Shown in pieces: positions 1 through 64,000 of a stretch of 64,000 bases of DNA; position 1 is the first letter of the stretch; every line of letters begins with the position of its first letter. The position numbers and the translations under genes were made by a program. This DNA is from Kutzneria kofuensis (GTDB lineage: Bacteria; Actinomycetota; Actinomycetes; Mycobacteriales; Pseudonocardiaceae), in the NCBI RefSeq assembly GCF_014203355.1, contig NZ_JACHIR010000002.1, positions 186,001-250,000 on the forward strand, written 5' to 3'. The notes beneath the pieces were generated by a model. The model was not told the origin of the DNA, did no database searches, and worked only from the letters and a program-made list of their open reading frames with translations.

Positions 1-199
1 CACGCGACGCCTCGATCATCGCCAGCGTCGGGTCGGGACCGCGCTGCGTCGCCTTGACGGACGCCGAGGGCTCGGCCGAGGCCGGTCCGCCGGTCACCGT
101 CGCCACAGTCACGGCGGCCAGCACCGCGACCAGCGCGGTCACCGCTCCCTTGATCCGCCGGGCCCCACGCGCCCGCTGCTGCGTCGCATCCACTCGCAT
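1..199 (-). CDS. Secreted cutinase / polyester-hydrolase-like protein, N-terminal fragment
   Basis: Partial gene; about 66 residues are visible and the rest lies left of the window. It starts at ATG 199-197 with AGGAGG (complement of 210-215) about 10 bases upstream. A basic N-terminus (RARGARRIKG) is followed by an Ala/Val-rich hydrophobic segment ending in GGPASAEP, a Sec signal peptide. The mature start reads KATQRGPDPTLAMIEASR. The QRGPDPT...EASRG pattern is the N-terminal signature of actinobacterial cutinases and PET-hydrolase-like alpha/beta hydrolases, whose mature chains begin NPYxRGPxPT...EAxxGPF. The Ser-His-Asp triad would lie in the missing part, so the call rests on this short match only. 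A serine protease or another secreted esterase is not excluded. Confidence 0.55.
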   Translation of the reverse strand, partial: MRVDATQQRARGARRIKGAVTALVAVLAAVTVATVTGGPASAEPSASVKATQRGPDPTLAMIEASR

Positions 200-353
200 C
201 GACGCATCACCTCCTCAGGTAGATGGACCGCCCGGGAGTACAGCAACCCGCGCCCCGACGCGACAATCAACCCCGAGGTGAGCAGAACTCATCTCCTGCG
301 GCTGAGCTGTGACAACGCCGTTCCCCACGCCCGCCGACGGCTGAAACTTCCAG

Positions 354-1841
354 TCAGCGCGCCGAAACCCGCCACACCGCCGTGACGTCGTCGGCCGGCG
401 GCTCGGCGATCATGGAACCACCGACGGCGATGTCCCGGGAGTTGCCGTCGTAGACCGGCCAACCGGGGTCGCCGGTGGCGGCGAAGGCCGCGAATGCCCG
501 CACGAGCGTGTCCCGCACGGCGAGCCGCGCCGGGGTGTCGGCGCCGATGAGGGCGAGCGCGTCGAAGGTGTGGAGCAGGTCGGCGCCGTGGAAGGCGCCC
601 ATGACCGGCCCCCAGGGCTCGTCGCGGAACAGGTAGTGGTACGCGCGGCCGCCGGCCTCGACCTGGGCCTGGGCCAGCCGCGCCGCCGGCAGCCGGTAGA
701 CCGCGTCGGTCAGGAAGGCACTGCGCACAGTGGACGGATCGGAGCCGACGCGGGCGCGGTAGGCGTCGAGAAGCTTGGCCGGATCGGCAATGCCGGCGCC
801 GCGGATCTCGGCCAGCAGGCTCGCCTCGTCGGCGGGCCGGAACCGGTCGCCGTTGACGATCTGGAAGAGCCGGACCTCGTCCAGGGTGACGCCGACGAGC
901 AGCGGAACGGCGGCCGCCGCCCCGGCCACGACGGCCCGGTGCGGCTCGACCGGCAAGACCTCGCCGTCGACAACGGCGCCCCAGGCGCGGCCGCCGGGAA
1001 GGTTGCGGCGGCCGATGTCGCCATCGATGACGGTGCCCTGCTTCGCCAGGATCCGTTCGGCGGGAACGGATCGCAGGGCCTCGGGCTCGTCGAGCCCAAG
1101 GGCGGCAAGGAGATCCTCGGCCATGCCGGCGGCGGGGGCCCGGTCGAAGCTGCGGGACGCGCTGCCGCTCTGCAGGATCGCCTTGTGGAACAACCCGGCG
1201 GCCGCCGGGACGGCCAGCAGCGTGCCGACGGAGTAGGCCCCCGCGGACTGCCCCGCCACCGTGACGTTGCCCGGGTCGCCGCCGAAGCCGGCGATGTTGT
1301 CCCGCACCCAGCGCAGCGCGGCGATCTGGTCCCGCACGCCGAGATTGTTCGCGCCGATGTCGGGCAGATGCAGGAATCCCAACGCGCCCAGCCGGTAATT
1401 GGCCGCCACGACAACGGTTCCGGTCTGCCGGGCCAGTGCGGCGCCGTCGGTGTACGGCGGCGCGGCCGAGCCGGATTCGTAGCCGCCGCCATAGATCCAC
1501 ACGATCACCGGGCGGGGTTCGCCGGCCGGCGTGGCGGGCACCCACACGTTGAGGTACAGGCAGTCCTCGGACGTCTCGCCGAGATCGCCGGTGGGAAAAC
1601 CGGGCAGGGACGGGAATGCGGTGTCCTGCTCCCCCACCAGCGTCGGAATCCCCTGCACGGGGGCCGCCGCGAAGCGGTCGGCGTCGCGCACTCCGTGCCA
1701 CGGCTCGGGTGCTTGCGGCGGGCGGAACCGCAACTCGCCGACCGGCGGCGCGGCGAAGGGGATGCCGGCGAAGACCCGGCTCCCGTCCGGCAGCTCGCGT
1801 CCGCGGACGGCTCCGAGGGTGGTGTCGACGACGAGTGTCAT
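354..1841 (-). CDS. Type-B carboxylesterase (para-nitrobenzyl esterase-like)
   Basis: Alpha/beta hydrolase of the carboxylesterase type-B family, which hydrolyses carboxylic esters. The family signature EDCLYLNVWVP lies near residue 90, an oxyanion-hole stretch GGGYESG follows, and the nucleophile elbow is GQSAGAYS near residue 200. The length of about 495 residues is normal for the family. No signal peptide is visible, so it is probably cytoplasmic. ATG at 1841 is preferred over the GTG at 1856 because GAGAGGGAGA between them is a good ribosome-binding site. It stands alone on the minus strand; the natural substrate is unknown, though the neighbouring cutinase-like gene makes ester catabolism plausible. 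Confidence 0.9.
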   Translation of the reverse strand: MTLVVDTTLGAVRGRELPDGSRVFAGIPFAAPPVGELRFRPPQAPEPWHGVRDADRFAAAPVQGIPTLVGEQDTAFPSLPGFPTGDLGETSEDCLYLNVWVPATPAGEPRPVIVWIYGGGYESGSAAPPYTDGAALARQTGTVVVAANYRLGALGFLHLPDIGANNLGVRDQIAALRWVRDNIAGFGGDPGNVTVAGQSAGAYSVGTLLAVPAAAGLFHKAILQSGSASRSFDRAPAAGMAEDLLAALGLDEPEALRSVPAERILAKQGTVIDGDIGRRNLPGGRAWGAVVDGEVLPVEPHRAVVAGAAAAVPLLVGVTLDEVRLFQIVNGDRFRPADEASLLAEIRGAGIADPAKLLDAYRARVGSDPSTVRSAFLTDAVYRLPAARLAQAQVEAGGRAYHYLFRDEPWGPVMGAFHGADLLHTFDALALIGADTPARLAVRDTLVRAFAAFAATGDPGWPVYDGNSRDIAVGGSMIAEPPADDVTAVWRVSAR

Positions 1842-1955
1842 GGGTCTCCCTCTCACTGGTACGGGCGTCGTCGACTATATTCTCAGGAATGACCTTCTGT
1901 GGAAGTTTCGAATGACTGTGACCGGCCTTACGCGGGTGTTCGCCGGTCTCGGCCG

Positions 1956-2939
1956 CTAGCGCCTTCCGACCTCAAGCACGATCTTGCCCGTGGTGGCCCC
2001 GGTCTCGATGCGGCGGTGGACGTCGACGACCTGATCCCACGGCCGGGTTTCCACCTCCACCCGGAGGTCGCCGCGCCCGGCGGCGGCCACCGCGCGACGC
2101 AGCGCCGTGCCGGCCTGTTCGGGGTGGCCGGCCGAGAACGCGGCCAGGTTGAACCCGGACACGGTCTTGTTGGTGAACCAGAGCTCGTTGGCGGAGATGC
2201 CGACGTCCGCCGCGCCGGAGGCGTTGCCCATGACGATCAGCCGACCCATCGGCCCCAGCCGGTCCAGACCGGCCCGCCGGCTGGGGCCGCCGACCATGTC
2301 CACGACGATGTCGAACTCGCCGGCGCCGTCGAGCTCATCGCGCAGGACGACGTCGTCGTAACCGAACCGCTTCGCGGCGTCGATCTTGGCGGGCGTCCCG
2401 ACGGCGCCGACGACCCGTCCGGCGCCCAGCAGCCGCGCGGCCTGCCCCAGTTGGCTGCCCACGCCACCGGCGGCGGCGTGGACCAGCACGCTCTCGCCGG
2501 GCTCGATCCTGGCCACCCGGTCGAGCACCAGGAACGCGGTCGTGCTGTTGGACGGCAGTGCGGCCGCGACGCGCAGGTCCAGGTCGCTCTCGTCGAGCGG
2601 GACCACCAGGGCCGCGGCGGTGACGACCACTTCGGCGTACCCGCCGCTGTCGACGATGGTCAGCGCCGCGACCGGTTGACCGACCCGCAGCCCCTCGACA
2701 TCGGGGCCGACGGCGCGGACGCGGCCGGAGACCTCGATGCCGGGCACGAAGGGCCGTGGCACGTCGACCACGCCCCGCCGGTAGAGGATCTCGGCGAAGT
2801 TCGCGCCCGCGTAGGCCACGTCGATCGCCACCTGGCCGGGGCCGGGTTCGGGGATGTCGACGCCGGCGAAGCGCAACACCTCGGCCTCGCCGAACTCGGG
2901 AATCGTGATCGCCCGCATCTGCGTGGTGCTGTTCGTCAT
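1956..2939 (-). CDS. Zinc-independent MDR / quinone oxidoreductase
   Basis: NAD(P)H-dependent oxidoreductase of the medium-chain dehydrogenase/reductase superfamily (QOR type). The N-terminal GroES-like domain spans about residues 10-130 and the Rossmann domain carries AAAGGVGSQLGQAAR near residue 155, the NADPH-binding glycine motif. The cysteines that bind structural and catalytic zinc in alcohol dehydrogenases are not visible, which fits a quinone reductase or enoyl reductase rather than an ADH. The length of 327 residues is typical. It lies 39 bases downstream of an XRE-type regulator on the same strand, so the two are probably co-transcribed and the regulator may control it. Confidence 0.88.
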   Translation of the reverse strand: MTNSTTQMRAITIPEFGEAEVLRFAGVDIPEPGPGQVAIDVAYAGANFAEILYRRGVVDVPRPFVPGIEVSGRVRAVGPDVEGLRVGQPVAALTIVDSGGYAEVVVTAAALVVPLDESDLDLRVAAALPSNSTTAFLVLDRVARIEPGESVLVHAAAGGVGSQLGQAARLLGAGRVVGAVGTPAKIDAAKRFGYDDVVLRDELDGAGEFDIVVDMVGGPSRRAGLDRLGPMGRLIVMGNASGAADVGISANELWFTNKTVSGFNLAAFSAGHPEQAGTALRRAVAAAGRGDLRVEVETRPWDQVVDVHRRIETGATTGKIVLEVGRR

Positions 2940-2978
2940 GACAGCGATCCTGCGGGCCCGGCGGGCGGGCAGGCAGTG

Positions 2979-3839
2979 TCAGCTCATCATGGGTGTGCCA
3001 CCACCAGGATGGACGCCCATCAGCCGCGTCAGTCGTTCCGCCGTGTCGGTGCCGGGCCGGGGGTTGTGCAGGATCAGGTGATGACCGGGATGCTCCGGCA
3101 GCGGGAGCAGCGTCGCGTCGAACGTCATCGGCCCGGCCTCGGGATGGTCGACGACCTTGACCGCGCTGGTGTGCTCCCCGGCGTCGTGCCGGGCCCACAG
3201 GGCGGCGAACTCGGGACTGACCTCGGCCAGGCCGGCGGCGATGCGGTCGAACGCCGGATCGTCCGGATAGCGGGCGGCGTCGGCGCGGAAGCCGGCCACG
3301 ACCGCCGGGGCGGTCTCGTCCCAGTGCTGGTGCACGACCCGGTAGCGGGCGTTGGTGAAGAACGAGACCAGGCAGTTGTGGTCGGTGTCACCGTAGCCGA
3401 ACACGACACGCGCGGCCTCGTTCACGGCGGCGAAGTTCCAGTGCCGGTCGCGGATGTAGCCGGGCCGGGGAGCCCACGCCTCCAGCAGCCGGTGCAGCTG
3501 CGCGGACACCGGCGCCGCGGGCTCCGACAGCCGCTGCGGCGGATTGAGGCCGGCCAGTCGGTACAGGTGGGCACGCTCCGCCTCGTCGAGCAGCAGCGCC
3601 CGCGCGACCGCGTCCAGGACGTCGTCGGACACCTTGATGTCGCGGCCCTGCTCGAGCCACGTGTACCAGGACACCCCCACCCCGGCCAGCACCGCGACCT
3701 CCTCGCGCCGCAATCCGGGCGTGCGCCGCCGCCCGCCGTCGGGCAGGCCGACGTCGGCGGGGGTCAGCCGCTCCCGGCGACTGCGCAGGAACTCACGCAG
3801 CTCGGCAAGGCGTCGGTCACGAGTCGGGCCAGTGCTCAC
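2979..3839 (-). CDS. XRE-family regulator with MmyB-like C-terminal domain
   Basis: DNA-binding regulator. The helix-turn-helix lies near residues 45-75 (PGLRREEVAVLAGVGVSWYTWLEQGR), the classic MmyB/XRE motif of actinobacteria, followed by a ligand-binding MmyB-like domain (AWAPRPGYIRDRHWNFAAVNEAA). GTG 3839 is chosen as start: the resulting STGPTRDRRLAELREFLRSRR N-terminus matches the family, and the 17 residues encoded further upstream do not look coding. In many actinomycetes such regulators sit next to a short- or medium-chain reductase that they repress, and here the MDR gene lies just downstream. Confidence 0.88.
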   Translation of the reverse strand: MSTGPTRDRRLAELREFLRSRRERLTPADVGLPDGGRRRTPGLRREEVAVLAGVGVSWYTWLEQGRDIKVSDDVLDAVARALLLDEAERAHLYRLAGLNPPQRLSEPAAPVSAQLHRLLEAWAPRPGYIRDRHWNFAAVNEAARVVFGYGDTDHNCLVSFFTNARYRVVHQHWDETAPAVVAGFRADAARYPDDPAFDRIAAGLAEVSPEFAALWARHDAGEHTSAVKVVDHPEAGPMTFDATLLPLPEHPGHHLILHNPRPGTDTAERLTRLMGVHPGGGTPMMS

Positions 3840-3920
3840 GACCTCACAATAAGCTGGCGTGCCGTCCGGGCGTCCGGCGAACCGGCACATGCCGCACCGG
3901 ACGTGGCCCCATCAAGCCCA

Positions 3921-3953
3921 TCGGACTAGTCCGAATGTCTTGACACGTCGGAC
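3921..3953. promoter_or_regulatory. TCGGAC repeat cluster / 14-bp palindrome at the GH3 promoter
   Basis: TCGGACTAGTCCGA at 3921-3934 is a perfect 14-bp palindrome ending six bases before the -35 box. A further TCGGAC follows at 3948-3953 inside the promoter spacer, so the hexamer occurs three times (forward, reverse, forward) in 33 bases. This is a plausible site for a dimeric regulator of the GH3-like gene or of the XRE gene upstream. No regulator can be assigned. Confidence 0.45.
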
Positions 3954-3968
3954 AGTGATGTGAATAGT
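3940..3968 (+). promoter_or_regulatory. Putative sigma70-type promoter of the GH3-like gene
   Basis: TTGACA at 3940-3945 and AATAGT at 3963-3968 are separated by 17 bases. It overlaps the TCGGAC cluster. The start codon of the GH3-like gene lies about 50 bases downstream. Confidence 0.5.
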
Positions 3969-4020
3969 ACTCGCAAAACCGCACCGCCGCGGGCGGTCTG
4001 CGCTGGTGAGCGGGGGTTTC

Positions 4021-6609
4021 ATGCCGGACGTCGATCTCGGACCCAGGTCAGAAGTCGGCCCGGGTCCCCACGACGCCCGACCGCCGCGAGAGGTCGTCGA
4101 CGAGGTCGCCACGCGGCTGTCCCGCGACGACCACGTGGCGCTGGCGCTTCCCGTGCAACCGCCGATTCCGGAGCTCGGCCTGCCCGCGTTCCGGCTCGCC
4201 CTCGAGGACCTCCCCTCGGCCCTGCCCGGCGCGCTCGGCCTGGGCAGCACCTGGAATCCCGGGCTGGCGCGACGAATCGGCGCGGCCGTCGGTGTCCGCG
4301 TGCGGGCGCTGCGGCAGAACCCGCTGCGGCGGGTGCCGGCCGTGGTTCCGCTGTACGACCCCTGGTCCGAACGCAACGGCGACGGCTACTCCGAGGATCC
4401 GCTGCTGACCTCGATGCTGGCGACCGCGCTGGGCCTGGGACTGCGCGGCCCCTCGACGGAGTCGCCGAGGATCGCGCCCGTGATCGACGTCTTCGCCGAG
4501 GGTGAGCGATCCCACATACGCGCCAACATGCGCGTGCACATCGAGTACGAACTGCCGCCGCTGCGCGCGGTGCTCGAGACCGGGGCCGCGGCCGCACTGG
4601 CGCTGCCCGAGCGCTTCGTCGACCAACACCCGTTCCTCGCCGGGCTGTTCGTCGATCTGGCGGTCCGCGGGTGGAGCGACGACACGATCGTGCTCTGCGA
4701 CGAACTGTCCGCCGGCAAGGCGTTGTGGCCGAGCGCGGACGGATATCTCGCCGCCGCCGACGCGAGCGCCGGCCCGACGGACCGGACCGCCTCGGCGCGG
4801 CGGATGCTGCTGCTGCGAAGCCAGCTGCACTCGTCGCCGCCCGCCGGTCGGGACGATGCCGACCACCTGGCCGCACAGGCCGCGCGAGAAGCCGTTGTGC
4901 TGCTCCGCAACGACGGCCTGCTCCCGCTGGTCACGGGCGAGGGCATGAAGGTGGCCGTGATCGGCGCCCAGGCCGCGGGTCTGCGCCGGATCATCGAGAA
5001 GCACCTGCACGGGTCGGCTGCGACAGTGAGCTACCACAGCGGCGCCGACCGGTATGCCGTGTGGCTGGCCGGCACCCCGCACCGGTTGACGGTGACCGCT
5101 GCCGGCGACGTCGTGTGCAAGGGCCGGCACGGGATCCAGTTCGAGCTGCACCAGTGGCGGCCCGAGGTCTACGCCTTGCTGTCGCCTGACGGGACCTACG
5201 TGTCCGTCGGCGACGACGGCACGGTCGGGACCGACCAGCCGTCGGCCGGGCACTGCCCGGCGGCGGCCGGCTTCCGGCTGCTCGCGACGGACGGCGACGT
5301 CTTCGCGATGCACCATGTCGCCTCCGACCGCTACCTGGCCGTCGAGGGCGACACCGTGACGACCGTCGAGGAGTGGGAACACGCGGCCCTGTTCCGCTTC
5401 GAGCGCACCGAGGACGGCAGCGAGGCGGCGGCCGCGATCGCCCGCGACGCCGACGTGGCCATCGTCGTGGCCGGCAACAGCCCGCTCGTCGAGCGCCATG
5501 CCGGCCCCAGGGTCAAGCTCGACCTGCCCACGCAGCAACAACAGGCACTGCGCGCGGTCCGAGCGGCGAACTCCAACACCGTGCTCGTCGTGGCCAGCGA
5601 CTACCCGTACACCATCGACTGGGCCGACGAGAACGTCCCGGCGATCCTGTGGACGGCGCACAACGGCCCCCACACCCTGCCGGCGATCGCCGAGGTCCTG
5701 CTCGGCGACCACGCCCCCGCCGGCCGGCTGCCCCAGACCTGGTACCGCTCGGCCGACGACATTCCGGCGGGCGGCACGCGCGACATCATCGGCGCCCGGC
5801 TCACCTACCTCTACCACGACCGGAAACCCCTGTACCCCTTCGGGCACGGGCTGACCTACACCCCGTTCACGTATCCCCGGGCGACGGTGAACCCGGCGGC
5901 GATCGCCGAGGACGAGACCACCACCGTCACCGTCGAGGTGCACAACGACGGGTTCGTCGACTCCGACGAGGTGGTGCAGCTCTACTCCAGGCAGCTGACG
6001 TCCCGCGTCCGGCAGCCCCGGCTCCAGCTGCGCGACTACCGCCGGGTCCACGTCCGCGCCGGCGCCACCGAGACGATCACCTTCCGGATCCGGGCCAGCG
6101 ATCTGTCCATTTGGGACATCCGCGTCGGCCAGCAGGTGGTCGAGCGGTCGAAGCACGAGATCCTCGTCGGCGGCTCGTCCGCCACCACGACGGCGGTCGG
6201 CCGGCTCGACGTCCACGGCACGCCGGTCACCGACCGGGCCGTGGCCGGCGCCGACGTGCCGGCCACGGAGTTCGACGAGTCCTGGGGCGTGAGCCTGGTG
6301 GCCGGCCCGTCCAGCAACGGCACCGCGCTCGTGTCGGTCGAGCCCGGCGCCTGGACCGCCTACCGGCGCTGCGATCTCACCGGCGTCTCGGCGTGGAGCA
6401 TGACCTGCTCGTCGAGCGAGCACGCCGCCGTCGAGTTGCGGCTCGACTCGCCGACCGGGGCCCTGCTGGGCACGATCGTCGTCGGGACCACCGGCGCCAT
6501 CCACCGTGCCGGCGCCAACCGCATTCCCCCCAACCTCGGCGTGCACGACGTCTTCGTGGTGTTCAGCCGGCCCGACGTCACCGCGGCGGAACTGGTGTTC
6601 CACCGTTAG
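4021..6609 (+). CDS. GH3-like protein with inserted beta-trefoil-like segment, degenerate N-terminal active site
   Basis: Related to GH3 beta-glycosidases. The second alpha/beta domain and Fn3-like domain are well kept (VVAGNSPLVERHAG, LPTQQQQAL, PAGRLPQTWY, YPFGHGLTYTPFTY, VEVHNDGFVDSDEVVQLY). Between the barrel remnant and that domain, at about residues 345-465, lies an insert with repeated strand patterns (VYALLSPDGTYVSV, FAMHHVASDRYLAVEG), like a fascin/ricin-type trefoil. The N-terminal barrel keeps GYSEDPLL and possibly the nucleophile Asp (IVLCDEL), but the usual DGP and KH sugar-binding motifs are not visible. A carbohydrate-binding-like C-terminus follows. No signal peptide is seen, so it is probably cytoplasmic. 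ATG 4021 is preferred (GCGGGGG just upstream); GTG 4006 is the alternative. Its stop overlaps the stop of the convergent GH35 gene. Confidence 0.75.
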   Translation: MPDVDLGPRSEVGPGPHDARPPREVVDEVATRLSRDDHVALALPVQPPIPELGLPAFRLALEDLPSALPGALGLGSTWNPGLARRIGAAVGVRVRALRQNPLRRVPAVVPLYDPWSERNGDGYSEDPLLTSMLATALGLGLRGPSTESPRIAPVIDVFAEGERSHIRANMRVHIEYELPPLRAVLETGAAAALALPERFVDQHPFLAGLFVDLAVRGWSDDTIVLCDELSAGKALWPSADGYLAAADASAGPTDRTASARRMLLLRSQLHSSPPAGRDDADHLAAQAAREAVVLLRNDGLLPLVTGEGMKVAVIGAQAAGLRRIIEKHLHGSAATVSYHSGADRYAVWLAGTPHRLTVTAAGDVVCKGRHGIQFELHQWRPEVYALLSPDGTYVSVGDDGTVGTDQPSAGHCPAAAGFRLLATDGDVFAMHHVASDRYLAVEGDTVTTVEEWEHAALFRFERTEDGSEAAAAIARDADVAIVVAGNSPLVERHAGPRVKLDLPTQQQQALRAVRAANSNTVLVVASDYPYTIDWADENVPAILWTAHNGPHTLPAIAEVLLGDHAPAGRLPQTWYRSADDIPAGGTRDIIGARLTYLYHDRKPLYPFGHGLTYTPFTYPRATVNPAAIAEDETTTVTVEVHNDGFVDSDEVVQLYSRQLTSRVRQPRLQLRDYRRVHVRAGATETITFRIRASDLSIWDIRVGQQVVERSKHEILVGGSSATTTAVGRLDVHGTPVTDRAVAGADVPATEFDESWGVSLVAGPSSNGTALVSVEPGAWTAYRRCDLTGVSAWSMTCSSSEHAAVELRLDSPTGALLGTIVVGTTGAIHRAGANRIPPNLGVHDVFVVFSRPDVTAAELVFHR

Positions 6610-9521
6610 TTCGTGCGGTAGCCGGGTGAGGTCACCAGGCGCACGGGGACGCCGCCGCGGGCGGATCCCAGGTCGGACAGCGTGACGTTCTCCAGTCCGT
6701 TGCCGGCGCCGCCGTCGCTGGTGACCGCGATGGCGAGGGTGTTGTGGCCATGCGGGTCGAGGATGCCGGTCGGCAGCGCGAAGGTGTGCTGCGGCCCGAC
6801 GTCCGCGATGTACTGGCCGAGGTTCCAGCCGTTCACGAAGATCAGCGCGCGGTAGTGGCCGCCCGACCGCGGCTTGCCGGGGTCACCGATGGTCAATCCG
6901 ACGGAGGTGTCCTGGCCGGCCGGGATGCGGAGGTCGAAGGTGGTGCGGTACCAGGTGGTCCCCGGGTCGGCGGTGGCTGCTGGCAGCGTAGCCGGAGTCC
7001 ACTCACGGTCCGGGAATCCGGGGAGGTGCCAGCCGTCGCGCTCGCCGGCGAGGCCACCGTTGTTCAGCGGGCCGCGCACGGGGTCGGGGCTGCCGCCTTG
7101 GATCCGCCACGACGCTCCGCTCAGTGCCACGGAGATCAGGCCACGGCCCTCCTTGTGCGCGTCGTTGACGCCGCCGTCCTCGTTGTGGCCGTCGTTGCGG
7201 ACCATCACCGACAACACGTGCGGACCGTCAGCTCGCAGGCCCGCAGGCACCGAGAACGTTGCTGTGCCGGTGGTCGGAGGCGAAGCGAGACCGCTGGGCA
7301 GGACGTTCTCGCCGAGATACTGGCCGTCGAGCCAGGCCTGCAGCATGCCGGCGCCTCCGCCGCCGTACTGCAGGCTGAGCTGTTCCGGCATGACGCCCTG
7401 GTAGTGACCCCGGTACCAGACGTCGCCGGTGGAGAAGCCGTAGTCGTCCGCGGTGAGGACGGGCTGCCCGGCCGGCGGCTTCGTGGTGCTGTTCGTGGTG
7501 GTCTTGTCGGCGACGGTCCACTTCGAGTCGTCGTAGCCGGGCGCTGCCTCCGGGGAGCCCGGGGCGGTGCGCCAGCCGGACAGCGCCGGCAGCCGTGGAT
7601 CGACCGGTCCGGGCAGCTGCTTGACGGCCTGGAGGCTGCCCGATCGGGTGCGGGTGGTCGGCACGAAGCCGCCGTTCCAGGACAGCAGGAGCCCCCGGGC
7701 GCCCCAGACCTCAAGGTCCGTGGGCCGCTTGGTGTCACCGGTCAAGGTGGTTCCGCCCAGCCACGTCTTGGCCGTGCGCACCAGATCCGGCCCGCGCACG
7801 AGCAGCGGACCCGCATTGCTGTCCACGCGCCAGAAGGTGTCCGCGGTGGCGTCGTCGGCCAGCAGCAGCGTGACGTCCGGCCGGCCACCGCCGCTGATCC
7901 GTACCCGGGCCAGCCCGTCGTGCCGATAGTTCAGCCGGAGGTCGTTGCCGGACCACGTGGTCGTGACGTCCCCGGCGAGCACGTCCACCCGCGGCTTCTT
8001 GGCGTAGCGCAGAACCGTCTCGCCGTCCTCACCGGGGCGGCCGTGCATCAGCACCGTGCCGTCGACCGCCGCCATGAGCTCCGACGTCGAGTACACCAGG
8101 TGCTGGCCGGCCAGGTCGAGGTCGGCGACGAGCAGCTTGGCGTCCTGGCCGTTCAGACGCAACACGCCCGACTGCGGCACGGTGTAGGAGCCGTCCGTTG
8201 TGGACAGCGGGAAGGTGAACGTGTCGTTGGTGGTGGCATTGGACGGCGAATGCATTGGCACGTACAGCTGCGTCCCCGTGCCCGGGTTCGTGTTGTGGTA
8301 GACCTTCACTGCGGACGAGGACGGCGTCACCGCGGCGGCGCGATCCATTGTGGACAGCTGTGGCACCGTCGCGAGGAAGTACCCCATCTCCTTCATCGTC
8401 AGCGCCTTCGGGCGCAGTTGACGGGCCTCGTCGATGGCCGCGCCGTAGTCGTAGGAGGTGTACACCACCGGCGCCGGCAGCCAACCCCACGAGGTGCCGC
8501 CGAACGTCATGTAGAAGTTCTGGATCGTCAACCCGTTGGCCAGGTTGGTGCCGTAGAACACGCGCTCGTAGCCGGGGCCCTCGCGGACCGCGGTGCACGG
8601 GTAGGTCCCGTTGCTGCCCCAGTAGTCGAACCAGCCGCCGCCGAACTCCGCGGCGAAGCCGGGGGTGTTCGGCGAGGCGCTGGCGCCGCCCTTCGCGCCG
8701 CCCGGACCGTACAGGCCCCAGTCCGGCGCGACGTTCGGGCTGCCCGGCGTGGCGTCGGTGTGGCACGCGCCGCCGGGATAGCCGTCGAAGGCGTACAGGT
8801 CGACCTTGCCCGGCACGGTTCCCGACACGCCCGAACTCGCCGGCACCCAGATGCCGTTGCGCCCCTTGTCGTTGTGGAAGACCGGCACGGCGATGCCGTC
8901 GGCGCGGACCTTGTCGTACAGGTGGGCGACGTAGTTCTGCTGGCTGGTCCCGGTGGCGGCCAGCTCGTTCTCGATCTGGTAGAGGATCACCGAGCCGTGG
9001 CCGTCGGTGTACTGGTGGCGGGCGATGATCCGGTCGATCCGCGTCAGCCACTCGTCGGCGGCGGCCAGGTAGTCCGGCGCGTCGCCGCGGGCCCGCCCGG
9101 CCTGCGTGGACAGCCAGCCGGGGAACCCGCCGCCGGTCACCTCCGCGTTGATGTACGGCCCCGGCCGCGCGATCACGTACAGCCCGACCCGGGCGGCCAG
9201 GTCCAGCACCCGGTCCATGTCCCGGACGCCGGTGAAGTCGTAGACGCCCGGCGCCGGTGAGTGGTAGCCCCAGTCGAAGTAGATCGACACCGCGTTGTAG
9301 CCGGTGGCCTTCATCTTCTGCAGCACGTCGAGCCACAGGTCCGGGCTCGGCAGCCGGTACGGGTGGAACTCGCCGGACCAGATGACCTGGCGCCGCCCGT
9401 CCAGCGTCAGCGAGTACCTGTCGAACCCGATCTGGTGCCGCGCGGTGGGTTCGGCGGCGACCGGCGCCGCGCACAACCCGACCGACATGAGCAGTGCGAG
9501 CGCTACAGCCAGGGACCGCAT
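6606..9521 (-). CDS. Secreted GH35 beta-galactosidase
   Basis: Large secreted glycosidase (971 residues). A Sec signal peptide (MRSLAVALALLMSVGLCAAPVAA) precedes the GH35 barrel, which begins with WSGEFHPYRLPSPDLWLDVLQKMKATGYNAVSIY-type sequence. The acid/base is Glu186 in the IENE motif and the likely nucleophile is Glu292 in AAEFGGGW. Downstream are the beta-galactosidase jelly-roll domains. GH35 enzymes remove terminal beta-linked galactose, here plausibly from galactan or arabinogalactan. It follows the GH16 gene by 18 bases with a strong RBS (GGGAGGGG), so the two form an operon behind the promoter and operator at 10.4 kb. Its stop codon shares bases with that of the convergent GH3-like gene. 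Confidence 0.92.
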   Translation of the reverse strand: MRSLAVALALLMSVGLCAAPVAAEPTARHQIGFDRYSLTLDGRRQVIWSGEFHPYRLPSPDLWLDVLQKMKATGYNAVSIYFDWGYHSPAPGVYDFTGVRDMDRVLDLAARVGLYVIARPGPYINAEVTGGGFPGWLSTQAGRARGDAPDYLAAADEWLTRIDRIIARHQYTDGHGSVILYQIENELAATGTSQQNYVAHLYDKVRADGIAVPVFHNDKGRNGIWVPASSGVSGTVPGKVDLYAFDGYPGGACHTDATPGSPNVAPDWGLYGPGGAKGGASASPNTPGFAAEFGGGWFDYWGSNGTYPCTAVREGPGYERVFYGTNLANGLTIQNFYMTFGGTSWGWLPAPVVYTSYDYGAAIDEARQLRPKALTMKEMGYFLATVPQLSTMDRAAAVTPSSSAVKVYHNTNPGTGTQLYVPMHSPSNATTNDTFTFPLSTTDGSYTVPQSGVLRLNGQDAKLLVADLDLAGQHLVYSTSELMAAVDGTVLMHGRPGEDGETVLRYAKKPRVDVLAGDVTTTWSGNDLRLNYRHDGLARVRISGGGRPDVTLLLADDATADTFWRVDSNAGPLLVRGPDLVRTAKTWLGGTTLTGDTKRPTDLEVWGARGLLLSWNGGFVPTTRTRSGSLQAVKQLPGPVDPRLPALSGWRTAPGSPEAAPGYDDSKWTVADKTTTNSTTKPPAGQPVLTADDYGFSTGDVWYRGHYQGVMPEQLSLQYGGGGAGMLQAWLDGQYLGENVLPSGLASPPTTGTATFSVPAGLRADGPHVLSVMVRNDGHNEDGGVNDAHKEGRGLISVALSGASWRIQGGSPDPVRGPLNNGGLAGERDGWHLPGFPDREWTPATLPAATADPGTTWYRTTFDLRIPAGQDTSVGLTIGDPGKPRSGGHYRALIFVNGWNLGQYIADVGPQHTFALPTGILDPHGHNTLAIAVTSDGGAGNGLENVTLSDLGSARGGVPVRLVTSPGYRTN

Positions 9522-9539
9522 GGCCGTTCCCCTCCCGGG

Positions 9540-10328
9540 TCAGGTGCGATTGCGACCGACATGGACGTTGCGGGCGCGGAAGTAGGTCGGGGCCGTCGGG
9601 CCCGGCGAGCCGGCCGCGCCCTCCATCTGCAGGTCGATGATCAGCCACATCGGCCGGTCGACGAAGTTCGCGCCGCGGTGCGCGGCGACCCAGGTCCCGT
9701 CGAGGTAGTAGTGGATGTCCACGTCCGTCGGACCGGCCTTGGTGATCCGGGCCCGGTATCCGTGCCAGCCGCCGGGGTTCCGCACGTCGACGAGGGTGGT
9801 GGCGGTGCGGCCGGAGGCGTCGCGGTACGTGGTGAACCGGTTCCTGGTGTCACCCCGGAACTCCAGGATGTCGCTCTCCGGCGGCCGGCTCGCGATGCCG
9901 CTGAGCCAGCACGCCGGCCACGCGCCCATCGTCGCCGGCGCCCGGAACTCGCCCCTGATCTCCCAGTCGGGAAACCGGTCGCTGACCAGGATCGGCTGCT
10001 TGGTGTGGATCGCGCCGGAGCGGTAGTGGATCGCGCTGTACGGCCGGTGCAAACTGGTGCGCTCGGTCGACGGGGTGCGGGTGGCCTTCAGCGCCAGCAC
10101 GCCGTCCGGCTCCAGGAACACGTGCTCGCGGTCGGCGACGGTGCTCGTCCGTGCGGCGCCGTTGTGGTCCGATCCCCAGGGATAGCCGTAGTTCCACGCC
10201 GCTTCGAGGCTCTGGTACCCGGCGAACGTGCCGTCCAGCACGGTCTCCCACACCGGCGGGGGCTTCGCCGCTCCGCCGGCCATGCGCGCGACGGCGGCGG
10301 TCAGCGGTCTTCTGCGGGCATGGATCAT
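9540..10328 (-). CDS. GH16-like glycoside hydrolase
   Basis: Beta-jelly-roll endo-glycanase of the GH16 type (262 residues). PESDILEFRGD carries the E-x-D-x-x-E catalytic signature of the family. WPACWLSG before it and the C-terminal WLIIDLQMEG also fit the laminarinase-like fold. GH16 includes beta-1,3-glucanases, beta-1,3-galactanases and agarases; the GH35/GH27/GH51 neighbours favour a galactan or arabinogalactan backbone enzyme, but this is inference. The N-terminus (MIHARRRPLTAAVARMAGGAAK) is only weakly signal-like, so secretion is uncertain. It starts at ATG 10328 after GGAGGTGGGGG. It is the first gene of a GH16-GH35 operon with a promoter at 10436-10465 and an operator at 10407-10420. 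Confidence 0.8.
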   Translation of the reverse strand: MIHARRRPLTAAVARMAGGAAKPPPVWETVLDGTFAGYQSLEAAWNYGYPWGSDHNGAARTSTVADREHVFLEPDGVLALKATRTPSTERTSLHRPYSAIHYRSGAIHTKQPILVSDRFPDWEIRGEFRAPATMGAWPACWLSGIASRPPESDILEFRGDTRNRFTTYRDASGRTATTLVDVRNPGGWHGYRARITKAGPTDVDIHYYLDGTWVAAHRGANFVDRPMWLIIDLQMEGAAGSPGPTAPTYFRARNVHVGRNRT

Positions 10329-10406
10329 CCCCCACCTCCTGCACGCTCCGCCGACGCGGGCAGGCCGGTCCGCGCTCTCGTGACGTTCCGATTCGGCGAC
10401 CGCGAA

Positions 10407-10420
10407 TGTTATCGCTAACA
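10407..10420. promoter_or_regulatory. LacI-type operator, 13/14 match (GH16-GH35 operon)
   Basis: TGTTATCGCTAACA differs at one position from the perfect TGTTAGCGCTAACA found elsewhere in the window. It sits about 16 bases downstream of the -10 box of the minus-strand GH16 promoter, where a bound repressor would block early transcription. Confidence 0.75.
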
Positions 10421-10435
10421 GGCGGCGCGACCAGC

Positions 10436-10465
10436 AGCGTAGTGCCCGGGCGCCACCAGTCGCAA
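10436..10465 (-). promoter_or_regulatory. Putative promoter of the GH16-GH35 operon
   Basis: Read on the minus strand: TTGCGA (complement of 10460-10465), an 18-base spacer, then TACGCT (complement of 10436-10441). The operator lies directly downstream. Confidence 0.45.
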
Positions 10466-10547
10466 CTACTCGCCGTGAGCGCTCGACAAGGTCTAGTCCA
10501 CAAAGGATTTGACGGCCTGGGTGTTCGACTCTTTCGACAAGCCGGGC

Positions 10548-10582
10548 CCTTCTGCCTTTTGCGATTCAGAAAAGGCGGAAGG
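10548..10582. repeat. 13-bp inverted repeat in the GH16/GH27 divergent region
   Basis: CCTTCTGCCTTTT (10548-10560), a nine-base loop, then AAAAGGCGGAAGG (10570-10582). In plus-strand RNA the arms pair over 13 bp with one G-U wobble. It lies outside both promoters and has no U tract after the stem, so it is not a standard terminator. The rest of the 416-base gap holds the two divergent promoters and their operators. Confidence 0.6.
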
Positions 10583-10615
10583 CGGTCACGGCGCGGTAAC
10601 GAAGAATGCCGGGCG

Positions 10616-10644
10616 TTGACCGCCCTCACGGGCGCTCGTACGGT
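10616..10644 (+). promoter_or_regulatory. Putative promoter of the GH27-GH127 operon
   Basis: TTGACC at 10616-10621, a 17-base spacer, and TACGGT at 10639-10644. The same -10 hexamer TACGGT occurs in the GH51 promoter at 14668. The operator follows about 40 bases later. Confidence 0.55.
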
Positions 10645-10684
10645 CGGCGATTGAACGAGCACGGCCGGTGATTTTCCACCGCAA

Positions 10685-10698
10685 TGTTAGCGCTAACA
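10685..10698. promoter_or_regulatory. LacI-type operator, perfect palindrome (GH27)
   Basis: TGTTAGCGCTAACA, a perfect 14-bp palindrome with the central CpG typical of LacI-family sites. It lies in the 5' leader, roughly +35 from the predicted start and 46 bases before the GH27 start codon. Confidence 0.85.
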
Positions 10699-10744
10699 AT
10701 GTGAATGGGCCGGACGGGCGAGCCGTACGTGCGGAAGGAGTGCT

Positions 10745-11989
10745 ATGGGGCAGGGAACGCGCCGATGGAGTCGCGTGGTGGGGGCGACGGTGCTGGCGGC
10801 GGTAAGCCTGGTGGCGCCGGCATGGGGCGGGCCGGCATCGGCCGGACCGAGCGCGCCGGCGGAAGCGCCGCCGATGGGATGGGCGTCGTGGAACAGCTTC
10901 GCGGCTCAGATCAACTACGGCGTGATCAAGGCTCAGGCCGACGCGATGGTGTCGAGCGGCATGCGGGACGCCGGATACCGCTACGTCAACATCGACGAGG
11001 GCTGGTGGCAGGGAACCCGGGACGCGGCCGGCAACATCACGGTCGACGCGAAGGACTGGCCGGGCGGCATGAAGGCGATCGCCGACTACATCCACGGCAA
11101 GGGCCTGAAGGCCGGCATCTACACCGACGCCGGCAAGAACGGGTGCGGCTACTACTACCCCACCGGACGTCCCGCCGCCCCCGGCTCGGGCAGCGAGGGC
11201 CACTACGACCAGGACTTCCTGCAGTTCTCCCGCTGGGGCTTCGACTTCGTCAAGGTGGACTGGTGCGGCGGCGACGTCGAGGGGCTCAACGCCCGCAACG
11301 CCTATCAGGCGATCAGCGACGCGATCGGCCGCGCCACCGCGAAAACGGGACGGCCGCTGACACTGTCCATCTGCGACTGGGGCAAGCAGGACCCGTGGAA
11401 CTGGGCGCCGGGCATGTCGACGATGTGGCGCACCAGCCAGGACATCATCTACTGGGGTCAGAGCCCGTCCATGGACCGCGTCCTGGGCAACTTCGACGCG
11501 GCGCAGCACCCGACCGCCCAGAGCGCGGGCCACTACAACGACCCGGACATGCTGGTCGTCGGCATGCCGGGCTTCACCCCGGCCCAGAACCGGTCGCACC
11601 TGAGCCTGTGGGCGGTCTCCGGCGCGCCGTTGCTGGCCGGCAACAACCTGGCCACGATGACGGCCGACACGAAAGCGGCGCTGACCAACCGTGAGGTCAT
11701 CGCGATCGACCAGGATTCGCTGGGACGGCAGGGAACCAGGGTGGCCGAAGACCAGCCGGGCCGGCAGGTCTACAGCAAGGTCCTCACCGGCAACCGGCGC
11801 GCGGTCGTCGCGCTCAACCGCACGGACGCGGCCGCGACGATCACCGTGCGCGTCGCCGACCTGGGCCTGAGCGGCCGGGTTTCGGTGCGGGACATCTGGA
11901 AGGCGGCCGACCTCGGCGCCAAGACCACGAGCTTCACGGTGACCGTCCCGGCGCACGACTCCGTGCTGCTGACGGTGACTCCGGCATGA
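10745..11989 (+). CDS. Secreted GH27 alpha-galactosidase / beta-L-arabinopyranosidase
   Basis: GH27 retaining glycosidase (414 residues). After a Sec signal peptide ending near GPASAGPSAPA, the mature enzyme begins PPMGWASWNSF, the family hallmark. The nucleophile is Asp172 in KVDWCGG and the acid/base is Asp268 in YNDPDML. A C-terminal all-beta domain closes the protein. In Streptomyces, GH27 includes both alpha-galactosidases and beta-L-arabinopyranosidases; the arabinose-directed neighbours make either possible. ATG 10745 follows AAGGAG. It lies 40 bases upstream of the GH127-like gene, so the two are likely one operon behind the operator at 10685. Confidence 0.92.
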   Translation: MGQGTRRWSRVVGATVLAAVSLVAPAWGGPASAGPSAPAEAPPMGWASWNSFAAQINYGVIKAQADAMVSSGMRDAGYRYVNIDEGWWQGTRDAAGNITVDAKDWPGGMKAIADYIHGKGLKAGIYTDAGKNGCGYYYPTGRPAAPGSGSEGHYDQDFLQFSRWGFDFVKVDWCGGDVEGLNARNAYQAISDAIGRATAKTGRPLTLSICDWGKQDPWNWAPGMSTMWRTSQDIIYWGQSPSMDRVLGNFDAAQHPTAQSAGHYNDPDMLVVGMPGFTPAQNRSHLSLWAVSGAPLLAGNNLATMTADTKAALTNREVIAIDQDSLGRQGTRVAEDQPGRQVYSKVLTGNRRAVVALNRTDAAATITVRVADLGLSGRVSVRDIWKAADLGAKTTSFTVTVPAHDSVLLTVTPA

Positions 11990-11996
11990 GCACCGT

Positions 11997-12008
11997 GTCA
12001 GCGCTGAC
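11997..12008. promoter_or_regulatory. Palindrome related to the operator, between GH27 and GH127
   Basis: GTCAGCGCTGAC is a perfect 12-bp palindrome sharing the AGCGCT core with the LacI-type operators; TGTCAGCGCTGACC matches 11 of 14 positions. It lies in the short gap between two genes of one operon and could be an auxiliary site or chance. Confidence 0.35.
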
Positions 12009-12029
12009 CGACCAACTCGGAGGAACGGC

Positions 12030-14555
12030 ATGACGCGATCTTCCTTTGACCGCCGGGGCTTTCTCAAGGTCACCGCGGCCGGCGCCCTGGTCGCGACCGC
12101 CGCGCCCGGTGTCGCGCACGCCCAGGCCGCGATCGGCAACCCCGCCGACGGCACCGCGGGAGCCTCGTTCCCGCTGACCGCCGTCCGCCTCAACGCCAGC
12201 GCGTTCGCCGACAACCAGGCCCGCAACACCAGCTACCTGAACTTCGTCGACTCCGCCCGGCTGCTGCACACGTTCCGGCTCAACGTCGGCCTACCCTCCA
12301 CCGCCCAACCGTGCGGCGGCTGGGAGAGCCCGACGACCGAGCTGCGCGGCCACAGCATGGGACATCTGCTGTCCGGCCTCGCGCTGACCTACGCCAACAC
12401 CGGCGACCAGGCCGTGCTGACCAAGGGCCGCTACCTGGTCGGCCAGCTCGCGGCCTGCCAGGCGCGGGCGGCCGCGGCCGGCTTCCACCCCGGCTACCTG
12501 TCGGCGTTCCCGGAGAACTTCTTCGACCGGCTGGAGGCCGGCAGCGGCGTCTGGGCGCCGTACTACACCATCCACAAGATCATGGCCGGCCTGATCGACC
12601 AGTACGCGCTCACCGGCAACACCCAGGCCCTGGACGTGGTGACCAAGCTGGCCGACTGGGTGGACTGGCGCACCGCCCGGCTGTCCGACGCCCAGATGCA
12701 GCAGGTGATGGAGACCGAGTTCGGCGGGGTCAACGAGGCGCTGGCCAACGTCTATCTGCTCACCGGCGTCGAGAAGTACCTCACCGCGGCCAAGCGGTTC
12801 TACCACCGGCGGATCTTCGACCCGCTGGCCGCCGGCGTGGACCGGCTGTCCGGCAACCACGCCAACACCCAGATCCCCAAGATGATCGGCGCGCTGCGGA
12901 TCTGGGAGCACACCGGGGAGCAGCGCTTCCACGACATCGCCTGGAACTTCTGGGACATCGTGGTGCGCCACCACACGTACATCATCGGCGGCAACAGCAA
13001 CGGGGAGGCCTTCCACGACCCGGACGTGATCGCCGGGCAGCTCAGCAACAACACCTGCGAGAACTGCAACAGCTACAACATGCTGAAGCTGACCCGGCTG
13101 ATCCACTTCCACGACCGGCAGCGGACCGACCTGCTCGACTACTACGAGCGAACCCTGTTCAACCAGATGCTCGGCGAGCAGGACCCGTCGTCCCCGCACG
13201 GCTTCAACATCTACTACACCGGCCTGTCGGCGGGCGCGTTCAAGCAGCAGCCGTCGTTCATGGGCACCGACCCGAACGCCTACTCCACCGACTACGACAA
13301 CTTCTCCTGCGACCACGGCACCGGCATGGAGACGCAGGCGAAGTTCGCCGACACGATCTACTCCCGGGACGCCGCCGGCCTGTCGGTGAACCTGTTCGTG
13401 CCGTCCCAGGTCAGCTGGCCGGAGAGGAACCTGATCCTGCGGCAGGACACCGGTTTCCCGGACGACGCCAGCACCCGCCTGACCATGACGTCGTCCCCCG
13501 GGCAACTGACGGTACGCGTGCGGATCCCGTCCTGGGTGAGCGCAACGCCGCGGATCCGCCTCAACGGCGCCGATGTTCGGCAACCGGTGCACCCGGGAAG
13601 CTGGTTCTCCCTTGGCCGGCAGTGGAAGCAGGGCGACACGCTGGACATATCGCTGCCGATGAGCCTCAGGATCAACCCCACACCGGACGATCCGTCCGTG
13701 CAGGCGGTGACGTACGGGCCGGTGGTGCTCGCCGGCGGCTACGGCAACCGCGCGCAGATGGCGATGCCGAGGCTGGACACCGCTTCGGTCAAGCAGACGG
13801 TCGCCAAGCCGATGACCTTCACGGCCAAGGCGGACGGCCAGCCCGTGACCCTCACGCCGATCTCCCGCACGCACCACCAGCACTACACCGTCTACTGGCT
13901 GACCGGGACGCCGCCTCCGCCCCCGCCGGCCTTCGCCGCCTGGTACCAGTTCAACGAGACCAGCGGCACGGTCGCCGCCGACTCGTCCGGCAACGGCAAG
14001 AACGCCACCTTGACCGGCGGCGCGTCGTGGTCCGCCGGCACCGTGCAACTCAACGGCACCGACGGCTACGTGCAGCTGCCGGCCGGCGTCATCAACGGGG
14101 CTACCGCCTACTCGGTGGCGACGCGGGTCCGGCTGGACGCCGCCGAGAGCTGGTCCCGGATCTTCGACTTCGGCACCGGCACGACCGCGTACATGTTCCT
14201 GACCCCGAACAGCAGCGCCAACACACTGCGGTACGCGATCACCGCCGGCGGCGCCGACGGTGAACAGCAGATCAACGCCTCGGCACTGCCGGTCGGCTCC
14301 TGGCACCACGTCGCCGTCACCTACGGCAACGGCGTCGGCATCCTGTACGTCGACGGCGTCGAGGTCGGCCGCAACAACGCCATGTCCGTGCAGCCGTTGT
14401 CGTTCGGCAACGACGTCAAGCAGAACTACCTCGGCAAGTCCCAGTACGCCGACCCGTACCTGCGCGGCGCACTCGACGACTTCCGGCTCTACGGCCGGAC
14501 ATTGTCGCCGTCGGAGGTGGCGAAGCTGGCCGCCGGAACGGAAGGCGCTGTGTAG
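12030..14555 (+). CDS. Secreted GH127-like beta-L-arabinofuranosidase with LamG domain
   Basis: Exported glycosidase of the former DUF1680 group (GH127/GH146-like), 841 residues. A Tat signal with SFDRRGFLK is followed by Ala-rich sequence. The (alpha/alpha)6 domain covers about residues 45-620. The zinc/active-site residues are only partly kept: Glu344-x-Cys346 is present (TCENCNSYNML), but the second motif reads Cys427-Asp-His-GTGME instead of the Cys-Cys pair of characterised GH127 enzymes. Residues about 630-840 form a LamG/concanavalin-like module (WYQFNETSGTVAADSSGNG, HHVAVTYGNG, GALDDFRLYGRTLS) that may bind the polymer. It is preceded by GGAGGA and follows GH27 by 40 bases. The likely substrate is arabinose-decorated plant glycan; exact linkage unknown. 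Confidence 0.82.
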   Translation: MTRSSFDRRGFLKVTAAGALVATAAPGVAHAQAAIGNPADGTAGASFPLTAVRLNASAFADNQARNTSYLNFVDSARLLHTFRLNVGLPSTAQPCGGWESPTTELRGHSMGHLLSGLALTYANTGDQAVLTKGRYLVGQLAACQARAAAAGFHPGYLSAFPENFFDRLEAGSGVWAPYYTIHKIMAGLIDQYALTGNTQALDVVTKLADWVDWRTARLSDAQMQQVMETEFGGVNEALANVYLLTGVEKYLTAAKRFYHRRIFDPLAAGVDRLSGNHANTQIPKMIGALRIWEHTGEQRFHDIAWNFWDIVVRHHTYIIGGNSNGEAFHDPDVIAGQLSNNTCENCNSYNMLKLTRLIHFHDRQRTDLLDYYERTLFNQMLGEQDPSSPHGFNIYYTGLSAGAFKQQPSFMGTDPNAYSTDYDNFSCDHGTGMETQAKFADTIYSRDAAGLSVNLFVPSQVSWPERNLILRQDTGFPDDASTRLTMTSSPGQLTVRVRIPSWVSATPRIRLNGADVRQPVHPGSWFSLGRQWKQGDTLDISLPMSLRINPTPDDPSVQAVTYGPVVLAGGYGNRAQMAMPRLDTASVKQTVAKPMTFTAKADGQPVTLTPISRTHHQHYTVYWLTGTPPPPPPAFAAWYQFNETSGTVAADSSGNGKNATLTGGASWSAGTVQLNGTDGYVQLPAGVINGATAYSVATRVRLDAAESWSRIFDFGTGTTAYMFLTPNSSANTLRYAITAGGADGEQQINASALPVGSWHHVAVTYGNGVGILYVDGVEVGRNNAMSVQPLSFGNDVKQNYLGKSQYADPYLRGALDDFRLYGRTLSPSEVAKLAAGTEGAV

Positions 14556-14567
14556 CACCGGCCGCAG

Positions 14568-14603
14568 GTCGTGGACGCCGCCCAACCGGCCGGCGTCCAC
14601 GAC
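14568..14603 (+). terminator. Stem-loop terminator after the GH27-GH127 operon
   Basis: Perfect 13-bp stem GTCGTGGACGCCG / CGGCGTCCACGAC with a 10-base loop, 13 bases after the GH127 stop codon. There is no U tract, as is common in actinomycetes. Confidence 0.75.
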
Positions 14604-14644
14604 CCTCCGCGGTAACGGGTCCGCAACAAAGCGTGCCGCCGCCG

Positions 14645-14673
14645 TTGTCGAGCCCGCACGCCGCGCATACGGT
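14645..14673 (+). promoter_or_regulatory. Putative GH51 promoter
   Basis: TTGTCG at 14645-14650, a 17-base spacer, TACGGT at 14668-14673. The predicted start is near 14680, giving a leader of about 70 bases before GTG 14749. Confidence 0.5.
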
Positions 14674-14748
14674 CTGCCGACAAGGCGCGTGTCGGCGGTC
14701 ACAGGCCGTCGTAAACAACCGATCCTCCGCCATCTCGGGAGTACCACT

Positions 14749-17568
14749 GTGCAGAGACCACGGCTGACCGCCACGCTGTTAGCGCTAACACTGCTGGGGG
14801 CCGGCCTGACCGCCGCCGGCGCGTGGTCCGCGTCGGCGGCCGACGGGTCCGGCCCGACGCTGACCGCCGACGTGAGCCGCACGACGACAAACGTGAACAA
14901 GACCCAGTTCGGCGACATCGTCGAGGACATCAACCACTCCGTCGAGGGCGGCCTCGGCGCGAACATGGTGCGCAACAGCACCATGAAGGAGAACGGCACC
15001 TCGTCCTGGTCGGCCGTCACGGCCGGCGGCGGCGCCGGCACGATCGCCCTGGACACCACCCAGCCGCTGAACTCCGCCAACGGCAACTCCCTGAAGCTGA
15101 GCATCACCTCCAACGCCCGCGGCCAGCGCGTCGGCGTGGCCAACAGCGGCTTCTACGGCATCGGCCTGGCGCCGTCCACCAAGTACACCGCCACCTTCTT
15201 CGCCAAGACCGACGGCACCTTCCGCGGCGGGCTGACCGTCGACCTGGAGAGCACCACCGGCACGGTGTACGCCAAGGCGACCGTCCACTCGGTCAACTCC
15301 AAGTGGACGAAGTACAGCGTCACCATGACCACCGCCGCGAACACGCCGGTGTCCACCGCGAACCGCTTCGTCATCGCCGCCGACGGGGTCGGCGCGGGCT
15401 CCGCGCTGTACTTCGACGTCGTCACCTGCCAGCCGCCGACGTACCACAACAGCGGCCTGCGCAAGGACCTGATGGACAAGCTGGCCGCCACCAAGCCCGG
15501 CTTCTTCCGCGTCCCCGGCGGCAACTACCTCGAGGGCAACACGCTGTCGACGCACTTCGACTGGAAGACCACGATCGGCCCGATCGAGAATCGCCCCGGC
15601 CACCAGAACGACGCCTGGGGCTATTGGTCCACCGACCAGGCGGGACTCAAGGCGTACCTGGACATGGCCGAGCAGACCGGGGCGCAGCCGCTGCTGGCGG
15701 TCTTCGCCGGCTACACGCTCAACCACACCGTGGTTCCCCAGGACCAGCTGGCGCCGTACGTGCAGGACGCGCTGGACGAGATCCAGTACGCCATCGGCGG
15801 TCCGTACACCAAGTGGGGCGCCAAGCGCGCCGCCGACGGCCACCCCGCGCCCTACGACGTGCGCTACGTGGAGATCGGCAACGAGGACTGGTTCGACGGC
15901 ACCGGCAGCTACAACAACTACCGCTTCCCCATGTTCCACGACGCCATCAAGGCCGCCTACCCGCAGCTGCAGCTGGTGGCCTCGGCGGCGGTGAACAGCC
16001 GGCCGGTCGACGTGATCGACGACCACTACTACAGCGGTGACACGTCGTACTTCACCAACGCGGCGCACACCTACGACGGCGCTTCCCGCAACGGCCCCAA
16101 GCACCTGGTCGGCGAGTACGCCACCACCAACGGCACCAAGGACAACCCGACCGGGACGCTGGCCGGCGCGGTCAGCGAGGCCGCGTTCATGACCGGCATG
16201 GTCCGCAACGCCGACGTCGTGGTGGGCGCCTCCTACGCGCCCGCGCTGTCGTCCGTCGACGACTTCCAGTGGCCCACCAACGAGATCGCGTTCGACGCCG
16301 CCACGTCGTTCGGCTCACCGTCGTACTGGGTGCAGCACATCTTCGGCACCAACACCGGCGACTACGTCGTCTCGTCGTCGCTGGCCGGGGCGGACGCGGC
16401 GGTGAACTCGGTGGTGACCCGGACCGCGTCCGGCACGGTGTACGTGACGGTCGCCAACCCGACCAACTCCCCCGTCACCACGCAGATCCGGCTCAACGGC
16501 GCCACTTCTGTCCGTCCCAATGGGACGGCGACCGTGCTGACCGGCGACCCGAACGCCCGCAACTCCATCGCCGCGCCCAACACCATCGCGCCGACGACGT
16601 CCACCTTCACGGCGTCGAACTCCTTCGCCTACACCTTCCCGGCGAACTCGGTGGTGGCGCTGAAGCTGAACGCCCCCGCGCCGCTCACCCCGGTGCTGAA
16701 CGTCAACACCGGTCTGTCGCTGCACGTGACCACGCCCGGCGCCACCGATCGGTCCGTCGCGGTCTCCAACGGCGTCGGCACGACCACCGTGGTCACGGCC
16801 TCGTCGTCGGACGCCGACAAGCTGGGCGCCAGCTTCCTGCCGCGGCCGGGCCTGGCCGACCCGTCCTGCTACTCCCTGGAGTCGCGGGCGAATCCGGGCC
16901 AGTACCTGAGCCACCAGGGCGACCGGATCACGCTGGGCACGGACAAGCGGTCCGCCACCTTCTGCGCGGCCGTCGGGAACGGCACGGGCGTGGCGTTCCA
17001 GGCGTACGACGATCGGGATCGGTACCTCGCCTACCATGACGGCGGCCTCAGGCTGGACAACCGCCGCGACAGCTTCACCATCGGCGAGCCGTGGTGGCGC
17101 AGCGACGTCTCGGTGCCGCTGGGCCGCGCCTCGTGGCAGGCCGACACCGGCGACTTCCTGCGGCACCAGAACTACGTCGCGAAGACCTCGCCGATCACCT
17201 CCGGCAGCCCCGCCACCGATCTCCAGGACGCCACCTTCACCCTGGTGCCGGGCCTCTCGGACCACTCCTGCTACTCGTTCGAGGCCGTCAACTTCCCTGG
17301 CTACTACCTGCGGCACTACAACTTCCAGGTGGTGCTGAACAAGAGTGACGGTTCCGCCCTCTTCTCCGACGACGCCACGTTCTGCGCCATGACCGGCCAC
17401 AACGGCCAGGGCATCTCCTGGCAGGCGTACGCCTACGAGGACCACTACCTGCGGCAGTTCCAGGGCAACGTCTACATCGGCGCCGATGGCGGCCCCCGCA
17501 CCGGGGACGCGGCGACCGGGTGGGCGGACGACACCAGTTGGCTTCGGGCGGCTCCCTGGGCCGCCTGA
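14749..17568 (+). CDS. Secreted GH51 alpha-L-arabinofuranosidase with CBM42 (AbfB) domain
   Basis: Secreted exo-acting arabinofuranosidase of 939 residues. The Sec signal runs from GTG 14749 (GGGAG seven bases upstream) to about ASAAD. A CBM4/9-like segment covers residues 40-220, then the GH51 barrel with acid/base Glu379 in EIGNEDWF and nucleophile Glu456 in VGEYATTN. The C-terminal AbfB domain (CBM42, about residues 695-939) shows the repeated arabinose-binding pattern SCYSLES..GQYLSHQ, SCYSFEA..GYYLRH and DHYLRQ. It removes alpha-L-arabinofuranose from arabinan, arabinogalactan or arabinoxylan. An operator palindrome is built into the signal-peptide codons (14777-14790), giving a TTA codon at residue 11. 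Convergent with the EEP gene across a strong terminator. Confidence 0.93.
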   Translation: MQRPRLTATLLALTLLGAGLTAAGAWSASAADGSGPTLTADVSRTTTNVNKTQFGDIVEDINHSVEGGLGANMVRNSTMKENGTSSWSAVTAGGGAGTIALDTTQPLNSANGNSLKLSITSNARGQRVGVANSGFYGIGLAPSTKYTATFFAKTDGTFRGGLTVDLESTTGTVYAKATVHSVNSKWTKYSVTMTTAANTPVSTANRFVIAADGVGAGSALYFDVVTCQPPTYHNSGLRKDLMDKLAATKPGFFRVPGGNYLEGNTLSTHFDWKTTIGPIENRPGHQNDAWGYWSTDQAGLKAYLDMAEQTGAQPLLAVFAGYTLNHTVVPQDQLAPYVQDALDEIQYAIGGPYTKWGAKRAADGHPAPYDVRYVEIGNEDWFDGTGSYNNYRFPMFHDAIKAAYPQLQLVASAAVNSRPVDVIDDHYYSGDTSYFTNAAHTYDGASRNGPKHLVGEYATTNGTKDNPTGTLAGAVSEAAFMTGMVRNADVVVGASYAPALSSVDDFQWPTNEIAFDAATSFGSPSYWVQHIFGTNTGDYVVSSSLAGADAAVNSVVTRTASGTVYVTVANPTNSPVTTQIRLNGATSVRPNGTATVLTGDPNARNSIAAPNTIAPTTSTFTASNSFAYTFPANSVVALKLNAPAPLTPVLNVNTGLSLHVTTPGATDRSVAVSNGVGTTTVVTASSSDADKLGASFLPRPGLADPSCYSLESRANPGQYLSHQGDRITLGTDKRSATFCAAVGNGTGVAFQAYDDRDRYLAYHDGGLRLDNRRDSFTIGEPWWRSDVSVPLGRASWQADTGDFLRHQNYVAKTSPITSGSPATDLQDATFTLVPGLSDHSCYSFEAVNFPGYYLRHYNFQVVLNKSDGSALFSDDATFCAMTGHNGQGISWQAYAYEDHYLRQFQGNVYIGADGGPRTGDAATGWADDTSWLRAAPWAA
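14777..14790. promoter_or_regulatory. LacI-type operator inside GH51 signal-peptide codons
   Basis: Perfect TGTTAGCGCTAACA. In the GH51 frame it reads (C)TG-TTA-GCG-CTA-ACA, so it encodes Leu-Leu-Ala-Leu-Thr in the hydrophobic core. It lies about 100 bases downstream of the predicted transcription start, a roadblock position. Confidence 0.85.
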
Positions 17569-17577
17569 GTAGAACGG

Positions 17578-17620
17578 GCGCCGGCGGCACGTGGTGTGCA
17601 CCGTGCCGCCGGCGCTCTTT
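17578..17620. terminator. Bidirectional terminator between GH51 and the EEP gene
   Basis: Perfect 13-bp stem GCGCCGGCGGCAC (17578-17590) / GTGCCGCCGGCGC (17603-17615), whose 12-base loop can itself pair (GGT/ACC), followed by TCTTT on the plus strand. It fills the gap between two convergent genes. Confidence 0.88.
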
Positions 17621-18948
17621 CAGCGCCGGGTGAAGACGAAGCCGAGCTTGTCCACCTCGTCGGCGGACCGCCCGTGGAAGCCGGCGATCTGCCACCCGTC
17701 CGGGGCGGTTCGGGTCACGCAGTCCGATGTGGACGAACCGCCGGCCAGTGTGTGCCCGAGGTTGGTGACGAAGCGGGCCGAGAAGATCCGCGTGTGGCCG
17801 CCGTAGCTGCCTTCGCACAGGGTCGCCGACGTCACGTACTCGTCGCTCCCCATCGCCAGCGACGCCGCCGTCCCGCCGCTGCCGCCGTGCGTCAGCGTGG
17901 TGCCGTTCTCCAGCGTGACGCCGACCTGGTCGACCCGGGAACCGCTGCGCAGGGAGATCGTGCGGACGCGTGCGGCGGCGGGAACCGAGACGACGTCGGT
18001 GAAGTAGTCGCCGTGCGGGCCGCCGAACTGGTCGGACAGTTGCAGCGCGGGGTTGCGGCTCCAGCTGAACCGCACGGTGATCGGATCGTGGTCGGACAGC
18101 ATCTTGCCGTCGCCGTCGAGGAACTTGGCGTGCTCGTTGTTGTAGAGCGTCGCGTTGAGGGAGACGAGCTTGCTGCCGCGGTAGAGGACCTTGTCCACGA
18201 CCTCGCAGTCGTTGGTGACGTTTTGCTCGTCGCACACCAGCGCCGGGCTGCCCGGCGCGGGAGCGCTGCCGCCGCGCACGAGTTGCACCCAGGCGTCGGT
18301 GAGGCCGTTGTCGGCGGCGAATCCGCCGATGGTGTCGGCGGCACGGGTGTAGCGCGTGTTGGTGTCGCCCATGACGATCACGGCGTTGCCGGCCGAGTGC
18401 GACTGGATGAAGGCGGTCAGCTGGGCGAGGTTGGACGCGCGCGACGCCTCGTCGCCGTCGTTGGTGCCGGCGTTCGTGTGCAGGTTGTAGACGTCGACGT
18501 ACACCCCTTCGGCGAGCCGGACCCGCATGAAGGTGAAGCCCTTGGGGGTCAGGCAGTCCCCGGAGTCGACCTGGCACGAGTTCCAGTGCACCCGCTCGAA
18601 GTCGTCGCCGTCGTAGGGCAGCGACGACAGGGAGTTCAGGCCGCTGCCGATGCCCGCCCCGCCGCTGGTCGGCGTCCGGTACGGGTGGCTGTCGGCGGCG
18701 TAGAGCGCGGCGTGGTAGTTGAAGTCCTCCTCGACGTGCACGAGGTCGTACGAGCCGATGCGCTGCCCGATCGCCGTGGTTGCCGGCCCTCGGGGCGTCG
18801 GGGCGCTGGAGATGCCCTCGGGTAAGCCCGCCACGTTGTAGCTCAGGACGGAGAAACTGCCCCCGTCGGTGGTGTCGGCGTGCGCGGCCATCGGCGCCGC
18901 CGCGGGCAGCGTGGCGGCAAAGGCAAGGGCGGCAAGGCGTTTCTTCAC
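17620..18948 (-). CDS. Secreted endonuclease/exonuclease/phosphatase-fold protein with jacalin-like C-terminus
   Basis: Secreted phosphohydrolase of the EEP superfamily (DNase I/sphingomyelinase fold), 442 residues. A short Sec signal (VKKRLAALAFAATLPAAAPMAAHA) is followed by FSVLSYNVAGLP (first metal-binding Asn), LVHVEEDFNYH (metal-binding Glu), DVYNLHTNAG, VIVMGDTN and the C-terminal catalytic LSDHDPI (Asp-His pair), so the catalytic set looks complete. The last 130 residues (QFGGPHGDYFTDV...) resemble a jacalin-type lectin. The substrate could be a phosphodiester such as sphingomyelin, a nucleic acid or a phosphoglycan. GTG 18948 overlaps the stop of the PAP2 gene upstream (GTGA), implying translational coupling. 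Codon 42 is the rare TTA (complement of 18823-18825). Confidence 0.85.
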   Translation of the reverse strand: MKKRLAALAFAATLPAAAPMAAHADTTDGGSFSVLSYNVAGLPEGISSAPTPRGPATTAIGQRIGSYDLVHVEEDFNYHAALYAADSHPYRTPTSGGAGIGSGLNSLSSLPYDGDDFERVHWNSCQVDSGDCLTPKGFTFMRVRLAEGVYVDVYNLHTNAGTNDGDEASRASNLAQLTAFIQSHSAGNAVIVMGDTNTRYTRAADTIGGFAADNGLTDAWVQLVRGGSAPAPGSPALVCDEQNVTNDCEVVDKVLYRGSKLVSLNATLYNNEHAKFLDGDGKMLSDHDPITVRFSWSRNPALQLSDQFGGPHGDYFTDVVSVPAAARVRTISLRSGSRVDQVGVTLENGTTLTHGGSGGTAASLAMGSDEYVTSATLCEGSYGGHTRIFSARFVTNLGHTLAGGSSTSDCVTRTAPDGWQIAGFHGRSADEVDKLGFVFTRR

Positions 18949-20789
18949 TCGTGCTCCCTGAGGATTCGGATGGACATTCCGGTCGAGCTGTAACTGGGAA
19001 CCGCCCGCACGCCCGGGCGGTCGACCGTGATCGCGGCGAACCGGCCGTGCATCCGCCGTGCCGTGAGCACACGGACCTGTCCGTGCGGCCACGACGAGCC
19101 CAGCAGGATTTCGAGAACGCCGCCGGAGACCACGATGGAACCGCCGGCCGCGTCCAGCACGTCACCGAGGCGCACGACCAGCCGGCCGCCGGCCTGGCGG
19201 TAGTTCGACACGCACAGGCCCTGCGTCAGCCGTAGCGTGCCATCGCAGAGGTCGACCGGTCCCGTGCCGAGTGACGACGCCACCAGGCTGCCCGCTTCGA
19301 CGCGGGTACCGCCCCGGTACTGGTTGCGGCCGGTGAGGGTGAGCGTTCCGCTGCCCGCCTTGACGAGACCGCCAACGCCGCTGATGTCGTTGCGCCAGCT
19401 GTCGTTGGCGCAGAACCCACCGAGGGCGGCGTCCATCGAGACCCGGACGTCGGCGTCGAACGCGCCGTAACCGTCGGCCGCCGCGAACAGGTTCAGCCGA
19501 CCCCACTGCTCGGGGCCGTCCATCAGCGGATTCCCCGCCGGGAAAGCCGTGGTCCGCAACACCTCGCGGCGCTGGGACGCGTCGAGGTAGGGCAGGCGGG
19601 TCTCCAACAGCACCTCGGCGCCCTTCGGCACCGTCATCGGCGTTCGCGCGGCCGAACCGGGCAACCCATAGGTCGAGTGGGCGGCCACCATGGCGGCGTT
19701 GGCCCGCCGATCCGCGTAGTCGTCGGGTCCGGTGTGCGCCCGCTCGTACAGGTTGTCGGCGCCGGTCTGCGCGGTGAAGTAGCGCAGCGCCTGCTCACGT
19801 GCGCCGGCCTTGAGCGTGGCGTTGGCCGGATCGGCGAGGGTGGCGGCAGCGAGGGCGGTTGCGAGGATTCGCCCGCCGATGACGTCGAGCGGCGAGTGCA
19901 TACCGGCGACGATCCTGGTGTCAGCAAGGTCGTAGGCCCGTGCCACCAGCTCCTGGAACCGTTCCGGGATGGCGTAGGCCAGGGCGAGGCATGCCAGGTG
20001 GAACGCGTTGGTGTGGCCGCTCGGGTAACCCGCGTCGTCGATCGGGCTGGTGCTGCGCTGGCGCAGCAGCTGCGGCGCCACGACCACATCGGACTCGTAC
20101 ACCGGGTAGCCGAGGGCATCGACGCGCCCGGTGTCGACCACCCGGCTGTCGGTGGTCAGCCGCCACGGACGCGGATACTGGTAGGCGTACTTGCTCGGAT
20201 TGCCGGAGGCGAACGGCCCGCGCACGGTGTTCACCAGCCGTGCCACCAGCCCCAGTTCCGAATCCTCGGCGCCCGCGCCGAGGGCCGACCCGGCCGGCGC
20301 GCCCGGCGGGATCGCGTCGTCGATCGTCGTCGGCGGCGTGCCGACCGGTGCGGTGGTGATGCTCGTGACGGCCTTCGCGCCCTGGCGGTAGAGGTCGGCC
20401 AGCGGACCCAGGCCGCCGATCGCCGCGTACGACTGGTGCTGGCGGTCGAAGATGAAGGCTCGTTCGGCCTGCGCCTGCGTGCGTGACCGGGTGACGGCGA
20501 CGACGTGCCGCACGTTCGCCCGCAGTACCAACGGGTTGAGCACACGGCCGTCGTTCCACGTGGCGCCGGTCCGCCACAGTCGCTGCATCCCGGACAGCGC
20601 GCGGACCGCCGCATTGGTGTCGACCGTCCGATTGGCCGAGACGTTCGTGCGGTAGTTGTCGACGAAGGCCAACACGAGCGCTTCCGCCTGTGCGGCAGGA
20701 ACATCGACCGCCGAACCGACGACAAGGCCGGCCGTGAGAAGGGTTGTCCGGCGCAGGAAGTCACGCCGCCCCAAGGTGCCCGATCTCAA
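18945..20789 (-). CDS. Secreted PAP2-family (vanadium-haloperoxidase-like) phosphatase with beta-helix tail
   Basis: Exported acid-phosphatase-like enzyme, 614 residues. A Tat signal (GRRDFLRRTTLLTAGLVVG) opens the protein. All three PAP2 motifs are visible: KYAYQYPRP (K-x6-RP), PSGHTNAFH and RIVAGMHSPLDVIGG (R-x5-H-x3-D), so it should be an active phosphomonoesterase or haloperoxidase-like enzyme. The C-terminal 120 residues (GTLTLTGRNQYRGGTRVEAGSLVAS) resemble passenger-associated beta-helix repeats. TTG 20789 is chosen as start because GGAGGGG lies five bases upstream and the Tat motif follows at once. It has its own promoter and operator and is coupled to the EEP gene, forming a two-gene secreted phosphohydrolase operon. 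Confidence 0.87.
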   Translation of the reverse strand: MRSGTLGRRDFLRRTTLLTAGLVVGSAVDVPAAQAEALVLAFVDNYRTNVSANRTVDTNAAVRALSGMQRLWRTGATWNDGRVLNPLVLRANVRHVVAVTRSRTQAQAERAFIFDRQHQSYAAIGGLGPLADLYRQGAKAVTSITTAPVGTPPTTIDDAIPPGAPAGSALGAGAEDSELGLVARLVNTVRGPFASGNPSKYAYQYPRPWRLTTDSRVVDTGRVDALGYPVYESDVVVAPQLLRQRSTSPIDDAGYPSGHTNAFHLACLALAYAIPERFQELVARAYDLADTRIVAGMHSPLDVIGGRILATALAAATLADPANATLKAGAREQALRYFTAQTGADNLYERAHTGPDDYADRRANAAMVAAHSTYGLPGSAARTPMTVPKGAEVLLETRLPYLDASQRREVLRTTAFPAGNPLMDGPEQWGRLNLFAAADGYGAFDADVRVSMDAALGGFCANDSWRNDISGVGGLVKAGSGTLTLTGRNQYRGGTRVEAGSLVASSLGTGPVDLCDGTLRLTQGLCVSNYRQAGGRLVVRLGDVLDAAGGSIVVSGGVLEILLGSSWPHGQVRVLTARRMHGRFAAITVDRPGVRAVPSYSSTGMSIRILREHE

Positions 20790-20803
20790 ACGCCCCTCCG
20801 AAA

Positions 20804-20817
20804 TGTTAGCGCTCACA
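20804..20817. promoter_or_regulatory. LacI-type operator, 13/14 match (PAP2-EEP operon)
   Basis: TGTTAGCGCTCACA, one mismatch from the shared palindrome. It lies in the leader, roughly +14 to +27 from the predicted start and just upstream of the Shine-Dalgarno sequence. Confidence 0.75.
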
Positions 20818-20837
20818 TTTGTGCGGAACCGTGAGGA

Positions 20838-20866
20838 ATGATCAGTGGGCGCCAACCGCACGTCAA
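20838..20866 (-). promoter_or_regulatory. Putative promoter of the PAP2-EEP operon
   Basis: Minus strand: TTGACG (complement of 20861-20866), 17-base spacer, GATCAT (complement of 20838-20843), immediately upstream of the operator. Confidence 0.55.
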
Positions 20867-20893
20867 GGGCCGTAGGTAGGGGTTTGCCGAGCG

Positions 20894-23197
20894 TCAATCC
20901 GTTGGACGATTCTGAGCCAGCTCCACCGTGCCATCACCTCGACGCCACACCCGCTCCCGCGCGGTGCCGTCAACGTCGCGCCACCGCAGGCGGACGGTGT
21001 CCTTCGCGTGCGGACCGGCGGTCACGTGACAGTGGGTCGGCGCGTGGTTCGACCACACGAGCAGGTCCACAGTGAATCCGCCACGAGCGCGCAGGCCGCG
21101 AACCTCGCCCTCGGGCCAGGCGGCCGGGAGCGCCGGCAACAGGTCGAGGCAACCGTCGTGTTGGGACTGGAGCAGCATCTCGGCGATGGCCGCCGTGGCG
21201 CCGAAGTTGCCGTCGATCTGGAACGGCGGGTGGGCGCAGAGCAGGGACGGGTAGACGCCGCCACGATCGCCGCCGGAGCCGTCGCTCGGAACGGGTCGCA
21301 GCAGGAGGTCGAGCAGCCGGTGCGCCCGGTCGCCGTCACCGAGCCGAGCCCACAACGCGGCCTTCCACGCCGTCGACCACCCGGTGCTCTCGTCGCCCCG
21401 CGCTTCCAGGCTTTGCCGCGATGCGACCCGATGCTCCGAGCTGGCGGTGTTTCCGGGAAAGACGCCGGCCAGGTGCGAGACGTGCCGGTGGGTCGGCTCG
21501 GTCTCCTCCCGGGCGGTGTGCCACTCCAGCAGCCGACCGTCCGATCCGACGGCTATCGGCCGCAGCCGTGGCAATGCGGCGGCGATCTCGGCCAGCAGCC
21601 CGGAATCAGCCGCATCACCGGCGTCCTCGGCGCTGCGTCGCAGGAAGCCGAAGAGTTCTCGGAGCAGCGTACCGTCCATTGTGGACGAGATGTCCACGGA
21701 GGCCGGTCCGTCCGCCGTCACGAAGCGATTCTCCGGCGAGGTGGCCGGGCCGGTCACCAGCCGGCCGTCCTCGTCCTCGTGCAGCAGATCCAGCGCGAAG
21801 CGCGCGGCTCCGGCGGCGACCGGCCACGCCGTGCGGCGGAGGAACTCCCGGTCCCGGCCGAACTCCCAGTGCTCGGCCAGGTGCAGGCACAGCCAGACGC
21901 CGCCCATCGGCCAGAACGACCACATCGGATCGCCCCGCCCGTCCCCCACCGGCCAGGTCGCACGCCACAGGTCGGTGTTGTGGTTGCAGGCCCAGCCCCG
22001 CGCCCCGAACAACTCGCGCGCCACCCCTCCGCCGGCCTCGGCCAGCTCCTCGACCAGGCGCAGCAACGGTTCGTGGCACTCCGGCAGGCCGGTGGTCTCG
22101 GCCGGCCAGTAGTTCATCTCCGTGTTGATGTTCACGGTGTAGTCGCAGTTCCACGGCGGCGTCACCTGGTCGTTCCACAGGCCCTGCAGGTGAGCCGGCT
22201 GCGTGCCCGCCCGCGAGCAGGCCAGCAGCAGATAACGGCCGAAGTCGAACAACAGCGGGATCAACTGCTCGTCCGGCTCGCCGTCGGCGCGGGCCTGAAG
22301 GCGCGCATCGAGCGGCCGGTCGGGTCCGGGGCCGCCGAGTCGCAGTGACACTCGGCCCATCCGCTCCGCGTGCTCGTCCCGGTGGTGCGCGCGAAGCTCC
22401 TCCCACGGCCGGTCGAACGCGGACTCGATCGCCCGCTCGGCCGCCGCCGCACATTGCCGCTCGTCCGAGGTGGGCTGTCGGTTCCACCCGGCGAAGTTCG
22501 TCCGCACGTCCACGAACACGGTCAGCTGTTGAACGCCGCGCAGCCGCAACACCTCGCCGTCGAGCACCAACGACCCACCCGACTCCAGCCGGACGCGGGC
22601 CACCGCCGCCGCCCGCAGGGCCCGATCGTCGTGCTCGACGACCGGGCCGCGCTCATCACTGCCGACATGCGCCGGCGCCGCCAACAACAACGTGAGGCCG
22701 TCTACGACGTTTCGCTGCTGCGGAGTCTGCCAGCGCAGTTCGCCGTCCCGCGGCACCGGGCTCGTCCAGTGCAGCAGCAGGAGGCCGTGCCGCACCTCGG
22801 CCAGGACCTCGGTGGTCGATCCGTCTGGCTGTCGGTGCGTGGCGATGCCGTCGACCAGGTTCAGCTCCCGACGGAGTGCCGCGGTGGCCGGCTCGGACCA
22901 CCGCAGCACCAGGTCGCCGACCGGCTGGAAGGCCTCGGTGTCACGCCGCTGAACGGTCTTCAGCAGCTCGCCCGCCGCCACGTGGCGGCCGTCGCGGAGC
23001 ATCGCCCGCACCGTGTCCAGCAACCCGTCCGGCACGGTCGGTTCGTCGCCGGCCGGCGGCCCGGACCAGAAGGTGTCCTCGTTGACGCTGCATCGGACCT
23101 CGTCGCCGCTGCCCCACACCATCGCGCCCAGCCGGCCGTTGCCCACCGGCAGGCCCTCGATCCAGCGCCGCGCCGGCCCGTCGAACCAGAAGCTCAT
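20894..23197 (-). CDS. Cytoplasmic GH95 alpha-L-fucosidase / alpha-L-galactosidase
   Basis: GH95 glycosidase of 767 residues. The start [29 protein letters not shown] is the N-terminal family hallmark, [10 protein letters not shown] follows, and the catalytic region holds [18 protein letters not shown] and [19 protein letters not shown]. The enzymes are inverting and remove terminal alpha-L-fucose or alpha-L-galactose. No signal peptide is visible, so it acts on imported oligosaccharides. The start at ATG 23197 has only a weak RBS. Its stop lies just upstream of the PAP2 promoter; that operon is transcribed separately. A small inverted repeat (23231-23244) sits upstream. Confidence 0.9.
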
Positions 23198-23230
23198 ACG
23201 GTCAGGATGCCGGGACGGACGACGACAACT

Positions 23231-23244
23231 GTCGAATGTTCGAC
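23231..23244. promoter_or_regulatory. GTCGAA-TG-TTCGAC inverted repeat upstream of GH95
   Basis: A perfect 6-2-6 inverted repeat 34-47 bases upstream of the GH95 start codon. A similar GTCGAA...TTCGAC pair with a five-base spacer occurs at 42456-42472 upstream of the pectate lyases. Possible operator; no regulator assigned. Confidence 0.35.
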
Positions 23245-23281
23245 GATGGGTCGCGATTCGCCGCCGTCGGTCCCGGCCGGA

Positions 23282-25399
23282 TCACCCCCGTGACGTGATC
23301 AGCTGCCAGTCCGGGGGCAGGCCGTGCACGTCGGCCTTGTCACCCTCGGCCCGGATGTTCACCGCGGCCGGGCCCAGCCGCAGGTCGTCCAGGCGCACCT
23401 GCCCCCACGCCGCCGGGAGGGCGGGCCGCACGGTCACGGTCCGGCCCGGGACATGGGGCTCCAGCCGCAGGAACGACCGGACGAGCAGCACCGGCGCGGC
23501 GCTGGCCCAGGCCTGCGGCGAGCAGGAGGTCGGGTACGGCACCGGCGGGCTGAACTCGTCCCGGGAGAAACCGCAGAACAGTTCCGGCAGGCGCGCCCCG
23601 AACGAGGCGGCGGCGTCCAGTATCCCGGTGGCCAGCCGCTGGGCCAGCGCGGTCGCGCCGTCCAGGTGCGCGTACCGCATCAGGCCGGCGACCGCGATGG
23701 CCGTGTCGTGCGGCCAGACCGATCCGTTGTGGTAGCTCATCGGGTTGTAGGCGCCCATCGACGTCGCCAGCGTCCGCAGCCCGTAGCCGCTGTCCATGTC
23801 CTTGTCCGCCAACCGTTCGACCAGCACGGCGGCGTGCTCGTCGGGCACGATGCCGGTCCACAGGCAGTGCGCCACGTTGCTGGTCAGGGCATCCACCGGC
23901 CGCTTGCGTCCGTCGAGCGCGACGGCGTACCAGCCGCGGTCGGGCAACCAGAAGCGTTCGGTGAACCGCTGGCGCAGCGCCTCCGCCTCGGCCCGGCAGC
24001 GGGTGGCCGTCGCCGTGTCGTCGAAGGCCTCGGCCAGTTCGGCGCGGGCCAGCAGCGCCGCGTAGACGTAGCCCTGCACCTCGCACAGCGCGACCGGGCT
24101 GTCGGCGAGCCGGCCGGTGGCGTCGTTGACGCCGTCGAAGCTGTCCTTCCAGCCCTGGTTGATCAGGCCGCGGTCGGTGGCCCGGCGGTATTCGACAAAG
24201 CCGTCGCCGTCCCGGTCGCCGTGCTGCCTGATCCAGTTCAACGCCGAGTCGGCGGCCGGCAGCAACGCCCGCACGGTCTCCTCCGGCGCGCCCCAACGCC
24301 AGCATTCCGCCAGCAGCATCACGAACAACGGCGTCGCGTCCACGGTGCCGTAGTAGTGGCTGCCGCCGAGGACCCGCGTGCTGTCCGGGCCCAGCCGCAG
24401 CTCGTGCAGTATGCGGCCGGGCTCCTCCTCGGTGATCGGGTCCACCCGGGTGCCCTGGAGATCGGCCAACGTCTGCAGGGTGCCCAGCCCGAGACCGACG
24501 TCCAGCGGCAGCGCCATCCACGCGGTGAGCAGGCTGTCCCGGCCGAACAGGGTCATGAACCACGGCGCGCCGGCGGCGACGAAGGGCCGGTCGCCGCGGG
24601 TCTGGTCGTGGATCTGCAGCGCACCGAGGTCGCTTTCGGTGCGCTGCAACACCTGCGTGAGCACGGGATCGTCCGCGGTGATCACCGTGCTCGCGTTGCG
24701 CCACGCCTGGATCTTGCGGGCCGGGCCGCTGCTCTCCAGGCCCTCGCCCCGGTGGAACTGGGGCTGTACGCGCCGGTTGGCCAGGGTCGGCTGCGCGACG
24801 ATCTCCGTCGTCCACCGCTGTCCCGCCGGCACGACGATGCGCCAGTTCAGCGCGCCCGGCGTGACCAGTGGATCGGACGACGCGCTCACCGACACCCCGC
24901 GCGAGGCGTTGCCCCGGTCCCGCAGCAGCAGCTCGTCGCCCACCACCGTGACATCGCAGCCGCCGTGCCCGCGGCCCTCCTTGACCGCGAACAGGTCGGC
25001 GAAGTCGGCGTCGACGTGCAGAGTGAGCGTGACCGCGCTGGCCTCGCGGCCGAGGTTCTGCAGCGTGATCGTCTCGCGCAACCCGTCGCCGAGCAGGCGT
25101 TCGCGCACCACGAGCAGGGTGCTGTCGGCGTGCCCGAGCTGGGGTGGGCGGCGCAGGACGAACCGTGCGGCGAACGCCTCCTGGGTGATCACCGACAGCG
25201 GGTGCGGCGGTTGGCCGTCCAGCCGCAGCTCCCACCGCGAGATGACCCGGGCGTCGCGGAAGAACAGGCCGTGCGAACCGCCGGGATGCACGTCGCCGGT
25301 CGCCTCCGACAGGCAGAAGGTGCTGCCCTCGACCAGGGTGACGGCGCCGCCGGCGATCGCCACCGGCTCGGCGGCGTTGAGCGCCTGCGGGGCCGTCAC
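23282..25399 (-). CDS. Glycogen-debranching-enzyme-like protein (amylo-alpha-1,6-glucosidase family)
   Basis: Cytoplasmic protein of 705 residues. The N-terminal debranching-enzyme domain (VEGSTFCLSEATGDVHPGGSHGLFFRDARVISRWELRLDG pattern) covers about residues 15-220. An (alpha/alpha)6 domain follows with AAGAPWFMTLFGRDSLLTAWM, YYGTVDATPLFVMLL and SYHNGSVWPHDTAIA. These are typical of the amylo-alpha-1,6-glucosidase family, which in actinomycetes often sits beside a glycosyltransferase. The GTG start overlaps the stop of the glycosyltransferase gene upstream (GTGA), so the two are co-translated. Transcription probably starts at the CIRCE-controlled promoter near 26.7 kb. Substrate is presumably an alpha-glucan; not shown. 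Confidence 0.87.
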   Translation of the reverse strand: MTAPQALNAAEPVAIAGGAVTLVEGSTFCLSEATGDVHPGGSHGLFFRDARVISRWELRLDGQPPHPLSVITQEAFAARFVLRRPPQLGHADSTLLVVRERLLGDGLRETITLQNLGREASAVTLTLHVDADFADLFAVKEGRGHGGCDVTVVGDELLLRDRGNASRGVSVSASSDPLVTPGALNWRIVVPAGQRWTTEIVAQPTLANRRVQPQFHRGEGLESSGPARKIQAWRNASTVITADDPVLTQVLQRTESDLGALQIHDQTRGDRPFVAAGAPWFMTLFGRDSLLTAWMALPLDVGLGLGTLQTLADLQGTRVDPITEEEPGRILHELRLGPDSTRVLGGSHYYGTVDATPLFVMLLAECWRWGAPEETVRALLPAADSALNWIRQHGDRDGDGFVEYRRATDRGLINQGWKDSFDGVNDATGRLADSPVALCEVQGYVYAALLARAELAEAFDDTATATRCRAEAEALRQRFTERFWLPDRGWYAVALDGRKRPVDALTSNVAHCLWTGIVPDEHAAVLVERLADKDMDSGYGLRTLATSMGAYNPMSYHNGSVWPHDTAIAVAGLMRYAHLDGATALAQRLATGILDAAASFGARLPELFCGFSRDEFSPPVPYPTSCSPQAWASAAPVLLVRSFLRLEPHVPGRTVTVRPALPAAWGQVRLDDLRLGPAAVNIRAEGDKADVHGLPPDWQLITSRG

Positions 25400-26637
25400 G
25401 TCCGCTCCCCGCTGGTCTGCAGGTCGGCTCGGTCGTAGGCGCGGTCGAGGTCGTGGTCCAGCGCCGGGTAGTCACGGCGCAGCTGCTGCAGGGAGCTGGT
25501 GGCGCCGTCGAGGACCGAGCGGTACGCCGCCTCGTACCCGGCGCCGAGACCGTCCACATCGAACAGTCGGGCGACGTGTTCCCGGCACTTCTCGGGCTCG
25601 ATGCCCCGCACCCGTTCCAGTGCCGCCGGCAGCTGTTCCGGGTCGTCCAGCACCAGACCGGTGACGCCGTCGACGACGACCTCGGGCACGGCGCCGGAGC
25701 GCAGCGCGACCACCGGGGTGCCGCAGGCCATCGCCTCGATCATCACCATGCCGAACGGCTCCTCCCACTGGATGGGGAACAGCAGGCAGCGCGCCGACTT
25801 CAGCAGCTCGCGCTTCTGGCGCGCGTCGGCCACGCCGAACACCTCGTCCCGCTCGGTCAGCCGCGGCCGGACCTCACGGTCGAAGTACTCCTTCTCGATC
25901 GGCTCCGCGCACTTGCCCGCCAGCACCAGCGGCAGGCCGGCGGCGTGGGCGGCCTCCAGCGCCAGGTGCGGGGCCTTGTCCGGGTGGAACCGGCCGAGGA
26001 ACAACGCGTAGTCCCGCTTGTCCCGCTGGAACGGGAAGTCCCGCACGCGGACCGCGTTGTGCACCGTCGCGACCCAGTTGAGGTCCGGGGCGAGTTCGCG
26101 CTGCCGGTCGCTGATGGCCACCAGGCTCACGTCGTCGCCGAGTTCGCGGTAGTAGCGGTGCATGTCGGCGTTCACCGGGCCGTGCACGGTCAGCACGGTC
26201 GGCAGGCCCAGCTCCCGGTAGCCGCCGGCGTTGAGAGCGCCGGCGAAGGTGTGGTCGTGCACCACGTCCACGCCCTCGGTGCGGGCCAGCCGCTCGACGG
26301 CGCGCCTGGCGGCCAGGGCGTGCATGACCTCCGGGTACGGCTCGCCGAGGCGCTCGGGCACCGTGCGGTCCCACACCGGCAGGAAGTCGGCCGCCGTGCC
26401 GGGCCGGCCCGCACCGATCAGGGTCACGCGGTGACCTCGTCGGACCAGCGCGTCGGCGAGGTCGGCGACGACGGCCTCGACCCCGCCGTAGGCCTGGGGC
26501 GGGACGTCGAAGTAGGGCGGCACGATCATGGCGATCCGGAGCTGCCCGTCGGGCGTCGCGCCGGTGACGGGGTGGCGCTCGGACGGGCGGCGGACACCGG
26601 GCGTCCGGGATGCGCCAGCGGAAAGCAGGCCGCTCAA
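25396..26637 (-). CDS. Family-4 glycosyltransferase
   Basis: GT4 (GT-B fold) enzyme of 413 residues. The N-terminal half shows IAMIVPPYFDVPPQAYGGVEAVVADLADALVRRGH, and the C-terminal half shows LFLGRFHPDKAPHLALEAA, LVLAGK and the nucleotide-sugar motif WEEPFGMVMIEAMACGTPVVAL (E-x7-E). It transfers a sugar from an activated donor; acceptor unknown. The start is TTG 26637, preceded seven bases upstream by GAGGAGG. A perfect CIRCE element lies 33-59 bases upstream, predicting HrcA repression and heat-shock induction of this gene and the coupled debranching enzyme. Confidence 0.9.
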   Translation of the reverse strand: MSGLLSAGASRTPGVRRPSERHPVTGATPDGQLRIAMIVPPYFDVPPQAYGGVEAVVADLADALVRRGHRVTLIGAGRPGTAADFLPVWDRTVPERLGEPYPEVMHALAARRAVERLARTEGVDVVHDHTFAGALNAGGYRELGLPTVLTVHGPVNADMHRYYRELGDDVSLVAISDRQRELAPDLNWVATVHNAVRVRDFPFQRDKRDYALFLGRFHPDKAPHLALEAAHAAGLPLVLAGKCAEPIEKEYFDREVRPRLTERDEVFGVADARQKRELLKSARCLLFPIQWEEPFGMVMIEAMACGTPVVALRSGAVPEVVVDGVTGLVLDDPEQLPAALERVRGIEPEKCREHVARLFDVDGLGAGYEAAYRSVLDGATSSLQQLRRDYPALDHDLDRAYDRADLQTSGERT

Positions 26638-26669
26638 GAGTTCCTCCTCGAGCTACGAGCGAACCACTG

Positions 26670-26696
26670 TTAGCACTCTCTGCCTTGGAGTGCTAA
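26670..26696. promoter_or_regulatory. CIRCE (HrcA) heat-shock operator
   Basis: TTAGCACTC (26670-26678), a nine-base spacer, GAGTGCTAA (26688-26696): both arms match the CIRCE consensus exactly, and pairing extends one more TG/CA step on each side. On the minus strand TTGCCG lies 17 bases before TTAGCA, so the element may overlap the -10 box. CIRCE normally controls groES/groEL and hrcA-dnaK; no chaperone gene is present here. Confidence 0.93.
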
Positions 26697-26746
26697 CAAG
26701 CGGATCCGTTGCGCGGCAAGAGGTCTGACCGAAATCGTGAAGGTGA

Positions 26747-27055
26747 TCACAGCGCGCCGAGCTGGCCGCGCAGGTCGGCGATCTGGTCGCGGGCGGCGGC
26801 GAGCTCGTCCTCCAGGCCGATAATGCGCGCGGTCGCGGCGAGGGTGTGCCCCTCGTCGAACAGGGCCCGGATCCTGGCCACCAGTTCGAGCTGGCGGCGG
26901 CTGTAGCGGCGATGGCCGCCGCCGGACCGGTGCGGCCGGACCAGCTCGGCGGTGTCCAGGCTCCGCAGGAATGCCTGCTGGACGCCGAGCAGGTCGGCGG
27001 CCTGACCGGTGGTGTAGGCGGGGTAGTCGGCGTCGTCGAGCTTGTCCAGTGCCAC
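26747..27055 (-). CDS. MerR-family regulator
   Basis: Small DNA-binding protein of 102 residues. A MerR-type winged helix (YTTGQAADLLGVQQAFLRSLDTAELVRPHRSGGGHRRYSRRQLELVARIRALFDEG) is followed by a short coiled-coil dimerisation helix (LEDELAAARDQIADLRGQL). The lack of a ligand domain resembles HspR-like or small MerR proteins. GTG 27055 follows GAGGAGG. It lies upstream of the CIRCE-controlled operon on the same strand and could add a second layer of stress control, though no site is recognised. Confidence 0.88.
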   Translation of the reverse strand: MALDKLDDADYPAYTTGQAADLLGVQQAFLRSLDTAELVRPHRSGGGHRRYSRRQLELVARIRALFDEGHTLAATARIIGLEDELAAARDQIADLRGQLGAL

Positions 27056-27119
27056 GCGTGCCTCCTCGCCCCGCCACCTGGGCCCACACGCCCTACTTCA
27101 GGGTAGCTACAGCAAGGGG

Positions 27120-27148
27120 TTGACACAATCTGCAGTGCGCGCTACAAA
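27120..27148 (+). promoter_or_regulatory. Putative promoter of the small unknown gene at 27199
   Basis: TTGACA at 27120-27125, a 17-base spacer, TACAAA at 27143-27148. The ATG at 27199 lies 50 bases downstream. Confidence 0.6.
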
Positions 27149-27198
27149 AAATCCATCGCGGTCAGTACCCCGGTGATGGTGGTCTGGGAGTGATCGAG

Positions 27199-27894
27199 AT
27201 GACGGACGCACACGTTCTCCGTGCCGATGTGGCCGGCCGGCGGTCACAGACGGACAGCAACGGCTTCGCGGAGCTGCTGTGCGCCGAGCCGGCGTGGCTG
27301 CAGGACGAGTTCGCCGCGATCATCACGGCCAACTTCGGCCCGTCCGCCTTCGATCCGGACCTCCCCCCGCCACCGCCGCACCGCGACATCCCGGCGGCGC
27401 CGCGGCCCGGCCGCCGGGAATCCCGCCCGGTCACCTCGACGCTGTCGACCGACGCGGACCGCACGGCCCGACGAGTCGGTGCCCGGGAGCGCTCCCCTCC
27501 GCCGACACGGCGATCGTGGAAGGGCTGTGGTCCGCGCGAGGAGGTGGTGCCCACGGCGGCCGAGAGCCGACCCATGATCAAGGTGTGCTTCCGCTCAGGT
27601 TGGGTCCGAACTGCCCGCCACGGTCGGGGTGACCGCGGCGGGCATTCCCGCGTCGGACAGCCTGGTCACCGTCCCGGTCGACCGGCAGGGAGGACAGCGA
27701 TGAGTTTCGACAAGCCATGGAACGACGTGGCCGACCAGCTGCGGCCGGCCAGGCCCGATCTCGACGAGCCCGATCTCGACGTCGCCGGCGAGGAACCCTC
27801 GGACGACCCGTCGTCGACGCCCGAGGCGGACCCGGCCGATGTCGCCGACCAGCGGCGGGTCGTGCCGCTGCCGGACGACCAGCCGTGGCCATGA
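27199..27894 (+). CDS. Hypothetical protein, possibly composite reading frame
   Basis: Not recognised by function. ATG 27199 follows GGGAG and a good promoter. The first 60 residues (GFAELLCAEPAWLQDEFAAIITANFGPSAFDPD) resemble small actinobacterial proteins of unknown role, and the RRVGARERSPPP stretch near residue 100 also looks like a known type of C-terminus. After that the frame stays open but reads as Arg/Pro/Gly-rich sequence of doubtful coding value until it enters the region that starts again at ATG 27700. Either this is one 231-residue protein, or the first gene is frameshifted and the second is separate. Confidence 0.4.
   Translation: MTDAHVLRADVAGRRSQTDSNGFAELLCAEPAWLQDEFAAIITANFGPSAFDPDLPPPPPHRDIPAAPRPGRRESRPVTSTLSTDADRTARRVGARERSPPPTRRSWKGCGPREEVVPTAAESRPMIKVCFRSGWVRTARHGRGDRGGHSRVGQPGHRPGRPAGRTAMSFDKPWNDVADQLRPARPDLDEPDLDVAGEEPSDDPSSTPEADPADVADQRRVVPLPDDQPWP
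27700..27894 (+). CDS. Small acidic hypothetical protein
   Basis: A 64-residue acidic, Asp/Pro-rich protein (MSFDKPWNDVADQL ... PLPDDQPWP) starting at ATG 27700 with GGGAGGA six bases upstream. Its coding bias is stronger than that of the in-frame sequence before it, which supports an independent start. No domain is recognised. Confidence 0.5.
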   Translation: MSFDKPWNDVADQLRPARPDLDEPDLDVAGEEPSDDPSSTPEADPADVADQRRVVPLPDDQPWP

Positions 27895-27968
27895 CCTCAC
27901 GGCGTTGAGCCCGCGGACCGAGCACGACCTGCCCGGCACGTTGACCACTACCAGTAGCCGCCTCGTGC

Positions 27969-30191
27969 TCAACTCACCACGATTCGGTCGATGTCGGGGG
28001 CCCAACCGCCGGCGTTGGTGATCAGGATGGTGTTGGCGCCGGCCACGAGCGTGAGGGTGGCTGTCACGGAGCCGACGGTGTCCCAGCCGCCGCTGTTCGG
28101 CGTGCCGACAGTGGTCGCCGCGCCGCCGTTCGCGCTGATGGCGATCGACCGGTCCTCGCCGGAGGCGTAGTAGACGGTGATCCTGTGCGCGCCGGCGGTG
28201 GCGGTGACGTTGTTGAACCGCAGGTAGTTCGCGGTGCCGTTGCCGACATAGCCGACCAGGGCTCCTCCCGAGGCTCCGGATGAACTGCGCACGGCGGCCT
28301 GGCCGCCCAGAGTGTTGCCGCCGGCCTCCGCCTCGTACGAGTTGCCTTGTGGCGGCGCGCCCGCGATCTTCCAGTACACCGTGTACCGGGTGTGGTGGGT
28401 CTGGTGGAACGGCAGCAGGGACACCGATCCGGTGCTCGCGGTCGCGGTGAAGCGCAGCGGATTCGCCGAGTCCTGTACCAGCGTGTCCGTCCGCAGCGTG
28501 GGCAGCACGCCGCCGAGGTCGGTGGTGCCGTACTGGCCGGCCAACACCACGGGGCCGTACTTCACCGCACCGACACCGGAGTTGTCGTTGGCCCGCGGGA
28601 AGCTCAACGACGCCGGCAGCGACACGTCGACCACGTCACCGTCGGCCCAGGTGCGGTCGATCGTCGCGTACGTCCCCGGCGTGACGGCCACGCTCGGCGG
28701 CGCCCCGTTGACCCTGATCGTCGCGCCGGAGGTCCAGCTCGGGATTCGGATCTTCAACGCGATGTGGCCGGACCCGCCGATGGTGAGCCGCGTGCTCGAC
28801 GCGCTCGGGAAGGTGGTGTCCTGCTTGACCGTGATCGCGCGGCCCGGCCAGGTCAGCACCGAGGCGGTGAACAGGTTCACGTACAGCGTCTCGCCGGCGT
28901 AGAAGTAGATGCTGTCGGCGAACTTGGTCTGCGACTCCATGCCGGTGCCGTGGTCGCAGGTGAAGTCGCCGTAGTCGTTGGAGTACGTCTTGATGCCGCC
29001 GGCGCGCAGCGGCGTGTAGTAGGTGACGAATCCGTGCGCGGAGGTCGGGTCCTGCTCGCCGAGGATCTGGTTGAGCAGCGCCAGTTCGTAGTAGTCCATC
29101 AGCTCGGCGCGGGTGGGGTCGGTGAAGAACAGCTGTCGGGTCAGCTTGAGCATGTTGTAGGTGTTGCAGACCTCGCACGTGGTGTCCGACAGCTGGCTCG
29201 CGACGGCGTCCGGGGTCTGGAAGTACTCGCCGTTGGAGTTGCCGCCGATCACGTAGCTGTGGTGGGCGGTGACGATGCGCCAGAAGTTGTCCGCGATGTC
29301 GCGGTACCGGGTGGTTCCGCTGGCGTGGTATTCCCGGATCGCCCCGATGATCTTCGGGATCTGGGTGTTGGCGTGGAATCCGGCGAGTCGGTCCTGGTTG
29401 GCCGCGAGCGGGTCCAGGATGCGGGCGTGGTCGAACCGCTGTGCGGTGGTGAGGTGGTCCCGGTTGCCGGTGACCAGGTAGAGATTGGCCAGCACCTCGG
29501 GCATGCCGCCGAACTCGGTGTCCAGCACGGCCTGCATCTGGGCCTGGCTGAGCCGGTCGGTGCGCCACTTCACCCAGCCGGCCATGCCGGTCAGCACCGT
29601 CAGCGCCTGGCTGTTGCCGGCCAGGGTGTACTGGTCCAGCAGGCCGGCCATGATCTTGTGCAGGGTGTAGTACGGCGCCCACACCTGCTGGCCGCTCTCC
29701 AGCCGGTCGAAGAAGCTCTCGGGGTACGCGGACAGGTAGCCGGCGTGGAAACCGGCGTTGGGTGACGCGCTCTGGCAGGCCGCCAGCGAGCTGACCAGGT
29801 AGTCGCCCTTGCTCTTGTAGGTCGTGTCGCCGGTGTTCGCGTACGCCTGAGCCAAGCCGGACATCAGGTGGCCGGTGGAGTGGCCGCGCAGCTCGGTGTT
29901 CGGGCTTTCCCAGCCGCCGCAGGGCTGCGCCGAGCTGGGCAGGCCGACGTTGATCCGGAACATGTGCAGCAGCCGGTCGGGGTCGACGAACCGGAAGTAG
30001 GCCAGCGTGCGGTTCATGTTGTCGAGGAACGGGCTCGCCAGCAGCCGCACCGCGCTGAGCGGGAACGGGTACGCCGACACGCCGACGGGTGTCGGTGCGG
30101 CGGTGGCCGCCTCGGCCTTTGACGCCAGTGCGACACCGGCGGAGACCGCGCCGACGGCTTTGAGCATGGTGCGTCGGTTCAAGGAGTACAT
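27969..30191 (-). CDS. Secreted GH127-like beta-L-arabinofuranosidase with C-terminal CBM35-like domain
   Basis: Exported glycosidase of 740 residues and paralogue of the protein at 12030. A Tat signal (NRRTMLKAVGAVSAGVALASKAEA) precedes the (alpha/alpha)6 domain. Glu340-x-Cys342 (TCEVCNTYNML) matches the zinc-binding Glu-x-Cys of GH127, but the second motif is Cys412-Asp-His-GTGME, again with Asp in place of the second Cys. The last 120 residues (NSYEAEAGGNTLGGQA ... APDIDRIVVS) form a CBM35/CBM6-like sugar-binding module. It is the last gene of the seven-gene minus-strand cluster starting with the ABC transporter and is separated from the preceding gene by a 55-base gap holding a strong stem-loop, so its expression may be partly uncoupled. 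Confidence 0.84.
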   Translation of the reverse strand: MYSLNRRTMLKAVGAVSAGVALASKAEAATAAPTPVGVSAYPFPLSAVRLLASPFLDNMNRTLAYFRFVDPDRLLHMFRINVGLPSSAQPCGGWESPNTELRGHSTGHLMSGLAQAYANTGDTTYKSKGDYLVSSLAACQSASPNAGFHAGYLSAYPESFFDRLESGQQVWAPYYTLHKIMAGLLDQYTLAGNSQALTVLTGMAGWVKWRTDRLSQAQMQAVLDTEFGGMPEVLANLYLVTGNRDHLTTAQRFDHARILDPLAANQDRLAGFHANTQIPKIIGAIREYHASGTTRYRDIADNFWRIVTAHHSYVIGGNSNGEYFQTPDAVASQLSDTTCEVCNTYNMLKLTRQLFFTDPTRAELMDYYELALLNQILGEQDPTSAHGFVTYYTPLRAGGIKTYSNDYGDFTCDHGTGMESQTKFADSIYFYAGETLYVNLFTASVLTWPGRAITVKQDTTFPSASSTRLTIGGSGHIALKIRIPSWTSGATIRVNGAPPSVAVTPGTYATIDRTWADGDVVDVSLPASLSFPRANDNSGVGAVKYGPVVLAGQYGTTDLGGVLPTLRTDTLVQDSANPLRFTATASTGSVSLLPFHQTHHTRYTVYWKIAGAPPQGNSYEAEAGGNTLGGQAAVRSSSGASGGALVGYVGNGTANYLRFNNVTATAGAHRITVYYASGEDRSIAISANGGAATTVGTPNSGGWDTVGSVTATLTLVAGANTILITNAGGWAPDIDRIVVS

Positions 30192-30210
30192 CGTTGGACC
30201 TTTCCCCAGG

Positions 30211-30239
30211 AGCGCCGGTGCGCTTCGCGCACCGGCGCT
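30211..30239. terminator. Intercistronic 13-bp stem-loop
   Basis: Perfect inverted repeat AGCGCCGGTGCGC (30211-30223) / GCGCACCGGCGCT (30227-30239) with a three-base apex. It lies between the stop of the ricin-domain gene and the start of the GH127-like gene. It may attenuate transcription or stabilise the upstream mRNA. A near-identical stem occurs at 44853-44886. Confidence 0.75.
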
Positions 30240-30246
30240 GGTCGGC

Positions 30247-33006
30247 TCAGCTGGCCAGGGTGATCGTCACCGTGTTCGCGCTGGCGGTGACGGTGTGTGT
30301 GCCGGCGTTGTAGCTGCCGCCGCTGACGGCGGTGACGCCGACGCTGAGGAACACCGGCAGCTGGATGTAGACCGGGCCGCCGGGCAAGGTGCCGGAGAGG
30401 GACACGGTGACGGTGCGGCCCGAGCCGGAGCCGCTGACCGCGAGCGACACGCCGTAGGTGGAACGGCTGCCGGAGGAGACGTCGTAGCTGGTGGTCAGGT
30501 TGCCGACCGAGATGCTCTGGCCGGCGGTGAGCCAGCCGTTCGGGACGCCACGTCCGACGTAGAGCGGCCGCGTGTAGGTGTACGGCCCCGTGCCGGTCGA
30601 CGACAGGCCCTCGGCCACCAGGGACTCCAGCAACCCCTGCTGCTGGCCGGCGATCGGCCACGCGTACGGGCAGGCCCCGAACTCCGGCCCGGCGTGGCTG
30701 CCGATCCACGGGTTGTTGGAGTCCGGCCCGTCCCCGTTGGCCTCCCACCAGGCGTTCGGGCCGCCGGTGGTGGTCTTGATCTGCCAGGCGTAGCTGGTGA
30801 TCGGCAGGTCCCGGTAGTTGTTGGAGAACAACCCGTCCGAGGAGTACGAGGTGTTGTACGCGGTGGAGTAGCCGTTGAAGGCGCCGAAGGTGGGATACGG
30901 GTAGCCGCTGCCGGAGAGGCGGTTGAATCCCCACTGGTACATCCGGTCGATCTGTCCGGGGTCACCCATGACGCCGTTCAGCGTGCCGCCGGCCAGCATC
31001 GTCGACCACTGGTTCTGCCCGACCCAGCCCGGCGACGCCCAGTTCGCGTCGTTGACGGTGTTGCAGCGGTTGGCGCTGTTGGGCTTGTCCACCTCACACG
31101 GCAGATAGGTGAACCCGTTCGCCGACTGGTTGCGGCCGACCACGGTGTTGAGGGCGTTGAGCAGCTTGGTGTAGGCACCGTCGGCCCACTGCGCCTCGCT
31201 GGTCTGCCCGATCCTGGTCGCGATGTACTTGTAGGAGGCCAGCATCTGCAGCGCGGAGAAGTTGCTGAACAGCCAGCGGCCGGTGGAGTCGTTGTCGAAG
31301 TTGGCCTGCAGCGTGCCGTCGGAGGCCAGCTGCGCCGGGTACTTCACCCGGGCGATGGTGTACAGGCTCGGCCCCCACTGGGCGGAACCGCCGGCGTCGT
31401 CGTGGAAGAACTGGCTGACGAAGGAGGTGTCGTTGGTCTTGGCCAGATAGGTCGCCCAGGCGCCCATCGTCTTCCACACGCCGTCCCAGTACCAGTTGGC
31501 CCCGACCTCGTCCCAGTTGTCCTGCTCGGAGATCCGCGCGGTCAGCAGCAGGTTGCGGCCGTCGTGAAAGTCGCCGGTCTCGAACTTGGCGGTCAGTTCG
31601 CCAGGCGCGTCGTGGTTGAGGATCCAGTTGTAGTTGTTGGCCCCGGAGAACTGCGCCTGGCCGATCTGCGTCATCAGGTTGTAGATCGTGCCGGCCTTGT
31701 AGGCGTTGGTCATCGCGGTGCCCGGATTGGCCAGGTTGCCGGTGTTGGGCAGCGTGGTGTTGGGCAGGCTGAACGTGTTGAGCTCGGCCAGCCGCGAATT
31801 CCAGTACGAGGCCATGTGGTTGTAGGCGGTGTCGTAGTTCGGCGCACCGCCCGACAGCACCGACCCGGTGGGCAGCGCCGCCCCGTTGCCGAAGTTGTCC
31901 ACCGCCACAACGAAGTCGTGATTGCTGGTCTGCCCGGGCTGCACGGTGTCCAGTGCGGAGCTGGTGAGCCGCACCAGGTTCGGCCCGGAGCCGCCGGGCG
32001 GCACTGTCACCGCGGCGGACCCGTTGTCGGTGACCGAAACCCGGGTGTAGACCAGCATGAAGCTGTTGCCGTTGACGGTCTCCTTGTCGGCGAAGTTCTT
32101 GATGGTGATGCCGACGTTGCCCGACGTCCGGCTGGTCTTCATCGCGGGCAGGTAGCCGTTGTCCTCGGTCCACTGCACGCTCTGGCGCCCGGGGGCGCCG
32201 CCGTAGTTGTACGCGCTGAACGAGTACATGCCGCCGCACAGCCCGTTGTACGTGCTGTTCACGCCGCGGGCGAAGAACGAGCCCGACAGGTAGGAGAACA
32301 CCGGCCAGTAGTTGCCGTCCCAGCCCAGTGCCGTGGTGTTCTGGAAACCCTGGCCGTACGGGTCGTTCGGGGTCTGGAAGTTCGTGCCGTACGCCCTCGG
32401 CAGGCCGGAGTTGTGGCACGCGTTCGGGTTCAGGTTCGGGATGCCCTGGTAGCCGCTGGGCGGCGGGGTCGTGCCTCCGCCGCCGCCGAAGCCGGCGATC
32501 TGCCAGGCCCGGCTGGCCGCGCCGGAGCACGGCAGTTGGACCAGGGCGGTGTTGTTCACCGTGCTGTCCCCGGATGGAGCGACGCACTTGCCGGAGCTGA
32601 CCGATACGACGGTGAACGTGTTGCTGGCGCCGCTCACCGGCTTCAGGTGGAACTGCTGGTTCGTTCCGGAATGGCAGCCGTACTGGATCACTGCCGCGTT
32701 GTCGCTGTCGGACGCGCCGGAGATGTCGAGGCAGTCTCCCGCGGTGACGGTGCCGATCGTGTACACGTCACCGGAGACAGGGGTGAACGTGAACGACTGG
32801 TTGGTCCCGGAGTTGCAGGACCACTGGACGAGTTGCAGCCCGCTGGTGCCCGCGCCGCCTGGTACGTCGGCGCAGTTCCCGTTGGCCTGGTTGACCATGG
32901 TGCTGGTGAAGCCGTCGGCGGCGTGCGCCGCGGTCGCCGGGACCATCACGGCGAGCGCGGCGACCGCCAGGAGAACCGATCGTCGTGGAGCGACAGGACA
33001 CTTCAT
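30247..33006 (-). CDS. Secreted ricin-domain protein with unclassified catalytic-like (alpha/alpha)-type domain
   Basis: Secreted protein of 919 residues; family not recognised. A Sec signal ends near TAAHA. Residues about 31-165 are a ricin B-type lectin (CBM13) with three repeats (CADV..NQSFTF, CLDI..NQQFHL, CVAP..SRAWQI). The body, about residues 190-790, is rich in Trp, Tyr and acidic residues in helical contexts (NHDAPGELTAKFETGDFHDGRNL, DEVGANWYWDGVWKTMGAW), as in (alpha/alpha)6 glycosidases. The C-terminus is a beta-sandwich-like tail. Its place in an operon with GH127 and GH39-like enzymes and a sugar transporter argues for a secreted glycosidase acting on the same plant glycan. A non-catalytic binding protein is possible. 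Confidence 0.7.
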   Translation of the reverse strand: MKCPVAPRRSVLLAVAALAVMVPATAAHAADGFTSTMVNQANGNCADVPGGAGTSGLQLVQWSCNSGTNQSFTFTPVSGDVYTIGTVTAGDCLDISGASDSDNAAVIQYGCHSGTNQQFHLKPVSGASNTFTVVSVSSGKCVAPSGDSTVNNTALVQLPCSGAASRAWQIAGFGGGGGTTPPPSGYQGIPNLNPNACHNSGLPRAYGTNFQTPNDPYGQGFQNTTALGWDGNYWPVFSYLSGSFFARGVNSTYNGLCGGMYSFSAYNYGGAPGRQSVQWTEDNGYLPAMKTSRTSGNVGITIKNFADKETVNGNSFMLVYTRVSVTDNGSAAVTVPPGGSGPNLVRLTSSALDTVQPGQTSNHDFVVAVDNFGNGAALPTGSVLSGGAPNYDTAYNHMASYWNSRLAELNTFSLPNTTLPNTGNLANPGTAMTNAYKAGTIYNLMTQIGQAQFSGANNYNWILNHDAPGELTAKFETGDFHDGRNLLLTARISEQDNWDEVGANWYWDGVWKTMGAWATYLAKTNDTSFVSQFFHDDAGGSAQWGPSLYTIARVKYPAQLASDGTLQANFDNDSTGRWLFSNFSALQMLASYKYIATRIGQTSEAQWADGAYTKLLNALNTVVGRNQSANGFTYLPCEVDKPNSANRCNTVNDANWASPGWVGQNQWSTMLAGGTLNGVMGDPGQIDRMYQWGFNRLSGSGYPYPTFGAFNGYSTAYNTSYSSDGLFSNNYRDLPITSYAWQIKTTTGGPNAWWEANGDGPDSNNPWIGSHAGPEFGACPYAWPIAGQQQGLLESLVAEGLSSTGTGPYTYTRPLYVGRGVPNGWLTAGQSISVGNLTTSYDVSSGSRSTYGVSLAVSGSGSGRTVTVSLSGTLPGGPVYIQLPVFLSVGVTAVSGGSYNAGTHTVTASANTVTITLAS

Positions 33007-33031
33007 CGGGCCCTCGCAGGGAATCGGTTGT

Positions 33032-34726
33032 TCAGTTGAGTTGGATGTAGTCCAGTTCCGCGTATCCGGTGCCGCCAGCGAAGTACGGCGCGCCCTTGGC
33101 CAGCCGGATCACGTTGTAGCCCGTGTGCAGGTTCACGGTGGTGGTTGTGGTGGCGCCGAACTTGCCCCAGCCGGCGGTCGGCGGATAGCTCACGGTCGAC
33201 CACGAGCCGCCGTTGTAGGCAAGTCCTTGGGTGGCAACGGCTCCGGTGCCGTTGGCGTAGCCGATGGTCATCGTGTAGGTCCGCGTCTCCGGCACGTTGA
33301 CGACGAAGTCGACGTAGCTGTCGCTGCGCGGATCGCCGGAGTTGTCGATCCGCCCCACGTAGCCGCCGTTGGACGCGCTGGAGCTGGACAGCCGCTGGGC
33401 CCGGAACACCGACGCGTTCTCCGCCTCGTACCGTTGCTGGTAGGCCGGAACACCGCCGGTCGGCTGGACCACCAGGTGGTATGCGCTGGTCGCCGACATG
33501 TTCGGCACCGAGACGGTGATCTGTCCATTGGAGACGGTGTAGGTGGAGTCGGAGATCGTCGTCGGCGCGGCCACCGCCGTGAACCGACCGGAGGCCGGCG
33601 TGGACTCGAGGGTGACCCGGACCGTGCCGCCCATCGCGCCGAGACCGCTGACGCGCACGGAGTTGGTGCCGGCCTCGTCGCCGAACACGACGTCGGCCCG
33701 GCGGCGGGTGGGATCGTAGGCGGCGAAGCCGTCGAGCCCGGTCTGGGCCGGCGGCGTGGTGGTCACCATGGAGCCGGCCATGTCGCCGTACCACTTGTAC
33801 AGCCACCACGTGCCGGTCGGCTGGTTGTTGTTCACCACCAGGCCGTTGACCGTGCCGTACTCGTACCAGAAGGCCCGGTCGGCCGCCCACACGCCGGCCC
33901 GCTCGAACTTGGCGATGTAGTTCGCGACGCGGCCGGGCACGTCGACCTCGTCGGTCCACGCGTACTCGTTGATGAAGATCGGCCGCGGGCTGATGCCCAG
34001 CGACGACTCCAGCGACCGGTAGGCCGCCACGTCCGCCGCGACCGACCCGCTGGTGTGGCCCAGCTCGTGCCAGACGACGACGTCCGGCACCGTGTTGGTG
34101 TTCTTGGCGTTGACGAGGAACGCCCGCATCCGGGTGGCGTCCCAGTGCGAGTAGCCGGGCCCGGCGACCGGCGTCACCGTGTCGCGAGTGCGGATCCGTT
34201 GCACGGTACGGGTCCAGCCGGCGTTGAAGTCGCCCGCGGCCGCGGTGTTCCAGGTGCCGTCCGGCTCGTTCCAGATCTCCCAGGCGGCCACGTTGCTCAC
34301 CGACCCGGCGGCCAGCCGCCTGGACACCATCGTGTCCACCTTGGCCAGCCAGTCGTCCCAGCTGACCCACTTGTACGGGAAGTCCGGGTAGATGTCCGGC
34401 ATGCGGATCACCTCGCCGGCGCCGACCCGGTCCGCCTGCGGCGCGACCAGCAGGCCGTCGCCGCCGGGCGGCTGGCCGTTGGGCTTCTGCCCCACTCCGG
34501 GCGGCGGCTGGGTGAGGGTGTTCATCTTGATCGGCAGCAGTGTCGAGTCGGCCGGTCGGCCGTTCTCGGCCAGGGCGTACAGACCGCCGGACGCGACGTG
34601 CGTGACCGGCCGGAACGGCGATCCGACGTCGACGGCCAGGGTGTGGCCGGCGGCGTGGGCGGACGGTGCGAGCAGGGCGGTCATCGCGACGACGATGCCG
34701 GTGATCCCGAGGCGTCGTAGTGCCAT
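33032..34726 (-). CDS. Secreted GH39-like clan-A glycosidase with CBM35-like domain
   Basis: Secreted glycosidase of 564 residues with a Sec signal (MALRRLGITGIVVAMTALLAPSAHA). The TIM-barrel shows VAAWEIWNEPDGTWN, the clan GH-A acid/base motif (Asn-Glu), and IFINEYAWTDE, which should carry the nucleophile Glu. This fits GH39 or a close relative (beta-xylosidase or arabinosidase activity). An Ig-like segment precedes a C-terminal CBM35/CBM6-like module (RYEAENASVFRAQ ... GYAELDYIQL). It sits in the ABC transporter/GH127 operon with short gaps on both sides. The precise family and sugar are inferred. Confidence 0.78.
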   Translation of the reverse strand: MALRRLGITGIVVAMTALLAPSAHAAGHTLAVDVGSPFRPVTHVASGGLYALAENGRPADSTLLPIKMNTLTQPPPGVGQKPNGQPPGGDGLLVAPQADRVGAGEVIRMPDIYPDFPYKWVSWDDWLAKVDTMVSRRLAAGSVSNVAAWEIWNEPDGTWNTAAAGDFNAGWTRTVQRIRTRDTVTPVAGPGYSHWDATRMRAFLVNAKNTNTVPDVVVWHELGHTSGSVAADVAAYRSLESSLGISPRPIFINEYAWTDEVDVPGRVANYIAKFERAGVWAADRAFWYEYGTVNGLVVNNNQPTGTWWLYKWYGDMAGSMVTTTPPAQTGLDGFAAYDPTRRRADVVFGDEAGTNSVRVSGLGAMGGTVRVTLESTPASGRFTAVAAPTTISDSTYTVSNGQITVSVPNMSATSAYHLVVQPTGGVPAYQQRYEAENASVFRAQRLSSSSASNGGYVGRIDNSGDPRSDSYVDFVVNVPETRTYTMTIGYANGTGAVATQGLAYNGGSWSTVSYPPTAGWGKFGATTTTTVNLHTGYNVIRLAKGAPYFAGGTGYAELDYIQLN

Positions 34727-34754
34727 CGGCTCTCCTCCATGGGCAGGGGCAGGG

Positions 34755-36653
34755 TCATTCCGTGGCGGCGGCCGGAATCCACACCCGCATCGGGCCGGGT
34801 TTCCGGTTTCCCCACAGGAAGTACGGAACGGCTGTGAACGCGAGCGATTCGGTGGTCTCCTCGACCGGCGCCGCCGGGTACAGCGGAGCGTCGGTGGCCT
34901 GAACGGTTCCGGTCACGGTGAGCGCCACCGGGACGTCCGGCAGTCCGGTCGCACGGTTGACCACCACCGGCGCGGACGGGTCGACCCGCACGTCCTCCAA
35001 GATCACACCGTCGGGCAGGTCCGCCTGCTCGACGCAGTAGACGAGCGGGCCGCGGGTGAGCGCGACGCAGCCGCGCACCGCGTCGATCCGCGGATGTGGC
35101 CGGACGACGCGGGCCGGCATCGGAAGATCGAGGGTCATGGCGACGCCCGGCTTCCAGTCGCGCCGCAACCGCAGATAGCCGTCGACCGGTTCGACCGGTT
35201 CACCGTCCAGGCGCACGTCCTCGGCGGCGCACCAACCGGGGATCCTCAGCCCCAAGGTGAGCGGCGCGTCCGTGGTGACGGTCAGTTCGACACGGCCGTC
35301 CCACGGGTACTCGGTCCGTACGGCGATCCGAACAGGCTCTCCGTCCACGGTGGTCTCGATCTCGCCAGCGGTGTAGAGCTGGACCTGGAGTCCACTGTCG
35401 TCGGCGGTGACCGCGTACCCGGGCAGGGAGGCCATCAGGCGGGCGAGGTTGGGCGGGCAGCAGGCGCAGGTGTACCACGGCAGGCGTTGAGACGGGGCGT
35501 CCTCGTGCGAGCCGTCGTGGCCGGTGCGCAGGTGCAGCGGGTTGGAGTAGAAGAAGTGCTGGCCGTCCGAGGCGGTCGAGCCGGCGATCGCGTTGTGCAG
35601 CACGCGTTCCATCTCGTCGGCGTGCCGGACGTCACCGGTCGCCAGCAGCATGCGCCAGTTCCACTGGAAGCTCGCGATCGCGGCGCAGGTCTCGGCGTAC
35701 GCGCGGTCGGCGGGGAGCTCGTACGGGTCGCCGAAGGCCTCGTCGCGATGCCGGGACCCGTGCGCACCGGTGACGTACGTCTTCGCGCCGAACGCGTCGT
35801 CCCACAGGCGTCGCGCGGCCGCCAGCAACTCGTCGTCGTGCGTCTCCACTGCCACGTCCACGACGCCGGCGAGCAGATAGAGCTGCCGCACCGCATGGCC
35901 GGCGACCGCGTCCGCCTGCCGGACCGGGACGTGATCCTGGAGGTACACAGCGCCGAAGTGCTCCGGATTGAGCAGCCCGTGCCCGCGCAGGTCGACGAAC
36001 CGCTTGGCCAGGTCCAGGTACGGCCGGTGGCCGGTCACCCGGTACAGCTCCACCAGGGCGGTCTCGATCTCCGGGTGCCCGTCGACGTCGTCAACCTCGG
36101 TGAACCGGTCGACGATCAGATCCGCGAACCGGCGCGCGACCGTGACGACCTCGGCCCCGACACCCGCGCGGTCCGCGGCGACGGCGGCCTGGATGAGGTG
36201 GCCCGCGCAGTACAGCTCGTGGCTCTTGTGCAGTTCCTGCCACCGCTGCTCCGGCTTGGCCACCGTGTAGTACGAGTTGAGGTAGCCGTCCACGTCCTGA
36301 GCCTTGGCCAGCAGCGCCGCGGTCGTGTCGAGAAACGCCCGCAGCTCGACGTCTTCCGGCGTCAACGCGAGTTGCCACGCGGCGGCCTCCAGCGTCTTGT
36401 GCACGTCGGAGTCGGCGAACCACATGTTCTGGAACTCGCCGTCGACCTCGCCGGTGACGCGGCGCAGGTTGTCGATCGCGCCCGCGGCGTGCAACTGGCT
36501 GACGCAGTGCGGCAGGGTGCGGGCGGCGTTGCGCCGCAGCCATGTCCCCCACAGGCTGTCGTCGGCGACGGTGGTCGCGGTGAGCGGCAACGGCCGCAAC
36601 GCCGCGACCGCGTCCGCGGTGGGCTGGACGGGACCGGGTACGGACTCGGTCAT
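34755..36653 (-). CDS. Cytoplasmic GH127 beta-L-arabinofuranosidase (HypBA1-like)
   Basis: Retaining cysteine glycosidase of 632 residues without a signal peptide. The complete zinc/active-site set of GH127 is visible: Glu321-x-Cys323 (YAETCAA) and the Cys398-Cys399-PPN motif (TCACCPPN), the first Cys of that pair being the nucleophile in Bifidobacterium HypBA1. It releases L-arabinose from beta-linked arabinofuranose oligosaccharides such as those on plant hydroxyproline-rich glycoproteins. It lies 19 bases after the ABC permease genes, so imported beta-arabinooligosaccharide is its likely substrate. Confidence 0.93.
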   Translation of the reverse strand: MTESVPGPVQPTADAVAALRPLPLTATTVADDSLWGTWLRRNAARTLPHCVSQLHAAGAIDNLRRVTGEVDGEFQNMWFADSDVHKTLEAAAWQLALTPEDVELRAFLDTTAALLAKAQDVDGYLNSYYTVAKPEQRWQELHKSHELYCAGHLIQAAVAADRAGVGAEVVTVARRFADLIVDRFTEVDDVDGHPEIETALVELYRVTGHRPYLDLAKRFVDLRGHGLLNPEHFGAVYLQDHVPVRQADAVAGHAVRQLYLLAGVVDVAVETHDDELLAAARRLWDDAFGAKTYVTGAHGSRHRDEAFGDPYELPADRAYAETCAAIASFQWNWRMLLATGDVRHADEMERVLHNAIAGSTASDGQHFFYSNPLHLRTGHDGSHEDAPSQRLPWYTCACCPPNLARLMASLPGYAVTADDSGLQVQLYTAGEIETTVDGEPVRIAVRTEYPWDGRVELTVTTDAPLTLGLRIPGWCAAEDVRLDGEPVEPVDGYLRLRRDWKPGVAMTLDLPMPARVVRPHPRIDAVRGCVALTRGPLVYCVEQADLPDGVILEDVRVDPSAPVVVNRATGLPDVPVALTVTGTVQATDAPLYPAAPVEETTESLAFTAVPYFLWGNRKPGPMRVWIPAAATE

Positions 36654-36672
36654 CGAGGTCCTCTCCTGTCTG

Positions 36673-37488
36673 CTAGCCCTTGAGGGCGCCAGAGGTGAAA
36701 CCGCGCACGTAGTAGCGCTGCAGCACGAGGAACACGGCGACGCACGGCAGGGCGGAGACGACCACGCCGGCCTGCAGCGCGCCGAAGTCCACCGAGCCCA
36801 GGCTGCCGGACTGGAGGTTGAACAACGCGACCGGCAGGGTGAACTTCGAGCCGTCGGTGAGGAAGATCAGCGGTGCGACGAACTCGTTCCAGGCGGCCAG
36901 GAACGAGAACAGCGCGACCGTCACGATGCCGGGCAGCACGCCGCGCAGCAGCACCCGGCGCAGCGCGCCGGTGATCGTGCAGCCGTCGACGAGCGCCGCC
37001 TCCTCCAGTTCGGCCGGCAACGCGTCGAAGGAGTTGCGCATCATGAACAGCCCGAACGGCAGTTGCAGCACGGCCAGCACCAGGCCGAGGCCGACGAGCG
37101 AGTTCTGCAGACCGAGCCAGCCGAGCAGGATGTAGAGCGGCACCAGGATCGTGGTGTACGGCACCATCAGCACGGCCAGCGTGACCAGGAACAGCACATT
37201 GCGCCCGGGAAACGGCAGCCGGACCATGGCGTACCCGCCGAGCGTCGTCGTCACGACCGTGACGCTGACCGCGACGACGGCGACCACCACCGTGTTGGTC
37301 AGATAGGTGCCCAGGCCGCTGCCGTAGGCGAGAAGTCGTTGGTAGTTGGCCAATCCCCAGCCGTCGCCGCCGCTCGCGGCCTCCCGGCCGCGCACCGACG
37401 AGAAGACCGTCCACAGCATCGGCAGCAGGAACAGCACCGCCAGCGCCGCGCCGGTGAGGTAGAAGGCGCCGGTACGGGTCCGCGTCAC
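36673..37488 (-). CDS. ABC sugar transporter permease (MalG type)
   Basis: Inner-membrane permease of 271 residues with six predicted helices and the EAA loop (EEAALVDGCTITGALRRVLLRGVLPG), which contacts the ATPase. It is four bases from the first permease gene. No ATPase gene is present in the cluster, so a shared MsiK-type multi-sugar ATPase encoded elsewhere is expected, as is usual in actinomycetes. Likely imports arabinose-containing oligosaccharides. Confidence 0.93.
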   Translation of the reverse strand: MTRTRTGAFYLTGAALAVLFLLPMLWTVFSSVRGREAASGGDGWGLANYQRLLAYGSGLGTYLTNTVVVAVVAVSVTVVTTTLGGYAMVRLPFPGRNVLFLVTLAVLMVPYTTILVPLYILLGWLGLQNSLVGLGLVLAVLQLPFGLFMMRNSFDALPAELEEAALVDGCTITGALRRVLLRGVLPGIVTVALFSFLAAWNEFVAPLIFLTDGSKFTLPVALFNLQSGSLGSVDFGALQAGVVVSALPCVAVFLVLQRYYVRGFTSGALKG

Positions 37489-37492
37489 GACC

Positions 37493-38416
37493 TCACCGCC
37501 CCTCGCGGCGGATCAGCCGCATCTGCGCCACGTTCACCACGATCAGGACCGCCAGCGTGGCCACCGACACCGCGGCCGCCCGGCCGAGGTCCTGCGACAG
37601 GAAGGCCTCGCGATAGATGTCGATGACCACCGTCGCCGTGTCGTGCCGGCCGCCGGTGAGGATGAAGAACTGGTCGAACGCCAACAGCGAGCCGGTCAGC
37701 GACAGCACCATGGCCAGCGCGAGGGTCGGCCGGAGCAACGGAAGCGTGACCCGCCACAGGGTCTGCCACCGGCCGGCGCCGTCGATCCGGGCCGCCTCGT
37801 AGAGCACCGGGTCGATGCTCTGCAGGCCGGTCATCAGAATCAGCATGTAGAACCCGGCGAACCGCCAGGTGATCATGGCGACGGTCGAGCCGAGCGCGGT
37901 GCCGGTCGAGCCGAGCCAGTCCACCCGGCCCAGCCCGACCAGCCGCACGAGTTCGTTGAGCGGCGACGAGTCGGTGGTGAACAGCCCGTAGAACAGCAGG
38001 CTGGTCGACGCGAGCCCGACGGCGCTGGGCAGGAACAGCACCGCCCGGACCGCGCCGACCCCGCGCCGGTTCCGCTGCACCAGCAGGGCGAGGCCGAAGG
38101 CGATCAGGCCGAGCACGACCGTGGTGACCGCGGTGTACTTCAGGGTGAACCAGACGGCGCGGAGGAACAGCGGATCCCCCAGCGCCTGGTAGTTCGTGAG
38201 GCCGTTCGGCGCGGACGCGCCCAGCAGCGGCCAGTGGTTGAGCGACATCCACACCATCAGCACGAGCGGGACCACGAACAGGGTCCCCACCAGCACCGCC
38301 ATCGGTGCCGCGTACACCAGGCCGAGTCGGCTGCGGCGGCGACTGATCGGGTCGCGCCGGGGCGCCGGCGGCGGGGCCGGGCGCACCGACTGCCGGGGCG
38401 GTGACAGGGACACCAT
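37493..38416 (-). CDS. ABC sugar transporter permease (MalF type)
   Basis: Permease of 307 residues with a cytoplasmic Pro/Arg-rich N-terminus, six predicted helices and the EAA loop (YEAARIDGAGRWQTLWRVTLPLLRP). ATG 38416 follows GGGAGC and begins two bases after the stop of the solute-binding gene, so the genes are tightly coupled. Pairs with the MalG-type permease downstream. Confidence 0.93.
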   Translation of the reverse strand: MVSLSPPRQSVRPAPPPAPRRDPISRRRSRLGLVYAAPMAVLVGTLFVVPLVLMVWMSLNHWPLLGASAPNGLTNYQALGDPLFLRAVWFTLKYTAVTTVVLGLIAFGLALLVQRNRRGVGAVRAVLFLPSAVGLASTSLLFYGLFTTDSSPLNELVRLVGLGRVDWLGSTGTALGSTVAMITWRFAGFYMLILMTGLQSIDPVLYEAARIDGAGRWQTLWRVTLPLLRPTLALAMVLSLTGSLLAFDQFFILTGGRHDTATVVIDIYREAFLSQDLGRAAAVSVATLAVLIVVNVAQMRLIRREGR

Positions 38417-38417
38417 G

Positions 38418-39701
38418 TCAGCTCCCGCTCGCGAGCGACTCGGTGATCGCGGCGTTGTGCTCGTGCAGCGCCGAGGCCGGGTCGCCGGCCCCGAACACGG
38501 CGTCGATCACGGTCTGCGTCCAGGGGCCGTTGGTGTCGTTGTAGGTCTTGCCGAAGTTGACCGAGATCGGGGTCTGGCCCTGCTCGGCGAGCTTGTTGAA
38601 CACGCCCAGGCGCGGATCCTGCTGGGCGTAGGTGTTGCCGGCGAGGTCGGAACGGACGGTGATGTTCTTGTTCTTCGCCACCACGTCCACCTGGGCCTTG
38701 TCCGACAGCGTCCAGGCGATGAAGTCCCACGCCGCCGCGGCGTGCTGGCTGTTGGCGCCGATGCCGACGACGTCACCGCCGACGAAGGAGGAGCTGCCGC
38801 CGGTCAGGCCGGGAATCGGGGCGACGCCGACCTGGAGGTCGGGGCCCTCCTTCATGCCCTGCAAGGCGGTGGCGCCCATCGGCTGGATGCCGATCTTGCC
38901 GTCGATGAACGACTGCGTCCACGTCGGACCGGACTCGTCCTTGGCCGACGCCGGCACCAGTCCGTCGGCGTGCATCTGGCGCAGCAGGGAGTACACCTTG
39001 GCCGCGACGGGATTGTCGATGGTGGACGCGGTGCCCTGGTCGTTGAGCACGGTGCCGCCGGACGCCCAGATCATCGGCCAGCTGGTGAACAGCTGGCAGC
39101 CGGGGCAGGCGCCGCCGAAGAAGTAGCCGTTGACGCCGCCGCCGAGCGCGTTGATCTTCTTCGCGTCGGCCGCCATCTCGTCCAGGGTGGTCGGCGGCTT
39201 GGCGGGATCGAGGCCGGCGCGGGTGAACAGGACCTTGTTGTAGAACATCGCGGACAGGTCGATGTCGTGCGGGACGGCGAAGTCCTTGCCGTCGTGGGCG
39301 GCGGCCTTCATGTGCGCGGGGGCCAGGGATGCCTTGAACGGCAGCTGGTTCACCCGCTCGGTGATGTCCATGAACACGCCGTTGGCGGCGTAGTTCGGCG
39401 CGTACACCACGTCGGAGGCCAGCACGTCCGGCAGCTGCTTCGCGCCGGCGGCCGTGCCGACCTTCTGCTGGTAGGAGTCGGCCGGGAAGACCGTCAGCTT
39501 CACCTTGTTCTTGTGGCTCGCGTTGTACGCGTCCACCAGCGTCTGGCTGAAGGTGGCCGTCGGCGACCGCGTCCACATGGTGATCGTCGTGCCGTCGTCC
39601 ACCGAACCGGTGCCACCGCCCGACGACGGTGGACCGCCCTGACACGCTGTTAGCGCTAACACCGCGGCCATGACGACCGCCGCACGGACACGCGCGATCA
39701 T
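38418..39701 (-). CDS. ABC sugar transporter solute-binding lipoprotein
   Basis: Extracellular sugar-binding lipoprotein of about 427 residues (family-1 SBP). The signal MIARVRAAVVMAAVLALTACQGG has a lipobox LTAC; the mature part begins with a Gly/Ser linker and TTITMWTRSPTATFSQTLVDAYNASH. ATG 39701 follows GAGGAG. The DNA for VLALT in the signal contains a perfect operator palindrome (39648-39661) and thus a TTA codon. It is the first gene of a probable operon (SBP, two permeases, GH127, GH39-like, ricin-domain protein, GH127-like) of about 11.7 kb. Confidence 0.94.
   Translation of the reverse strand: MIARVRAAVVMAAVLALTACQGGPPSSGGGTGSVDDGTTITMWTRSPTATFSQTLVDAYNASHKNKVKLTVFPADSYQQKVGTAAGAKQLPDVLASDVVYAPNYAANGVFMDITERVNQLPFKASLAPAHMKAAAHDGKDFAVPHDIDLSAMFYNKVLFTRAGLDPAKPPTTLDEMAADAKKINALGGGVNGYFFGGACPGCQLFTSWPMIWASGGTVLNDQGTASTIDNPVAAKVYSLLRQMHADGLVPASAKDESGPTWTQSFIDGKIGIQPMGATALQGMKEGPDLQVGVAPIPGLTGGSSSFVGGDVVGIGANSQHAAAAWDFIAWTLSDKAQVDVVAKNKNITVRSDLAGNTYAQQDPRLGVFNKLAEQGQTPISVNFGKTYNDTNGPWTQTVIDAVFGAGDPASALHEHNAAITESLASGS
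39648..39661. promoter_or_regulatory. LacI-type operator inside lipoprotein signal-peptide codons
   Basis: Perfect TGTTAGCGCTAACA. On the minus strand it is read as (G)TG-TTA-GCG-CTA-ACA, Val-Leu-Ala-Leu-Thr, right before the lipobox Ala-Cys. It lies about 100 bases downstream of the predicted transcription start. Confidence 0.85.
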
Positions 39702-39747
39702 GTGCTTCTCCTCACGGCCGCTGACGGCTCGGCAGGCTTCGCGGAGA

Positions 39748-39764
39748 CAACCGGAAACCGGTTG
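39748..39764. promoter_or_regulatory. CAACCGG-AAA-CCGGTTG repeat / AACCGGTT operator core
   Basis: A perfect 7-3-7 inverted repeat; within it AACCGGTT (39756-39763) is a LacI-type palindrome with central CpG. It sits at the expected transcription start of the ABC operon, between it and the divergent LacI gene, and is the natural candidate for that LacI protein. Confidence 0.6.
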
Positions 39765-39769
39765 CCGCA

Positions 39770-39798
39770 AAGCTAGACCCGGCCAAGAGCGACGTCAA
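39770..39798 (-). promoter_or_regulatory. Putative promoter of the ABC/GH127 operon
   Basis: Minus strand: TTGACG (complement of 39793-39798), 17-base spacer, TAGCTT (complement of 39770-39775). The AACCGGTT repeat begins just after the -10 box. Confidence 0.6.
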
Positions 39799-39803
39799 GC
39801 ACC

Positions 39804-39832
39804 TTGTTTCCCAGTGGTAACAGCGGTATGGT
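39804..39832 (+). promoter_or_regulatory. Putative promoter of the LacI gene at 39867
   Basis: TTGTTT at 39804-39809, a 17-base spacer, TATGGT at 39827-39832, 35 bases before the start codon. Confidence 0.5.
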
Positions 39833-39866
39833 CCGCCAAGCGCAGACGTCCGGGTACTGTGCGGGT

Positions 39867-40955
39867 ATGTCCTCCCGGAAACTTTCCGCAACCGATGGCC
39901 GCGGTCGCCCGACCACCATCGCCGACGTCGCCCAGCTCGCGGGCGTGTCGACGGGGACGGTGTCCAAGGCGCTCAACGGCCGCGGCACGCTGCGCGCCGA
40001 GACCCGCAGCCGCGTGCTCGCCGCGGCCGAGCAGCTGGGTTTCCACCCGAACCGGGCGGCCGTCACGCTGAACTCCGGCCGGACCTACACGGTCGGCATG
40101 ATCACCACCGACACCATCGGCCGGTTCAGCATCCCGCTGCTGATGGGCGTCGAGGACACCCTGGGCGCCGGCGAGATGTCGGTGTTCCTGTGCGACGCGC
40201 GCGACGACCGCATCCGGGAGCAGTACTACCTGCGCACGCTGCTCAGCCGCCGGGTGGACGGCATCATCGTCACCGGCCGGCGCAGCCACGCCCGCCCGCC
40301 GATCGGCGCCGACCTGCCGATCCCCGTGGTCTATGCGTTCACCAGCTCCACGGATCCCGAGGACGTGTCGGTTGTGCCCGACGAGGCCGGCGGCGCGCGC
40401 AAGGCCGTCGAGCACCTGCTGACCATCGGTCGCCGCCGGATCGCCCACGTCACCGGGCCCGAGCACCACCACTCGGCGGTGGTGCGCGCGTCCGCGACCG
40501 TGGCGGGGCTCGCCGCGGCCGGGCTGGACCTGGTCGTCCCGCCCCTGTTCGGCGAATGGAGCGAGGCCTGGGGCCGGCACGCGGCGAAGATTCTGCTCGG
40601 CTCCGGCAAGGAGTTCGACGCCGTGTTCTGCGGCAGCGACCAGATCGCCCGCGGCGTCGCCGACGCGCTCCGCGCGTCGGGCCGGCGCGTGCCGGACGAC
40701 GTCGCCCTCGTCGGCTTCGACAACTGGGACGTCATGGCACTCGCCTGCCAGCCGCCGCTGACCAGCGTGGACATGGAGCTGCAGCAGCTCGGTCGCACCG
40801 CGGCCGAGCTGCTGTTGGCCGCGATCAACGGTGAGACCCCGCCGCGCCGGCACGTCCACCCGTGCCGCCTGGTGGTTCGCGACTCGACCGCGGCGCCGAT
40901 GCTGCCGTCTTCGCCAATCGCGGCGAACGCCGAGGGCAGCCTCGACGTGACATGA
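39867..40955 (+). CDS. LacI-family regulator 1
   Basis: Sugar-responsive repressor of 362 residues. The N-terminal helix-turn-helix is TTIADVAQLAGVSTGTVSKALNGRGTLRAETRSRVLAAAEQLGFHPN, followed by a periplasmic-binding-like sensor domain (YTVGMITTD, FSIPLLMGVEDTL, VALVGFDNWDVMALACQPPLTSVDMELQQLG). It is divergent from the ABC/GH127 operon and probably controls it through the AACCGGTT repeat in the shared region. Whether it also binds the TGTTAGCGCTAACA sites is not clear from the sequence. ATG 39867 is chosen from the domain start; its RBS is weak. Confidence 0.92.
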   Translation: MSSRKLSATDGRGRPTTIADVAQLAGVSTGTVSKALNGRGTLRAETRSRVLAAAEQLGFHPNRAAVTLNSGRTYTVGMITTDTIGRFSIPLLMGVEDTLGAGEMSVFLCDARDDRIREQYYLRTLLSRRVDGIIVTGRRSHARPPIGADLPIPVVYAFTSSTDPEDVSVVPDEAGGARKAVEHLLTIGRRRIAHVTGPEHHHSAVVRASATVAGLAAAGLDLVVPPLFGEWSEAWGRHAAKILLGSGKEFDAVFCGSDQIARGVADALRASGRRVPDDVALVGFDNWDVMALACQPPLTSVDMELQQLGRTAAELLLAAINGETPPRRHVHPCRLVVRDSTAAPMLPSSPIAANAEGSLDVT

Positions 40956-41035
40956 CCCGGCCTGGACAGTGCTGCCCGCGCCCGCCGCACCACCCCACCC
41001 TGCCGGAGGTCAAAGGCCGCGGATCCGGGTCGACT

Positions 41036-41057
41036 ATTGTGTTAGCGCTAACACAAT
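41036..41057. promoter_or_regulatory. LacI-type operator, 22-bp perfect palindrome
   Basis: The perfect TGTTAGCGCTAACA core (41040-41053) is extended by ATTG/CAAT to a 22-bp perfect palindrome, the longest copy in the window. It overlaps a possible -10 (TATTGT, 41035-41040) and precedes the decayed secreted-protein gene at 41200. Confidence 0.88.
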
Positions 41058-41199
41058 CCGTTCCTCCTCGGAACCGGCTGGTGGACGCGCTGCGGAAATC
41101 ACCTTCGCGCGACGGCCGTTCGCGCTCATCACCGTCACGGCCGCCCTCTTCCGGGAACGGCCTTTCGCATTCATTCGACCATGGGCAAAGGAGTTCACA

Positions 41200-41391
41200 A
41201 TGGTCTTTCGGGCACGGCTGCCCGACTCGGGCGGACGCTCCTGGCTGCAGCCGTGGCGACAACAATCGCCGTCGTCACGGCCCCTGCCCCTCGGACAGCA
41301 CGACGCGCGACGTCGGACCAGTCAGCCCCGGCGGCGTGCCGTCACCACGACGCAGGACTCCTCCCGCGCCGACACTCGGGTGAGCCGCTGA
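41200..41391 (+). pseudogene. Decayed secreted-protein gene (signal-peptide remnant)
   Basis: ATG 41200 has an ideal RBS (AAAGGAG, spacing six) and encodes MVFRARLPDS; the next frame then supplies GRTLLAAAVATTIAVVTA, a textbook signal-peptide core, and the third frame PSDSTTRDVGPVSPGGVPS. Reading the pieces together gives a plausible start of a secreted protein interrupted by two one-base shifts, after which no catalytic domain remains. All frames stop by about 41453. It lies behind an intact operator. Alternatives are a chance pattern or sequencing errors. The remaining sequence between 40956 and 41442 holds the operator and a terminator-like repeat; nothing else was seen. Confidence 0.4.
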
Positions 41392-41403
41392 CCGCTCGAC
41401 CAG

Positions 41404-41432
41404 CCGCCGCGGGCCGCCCAGGTCCGCGGCGG
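41404..41432. terminator. Terminator-like inverted repeat
   Basis: CCGCCGCGG (41404-41412) and CCGCGGCGG (41424-41432) form a perfect 9-bp stem with an 11-base loop, just before the stop codon of the convergent LacI gene. It could serve both directions. Confidence 0.6.
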
Positions 41433-41442
41433 CTCCTCGCCG

Positions 41443-42387
41443 TCAGTCCCTGACGGTCAGCGCCGGGACGAGCAGCTCGACCCCGAACCGCTGGGCGCCT
41501 TCGATGCGGGCGACCAGGAGTTCGACGGCGCGCCGGCCCAGGTCCTCGGCCGGCACGTGCACCGACGACACCCTGGGCTCGGTCCGCCGCGCCACTTCGT
41601 CCGGGCATATCGCGACCATGTCGACCGGCGAGGGCGCACCGGCCAGCACGGCCGGCAGCGCGGCCTCGTTGTGCACGACCAGCCCGGTGATCTCGGGCCG
41701 CTCGGCCAGCAGCTCGGCCGCGGCCCGGCCGTCGGCCTCGCACGCCCGCACGACGGCGTTCACCCCTCGGCGCGCGGCCGCCGCACTGAAGCCGGCCACG
41801 CCGCGCTCGGCGTAGCCGGTGCGCCGCTCGTAGACCGCGCGGGGCGCGCCGAGCAGCGCGATGTCCCGATGCCCCCGGTCGGCCAGGTGGTCGACACACA
41901 TCCCGTACGCGGCCGAGAAGTCCAGGTCGACGCAGGTCAGGCCGCTCGGGTCCGTCGGCACGCCGATCAGCACGGACGGCACCGGGCACCGCCGCAGCGC
42001 CGGCAGGCGCGGGTCGTCCATCTCGACGTCCATCACGACCAGGCCGGCCACCGGCGATTCCACGGTGCGCAGCACACCCTGCGGCCCCTCGTCGCCGGTG
42101 ACCAGCAGGACGTCCCGGCCGCCCCGGCGGGCGCTGTCGACCATGGCCCGCACGAACCGCATCACGACCGCCACATTGATGCCCTCGCGCAGCGGCAACA
42201 CCACTCCGACGGCGCCGACGGCGGAAGGCGGCAGTATTCCGCCGCGTGGGCGATAGCCGAGCGACCGAATGCTGTCCCAGACGCGGTGCGCGGTTTCGCT
42301 CGATATCGCCCGCTTGCCGGTGAGCACGTACGACACCGTGCTGGGAGCCACTCCGGCGTGGTGGGCGACATCGGCGATGGTGACCAC
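41443..42387 (-). CDS. LacI-family regulator 2
   Basis: Repressor of 314 residues, slightly short. The helix-turn-helix is VTIADVAHHAGVAPSTVSYVLTGKRAISSETAHRVWDSIRSLGYRP, with GTG 42387 placing it at the very N-terminus; the sensor domain follows (AVGVVLPLREGINVAVVMRFVRAMVDSARRGGRDVLLVTGDEG). It is divergent from the pectate lyases and probably controls them and the second ABC transporter, perhaps through the CACATCCGGATGTG palindrome at 42534. A predicted -10 only a few bases before the GTG suggests a leaderless message. Confidence 0.9.
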   Translation of the reverse strand: MVTIADVAHHAGVAPSTVSYVLTGKRAISSETAHRVWDSIRSLGYRPRGGILPPSAVGAVGVVLPLREGINVAVVMRFVRAMVDSARRGGRDVLLVTGDEGPQGVLRTVESPVAGLVVMDVEMDDPRLPALRRCPVPSVLIGVPTDPSGLTCVDLDFSAAYGMCVDHLADRGHRDIALLGAPRAVYERRTGYAERGVAGFSAAAARRGVNAVVRACEADGRAAAELLAERPEITGLVVHNEAALPAVLAGAPSPVDMVAICPDEVARRTEPRVSSVHVPAEDLGRRAVELLVARIEGAQRFGVELLVPALTVRD

Positions 42388-42393
42388 CGACCC

Positions 42394-42423
42394 ACGTTAC
42401 GCGAGCGCAGTTGACGGCGACAA
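42394..42423 (-). promoter_or_regulatory. Putative promoter of LacI gene 2 (near-leaderless)
   Basis: Minus strand: TTGTCG (complement of 42418-42423), 18-base spacer, TAACGT (complement of 42394-42399), six bases before the GTG start, so the transcript may begin at the start codon. Confidence 0.4.
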
Positions 42424-42533
42424 GCGATTCACAGTGACCGCGGATTGACAGAATCGTCGAACACAATTCGACACTCCGCATCGAATCGCATCGAAAGTTG
42501 ACATTCGGCGAACACATACAGAACACTCGTTCA

Positions 42534-42547
42534 CACATCCGGATGTG
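42534..42547. promoter_or_regulatory. CACATCCGGATGTG palindrome upstream of the pectate lyases
   Basis: Perfect 14-bp palindrome with central CpG, 53 bases before the PL1 start and in the region shared with the divergent LacI gene 2. It differs from both other LacI-type palindromes in the window. TTGACA occurs upstream at 42498-42503, but no convincing -10 follows at the usual distance. Confidence 0.55.
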
Positions 42548-42599
42548 GTTCACATATACAGAAACTGCTCATCCCATCCTGCTGGAGAAGAGGGTTTCC

Positions 42600-43568
42600 A
42601 TGTCTGCAACACTTCGCCGAAAGGTCACGCTCGCCCTGCTGCCCGCGTGCGCCGCGTTCGCCCTGAACCTGTGCGGTGGCACCGCGCAGGCGGCCACCTC
42701 GACCCTGGAAGGCTACGGCGCGGGCACCACCGGCGGCGCCGGCGGCGCCACGACCACCGTCAGCTCGCTGTCCGCGTTCACCGCCGCGGTCAAGGGCGAC
42801 GCCGCCAAGACGGTGCGGGTGTCCGGCACCATCAGCCTGTCCGGCCAGGTCAAGGTCGGCTCCAACACGACCGTCGTCGGCGTCGGCGCCAACTCCGGCC
42901 TCACCGGTGGCGGCCTCGCGCTGGACGGCGTGCACAACGTCATCGTGCAGAACCTGCGCATCAGCAAGGCCGTCGGCACCGACGCCATCAGCGTCATCCG
43001 GGGCGCCAACCACATCTGGATCGACCACGACGACCTGTCCTCGGATCTCTCGCACGGCAAGGACTACTACGACGGCCTCGTCGACATCACCCACGCCGCC
43101 GACTACATCACCGTGTCGTGGAACCACTTCCACGACCACTACAAGGTCTCGCTGGTCGGCCACTCGGACAGCAACGCCAGCGAGGACACCGGCCACCTGC
43201 ACGTGACGTACGCGCACAACTGGTTCAGCAACGTCAACTCCCGGCTGCCCAGCGTCCGGTTCGGCACCGCGCACGTCTACGACAACTACTTCCAGAACGT
43301 CACCGACAGCGCGGTGCACTCGCGGATGGGCGCGCAGACGCTGGTGCAGAACAACGTGTTCCGCAGCGTGAAGACCGCCGTCACCACGACCGGCGACAGC
43401 AAGACCGACGGCTACGCCAACCTGTCCGGCAACGACCTCGGCGGCGCGGCCACCGACATCACCCGCGCCGGCAGCTTCACCAAGCCGCCGTACGCCTTCA
43501 CGCTCACGCCCACCTCGTCGGTGATCGGCTCGGTCACCGCGGGCGCCGGCACCGGCGTCGTCGGCTGA
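42600..43568 (+). CDS. Secreted pectate lyase, PL1 family
   Basis: Secreted right-handed beta-helix lyase of 322 residues that cleaves polygalacturonate by beta-elimination with Ca2+. A Sec signal ends near GTAQAAT. The PL1 core shows NVIVQNLRISKAVGTDAISVIRGANHIWIDHDDLSSD (Ca-binding Asp cluster), DYITVSWNHFHDHYKVSLVGHSD and NSRLPSVRFGTAHVYDNYF with the catalytic Arg region. ATG 42600 follows GGAGAAGAGGG. It is 19 bases upstream of a second lyase and is presumably the first gene of a pectin-use operon. Confidence 0.93.
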   Translation: MSATLRRKVTLALLPACAAFALNLCGGTAQAATSTLEGYGAGTTGGAGGATTTVSSLSAFTAAVKGDAAKTVRVSGTISLSGQVKVGSNTTVVGVGANSGLTGGGLALDGVHNVIVQNLRISKAVGTDAISVIRGANHIWIDHDDLSSDLSHGKDYYDGLVDITHAADYITVSWNHFHDHYKVSLVGHSDSNASEDTGHLHVTYAHNWFSNVNSRLPSVRFGTAHVYDNYFQNVTDSAVHSRMGAQTLVQNNVFRSVKTAVTTTGDSKTDGYANLSGNDLGGAATDITRAGSFTKPPYAFTLTPTSSVIGSVTAGAGTGVVG

Positions 43569-43587
43569 TCGGGAAGGGCACACAGCA

Positions 43588-44832
43588 ATGAAGCTGCTCA
43601 TGGCCGCGCTCACCGCCGCCACGCTGCTCACCAACCCGGCCGCCGATCCCGGCCACCAGCCGCTGCCCGCGAAGGACGGCTGGGCCAACGGCACGACCGG
43701 CGGTTCCGCCGCCACCGCCGGCCACGTCGTCACGGTCACCACCCGCGACCAGCTGGCCGCCGCGGTGAAGGGTGACACGCCGAAGATCGTGTACGTCAAG
43801 GGCACGATCGACGCCAACACCGACTCGTCGGGCAAACCCCTGTCCTGCACCGACTACGCCACCAACGGCTACACGCTCGCCGGCTACCTCAAGGCGTACG
43901 ACCCCGCGACCTGGGGCCGCACCAAGGTCCCCACCGGCCCGCTGGAGAGCGCCCGCGCGGCCTCCGAGGCCAAGCAGGCCGCCCGCGTGGAGATCCAGGT
44001 GGGCGCGAACACGACGCTGATCGGCGTCGGCACGACGGCGCGGCTGCTCGGCGCCAACCTGATCATCAAGAGCGACAACGTGATCGTCCGCAACCTCACC
44101 TTCGCCGACGCCTTCGACTGCTTCCCGCAGTGGGATCCGACCGACGGCAGCACCGGCAACTGGAACTCGGCCTTCGACGACGTCTCCCTGCAGGGCGGGA
44201 CGCACGTGTGGGTGGACCACAACACGTTCACCGACGCCCCGTACCCGGACAGCAAGGAGCCGACCTACTTCGGCCGGCCGTACCAGCAGCACGACGGGGA
44301 GCTGGACATCACCAACGCCGCCGACCTGGTCACCGTCGAGCAGAACGTGTTCAGCCAGCACGACAAGACCATGCTCATCGGCAACTCCGACAGCAAGACC
44401 AGCGACGCCGGGCACCTGCGGGTCACCGTGCACCACAACGTGTTCGACGGCGTGCAGGAACGCGCCCCACGGGTCCGCTTCGGCCAGGTCCACGTGTACG
44501 ACAACCTCTACCGGTCCGGCGCCGGCTTCGCCTACAGCCTCGGTGTCGGCAAGCAGTCGCAGATCTACGCCCAGAACAACAACTTCCAGTTCGGCGGCGG
44601 CGTGACCGCGGCCGACGCCCTCCACAACTGGGGCGGAACCGGCATCCACGCCGAGGGCAGCGTCGTCAACGGCGCGTCCGTCGACCTGGTGGCCGCCTTC
44701 AACGCCGCCAACCCCGGCAACAAGCTGGCCTCGACGGTCAACTGGACGCCGACGCTCTACACCGGCCTGCAACCGGCGTCCGTGCTGCCGGCGCAGCTGC
44801 CCGGCAGCGCCGGCGCGGGCCATCTCGGCTGA
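43588..44832 (+). CDS. Secreted pectate lyase, PL1 family (second copy)
   Basis: Secreted beta-helix lyase of 414 residues, divergent from the first. A short signal (MKLLMAALTAATLLTNPAA) is followed by the PL1 domain: NVIVRNLTFADAFDCFPQWDPTDG, HVWVDHNTFTD, NAADLVTVEQNVFSQHDKTMLIGNSDS and ERAPRVRFGQVHVYDNLY, the last carrying the catalytic Arg motif. The larger size comes from an N-terminal extension with loops around residues 75-130. Likely acts with the first lyase on different pectin regions. Confidence 0.93.
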   Translation: MKLLMAALTAATLLTNPAADPGHQPLPAKDGWANGTTGGSAATAGHVVTVTTRDQLAAAVKGDTPKIVYVKGTIDANTDSSGKPLSCTDYATNGYTLAGYLKAYDPATWGRTKVPTGPLESARAASEAKQAARVEIQVGANTTLIGVGTTARLLGANLIIKSDNVIVRNLTFADAFDCFPQWDPTDGSTGNWNSAFDDVSLQGGTHVWVDHNTFTDAPYPDSKEPTYFGRPYQQHDGELDITNAADLVTVEQNVFSQHDKTMLIGNSDSKTSDAGHLRVTVHHNVFDGVQERAPRVRFGQVHVYDNLYRSGAGFAYSLGVGKQSQIYAQNNNFQFGGGVTAADALHNWGGTGIHAEGSVVNGASVDLVAAFNAANPGNKLASTVNWTPTLYTGLQPASVLPAQLPGSAGAGHLG

Positions 44833-44852
44833 CGGGCCGCCGTCCCGCCAGA

Positions 44853-44886
44853 GGTGCCGGTGCGTCGCCCCGGGCGCACCGGCGCC
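44853..44886. terminator. Stem-loop after the pectate lyases
   Basis: GGTGCCGGTGCG (44853-44864) pairs with CGCACCGGCGCC (44875-44886) over 12 bp with one G-U, loop 10. It separates the lyase genes from the transporter genes. The stem core GCCGGTGCG/CGCACCGGC is the same as in the element at 30211. Confidence 0.65.
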
Positions 44887-44911
44887 CTTACCCCGGAAGG
44901 ACTTTCACGGC

Positions 44912-45784
44912 GTGAGCAGAGCCCGATGGACGCCGTACCTGCTGATCGCACCGACCGTGCTGCTGATGGCCGTGTTCCTGGCCTATCCCATCGGCAGCGT
45001 GGTGTACTACAGCCTCCAGCACTACAACGCCACCCGCAGCTGGGCCAACGGCTTCGCCGGGCTGGACAACTTCCGCCAGATGCTGCTGCACGACCCGTTG
45101 TTCTGGCAGAGCCTCGGGTTCAGCGTGCGGTGGGTGGTGGTCGAGGTCGGCCTGCAGCTGCTGCTCGGCCTGGTGCTGGCCCTGATCGTGAACGAGACGT
45201 TCATCGGCCGCGGCCTGGCCCGCGCCCTGGTGTTCTCGCCGTGGGCTGTGTCCGGCGTGCTGACCACGGGGATCTGGATCCTGCTGTACAACCCGTCCAC
45301 CGGGATCTTCCAGCAGCTCGCGTCGTGGGGCATCGGCAGTCCCGGCGCCTCCGTGCTCGGCGACCCGGCCACGGTCTTCCCCGCCACGGTCGTCGCCGAG
45401 CTGTGGCGGGGCGTGCCGTTCTTCGCCATCCTGCTGCTCGCAGACCTGCAGGGCATTCCCCGGGAGCTGTACGAGGCGGCCGAGGTCGACGGCGCGACCC
45501 GATGGCAGCGGTTCCGCCTGGTCACGCTGCCGCACCTGCGGGACGCCATCGTGCTGTCCACCCTGCTGCGCGGCGTGTGGGAGTTCAACAACGTGGACCT
45601 GCTCTACACGCTGACCGGCGGCGGCCCCGCCGACCAGACCACGACGCTGCCCCTGTACGTGGCGCGCAAGGCCGTGGACTCGCACGACTTCGGCTACGGC
45701 TCGGCGCTGACCACGGCCGGCTTCGTGGTGCTGCTGTTCGTCTCCGTGCTGTACCTGCGGCTGTCCAAGTTCGACAGGAGATGA
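44912..45784 (+). CDS. ABC sugar transporter permease (MalF type), pectin cluster
   Basis: Permease of 290 residues with six predicted helices and the EAA loop (YEAAEVDGATRWQRFRLVTLPHLRD). GTG 44912 has GGAAGG about 11 bases upstream. First gene of a permease-permease-SBP-dehydratase run; the order differs from the arabinose cluster, where the SBP comes first. Presumably imports oligogalacturonides released by the lyases. Confidence 0.92.
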   Translation: MSRARWTPYLLIAPTVLLMAVFLAYPIGSVVYYSLQHYNATRSWANGFAGLDNFRQMLLHDPLFWQSLGFSVRWVVVEVGLQLLLGLVLALIVNETFIGRGLARALVFSPWAVSGVLTTGIWILLYNPSTGIFQQLASWGIGSPGASVLGDPATVFPATVVAELWRGVPFFAILLLADLQGIPRELYEAAEVDGATRWQRFRLVTLPHLRDAIVLSTLLRGVWEFNNVDLLYTLTGGGPADQTTTLPLYVARKAVDSHDFGYGSALTTAGFVVLLFVSVLYLRLSKFDRR

Positions 45785-45786
45785 GG

Positions 45787-46599
45787 ATGCACGACAAGGG
45801 CCGCCTCGCCCGGCTGTTCCTACCGCTGGGCGCGTACCTGGTGGTCACCCTGGTGCCGTTCTACTGGATGCTGGTGTTCGCGTTCCGGCCGACGGGGTCG
45901 ACCGCGCTGGTGCCGTGGCCGATCACGCTGGACCACTTCCGCACCGTGTGGACGGACCTCGGATTCGCGGTGTTCTTCCGCAACAGCCTGATCGTCGCCC
46001 TCGGCACGCTGGTCGTGGTCAGCGTGTTCGCGGTGATGGGTGGGTACGCCTTGGCGCGCTTCGCGTTCCGCGGCCGGCGGGCGTTCCTGCTGGCGCTGCT
46101 GTGTTCGCAGTTCGTGCCCGGCGCGATGGTGCTCATCCCCCTGTTCCTGGTGTTCAAGGCGACGCACCTGCTGAACAGCCTGCAGGGCTTGGTGATCGCC
46201 GACAGCGCGTTCCAACTGCCGCTGGCGCTGATCCTGATGAGCGGCTTCGTCCGGAACGTGCCGGTGGACCTGGAGGAGGCCGCGATGGTCGACGGCTGCG
46301 GGCGGCTGCGGGCGTTCCTCGCCGTGGTGTTGCCGCAGCTGCGGCCCGGCCTGGTCGCGGTCGGCTCGTTCGCGTTCATCGGCTCGTGGAACAACTTCCT
46401 GTTCGCACTCATGTTCTCCGGCCGGCAGGACCGGTTCACGTTGCCGGTCGGGCTGAGCTACACGCTCGGCGAGTTCAATGTGGACTTCGGGGCGCTCGCG
46501 GCCGGCGGCGTGGTCGCCGCGGTGCCGGTGGTCGCGGTTTTCGCGGTGATCCAACGATTCCTGGTGCAGGGACTGACGGCGGGAGCGGTGAAGGGATGA
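45787..46599 (+). CDS. ABC sugar transporter permease (MalG type), pectin cluster
   Basis: Permease of 270 residues, six predicted helices, EAA loop EEAAMVDGCGRLRAFLAVVLPQLRPG. ATG 45787 is chosen because AGGAG ends seven bases before it; an ATG at 45781 that overlaps the upstream stop (ATGA) is the alternative. Ends in an ATGA overlap with the SBP gene. Confidence 0.92.
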   Translation: MHDKGRLARLFLPLGAYLVVTLVPFYWMLVFAFRPTGSTALVPWPITLDHFRTVWTDLGFAVFFRNSLIVALGTLVVVSVFAVMGGYALARFAFRGRRAFLLALLCSQFVPGAMVLIPLFLVFKATHLLNSLQGLVIADSAFQLPLALILMSGFVRNVPVDLEEAAMVDGCGRLRAFLAVVLPQLRPGLVAVGSFAFIGSWNNFLFALMFSGRQDRFTLPVGLSYTLGEFNVDFGALAAGGVVAAVPVVAVFAVIQRFLVQGLTAGAVKG

Positions 46600-47888
46600 G
46601 CAGAATCAGGGCGACGGCGCTGGCGCTGGTGTGCGGGCTGGCGTTGGCCGGCTGCGGCGACGACGGCGGTGGCGGCGCGGAGACGATCACGTTCTGGGAC
46701 AACAACGGGGGTCCCGCACGAACGCCCGTCTTCCAGCATCTGATCGGCGAGTTCGAACGGGCCAACCCCGGCATTCACGTCGAGTACGTCGGCATCCCCA
46801 GTTCCTCGGTGCAGCAGAAGTACGACACCGCGATCGCCGGCGGCGCCACCCCCGACGTCGGCGGCATCACCACCTCGTACCTGTCGGACCTGGTCGGCCA
46901 GGACGCGCTGGAGCCGCTCGACGACCGGCTGGCCGCCAGTCCCCTGCACGACAAGCTGCTACCCAACCTCGTCGACGACATCCGCAAGGCCAGCGGCGAC
47001 CACAAGCTCTACGAGCTGCCGTCCTCGGCGAACCTGGACGTCATCTGGTACCGCAAGGACTGGTTCGCCCAGGCCGGGCTGCAGCCTCCGTCCACATGGG
47101 ACGAACTGATCGCCGACGCCACCAAGCTGACCGACAAGGCCGCGAACCGCTACGGCTACACCGTTCGCGGCGGCGCCGGCTCCGTGTTCCAGCTGCTCAG
47201 CGAGGCATACGCGTACTCGGGCGTGCCGACCTTCTTCACGGACAACGGCGTGAGCACCACCGCCGATCCCGGCAACGTCGACCTGGTGCGCAAGATCGCC
47301 GCGCTGTACGGCAAGGCGACGCCGACCGCCGACGTCAACAACGGCTACACCCAGATGGTCGCCGAGTTCACCGGCGGCTCGGTGGCGATGATGCACCACA
47401 ACCTCGGCTCGTCCGGGGACGTGCTGAAGGCGCTCGGGCCGGACAAGGTCGGCGCGATCCCCCTGCCCGTCGGCCCGTCCGGCAAGCGCACCGTCGTGCC
47501 CAACCCGACCGACGGCTTCGGCGTGTTCAAGGCCAGCGAGCACCAGGACGCGGCCTGGAAGTTCGTGCAGTTCCTGCTGTCCAAGGAGAGCAACAGCTAC
47601 TGGAACCAGCGGGTCGGCCAGATCCCGGCCAACACCGACGTGTACGGGGACGCCTGGCTGCGGGCCGACGCGCCGGTCGAGATGGCGCTCGGCGTGCTGC
47701 GGGCCAAGGACACCGTGCTGGCGTCCGCGCCGTTCGCGCTGCCGCAGTTCTCCGCCATCACCAAGGCCGACAGCGAGCCGCTGTACCAGAAGGTGTTGCT
47801 CGGCACCATGTCCGCCGACGACTTCCTGCGCAAGCTGGCCGACGAGCTGACCGCCGCCGAGCGGGACTGGCGTTCGCACAACGGATAG
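46596..47888 (+). CDS. ABC sugar transporter solute-binding lipoprotein, pectin cluster
   Basis: Family-1 solute-binding lipoprotein of 430 residues. The signal MSRIRATALALVCGLALAGCGDDGGGG has lipobox LAGC. The mature protein shows ITFWDNNGGPARTPVFQHLIGEFERANPGI and the usual Trp/Tyr-rich two-lobed fold (WYRKDWFAQAGLQPPSTWDELI). Unlike the other SBP gene, its signal sequence contains no operator and no TTA codon. Start overlaps the permease stop (ATGA). Confidence 0.93.
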   Translation: MSRIRATALALVCGLALAGCGDDGGGGAETITFWDNNGGPARTPVFQHLIGEFERANPGIHVEYVGIPSSSVQQKYDTAIAGGATPDVGGITTSYLSDLVGQDALEPLDDRLAASPLHDKLLPNLVDDIRKASGDHKLYELPSSANLDVIWYRKDWFAQAGLQPPSTWDELIADATKLTDKAANRYGYTVRGGAGSVFQLLSEAYAYSGVPTFFTDNGVSTTADPGNVDLVRKIAALYGKATPTADVNNGYTQMVAEFTGGSVAMMHHNLGSSGDVLKALGPDKVGAIPLPVGPSGKRTVVPNPTDGFGVFKASEHQDAAWKFVQFLLSKESNSYWNQRVGQIPANTDVYGDAWLRADAPVEMALGVLRAKDTVLASAPFALPQFSAITKADSEPLYQKVLLGTMSADDFLRKLADELTAAERDWRSHNG

Positions 47889-47900
47889 GAGCAACCGTCG

Positions 47901-49055
47901 ATGCTGATCGATGCAGTGGCCGTGCGGGTCTTCACCACGACGGCGCGCACCGCCGTCGACGAGGCCGGACATCGCCATCCCGCCCCGGAGCACGAGGTCA
48001 CGGCCGCGCTGTTGGAGATCACCGACCAGGACGGCAACGCCGGCTACTGCCCGGTGCAGCCGGACCACCTGCGGGAGCCGGTGCTGGCCGGGCACATCCG
48101 GCCCACCGTGGTCGGCCGCGACCCCTGGCAGCGGGAACGCCTGTGGCAGGCGCTGTCCCGCCGGCAGCGCGGCGCGCACGGCGGCCTCACCGACCGGGCG
48201 CTCGGCTACGTGGACCAGGCCCTGTGGGATCTGCTCGGGCGGCGCGTCGGGCTGCCCGTGTGGAAGCTGCTCGGCGGCGCTCGCGACCGCGTGCCGGCGT
48301 ACGCCAGCACGATGTGCGGCGACGAGATCCCCGGCGGCCTGAGCTGCCCGGAGGACTACGCGGCGTTCGCCGAGCAGCTGGCCAAGCGCGGCTACCGCGG
48401 CATCAAGCTGCACACCTGGATGCCGCCGGTGCCCTTCGCGCCGGACGTCCGGCTGGACATCCGGACCTGCGCGGCGGTCCGCGAGGCCGTCGGCCCGGAC
48501 ATCGCGTTGATGCTGGACGCCAACCACTGGTACCGCCGGACCGAGGCACTCGAACTGGGGCGGGCCCTGGAGAAGCTGGACTTCGCCTGGTACGAGGAGC
48601 CGATGGACGAGGCGTCGATCAGCTCCTACCGCTGGCTGGCCGACCAGCTGGCGGTGCCGGTGATCGGTCCGGAGACCGCCGCCGGCAAGCACTTCGCCCG
48701 CGCCGAGTGGATCAGCGCCGGCGCGTGCGACATCCTGCGGGCCGGCGTGGACGACTGCGGCGGCATCGGGGCCACGCTCAAGGCCGTGCATCTGGCCGAG
48801 GCGTTCAACATCGACTGCGAGATCCACGGCAACGGCTCCGGCAACCTCGCCGTCCTCGGCGCCACCGAGAGCGGCCGCTGGTACGAGCGCGGCCTGCTGC
48901 ACCCGCACGTCGACTTCGACGAGCCGCCCCCGCACCGGCACACCATCGTCGACACCATGGACGCCGACGGCATCGTGACCATGCCGTCGGCGCCCGGACT
49001 CGGTGACGACTGGAACTTCGACTACATCAGCGAACACACCGTCGACGTCTGGTGA
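47901..49055 (+). CDS. Enolase-superfamily (mandelate-racemase-like) sugar-acid dehydratase
   Basis: Enzyme of 384 residues with the enolase capping domain and TIM barrel. Metal ligands are visible as Asp in LMLDANHWY, Glu in WYEEPM and Glu in IGPETA; a Lys in GIKLHTW and a His in EIHGNG are candidate acid/base residues. Members dehydrate or epimerise sugar acids. Placed 12 bases after the pectin-cluster SBP, it may act on galacturonate- or aldonate-derived acids from pectin or arabinogalactan side chains; the exact substrate is not predictable. GGAG precedes ATG 47901. Confidence 0.85.
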   Translation: MLIDAVAVRVFTTTARTAVDEAGHRHPAPEHEVTAALLEITDQDGNAGYCPVQPDHLREPVLAGHIRPTVVGRDPWQRERLWQALSRRQRGAHGGLTDRALGYVDQALWDLLGRRVGLPVWKLLGGARDRVPAYASTMCGDEIPGGLSCPEDYAAFAEQLAKRGYRGIKLHTWMPPVPFAPDVRLDIRTCAAVREAVGPDIALMLDANHWYRRTEALELGRALEKLDFAWYEEPMDEASISSYRWLADQLAVPVIGPETAAGKHFARAEWISAGACDILRAGVDDCGGIGATLKAVHLAEAFNIDCEIHGNGSGNLAVLGATESGRWYERGLLHPHVDFDEPPPHRHTIVDTMDADGIVTMPSAPGLGDDWNFDYISEHTVDVW

Positions 49056-49084
49056 TCGTCACGGCGACGAGCGGTTGGACCTGC

Positions 49085-49107
49085 CGGGCGGTGTCCGTCA
49101 CCGCCCG
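49085..49107. terminator. Bidirectional terminator between dehydratase and GH1 genes
   Basis: CGGGCGGTG (49085-49093) / CACCGCCCG (49099-49107), perfect 9-bp stem with a five-base loop. It overlaps the stop codon of the convergent GH1 gene. Confidence 0.65.
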
Positions 49108-50285
49108 CCAGTCAGTGACCGAATGAGCGAGGCGCTGCGCCTCGGCCGGCGATCCGCGTCGAACAGGCCGAACGACACCGACCGGCCGGCCAGCCATTCG
49201 TAGTTGTCGATGCCGGTCCAGATCGACACGCCCTCGATCCGCATCCCGTCGTCCTGAGCTGCTGCGATGTGTTCGAACGCTCGGTGCAGGTACTCGCACC
49301 GTGCGGTGTCGTCCAGCCCGCCGGTATCGCCGTAACCGACCTCAGCCACCACAATCCGCGCCCCGGGCAGCTCGCGGTGCAATCGATCCAGCACGACCGC
49401 GATGCCGTCCGGCCAAGGAACGTACCCGAGCGGGCCCGGCCTCCCGCCCGCCGGGAACGGCGCCGGCGCGCCGGTCGAGGTCACGGACATCGCGTAGTAG
49501 TAGGAAAAGCCGATGAGGTCGAATGCGTCCGCATAGCGAGGCTCGCGGGCAAGGTTGAGCCAGGAGTCCCACACGACCTCGTCCAGTAGCGCCACTGCCG
49601 TCGCCGTTTCGGGACGGTCATCCGCCGGATACAGCGGCAATACGGCTTCGTTGCTACACGTGGGTTTCCCCGTCGCCTCCCGCAGTCGCAGCGCCGCCTC
49701 GAAATCGCCGGCGTGCACGGTGGCGAGAACCGCCGCGAACTGCTCGGGATCGCGGCGGCCCGGCGGGAAAGTCCCGGTGAGGTAGGCCTTCTGGGCATAG
49801 CTCGTCGGCAGGTTGACCGGCATCCACCCGCCGACGAGGTCCCCGAAAAGGGCGGCGGCCAGGTCCACCCACCGCAGCCACGCCGCCGAGGCCCGGTCTC
49901 CGGCGAAGCCGCCGACATCGGCGAACCACACCGGGATCGCGCTGTGCAGCAAGCAAACCCACATCCGGAGTCCCGCATCCCGCGCGGCGGAAAGGACGGC
50001 CCGGTAGTAGTCGACGGCATCCTGGTCGAGACGCCCCTCGACCGGCTCGACACGGGCCCAGTTGATCGACAGCCGGTGATCGGTCAGCCCGAGTTCCCGC
50101 AGCAGCGCGAAATCCTCACGGTAGCGCCGCGCGAAGCCGTTGCCGTCGTAGGACGGCGGGGCATTGCCGGCCGAAGTCCACCGCGACCAGTCGTCGGCGG
50201 GAGAAGCGCCCTCGACCTGCACGGCCGACGCACCGCTCCCCCACCACCAACGCCCGGCGAATCCCTCCGACGGCACAGCCGGCAC
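49098..50285 (-). CDS. GH1-like protein lacking the acid/base glutamate
   Basis: Related to GH1 beta-glycosidases but short (395 residues against about 450-480). The barrel is recognisable: WWWGSGASAVQVEGA, DHRLSINWARVEPVEGRLDQDAVDYYRAVLSAARDAGL, FSYYYAMS. The acid/base motif Asn-Glu-Pro has become Asn-Leu159-Pro (WMPVNLPTSYA), while the nucleophile Glu315 is kept (VVAEVGYGD, in place of ITENGYGD). As in plant myrosinases, loss of the acid/base alters or removes ordinary glycosidase activity. No signal peptide. GTG 50285 is the longest start; an in-frame GTG at 50276 is possible. It stands alone and is convergent to the pectin operon. Confidence 0.8.
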   Translation of the reverse strand: MPAVPSEGFAGRWWWGSGASAVQVEGASPADDWSRWTSAGNAPPSYDGNGFARRYREDFALLRELGLTDHRLSINWARVEPVEGRLDQDAVDYYRAVLSAARDAGLRMWVCLLHSAIPVWFADVGGFAGDRASAAWLRWVDLAAALFGDLVGGWMPVNLPTSYAQKAYLTGTFPPGRRDPEQFAAVLATVHAGDFEAALRLREATGKPTCSNEAVLPLYPADDRPETATAVALLDEVVWDSWLNLAREPRYADAFDLIGFSYYYAMSVTSTGAPAPFPAGGRPGPLGYVPWPDGIAVVLDRLHRELPGARIVVAEVGYGDTGGLDDTARCEYLHRAFEHIAAAQDDGMRIEGVSIWTGIDNYEWLAGRSVSFGLFDADRRPRRSASLIRSLTGGR

Positions 50286-50420
50286 CTTATACTGCGGACG
50301 TGTTCAGGCCGAACGGCCAGTACATCGCGTCGGCGGTCCCGGCGAGGCCGAGAACCCATCGACTTCGCCAGAAGAAGCTCGGCGACGGCAACGTGCGCGT
50401 CTTCCCGAAGTAGGCAGGCA

Positions 50421-51029
50421 ATGTCGGACGGTTTTGTGCGGCTGTACCGCCGTGGCTGGTCGCCGGAGTCGGCGCGGCGGCGGGTCGAGTCGCTGGCGGC
50501 GGCCGGCCTGGTGCTGGGCCACCCCGACACCGGCCGGATCACCGCGATCAGCGGCGAGCCGGAGACCATCGGCGAGCAGGTCGAGCTGGACCGGGCCGAC
50601 CTGCTCGCGGCCATGGGATCCCTGGGCGACAAGCGGTTCACCTTCCAGTACTGGCTCGCCGACGACCGGGACGCCGACGTCATCTGCACGCTCGGCCGGG
50701 TCGGCCCCGATGTCGTCGTGGAGGACTACGACCTCGACGGCCTGGGCGGCCCGGTGCACAGGATCGGGCAGGACGGCGTGATCCGCCGCCTGCTCGCCGA
50801 GTTCCAGGCCACCGGCGCCGCCGCCGTCGGGCTGGTGGTCGACCGGTGGGGGCCGTCGCTGGACACCGACCTCGACGACATCGTGGTCGGCGGCCCCACC
50901 CCGGTCACCGTCTGGCCCGAACTGCTGGTGCTGCGCCCCGAGGTCGCGCACCGGCATCCGGAGTTGTCGAACCCCGTGCCGTACGGGGACTTCCTCGCGT
51001 TCGACTCGGACGGCATCCTGGCAATCTGA
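50421..51029 (+). CDS. Hypothetical protein, unknown function
   Basis: Acidic protein of 202 residues. The N-terminus (FVRLYRRGWSPESARRRVESLAAAGLVLGHPDTGRITAI) could be a small helical DNA- or protein-binding unit. The rest alternates beta-strands and helices (FTFQYWLADDRDADVICTLGRVGPDVVVEDYDLDGL, AVGLVVDRWGPSLDTDLDDIVVGG). No family recognised. ATG 50421 has a purine-rich but imperfect RBS. It is flanked by its own short intergenic regions and shows no operon partner. Confidence 0.7.
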   Translation: MSDGFVRLYRRGWSPESARRRVESLAAAGLVLGHPDTGRITAISGEPETIGEQVELDRADLLAAMGSLGDKRFTFQYWLADDRDADVICTLGRVGPDVVVEDYDLDGLGGPVHRIGQDGVIRRLLAEFQATGAAAVGLVVDRWGPSLDTDLDDIVVGGPTPVTVWPELLVLRPEVAHRHPELSNPVPYGDFLAFDSDGILAI

Positions 51030-51210
51030 GTGCGCCTCGGAGACTTCCACGGGCAGGTATGAGGTGCCGGAACGGCCGAACCGGTTCGTGCGTTGCTATT
51101 TTCAGTCGCCACTGAAGTCATAGTGCTTTAGACACAAAGTATGGGAATCGGTTGTCGTGTGGCCCGCGGCCGCGAGGCGGACAATCGTCGTTCGCGACGA
51201 AGGAGTGCCC

Positions 51211-52071
51211 GTGCAGGTCGTGGACAGGGAACTGACCAGGTTCCGGCAGTGGCTGGCCGGCGAGCTCTCCGGCAAGGTCGCCGGCCCGAACGCCGCCGAG
51301 GTGCGCCAACGCGTCATGGAAACGCCGGGGCCGCGCTGGTTCGGCGAGGACCGGCCGATCCGCCGGGTGCACGGCGACGCGGCGATCTTCATCGGCGGCC
51401 TGCGGGCCCTGCTGCTGCAGTCGCTGCACCCGCTGGCAATGGCCGCCGTGGCGGCGCACTCGGGCTACCGCGGCGATCCGTGGGGGCGCTTACAACGGAC
51501 CAGCGCCTTCCTCGCCACGACCACCTACGGCACAGCGGAGGACGCCGAGCGGATCGTCGCCGTGGTGCGGGCGGTGCACGAACGGGTCCAGGGCACGGCG
51601 TCGGACGGACGGCCGTACGCCGCCAGCGACCCGCACCTGCTGGAGTGGGTGCACGTCGCCGAGGTCGACAGTTTCCTGCGCTGCCACCAGCGCTACGGGG
51701 CCGAGCCGCTCGACGACGCGGGCGCCGACGGCTACGTCACCGACATGGCCCGCATCGCCATCGAACTCGGCGTCCCCGACCCGCCCCGCACCCGAGCCGA
51801 ACTCGCCGAGCGGCTGCGCGCCTTCCGCCCCGAACTGGCCGGCACGCCGGAGGCGCGTGCGGCGGCCCGGTTCCTGCTCCTCAACGCTCCCCTGCCGCTC
51901 CCGGCGCGACCGCCCTACGCCGTGCTGGCCGCCGCGTCCGTCGCGATGCTGCCCAGCTGGGCGCGCTGGCCGCTGCGTCTCCCCTACCTGCCGCTGACCG
52001 AGGCCACCGCGATCCGCGCCGCGGGCCACACGCTGGTCGGCGGCCTCCGTTGGGTCCTCGGCGCCCGCTGA
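51211..52071 (+). CDS. MpaB-like oxygenase (DUF2236 family)
   Basis: Protein of 286 residues of the ER-bound oxygenase MpaB/latex-clearing-like family, haem-dependent where studied. Conserved stretches seen are RRVHGDAAIFIGGLRALLLQSLHPLAMAAVAAHSGYRGDPWGRLQRTSAF and HVAEVDSFLRCHQRYG, whose histidines are the expected haem ligands. GTG 51211 follows AAGGAG by five bases; the upstream frame is non-coding. Substrate unknown. Codon 94 is TTA (51490-51492), rare in this genome type and a possible bldA-dependent control point. Confidence 0.85.
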   Translation: MQVVDRELTRFRQWLAGELSGKVAGPNAAEVRQRVMETPGPRWFGEDRPIRRVHGDAAIFIGGLRALLLQSLHPLAMAAVAAHSGYRGDPWGRLQRTSAFLATTTYGTAEDAERIVAVVRAVHERVQGTASDGRPYAASDPHLLEWVHVAEVDSFLRCHQRYGAEPLDDAGADGYVTDMARIAIELGVPDPPRTRAELAERLRAFRPELAGTPEARAAARFLLLNAPLPLPARPPYAVLAAASVAMLPSWARWPLRLPYLPLTEATAIRAAGHTLVGGLRWVLGAR

Positions 52072-52098
52072 GGCGGGTCACGACGGCCGGCCGAGCAG

Positions 52099-52461
52099 TC
52101 AGCGCCGCCGGGACGCGGCGTTGATCACGTCGTCGAGCACCTCGCGGGAGTTGGCCAACTCGGTGATCATGCGGTCGATCCGGTCCCGCTCGGCGGTCAG
52201 CTCGGCCACCAGCTGCGGGGTCGCGATCGCCGAAGGGCCGCCGTCGGCGTCCCGCATGCACGGCAGCAGGCGCGCGATCTTCTTGCTGTGCAGGCCGGCG
52301 GCGAACAGCTCCTGGATGCGGATGACCCGGTCCACCGCGTGCTCCGGGTAGTCGCGGTGGCCGCCGTGCGTTCGGTCGGCGGCGAGCAGGCCCTGCTGCT
52401 CGTAGTACCGCAGCGACCGCTCACTGACGCCCGTGCGCCGGGCGAGCTCGCCGATGCGCAT
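52099..52461 (-). CDS. MerR-family regulator (divergent from deacetylase)
   Basis: Regulator of 120 residues with the MerR DNA-binding domain MRIGELARRTGVSERSLRYYEQQGLLAADRTHGGHRDYPEHAVDRVIRIQELFAAG and a C-terminal dimerisation helix (LVAELTAERDRIDRMITELANSREVL). ATG 52461 follows GGAGGTG. It is divergent from the deacetylase gene and likely binds the CTGACA/TGTCAG repeat in the shared promoter. Confidence 0.92.
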   Translation of the reverse strand: MRIGELARRTGVSERSLRYYEQQGLLAADRTHGGHRDYPEHAVDRVIRIQELFAAGLHSKKIARLLPCMRDADGGPSAIATPQLVAELTAERDRIDRMITELANSREVLDDVINAASRRR

Positions 52462-52475
52462 CACACCTCCGCGCC

Positions 52476-52506
52476 TTGAACCTGACACTGATGTCAGATT
52501 CTACCG
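52476..52506 (+). promoter_or_regulatory. MerR-type operator/promoter of the deacetylase gene
   Basis: CTGACA-CTGA-TGTCAG (52482-52497) is a perfect inverted repeat filling the long 19-base spacer between TTGAAC (52476-52481) and a weak -10 (CTACCG at 52501-52506). This is the arrangement used by MerR activators, which untwist an over-long spacer. The start codon is only seven bases further, so the message would be almost leaderless. Confidence 0.6.
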
Positions 52507-52513
52507 TGCAGCC

Positions 52514-53374
52514 ATGACGGACAACCCGCTCTTCGACTACAGCCCGATCATCGACCGTCCCCGGATCACCTGGCCCGACGGCAGGAAGGTCGCCGTGTAC
52601 GTCGGGCTCAACATCGAGCACTTCCTCCTCGGACGTCCCTCCACCAGCATCTGGCCCGGCACCGCCGACCTGGTGCCGGACGCGCTCAACCACGGCTGGC
52701 GCGACTACGGAGCCCGGGTCGGCATCTGGCGGGTGATCGACAGCCTCGACCGGCACGGCGTCCGGGCGAGCGCGTTGCTGAACTCGTCGGTGGTCGACCA
52801 CTATCCGCAGATCATCGAGGCGGGCCGGGCGCGGAACTGGGCGTGGCTCGCGCACGGCCGCACCAACTCGGTCCTGCACACCGGGATGTCCCGTGCGGAG
52901 GAACGTGTCGTGCTCGCCGACATCGTGGACACCATCGCCGCCGGCACCGGGCAGCGCCCGCGCGGCTGGCTGGGCCCGGGGCTGACCGAGACCGTCCACA
53001 CGCCCGAACTGCTCGCCGAGGCGGGTCTCGACTACGTGCTGGACTGGACCAACGACGACCAGCCGTATCCGCTGACCGTGCCCGGGATGATCAGCGTGCC
53101 GTACACGCTCGAACTCAACGACCTGGTGGTGTTCGGCCGGGGCGTCACCGGGCCGGAGTACCTGCGCATGGTCCAGGACCAGTACGAGCAGCTGCGCGCC
53201 GACTCCCAGGACAGCGGCCGGGTGCTGGCGCTGGCGCTGCATCCCTTCGTGATCGGCCAGGCCTTCCGCGCCAAGTACCTGGACCTGGCGCTGGAGTTTC
53301 TCGCCGCCCAACCGGATGCGTGGCTCACCACCAGCGACGAGATCGCCGAGCACCACCGGCGCGCCCGGCCGTAG
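52514..53374 (+). CDS. Polysaccharide deacetylase (NodB-like) family protein
   Basis: Cytoplasmic protein of 286 residues of the carbohydrate esterase 4 fold (PuuE-like branch): FDYSPIIDRPRITWPDGRKVAVYVGLNIEHF, WRVIDSLDRHGVRASALLNSSVVDHYPQIIEAG, GWLGPGLTETVHTPELLAEAG, and a late His in LALHPFVIGQ. The usual TFDD metal motif reads GLNIEHF, like allantoinase/PuuE relatives that act on C-N bonds. Divergent from and probably controlled by the MerR gene. Substrate unknown. Confidence 0.85.
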   Translation: MTDNPLFDYSPIIDRPRITWPDGRKVAVYVGLNIEHFLLGRPSTSIWPGTADLVPDALNHGWRDYGARVGIWRVIDSLDRHGVRASALLNSSVVDHYPQIIEAGRARNWAWLAHGRTNSVLHTGMSRAEERVVLADIVDTIAAGTGQRPRGWLGPGLTETVHTPELLAEAGLDYVLDWTNDDQPYPLTVPGMISVPYTLELNDLVVFGRGVTGPEYLRMVQDQYEQLRADSQDSGRVLALALHPFVIGQAFRAKYLDLALEFLAAQPDAWLTTSDEIAEHHRRARP

Positions 53375-53391
53375 TCCGCACCGAGGGCGGC

Positions 53392-55497
53392 TCAGAAGCC
53401 GAGGTGGCTGATGTCGCGGACCAGGTCCTTGCCGACCTCCACCGCGCCCGCGTTGACGCCGGTCAGCAGGCCGGCGGCGAGCTGGGCCAGCACGCCCTTG
53501 AGCGCGGTCAGGCCCCGGCGGACGACGCCGCGGTCCGGCTCCGGCCGGGCCACCTCGGCCAGCACCTCGTTGGCGTTCTGGGTCGCGTCCCGCACGTCGG
53601 CCGCGGGCAGCCCGAGGTCGGCCAGCCGCTCCAGCACGGCGGTGACGACGCGGGCGACCTCCTCGAAGCCGGGGGCGACCTGCTCGACGTGGCCGAGGTT
53701 CTGGTGGACGACGGCGTTGTTCCAGGCCAGCTGGGCGTTGTTGACCTCGCCGTGGACGACCGGGCCGTGGTAGTTGTTCGTGACCGACTGGGCGGTGGAG
53801 GGGTTGTTGTCTGCCATCGGAATCCTCTCCGGCACGGCGTTGTCGCCCTGGACCAGCAACGGGTTGTAGACGGCCGCGTTGAAGACGGGGCCGTTGAAGT
53901 AGTTCACGATCTGCTGGGCGGCTTCCGGCGGCGGTTCGGGCGTGTGCTCGGTGACCGGCAGCTCGGACCGCAGGTCGGTCAGCACGACGAGACCGTTGTG
54001 CACGACGCTGGAGCCCCGGCTGCCGGTGACGGAGCAGCGGACCAGGTGGCCGCCGCAGGATCCGCTGGTGGTGACGCCGATGAACCGGGTGTCGCCGAAC
54101 TCGCTGTCCTTCACGTCGAGCCACGCGGAATCCTGCCCGGCCAGGCCGTACAGGCCCGGTTGGGCGACGGTCAGCCGTTCCGCGGTGAGAATCGCCTTGC
54201 CGGCCGCGATGACGCCGCCGCCGTCGGTGTGCTCGACCCGGCAGTCGTAGGCCAGCAGCTGGGACTCGCCGCCGGCGGACAGCCCGCCCAGCCCGTCCCG
54301 GAACGAGCAGTTCCGCAGGGTGACCCGGGCCTGCTCCAGCACGGACGCGCCGATCCGGCCGATGTTGCGGAAGTCCGAGTCCAGCAGCGTGGCCTTGGTG
54401 CCGCCGGCGCCGCTGGCGTCCAGGCCGACCGCGCCGCCGTCGACCCGGATGCCGGCGAACTCGGCGGTCGACCCCTGCCAGACCCGCAGCGCCACCTCGG
54501 TGACCCCGGTGACCTCGCACCGGGAGAACCGGCCCCGGCCCTCGACCAGCGCGATGCCGACGTGGCCGCCGGTGACGCGGCAGCCGTCCACCACGGGCGA
54601 GCCGCCGGTGGTGGCGAACACCGCGACGTTGCCCGCGCGGACGATCTCGCAGTTCTCGAACTGCCCCAGTCCCTGGGTGTTGACGATGATCCCGGTGTCC
54701 CGGCAGTCCCGGAACACGGAGTTGCGCACGACCGGCCGTCCCCCGGTCTGGGTCGCGATGCCGTGCTCGGAGTCGCTGACCACCGTGCCCTCGACCGAGC
54801 CGGTGGACTGCTCGACGAACGACACCCCGACGGAGTGCGAGTCGGTGATGTGGCAGTCCTGGACGACGAGCTGCGCCTGCTTGTCCGCGTAGATGCTGTC
54901 GTTCCCGGTCCCCGTCAGCCGGCAGCCGACGACCGTCGCCCGCGCGCCGGTGACCCGCACCCCGTGAAAGCGGGGATGCTCGATCCGGCAGTCCTGCAGC
55001 CGCACGACCGCACCCTCGATCGCGGCGACGGCATTGGTGCTGGAGCCGGTGAAATCGCAGCGCTCGGCCACGCCCTCGGCGCCCGAGAACACCACCCGCC
55101 CGCTGCCCACCAGACATTCCCGCAACGTCACCGAGGTGCCGGCGGCGGCCCACACGCTGACGCCGTCCAGGCCCTGGATCTGCGACCGCTCCACGACCAG
55201 CGTGCCGGCGCTGCAGCGGACGGCCTCGTCACGGGACCCGACGAGCACCAGATCCGACAGCCGGAGCCGGCCCCAGCTCTCGATCACCGGGCCCTGGGCC
55301 GAGGCGAGCGTGACCGAGGCGGGGCCGTCGATCGCGACGAGCTCCACGTCGCCGCCGAGGCTCAGCGACTCCTGGTAGCGGCCCGGCTCGATCTCGATCC
55401 GCACCGGTTTGCGCAGGTTGTGCGCGGCCTGCAGGGCCAGGCCGATGGTCCGGTAGGCGCGCCGCGACGTCTGCGACACCCGGAACCTCTTGGCCAT
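53392..55497 (-). CDS. Cytoplasmic right-handed beta-helix repeat protein
   Basis: Protein of 701 residues, no signal peptide. Residues about 20-510 are some 20 parallel beta-helix rungs of the pectate-lyase/NosD type (pattern V-x-x-C-x-[IV]-x-G, e.g. VVGCRLTGTGNDSIYADKQAQLVVQDCHI). A linker follows with two related segments, NYFNGPVFNAAVYN...QGDNAV and NYHGPVVHGEVNNAQLAWNNAV. The C-terminal 100 residues are helical (DVRDATQNANEVLAEVARPEPDRGVVRRGLTALKGVLAQLAAGL). Actinobacterial relatives occur beside type VII secretion and NTPase-based conflict systems, but no such partner is present here. ATG 55497 is used (GGAG ten bases upstream). Confidence 0.8.
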   Translation of the reverse strand: MAKRFRVSQTSRRAYRTIGLALQAAHNLRKPVRIEIEPGRYQESLSLGGDVELVAIDGPASVTLASAQGPVIESWGRLRLSDLVLVGSRDEAVRCSAGTLVVERSQIQGLDGVSVWAAAGTSVTLRECLVGSGRVVFSGAEGVAERCDFTGSSTNAVAAIEGAVVRLQDCRIEHPRFHGVRVTGARATVVGCRLTGTGNDSIYADKQAQLVVQDCHITDSHSVGVSFVEQSTGSVEGTVVSDSEHGIATQTGGRPVVRNSVFRDCRDTGIIVNTQGLGQFENCEIVRAGNVAVFATTGGSPVVDGCRVTGGHVGIALVEGRGRFSRCEVTGVTEVALRVWQGSTAEFAGIRVDGGAVGLDASGAGGTKATLLDSDFRNIGRIGASVLEQARVTLRNCSFRDGLGGLSAGGESQLLAYDCRVEHTDGGGVIAAGKAILTAERLTVAQPGLYGLAGQDSAWLDVKDSEFGDTRFIGVTTSGSCGGHLVRCSVTGSRGSSVVHNGLVVLTDLRSELPVTEHTPEPPPEAAQQIVNYFNGPVFNAAVYNPLLVQGDNAVPERIPMADNNPSTAQSVTNNYHGPVVHGEVNNAQLAWNNAVVHQNLGHVEQVAPGFEEVARVVTAVLERLADLGLPAADVRDATQNANEVLAEVARPEPDRGVVRRGLTALKGVLAQLAAGLLTGVNAGAVEVGKDLVRDISHLGF

Positions 55498-55601
55498 GCA
55501 CCCCACTCCTGATCACTCACGGCGCGTCCACGTTAGCGGTTCCGGTTGCGCGGAGTGCGAAGTTTGCCGCACGTGTTCAGGCCCCTCCGTGCTCCACCGC
55601 A

Positions 55602-55946
55602 CTAGTGCACGTGGCTGCGCCAGTCCTCGGGGACGCGGCCGGCCGGGCCCGGGATCGCGGCGTCAACGGGGTGGTGCTGCGGGTCGGCCAGTTGCGGGCC
55701 GTCGTAGAACTCCTCGGTCTGGTAGTTCCAGAACCAGTCCTCGCCCGGCTCGAAGCTGCGGATGAACGGGTGGCCGGTCTCCGCGGCGTGCGCGCTGGCG
55801 TGCTGGGCCGGGGACGAGTCGCAGCAGCCGATGTGGCCGCACTGGGTGCACCGGCGCAGGTGCACCCACCAGCCGCCGGCGGCGTCGCACTCGACGCAGC
55901 CGGTGCCGCTCGGCGGCACGGAAGGGTCGATACCCGGAACGGTCAT
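55602..55946 (-). CDS. UBP-type zinc-finger protein
   Basis: Small protein of 114 residues with a ZnF-UBP domain: CVECDAAGGWWVHLRRCTQCGHIGCCDSSPAQHASAHAAETGHPFIRSFEPGEDWFWNYQTEEF shows the Cys/His zinc ligands in order. In bacteria such proteins are common next to redox/signalling genes, role unknown. ATG 55946 overlaps the stop of the histidine-kinase gene (ATGA) and has AGGAGG upstream, so it is the third gene of a coupled operon. Confidence 0.9.
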   Translation of the reverse strand: MTVPGIDPSVPPSGTGCVECDAAGGWWVHLRRCTQCGHIGCCDSSPAQHASAHAAETGHPFIRSFEPGEDWFWNYQTEEFYDGPQLADPQHHPVDAAIPGPAGRVPEDWRSHVH

Positions 55947-57385
55947 GACGTGCCCTCCTGGGTGACGGGAGTGAGCGGGATGCGCACCCGGAACCGGGTG
56001 TCGCCGGGCACGGACTCGACGGACAGGTCCCCGTGGTGCTTGTTGACGACGATGCGCCACGAGATGTCCAGGCCCAGACCGGTTCCGGAGCCGACCGGCT
56101 TGGTGGTGAAGAACGGCTCGAAGATGCGGTCTTTGATTTCCGGCGCGATCCCGGTCCCGGTGTCGCGGATCTCGACCAGCAGCCGGTCGTCGTCGCGCGC
56201 GGTGCGCACGGTGAGCGTGCCGACGCCGTCCATGGCCGCGACGGCGTTGTCGATCAGGTTCGTCCAGACCTGGTTCAGCTCCGCCGCGTAGACCGGGACC
56301 TCGGGCAGGCTGTGGTCGTACTCCTTGTGCACGGTGATACCGTCACCGATCTTGCGGCCCAGCATCATCAGCGTGCTGTCCAGCAGCTCGTGCACGTCGA
56401 CGGGACGGAACGGCGCGCGGTCCAGCTGCGAGTACTGCTTGGCCGCGGCGACCAGGGTGGACACCCGCGTGGTGGAGTCCTCGATCTCGGACATCAACAG
56501 CTCGGTCTCGATGGTGTAGTTCAGCCACCGCAGCGCGCCCTCCAGGATCGACGCGTCCACCGTGCGGGCCACCGTGTCCAGCCAGGCGACGTCCAGCCCG
56601 GCCTGCACGTAGGTCGGCGCGAGGTCCCAGCCGCCGGCGATGTCGTGCGCGTCGAACCAGTCGGCCAGCTCGTCCTCCAGGTCGGCGGCCTCCAGCGGCT
56701 CCAGCGGGCGGGCCTTGGCCACCTGCTCGACCGCCTGTTCCTGCAGCTTGATCAGCTGCTCCAGCGACACCCGGTCGTACGGGCCGGCGGCGATCAGGCC
56801 CAGCTTGTGCCGCATCCCGGCGACCCGTTCCCGCAGCGTGGCGGTGGCCCGCACCGCCGCGGCGGCCGGATTGTTCAGCTCGTGGGTCAGCCCGGCCGAC
56901 AGCGATCCCAGCGCCAGCAGCCGTTCCCGCTGGCCGATCGCCTGCTGGGTGTTCTGCATGCCGAAGAACAGGCCCTCCAGCATGTGCAGCGCCATCGGGA
57001 ACCACTCCCGCATGAGCTGCTCGAACAGCGTGGCGTCCAGCACGAAGAACCGGGACGGTTCGGTGACCCGCATCGAGTTGTCGTAGTTCTGCGGGACCCG
57101 GTCGCCGAGGAACGCCCGCCACGCGCCGGCGTACACGCCGCGATGACTGGTCCGGCTGATTTCCACGTCCTCGGCGCCGACCCGGCGGGACAGCGCCAGA
57201 CCACCCTCGATCATGACGTAGAAGCAGGTCGCCGGGTCACCCTCGTGGTAGACGGGGCCGGGCTCGAAGTGCTCGATGTGGCCGTGGGCGCACAGCCACT
57301 CCAGCTGTTCGGTGTCGAGCTTCTCGAACAGGAACAGCGTGCGCAGCTCCTCGATGTCGCACGGCAGCCGTCCGGACTCGGTCAT
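55943..57385 (-). CDS. Cyclic-nucleotide-binding-domain histidine kinase
   Basis: Soluble sensor kinase of 480 residues. An N-terminal cNMP-binding (Crp/Fnr-like) domain covers residues 15-135 (LFLFEKLDTEQLEWLCAHGHIEHFEPGPVYHEGDPATCFYVMIEGGLAL). A linker helix follows, then the phospho-acceptor region LSAGLTHELNNPAAAAVRATATLRE with the His, a helical insert, and the ATPase domain with N-box NQVWTNLIDNAVAAMDG, G1 DTGTGIAPEI and G2 GSGTGLGLDISWRIV. Start overlaps the stop of the receiver/oxidoreductase gene (ATGA). It probably phosphorylates the receiver domain encoded just upstream. Confidence 0.92.
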   Translation of the reverse strand: MTESGRLPCDIEELRTLFLFEKLDTEQLEWLCAHGHIEHFEPGPVYHEGDPATCFYVMIEGGLALSRRVGAEDVEISRTSHRGVYAGAWRAFLGDRVPQNYDNSMRVTEPSRFFVLDATLFEQLMREWFPMALHMLEGLFFGMQNTQQAIGQRERLLALGSLSAGLTHELNNPAAAAVRATATLRERVAGMRHKLGLIAAGPYDRVSLEQLIKLQEQAVEQVAKARPLEPLEAADLEDELADWFDAHDIAGGWDLAPTYVQAGLDVAWLDTVARTVDASILEGALRWLNYTIETELLMSEIEDSTTRVSTLVAAAKQYSQLDRAPFRPVDVHELLDSTLMMLGRKIGDGITVHKEYDHSLPEVPVYAAELNQVWTNLIDNAVAAMDGVGTLTVRTARDDDRLLVEIRDTGTGIAPEIKDRIFEPFFTTKPVGSGTGLGLDISWRIVVNKHHGDLSVESVPGDTRFRVRIPLTPVTQEGTS

Positions 57386-59055
57386 GTCCGCTCCAAATAC
57401 CGGTGCACCAGCATCACCGCCATCGCTCCCTCGCCGACCGCGGAGGCGACCCGCTTGCCGGAGTCGCAGCGCACGTCGCCGGCGACGAACACGCCGGGCA
57501 CGTTGGTCTCCAGGTGGTACGGCTGGCGGTCCAGCGGCCAGTCGCGCAGCGCCGTGCCGGTGGCCAGGTCCGGGCCGGCGATGACAAACCCGCGCTCGTC
57601 GCGGGCCACCACGCCGTCCAGCCAGTCGGTGCGGGGCGCGGCGCCGATGAACGCGAACAGGTACGAGGCGTCGACCGTCCGCTCCTCGCCGGTGCCGTTG
57701 TGCCGCAACGTGATCTTCTCCAGGTGGTCGCCGCCGTGCGCCTCGACCACCTCGGTGCAGGTCAGCACGGAGATGTTGGGGATGGCGGCGATCTGCTGGA
57801 TCAGGTAGTGCGACATGGACTGGGCCAGCGAGCCGGCCCGCACGACGATCGTCACGGACCGGGCCGTCCGGGCCAGGAACACCGCGGCCTGGCCGGCCGA
57901 GTTGGCCCCGCCGACGATGAAGATGTCCTGCTTGGCGCAGTTGGTCGCCTCGGTCAGCGCCGAGCCGTAGTAGACGCCGCGCCCGGTGAAGCCGTCCAGG
58001 CCGGGCGCGGTGAGCTGCCGGTACGACACGCCGGTGGCCAGGATGACCGCGTGCGCGTCGATGGCGTCGCCGTCGGCGAACCGCACCGTGCGCGCCGACC
58101 CGTTCACCTCCACGCCGACCACGTCCCGGGTGGTGATCAGCTCGGCGCCGAACCGGGTGGCCTGCCGCCGGGCCCGGTCGGCCAGCTGCGCGCCGGACAC
58201 GCCGTCCGGGAAGCCCAGGTAGTTCTCGATCCGCGAGCTCTGGCCGGCCTGCCCGCCGGTGGCCGTGCGCTCGATGAGCACGGTCCGCAGCCCCTCGGAC
58301 GCGCCGTAGACGGCCGCGCCCAGACCGGCCGGACCGCCGCCGATGATGGCCAGGTCGTAGAACCGCTCGGACGGCCTGGTGCTCAGGCCGACCCGGTCGG
58401 CCAGTTCCGCGTCGGACGGCGCGATCAGGGCGTCGCCGGTGGTGGTGATCACCACCGGCAGGGTGCGGCCGTCCGCGCCGGCGGCGGCCAGCAGCCGCTC
58501 GCCCTCCGGCTCGTCGACCTGGTACCAGCGGTAGGGCACCTGGTTGCGGGCCAGGAACTCGCGAACCTCGGACGACCGGGCCGACCACTGGTGGCCGATC
58601 ACCTTGGTCTCCGGCACCCGCTTGTGGTCGGTCGCCGCCCACGCGTCGAGCAGCGAGTCGACCACCGGGTAGAGCTTCTCCTCCGGCGGGTCCCACGGCT
58701 TGAGCAGGTAGTGGTCCAGGTCGACGAGGTTGATGGCGTCGATGGCCGCGCCGGTGTCGGCGTACGCGGTCAGCAGCACCCGCCGGGCCGACGGGTACAG
58801 GTCCATCGCCTGCTCGAGGAACTCGATGCCGTTCATGTCCGGCATCCGGTAGTCGGCGAGCATGACCGCGACCAGCTCGCCGCGCAGCGTCATCTCGCGC
58901 AGCGTGTCCAGGGCCTGCCGGCCGGACTCGGCGCGGATGACGCGGTGTCGGTCGCCGTAGCGGCGGCGCAGGTCGCGGGCCACCGCCCGGGACACTCCGG
59001 GGTCGTCGTCGACGGTGAGGATCGCGGACCGCGCGGGACGGGTCGGCGCGGTCAC
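57382..59055 (-). CDS. Receiver-domain / thioredoxin-reductase-like FAD oxidoreductase fusion
   Basis: Fusion of 557 residues. Residues 10-140 are a response-regulator receiver domain with the phospho-acceptor Asp in VMLADYRMPDMNG and Lys in LLKPWD. Residues about 150-240 look thioredoxin-like but lack a CxxC. Residues 250-557 are TrxR-like with FAD motif IIGGGPAGLGAA, NADPH motif IVGGANSAGQAA and C-terminal GVFVAGDVR. Where TrxR has its CxxC the sequence is GRGVYYGSALTEA, so the dithiol is absent. It is the first gene of a three-gene ATGA-coupled operon. A redox sensor or quinone/peroxide-linked oxidoreductase under phosphorelay control is inferred. GTG 59055 start, weak RBS. Confidence 0.9.
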   Translation of the reverse strand: MTAPTRPARSAILTVDDDPGVSRAVARDLRRRYGDRHRVIRAESGRQALDTLREMTLRGELVAVMLADYRMPDMNGIEFLEQAMDLYPSARRVLLTAYADTGAAIDAINLVDLDHYLLKPWDPPEEKLYPVVDSLLDAWAATDHKRVPETKVIGHQWSARSSEVREFLARNQVPYRWYQVDEPEGERLLAAAGADGRTLPVVITTTGDALIAPSDAELADRVGLSTRPSERFYDLAIIGGGPAGLGAAVYGASEGLRTVLIERTATGGQAGQSSRIENYLGFPDGVSGAQLADRARRQATRFGAELITTRDVVGVEVNGSARTVRFADGDAIDAHAVILATGVSYRQLTAPGLDGFTGRGVYYGSALTEATNCAKQDIFIVGGANSAGQAAVFLARTARSVTIVVRAGSLAQSMSHYLIQQIAAIPNISVLTCTEVVEAHGGDHLEKITLRHNGTGEERTVDASYLFAFIGAAPRTDWLDGVVARDERGFVIAGPDLATGTALRDWPLDRQPYHLETNVPGVFVAGDVRCDSGKRVASAVGEGAMAVMLVHRYLERT

Positions 59056-59114
59056 GCGGCCGTCACCGGGATAAACCGAGCATGCACAGCCTCACCATAC
59101 GTTCCCGCATGGCA

Positions 59115-62100
59115 CTATTCCACGGGCGTGAGCCGCAGCGTGACGACCTGGAACGGGCGGAGCCGCAGGCGCACGGTCCCGTCCGGTCCCACCGCGACGT
59201 CCTGGCCGAGCGGCCGCTCCAGCAGGTCGACGACCTGGGCGCGGCCGACCGCGAACCCGGGCCGCAGCACCGCCTCCGCCCGGCCGCCGAGCGACTCGTA
59301 GAGCCGCACCACGACGTCACCCGACCGGTCGTCGGCGAGCTTGACCGACTCGATGGCGGCCTTGCGGCCGTCCAGCGTCACCAGCGGGGCGGACGCCGCG
59401 TCGGAGCCGGGCACCACCCGTAGCGGCAGGTTGAGGGCGTAACCGCCGTCGACCGCGTCCGCGACGGTGGCGCCGGGCAGCAGCGAGTACGTCATCCGGT
59501 GCCGGCCCTGGTCGGCGTCCGGATCGGGGCAGCGCGGCGCGCGGATCAGGCTGAGACGCAGGGTCGTCGTGGTGCCGCCGTCGTCACGGGCGTCGCGGCC
59601 GACGTCGTGGCCGTACGTGGAGTCGTTGAGCACCGCGACGCCGTAGCCGGGCTCGGCCACGTGCGCCCAGCGGTGGCAGAAGACCTCGAACCGGGCCGCC
59701 TCCCAGCTGGTGTTGGTGTGCGTGGGCCGGAAGACGTGGCCGAACTGGATCTCGGCGGCCGAGCGGTCGGCGTGCACGTCCAGCGGGAACGCCGCCTTGA
59801 GGATCTTCTCCCGCTCGTGCCAGTCGATCTCCGTCTCGATGTCGATCCGGGGCGAGCCGGCGCGCAGCCGGATCGTCTGCACCACAGTGGACGCACCGAA
59901 GCGGCGTTCGACGCGCAGCGCGCCGACCAGCGGACCGCGCTCGACCACGGTGATCGACTCGGCGTCGGTCAGGTCCGTGTACTGGTGGCGGTAGTGCTTG
60001 TCGATGTCCCAGGCGTCCCACTGGTTCGGGAAATCGGTGTGCAGGCGCAGCAGGTTGCCGCGCTCGCCGGGGGCCAGCACCTCACGGTCGGCGACCAGGT
60101 CGTAGACCGACGAGAACAGGCCGTCGTCGTCGAACTCGACCCGCACGAAGCCGTTCTCCAGCAACCGTTCGCCGACGACGACCGCCGGCTGCGCCGACGC
60201 CTCGACCAGTGGCCCGGCGCTGGAACCCGGGGTTTCCACGAGCACCGCCACCGTGCCGTCGGACAGCGGTTGCCCGTTCCCGGCGAGTTCCTTGGGCACC
60301 GCAACGACTTCGGTACGGGCGCGAGGACCGGCATTCAACACCCACGGCACGTCCTTCGAAGCACCGGCCAGCGCCGCCGAGGCATCGGCGACGATGCCGT
60401 GCAGCTCCTCGGCGACTCGCGCGTACGTTGCCTCGGCCTCGCGGTGCACCCACGCGATCGAACTGCCGGGCAGGATGTCGTGGAACTGGTGCAGCAGGAC
60501 CGTCTTCCACAGCCGGTCCAACTGTTCGTACGGGTAAGGGAATCCTGCCCGTACAGCCGCGGTGGCGGCCCACAGCTCGGCCTCGCGCAGCAGGTGTTCG
60601 CTGCGGCGGTTGCCGGACTTGGTGCGGGCCTGGCTGGTGTAGGTGGCGCGGTGCAGCTCCAGGTAGAGCTCGCCGGACCACACCGGTGCGTCGGGGTACT
60701 CGGCCTGCGCCTCGCGGAAGAACGTGTTGGGATCCTGGACGATCACGCGCGGCGAACCCTCCAGATCACGCAGCCGCCGCGCCTTCTCCATCATCTCTCG
60801 GGTGGGGCCGCCACCGCCGTCGCCGTGGCCGAACGGCACCAGCGAGCGCGTGCCGCCGCCCTTGTCGGCGTAGTTGCGCACGGCGTGCGCCAACTCCTCG
60901 CCGGAGAACACCGCGTTGTACGTGTCCACCGGCGGGAAGTGGGTGAAGACCCGGCTGCCGTCGATGCCCTCCCACCAGAACGTGTGGTGCGGCATCTTGT
61001 TGGTCTGGTTCCAGGAGATCTTCTGGGTGAGGAACCAGCGCATCCCGGCCAGCTTGGCCAGCTGCGGGTAGGCGGCGGTGTAGCCGAAGGAGTCCGGCAG
61101 CCACACGCCCTCGCACTCGGTGCCGAACTCGTCGAGGAAGAACCGCTTGCCGTGCACCAACTGGCGGGCCAGCGCCTCGCCGCCGGGCAGGTTGCCGTCG
61201 GCCTCCACCCACATGCCGCCGACCGGCACCCAATTGCCGGCCTTGGCCGCCTCCTGCATCCGGGCGTAGACAGCCGGATGGTGTTCCTTGGCCCACGCGT
61301 ACTGCTGCGCCTGCGAGCAGGCGAAGACGAACTCGGGGTAGTCCCGGGCCAGCGCGGTGACGTTGGAGAAGGTCCGCCCGGTCTTCCGGACCGTCTCACG
61401 CAGCGGCCAGAGCCAGGCGCTGTCGATGTGCGCGTGGCCGACCGACGACAGGGTGTGCGCGCTGGCGTGCGCCGGCCGGGACAGCACCTCGGCCAGTTGT
61501 GCCCGGGCCGCGGCGGCGGTCGACGACACGGCGGCGATGTCGAGGGCGTCGAGCATCCGTCCCAGGGCGCGCAGCAGTTCGTGCCGACGGGTGTCGTGCT
61601 CGCTCAACTGGCGCATCAGCTCGGCGGCGACCTCGATGTCCAGCACGAGATGCCAGACGTCCTCGTCGAGGACGGCGAGATCGGCGCGGGCGAAGGTGTA
61701 GAGCGGGTCCGGCGGCGCGGTGAGCTTGTCCCCCAGCGGCGTCGGGACGAAGCCTCCGGCCAGGATGTCCGGATTGCCGGCGGCCTCCAGCAGCAGCTCC
61801 ACCGCCTCGCCGCCGGCGGCCGGGTTCGCCACCGGCACGTACTGGTTGCGCGGCTCGATGCCCTTCACCGGCTGCCCGGCGGCGTCGTACACGAGCGCCT
61901 CGGCCTGCCCGCCCGGCCAGTCGCCGATGAAGCCCAGGTCGAAGACGGCCTCCACGCGGCGGCCGGCCCACTCCGCCGGCACCGTGCCGACCGCACGGAA
62001 CCAGCTGGTCGACCACGGCCGCCCCCAGCGCTGCCCCACGGCGAACGGCTCGTACTCGGCGGCCAGCGCCTCGGCCACCGGCACCGGCTCGTCGGGGACG

Positions 62101-62210
62101 TGCCACGCGGTCAGCGTCAACGGGATCCTCGGGCCGTGGACGGCGGGCCGGATGCGCTGCTCCAGGACGCGGTCGAGACGCGCCTCGACCTGCTTGCGGT
62201 CGTCAAACAC
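59115..62210 (-). CDS. GH38 alpha-mannosidase
   Basis: Cytoplasmic alpha-mannosidase of 1031 residues. The GH38 catalytic domain shows SVGHAHIDSAWLWPLRETVRKTGRTFSN (zinc-binding His-x-His-x-Asp), LPDSFGYTAAYPQ (nucleophile Asp region) and FLTQKISWNQTNKMPHHTFWWEG. C-terminal beta-domains follow (GNLLRLHTDFPNQWDAWDIDKHYRH). It removes alpha-mannose from imported or recycled glycans. GTG 62210 overlaps the GH4 stop by eight bases, so it is translated with the GH4 gene upstream. Confidence 0.93.
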   Translation of the reverse strand: MFDDRKQVEARLDRVLEQRIRPAVHGPRIPLTLTAWHVPDEPVPVAEALAAEYEPFAVGQRWGRPWSTSWFRAVGTVPAEWAGRRVEAVFDLGFIGDWPGGQAEALVYDAAGQPVKGIEPRNQYVPVANPAAGGEAVELLLEAAGNPDILAGGFVPTPLGDKLTAPPDPLYTFARADLAVLDEDVWHLVLDIEVAAELMRQLSEHDTRRHELLRALGRMLDALDIAAVSSTAAAARAQLAEVLSRPAHASAHTLSSVGHAHIDSAWLWPLRETVRKTGRTFSNVTALARDYPEFVFACSQAQQYAWAKEHHPAVYARMQEAAKAGNWVPVGGMWVEADGNLPGGEALARQLVHGKRFFLDEFGTECEGVWLPDSFGYTAAYPQLAKLAGMRWFLTQKISWNQTNKMPHHTFWWEGIDGSRVFTHFPPVDTYNAVFSGEELAHAVRNYADKGGGTRSLVPFGHGDGGGGPTREMMEKARRLRDLEGSPRVIVQDPNTFFREAQAEYPDAPVWSGELYLELHRATYTSQARTKSGNRRSEHLLREAELWAATAAVRAGFPYPYEQLDRLWKTVLLHQFHDILPGSSIAWVHREAEATYARVAEELHGIVADASAALAGASKDVPWVLNAGPRARTEVVAVPKELAGNGQPLSDGTVAVLVETPGSSAGPLVEASAQPAVVVGERLLENGFVRVEFDDDGLFSSVYDLVADREVLAPGERGNLLRLHTDFPNQWDAWDIDKHYRHQYTDLTDAESITVVERGPLVGALRVERRFGASTVVQTIRLRAGSPRIDIETEIDWHEREKILKAAFPLDVHADRSAAEIQFGHVFRPTHTNTSWEAARFEVFCHRWAHVAEPGYGVAVLNDSTYGHDVGRDARDDGGTTTTLRLSLIRAPRCPDPDADQGRHRMTYSLLPGATVADAVDGGYALNLPLRVVPGSDAASAPLVTLDGRKAAIESVKLADDRSGDVVVRLYESLGGRAEAVLRPGFAVGRAQVVDLLERPLGQDVAVGPDGTVRLRLRPFQVVTLRLTPVE

Positions 62211-63555
62211 GGGGTTCCTTCAGGTAGTCCAGGCCCGGGAGGTCGGCGAGGTAGCCGTCGAACAGCCGCCGCGCGACGGCGACGGAGTCGACCAGCGGGT
62301 GCAGGGCGAAGGCCCGCAGCGCGGCCGCCCGGTCGCCGGTGGTGGCGGCGCGGATGACGTCCCGCTCCACGGCCTTCACGGCGGTGACCAGGCCGACGGC
62401 GTGACCGGCCAGCGGCTCGCCGATGATCGGCCGGGCGCCGTTGGCGTCCACATGGCAGTTCGTCTCCACGACCGCCTCGTCGTCGAGCGGCTTCAACGCT
62501 CCTCGGCCGCGGACGTTGAGGATCAGCGTCGTTCGCTCGTCCAGCGCGATGGCCCGCATCAGGGCCAGCGCGACCTTCTCGTAGCCGCCGGAATCCAGAT
62601 CGCACGAGTTGCGCTCGCCGGCGTCCACCGCCTCGCGGTTCTCCGCCATGTACGTGACCTCGCGCTCCAGCCGGGTGGCGTCCCAGGTGGCGAACGGCGG
62701 CGTGCCGGGGGCCTCCATCCGCTCGTAGAACCGGGACTGCTGGTCGAGGAGGAACGCGCCACGCGTCTTCTCGGCGCTGCGAGCCCCGGCCACCGCCTCG
62801 CGGTTGAAGTAGTAGTAGTGCAGGTACTCGTTGGGCAGCGAGCCCAGCGTGCGCAGCCAGTCCGCGCCGAAGAGCTTGCCCTCCTCGAACGACGTCAGCG
62901 CGGACTCGTCGTCGAGCAGCCTCGGCAGCACGTCAACGCCGTCGACCCGGATCGCCCGCAGCCAGCCCAGGTGGTTGAGGCCGGCGTAGTCGAACCAGGC
63001 CCGCCCGGGGTCGACGCCCAGCGCCTGGGCGGCCCGGCGGCCGAGGCCGACCGGTGAGTCGCAGATGCCGATGACCCGGTCGCCCAGGTGCGCGGCCATC
63101 GCCTCGGTGACCATGCCGGCCGGGTTGGTGAAGTTGATGACCCAGGCGTCCGGGGCCAGCCGGGCGATCCGCCGGGCGATGTCCACCGCCACCGGGATCG
63201 TGCGCAGGCCGTACGCGATGCCCCCGGCGCCGACCGTCTCCTGCCCCAGCACCCCCAGTTCCAGCGCCACCCGCTCGTCGGTGGCCCGACCGGCCAGGCC
63301 GCCGACGCGAATCGCCGAGAAGACGAAGTCCGCGCCGGTCACCGCCTCGTCCAGATCGGTCGTCACGTCCACGGCCGGCGCGTCGTCGTACCCCGCCGCC
63401 TGCTCGCGCAGCACCTTGACGATGGCGTCCAGCCGGCGCGGATCCAGGTCGTGCAGGGTCACGTGGGTGACCCGCCCCTTGCCCCGGTCCGCCAGCAGCG
63501 CCCGGTAGACGAGGGGGACACGGAAGCCACCCCCGCCGAGGATCGTCAGCCTCAT
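62203..63555 (-). CDS. GH4 NAD-dependent (6-phospho-)beta-glucosidase-type hydrolase
   Basis: GH4 enzyme of 450 residues, using NAD+ and Mn2+ in a redox-elimination mechanism. The N-terminal dinucleotide motif is LTILGGGGFRVPLVYRAL; the metal-binding Cys and His are in GICDSPVGLG and GLNHLGWLRAI; VGAGGIAYGLRTIPV and INFTNPAGMVTEA are also typical. ATG 63555 overlaps the stop of the DeoR gene (ATGA). Most relatives cleave 6-phospho-glycosides; no PTS genes are in view, so the phosphorylated state of the substrate is uncertain. Confidence 0.92.
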   Translation of the reverse strand: MRLTILGGGGFRVPLVYRALLADRGKGRVTHVTLHDLDPRRLDAIVKVLREQAAGYDDAPAVDVTTDLDEAVTGADFVFSAIRVGGLAGRATDERVALELGVLGQETVGAGGIAYGLRTIPVAVDIARRIARLAPDAWVINFTNPAGMVTEAMAAHLGDRVIGICDSPVGLGRRAAQALGVDPGRAWFDYAGLNHLGWLRAIRVDGVDVLPRLLDDESALTSFEEGKLFGADWLRTLGSLPNEYLHYYYFNREAVAGARSAEKTRGAFLLDQQSRFYERMEAPGTPPFATWDATRLEREVTYMAENREAVDAGERNSCDLDSGGYEKVALALMRAIALDERTTLILNVRGRGALKPLDDEAVVETNCHVDANGARPIIGEPLAGHAVGLVTAVKAVERDVIRAATTGDRAAALRAFALHPLVDSVAVARRLFDGYLADLPGLDYLKEPRV

Positions 63556-64000
63556 ACCTCCACGACCTCCACCCCAGCCTCGCGCAGCGCGTCCCGGGTG
63601 GCCGCGTCCGCGGGCCCGTTCGTCACCACGACGTCGAGATCCTCCGGCCCGCACACGCGGGCCATGCCGGTGCCGGGGAACTTCCCGGCGTCGGCGGCCA
63701 GCACCACCTTCTCGGCGGCGGCGATCATCGCGCGCTTCACCGGCACCTCGACTGCGGTCGTGTCGAGCACGTGGCCGTCCGGGCGGATTCCGCTCGTGCC
63801 GAGGAAGAGCACGTCGGCGTGCACCTGGCGCAGGTTGTCCTCGGTGAGGAAGCCGACCAGCGAGCGGTAGTCGCGGCGGACCACCCCGCCGAGCAGGATC
63901 AGCTGGATGTCCTTGTCCTCCACCAACTCCTCGTAGACGGCGAGGTTGCTGGTGATGACGGTGAGCGAGCGGCCGCGCAGGTGCCGAGCGATCCGGTGCG
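63552..64000 (-). CDS. DeoR/GlpR-family regulator, C-terminal part
   Basis: Partial gene cut by the right window edge; about 149 residues of the DeoR C-terminal sensor domain are visible (LTVITSNLAVYEELVEDKDIQLILLGGVVRRDYRSLVGFLTE, ADVLFLGTSGIRPDGHVLDTTAVEVPVKRAMIAAAEKVVLAADAGKFPG). This fold binds phosphorylated sugars as inducers. The N-terminal helix-turn-helix lies beyond the window. It is the first visible gene of an operon with GH4 and GH38 and probably controls it. Confidence 0.9.
   Translation of the reverse strand, partial: HRIARHLRGRSLTVITSNLAVYEELVEDKDIQLILLGGVVRRDYRSLVGFLTEDNLRQVHADVLFLGTSGIRPDGHVLDTTAVEVPVKRAMIAAAEKVVLAADAGKFPGTGMARVCGPEDLDVVVTNGPADAATRDALREAGVEVVEV

What the first reader, a model, noticed from the sequence alone, without database searches (positions are those of the whole stretch)
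14777..14790. Operator embedded in the GH51 signal-peptide codons
The palindrome is read in frame as CTG-TTA-GCG-CTA-ACA, giving Leu-Leu-Ala-Leu-Thr in the hydrophobic core. TTA and CTA are very rare in such genomes, so the codons appear to be set by the DNA-binding site: one stretch serves both secretion and repression. The TTA may also make translation depend on the bldA-type tRNA.
Basis: partly seen in the sequence, partly recalled or inferred. Interest (0 to 1): 0.85.

Follow-up and report, generated by a model that had tools for sequence, protein, structure and literature searches.

The report
Repressor binding site inside signal-peptide codons
In a soil actinomycete, the codons for the export signal of an arabinose-releasing enzyme appear to double as the DNA landing site of an arabinose-type repressor, and the same trick recurs in other genes of the same system and in distant relatives.

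Summary
TGTTAGCGCTAACA lies at 14777-14790, read CTG-TTA-GCG-CTA-ACA, codons 10-14 of a secreted GH51 arabinofuranosidase (Kutzneria). It is one of 17 sites (at most 1 mismatch) in the genome; the reversed pattern has 0. All four intact Kutzneria orthologues found keep TGTTRGCGCTAACA within an otherwise diverged signal peptide; one residue changes (L/V/M/M) but its TG stays. Dactylosporangium siamense (another order, 54% identity) has the exact site at the same place; three Catellatospora orthologues lack it and have operator-like sites (2-3 mismatches) behind the promoter. The likely regulator is an AraR-type LacI repressor, with its own operator upstream in 6 of 6 Kutzneria copies. The GH51 site lies about +102 to +110 from a conserved promoter, so I infer an elongation roadblock; three relatives have a second operator near -139. 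It is not isolated: a lipoprotein in the window has the site in its signal peptide, and in 29 of 45 araB genes (sample enriched for the operator) it overlaps the start or first codons, in two reading frames. A published survey puts under 1% of LacI-family sites in coding regions. bldA dependence is not supported as the reason for the TTA. Binding and repression are untested.

The parts
14777..14790 (.). operator TGTTAGCGCTAACA inside codons 10-14 of the GH51 signal peptide
14749..17568 (+). secreted GH51 alpha-L-arabinofuranosidase (ASD1_dom, Alpha-L-AF_C, AbfB), GTG start; signal peptide inferred by reading, no predictor run
   Evidence: Pfam; start conserved in 4 Kutzneria
14645..14673 (+). 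conserved sigma70-type promoter TTGTCG-17-TACGGT; inferred transcription start about 14681
   Evidence: present in 4 orthologues; transcription start not measured
14610..14627 (+). CGGTAACGG invariant block and GTAAC-n6-GCAAC element upstream of the promoter (looks like a GlnR box; label recalled)
   Evidence: alignment only
14693..14703 (+). CGGCGGTCACA, invariant block just behind the inferred transcription start; unknown, perhaps a second regulator site
39648..39661 (.). second operator inside a signal peptide: codons for VLALT running into the lipobox of the sugar-binding lipoprotein
38418..39701 (-). ABC-transporter sugar-binding lipoprotein (SBP_bac_1), MIARVRAAVVMAAVLALTAC
   Evidence: Pfam
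39867..40955 (+). LacI-family regulator next to the lipoprotein gene (other recognition helix than the AraR candidate)
   Evidence: Pfam
41443..42396 (-). a further LacI-family regulator
   Evidence: Pfam
10685..10698 (.). exact operator upstream of the Melibiase-type (GH27-like) gene 10745-11989
10407..10420 (.). operator with one mismatch, upstream of gene 9540-10328(-)
20804..20817 (.). operator with one mismatch, near the uncertain start of gene 18945-20675/20897(-)
41040..41053 (.). exact operator with no gene start called near it; flanks match the region upstream of an arabinofuranosidase-like gene of genome G005

Best explanation
The palindrome is an operator of an AraR-type LacI-family repressor of the arabinose/arabinan regulon, placed inside the first codons of the GH51 gene. 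In the frame used, its 14 bases read xLALT, which fits the hydrophobic core of a signal peptide. SHOWN: a DNA-level constraint on these codons and membership in a genome-wide operator set. INFERRED: without arabinose the repressor sits about 105 bp behind the transcription start and stops elongating RNA polymerase; arabinose or a derivative releases it. In three intact relatives (and a relic) a second operator upstream of the promoter could add initiation control or a loop. In this genome that upstream copy is absent; the next exact site is about 4 kb upstream.
For: 17 sites in the genome against 0 reversed controls. Four-way identity: 13/15 nt in the operator codons, 13/27 in the signal-peptide codons before and 12/36 after. 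Of 653 same-residue codon columns of GH51, A/T-ending codons of G000 are kept in all four in 3 of 19, two of the three being the operator's CTA and ACA; G/C-ending ones in 410 of 634. Codons CTG/GTG/ATG/ATG keep the TG. Exact site at the same place in Dactylosporangium, another order. Promoter conserved; operator centre at +102.5, +107.5, +110.5, +110.5. AraR-type LacI gene divergent to GH51 in G001 and G002; a one-mismatch site lies 102-128 bp before the codons of its DNA-binding helix in 6 of 6 Kutzneria copies. Two of 7 genus genomes (G003, G004) have neither the tested sites nor a close AraR nor this GH51. Operators lie near araA/kinase/transporter genes and arabinofuranosidase, GH62, GH43 and Melibiase-type genes. 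Second case in the lipoprotein signal peptide, operator 14/14 identical in three Kutzneria, +107 here. araB: 29 of 45 genes overlapped; 400 permuted palindromes gave mean 0.015, maximum 2.
Against: No binding, expression or transcription-start data. At least three further LacI-type genes lie near operators in this genome (L006 11122-12108, window 39867-40955, window 41443-42396), so the cognate one is inferred; 14 of 30 fetched loci of AraR homologues have no site with at most one mismatch. An invariant block at 14693-14703 may be another regulator site that does the main work. Kutzneria orthologues share ancestry and are not independent events. In G002 and G005 an ATG inside the operator could be an alternative start. 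Of the 11 exact own-genome sites only 3 are in codons. A promoter-distal site can also work by looping.
Confidence: 0.77

Rival explanations
1. The site works by DNA looping or at initiation together with the upstream operator, not as a roadblock.
For: Three intact relatives have an operator at -138.5 to -139.5 and the in-gene site at +107.5 to +110.5, centres 246-250 bp apart although the sequence between them is gapped in the alignment; relic 245 bp, at -127.5 and +117.5.
Against: This genome lacks the upstream site. The AraR candidate ends 3 residues after the LacI core (query 19-342 of 345 aligns to LacI 4-329 of 360), so it has no LacI tetramer tail (role of the tail recalled).
Confidence: 0.25
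2. The palindrome is a by-product of a conserved peptide LALT; no DNA function.
For: LALT is the same in the four intact Kutzneria and the Dactylosporangium signal peptides.
Against: Rare codons CTA and ACA are kept; Catellatospora signal peptides do without LALT; in araB the same DNA is read in two frames, as LALT or as VSAN/NVSAN, in 12 of 29 with the start codon inside it.
Confidence: 0.03
3. Another LacI paralogue or another regulator, not the araB-linked AraR, binds here.
For: Other LacI genes lie near operators; the lipoprotein has a separate AACCGGTTTCCGGTT-type box behind its -10.
Against: Only the AraR-type gene has a close site upstream in 6 of 6 Kutzneria copies; araB lies within 10 kb of it in 5 of these 6; 16 of 30 fetched loci of its homologues have a site with at most one mismatch (no control run). 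Upstream sites of the other LacI genes were not compared in the same way.
Confidence: 0.15
4. TTA at codon 11 makes translation depend on a bldA-type tRNA, and that is why it is kept.
For: TTA is rare.
Against: TTG in two of four intact Kutzneria orthologues; the same TTA is found in araB of five Kutzneria.
Confidence: 0.04
5. The palindrome acts as an RNA hairpin in the mRNA.
For: It forms a 5-bp stem with a GCGC loop in one of three predicted folds.
Against: z-scores -0.38, +0.87 and -1.62; copies of the motif lie upstream of promoters.
Confidence: 0.03

Closest known systems
PurR site in purB and LacI site in lacZ (E. coli), the in-gene LacI-family operators named in Ravcheev et al. 2014, PMC4052901 (two passages seen)
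   Same: a LacI-family operator inside the coding region of the gene it controls
   Different: here the site is in signal-peptide or first codons, its reading frame fits the peptide, and it recurs over several genes and genera; [quoted passage not shown]
C.Kpn2I roadblock, PMC6237814 (passages seen, with the abstract's statement)
   Same: regulator bound inside a reading frame stops elongating polymerase (shown there by experiment)
   Different: other protein family, autoregulation, no secretion signal
AraR of Corynebacterium glutamicum ATCC 31831, LacI-type arabinose repressor (Kuge 2014; seen only as a table row and reference in PMC13056197; the paper itself not held)
   Same: LacI-type regulator of L-arabinose genes
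   Different: its operator sequence and protein sequence were not compared here
CcpA cre sites and galOI (recalled, no call)
   Same: operators within genes, central CG palindromes
   Different: recalled only

Membership tests
LacI-family operator | even palindrome with a central CG pair | tested here: met
   TGTTAGC|GCTAACA
LacI-family operator | LacI-family gene beside the sites | tested here: met
[quoted passage not shown]
   site is 28-41 nt behind the first base of the start codon; a usual, not a required, feature
LacI-family operator | bound by the regulator and released by a sugar | not testable with these tools
   needs protein and DNA in the laboratory
AraR-type arabinose regulon | regulator linked to araA and the ribulokinase gene | tested here: met
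   L006 order: araA, aldolase-like (not scanned), FGGY kinase, transporter, LacI; Pfam AraA and FGGY hits
AraR-type arabinose regulon | responds to L-arabinose | not testable with these tools
   no ligand data
AraR-type arabinose regulon | same operator as C. glutamicum AraR | not tested
   paper not held
in-gene elongation roadblock | site inside the gene, well behind the promoter | tested here: met
   +102 to +110 from the inferred transcription start
in-gene elongation roadblock | bound protein stops RNA polymerase | not testable with these tools
   needs in vitro transcription
bldA-type TTA control | TTA kept at the site in orthologues | tested here: not met
   TTG in G001 and G005
bldA-type TTA control | growth-phase-limited Leu-UAA tRNA | not tested
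   tRNA genes were not searched

The most novel reading that the evidence does not exclude
In the AraR regulon of several actinomycete families, operators are often written into the first codons of target genes, so the repressor's DNA preference dictates N-terminal peptides: xLALT in signal peptides and lipoboxes, VSAN-type leaders or the start codon itself in the ribulokinase. Such genes would be controlled by stopping polymerase just inside the gene, with the reading frame chosen to suit the protein.
Probability: 0.5. Interest if true: 0.75.

Novelty: new variant of a known kind. Interest (0 to 1): 0.64.

Why it matters
In-gene operators of the LacI family are held to be rare exceptions. Here one regulon appears to use them often, and one 14-bp DNA word is fitted to two reading frames according to what the peptide must do. 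That is a clean case of one sequence under two codes, and it makes a testable prediction: N-terminal residues and rare codons can be explained by a DNA-binding protein. Promoter-only scans for regulator sites would miss such operators, and codon optimisation of these enzymes would silently remove their control.

Tried and rejected
Literature: no paper of the held library contains TGTTAGCGCTAACA; TTAGCGCTAA gave 11 papers, none about this regulon by title (titles and abstract starts only). Searches for in-gene operators with signal peptides (7 listed), LacI regulons with AraR (3 listed), operators within coding or over start codons (15 of 24 listed) and dual-use codons (10 of 22 listed) showed no description of this arrangement in the rows listed; apart from PMC4052901 and PMC6237814 I saw listings only. 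The passages of PMC13056197 and PMC5956887 gave no AraR operator sequence.

RNA hairpin: folds of three stretches were not unusual. bldA reading: rejected as the cause of conservation. Peptide-only reading: rejected.

One search printed 47 open readings for 135 sites (variants allowed). Most were judged to be accidental upstream extensions, by eye from ribosome sites and downstream N-termini; I count only the GH51, lipoprotein, araB, ThuA (L204) and three start-codon-overlap cases. This curation is mine and not blind. One search lists only the first places: sites of 10 of its 45 positive genomes (G105, G160, G170, G188, G284, G292, G340, G390, G397, G437) were not listed and not fetched as sites. 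A few exact or near sites deep in genes (L135, L137, L125, L124, L159) were not followed.

Limits of the araB count: the 49 genomes were the 44 non-own operator-positive genomes plus 5 Kutzneria (own included), so the sample is chosen for having the operator; 45 of 49 had the gene. Start codons were chosen by a simple ribosome-site score, and several genomes share a genus. Of 45 araB genes, 29 have a site (at most 2 mismatches: 5 exact, 10 with one, 14 with two) overlapping the gene, 4 have one only upstream (G061, G075, G231, G326), 12 have neither within the searched stretch.

The Catellatospora sites and promoters were found with a looser search (up to 4 mismatches with CG in the middle; last promoter base T, A or G) than the Kutzneria ones.

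Full report
WHAT IS THERE. The window lies in a 10.4-Mb genome. TGTTAGCGCTAACA stands at 14777-14790, 28 nt behind the first base of GTG 14749, the start of a 939-aa protein with ASD1, arabinofuranosidase C-terminal and AbfB domains. The genome has 11 exact and 6 one-mismatch copies and none of the reversed control pattern. In a sample of 393 genomes of the class, 45 (own included) have an exact copy.

IS IT SELECTED AS DNA? One search found close relatives of the protein in 4 of 7 genus genomes. The four intact Kutzneria genes (G000, G001, G002, G005; behind the signal peptide 2015 of 2676 nt identical in all four) read TGTTAGCGCTAACA, TGTTGGCGCTAACA, TGTTAGCGCTAACA, TGTTGGCGCTAACA. Four-way identity is 13 of 15 nt in the five operator codons, 13 of 27 in the ungapped columns before and 12 of 36 after. 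The residue at the first operator codon changes (L, V, M, M) while its TG does not. Of 653 codon columns with the same residue in all four, those ending in A/T in G000 are identical in 3 of 19, those ending in G/C in 410 of 634; two of the three are CTA and ACA of the operator, the third a CGT far away. By codon use in the window, TTA GCG CTA ACA is expected for LALT with probability about 5e-7. Dactylosporangium siamense (Micromonosporales; 54% identity) has the exact palindrome in its signal peptide, MVKFRMPV[VLALT]MM. Three Catellatospora orthologues (57-58%) have ordinary codons there; each has an operator-like site (2, 3 and 3 mismatches) beginning 43 nt behind the first base of a TTGAC-17-TA promoter, that is at about +13 (looser search than for Kutzneria). 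Of the 80 loci, only L038, L039, L040 and L042 have a site with at most 2 mismatches within 2 kb upstream of, or at, the start of the match.

A RELIC. In G006 no intact GH51 of this type was found, but beside the AraR gene there remains GTG VRRPRFITR[LLALT]LLVG-stop with TGTTAGCGCTAACC, 245 bp from the upstream operator.

ARCHITECTURE. A promoter TTG-n20-TANNGT (17-bp spacer) is present in all four. With a start 7 nt behind the -10 box (assumed), the in-gene operator centre is at +102.5 in this genome and +107.5, +110.5, +110.5 in the others. The three relatives also have TGTTAGCGATAACA at -138.5, -138.5 and -139.5. This genome has no such copy; its GH51 stands behind a gene that I take for a GH127 (recalled, not scanned). 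In G005 both operators are kept although no AraR gene was called in the fetched locus. Of the 17 own-genome sites, 5 have a promoter that my pattern recognises within 160 bp: three intergenic ones at +14, +16 and +39, and the two in signal peptides at +102 and +107.

REGULATOR. The best candidate is a 345-aa LacI-family protein (L006 8745-9782) in a cluster with araA, an aldolase-like gene, an FGGY kinase gene and a sugar transporter. Its 86-88% orthologues stand divergent to GH51 in G001 and G002 and to the relic in G006. In 6 of 6 Kutzneria copies (two in G005) a one-mismatch site lies 102-128 bp before the DNA-binding helix codons; araB lies within 10 kb in 5 of these 6. G003 and G004 have no site of the pattern searched, no close AraR and no such GH51. 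Of 30 fetched loci of AraR homologues, 16 hold a site with at most one mismatch and 14 do not. The protein ends just after the LacI core, so a LacI-like tetramer is unlikely. At least three further LacI-type genes stand near operators, so this assignment is an inference.

NOT AN ISOLATED CASE. (1) The sugar-binding lipoprotein 38418-39701 carries the exact site in its signal peptide, MIARVRAAVVMAA[VLALT]AC, identical in three Kutzneria (G000, G005, G006) while flanking codons vary. Of the three more distant relatives found in 25 genomes, G170 (52%) has TGTTAACGCTCACA at the matching place; G332 and G235 have nothing. (2) araB: of 45 genes found in 49 genomes chosen for having the operator, 29 have a site (at most 2 mismatches) overlapping the gene: 12 with the GTG start codon inside the operator and 12 further inside, both in the VSAN frame, and 5 (all Kutzneria) in the xLALT frame. 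Four have only an upstream site and 12 none. 400 permuted palindromes gave a mean of 0.015 genes and at most 2. (3) A ThuA-domain protein with a signal-like N-terminus in G143, MRRVHRF[LLALT]ATLALL, and sugar-binding lipoproteins in G075, G235 and G244 whose likely start codon RTG is part of the operator. The secreted cases that I count all use the hydrophobic frame. Of the 11 exact sites in the own genome, 3 are in codons (GH51, lipoprotein, araB) and 8 are not in a confidently called gene.

MECHANISM. Shown: constraint on DNA, membership in an operator set, position behind a conserved promoter-like sequence. Inferred: AraR binds, stops polymerase about 105 bp out and lets go on arabinose. 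Looping or initiation control with the upstream operator is the main rival in the relatives.

COMPARISON. Ravcheev et al. [quoted passage not shown] C.Kpn2I (PMC6237814, passages seen) shows experimentally that a protein bound inside a reading frame can block elongation. So the kind is known; its repeated use over a regulon, in signal peptides and in two frames, was not seen in the searches made.

Noticed in passing
window 39648-39661: A second exact operator is written into a lipoprotein signal peptide and runs into the lipobox codons; conserved in three Kutzneria genomes.
   Followed up: yes
araB of 45 genomes (L251-L289, L162, L170, L174, L186, L191, L231): The operator overlaps the araB start codon or first codons in 29 of 45 genes, in two frames.
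   Followed up: partly
L216 2815-2871 (G006): A GH51 relic: start codon, signal peptide and operator remain beside AraR, the gene body is gone.
   Followed up: partly
window 41040-41053: Orphan exact operator between two convergent LacI genes; flanks match the region upstream of an arabinofuranosidase-like gene in G005.
   Followed up: partly
window 14693-14703: CGGCGGTCACA just behind the inferred transcription start is invariant in four Kutzneria GH51 genes; no function assigned.
   Followed up: no
window 14610-14627: GTAAC-n6-GCAAC, like a GlnR box (recalled), conserved upstream of the GH51 promoter.
   Followed up: no
upstream of window 39701 (-): AACCGGTTTCCGGTT-type palindrome behind the -10 box of the lipoprotein gene, conserved in three Kutzneria; probably the site of another LacI-type regulator.
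   Followed up: no
L135 2547-2560 (G005): Exact operator deep in a gene, read NVSAN; unexplained.
   Followed up: no
L005 4114-4128: GTG followed by ATAGCGCTAACA at a called gene start: another possible start-codon overlap with a one-mismatch operator in the own genome.
   Followed up: no
Streptomyces loci such as L047 3166, L058 1862, L060 3572, L065 3444: Operator-like sites (1-2 mismatches) recur about 2.4-3 kb upstream of the matched part of the GH51 homologue, before some other gene.
   Followed up: no
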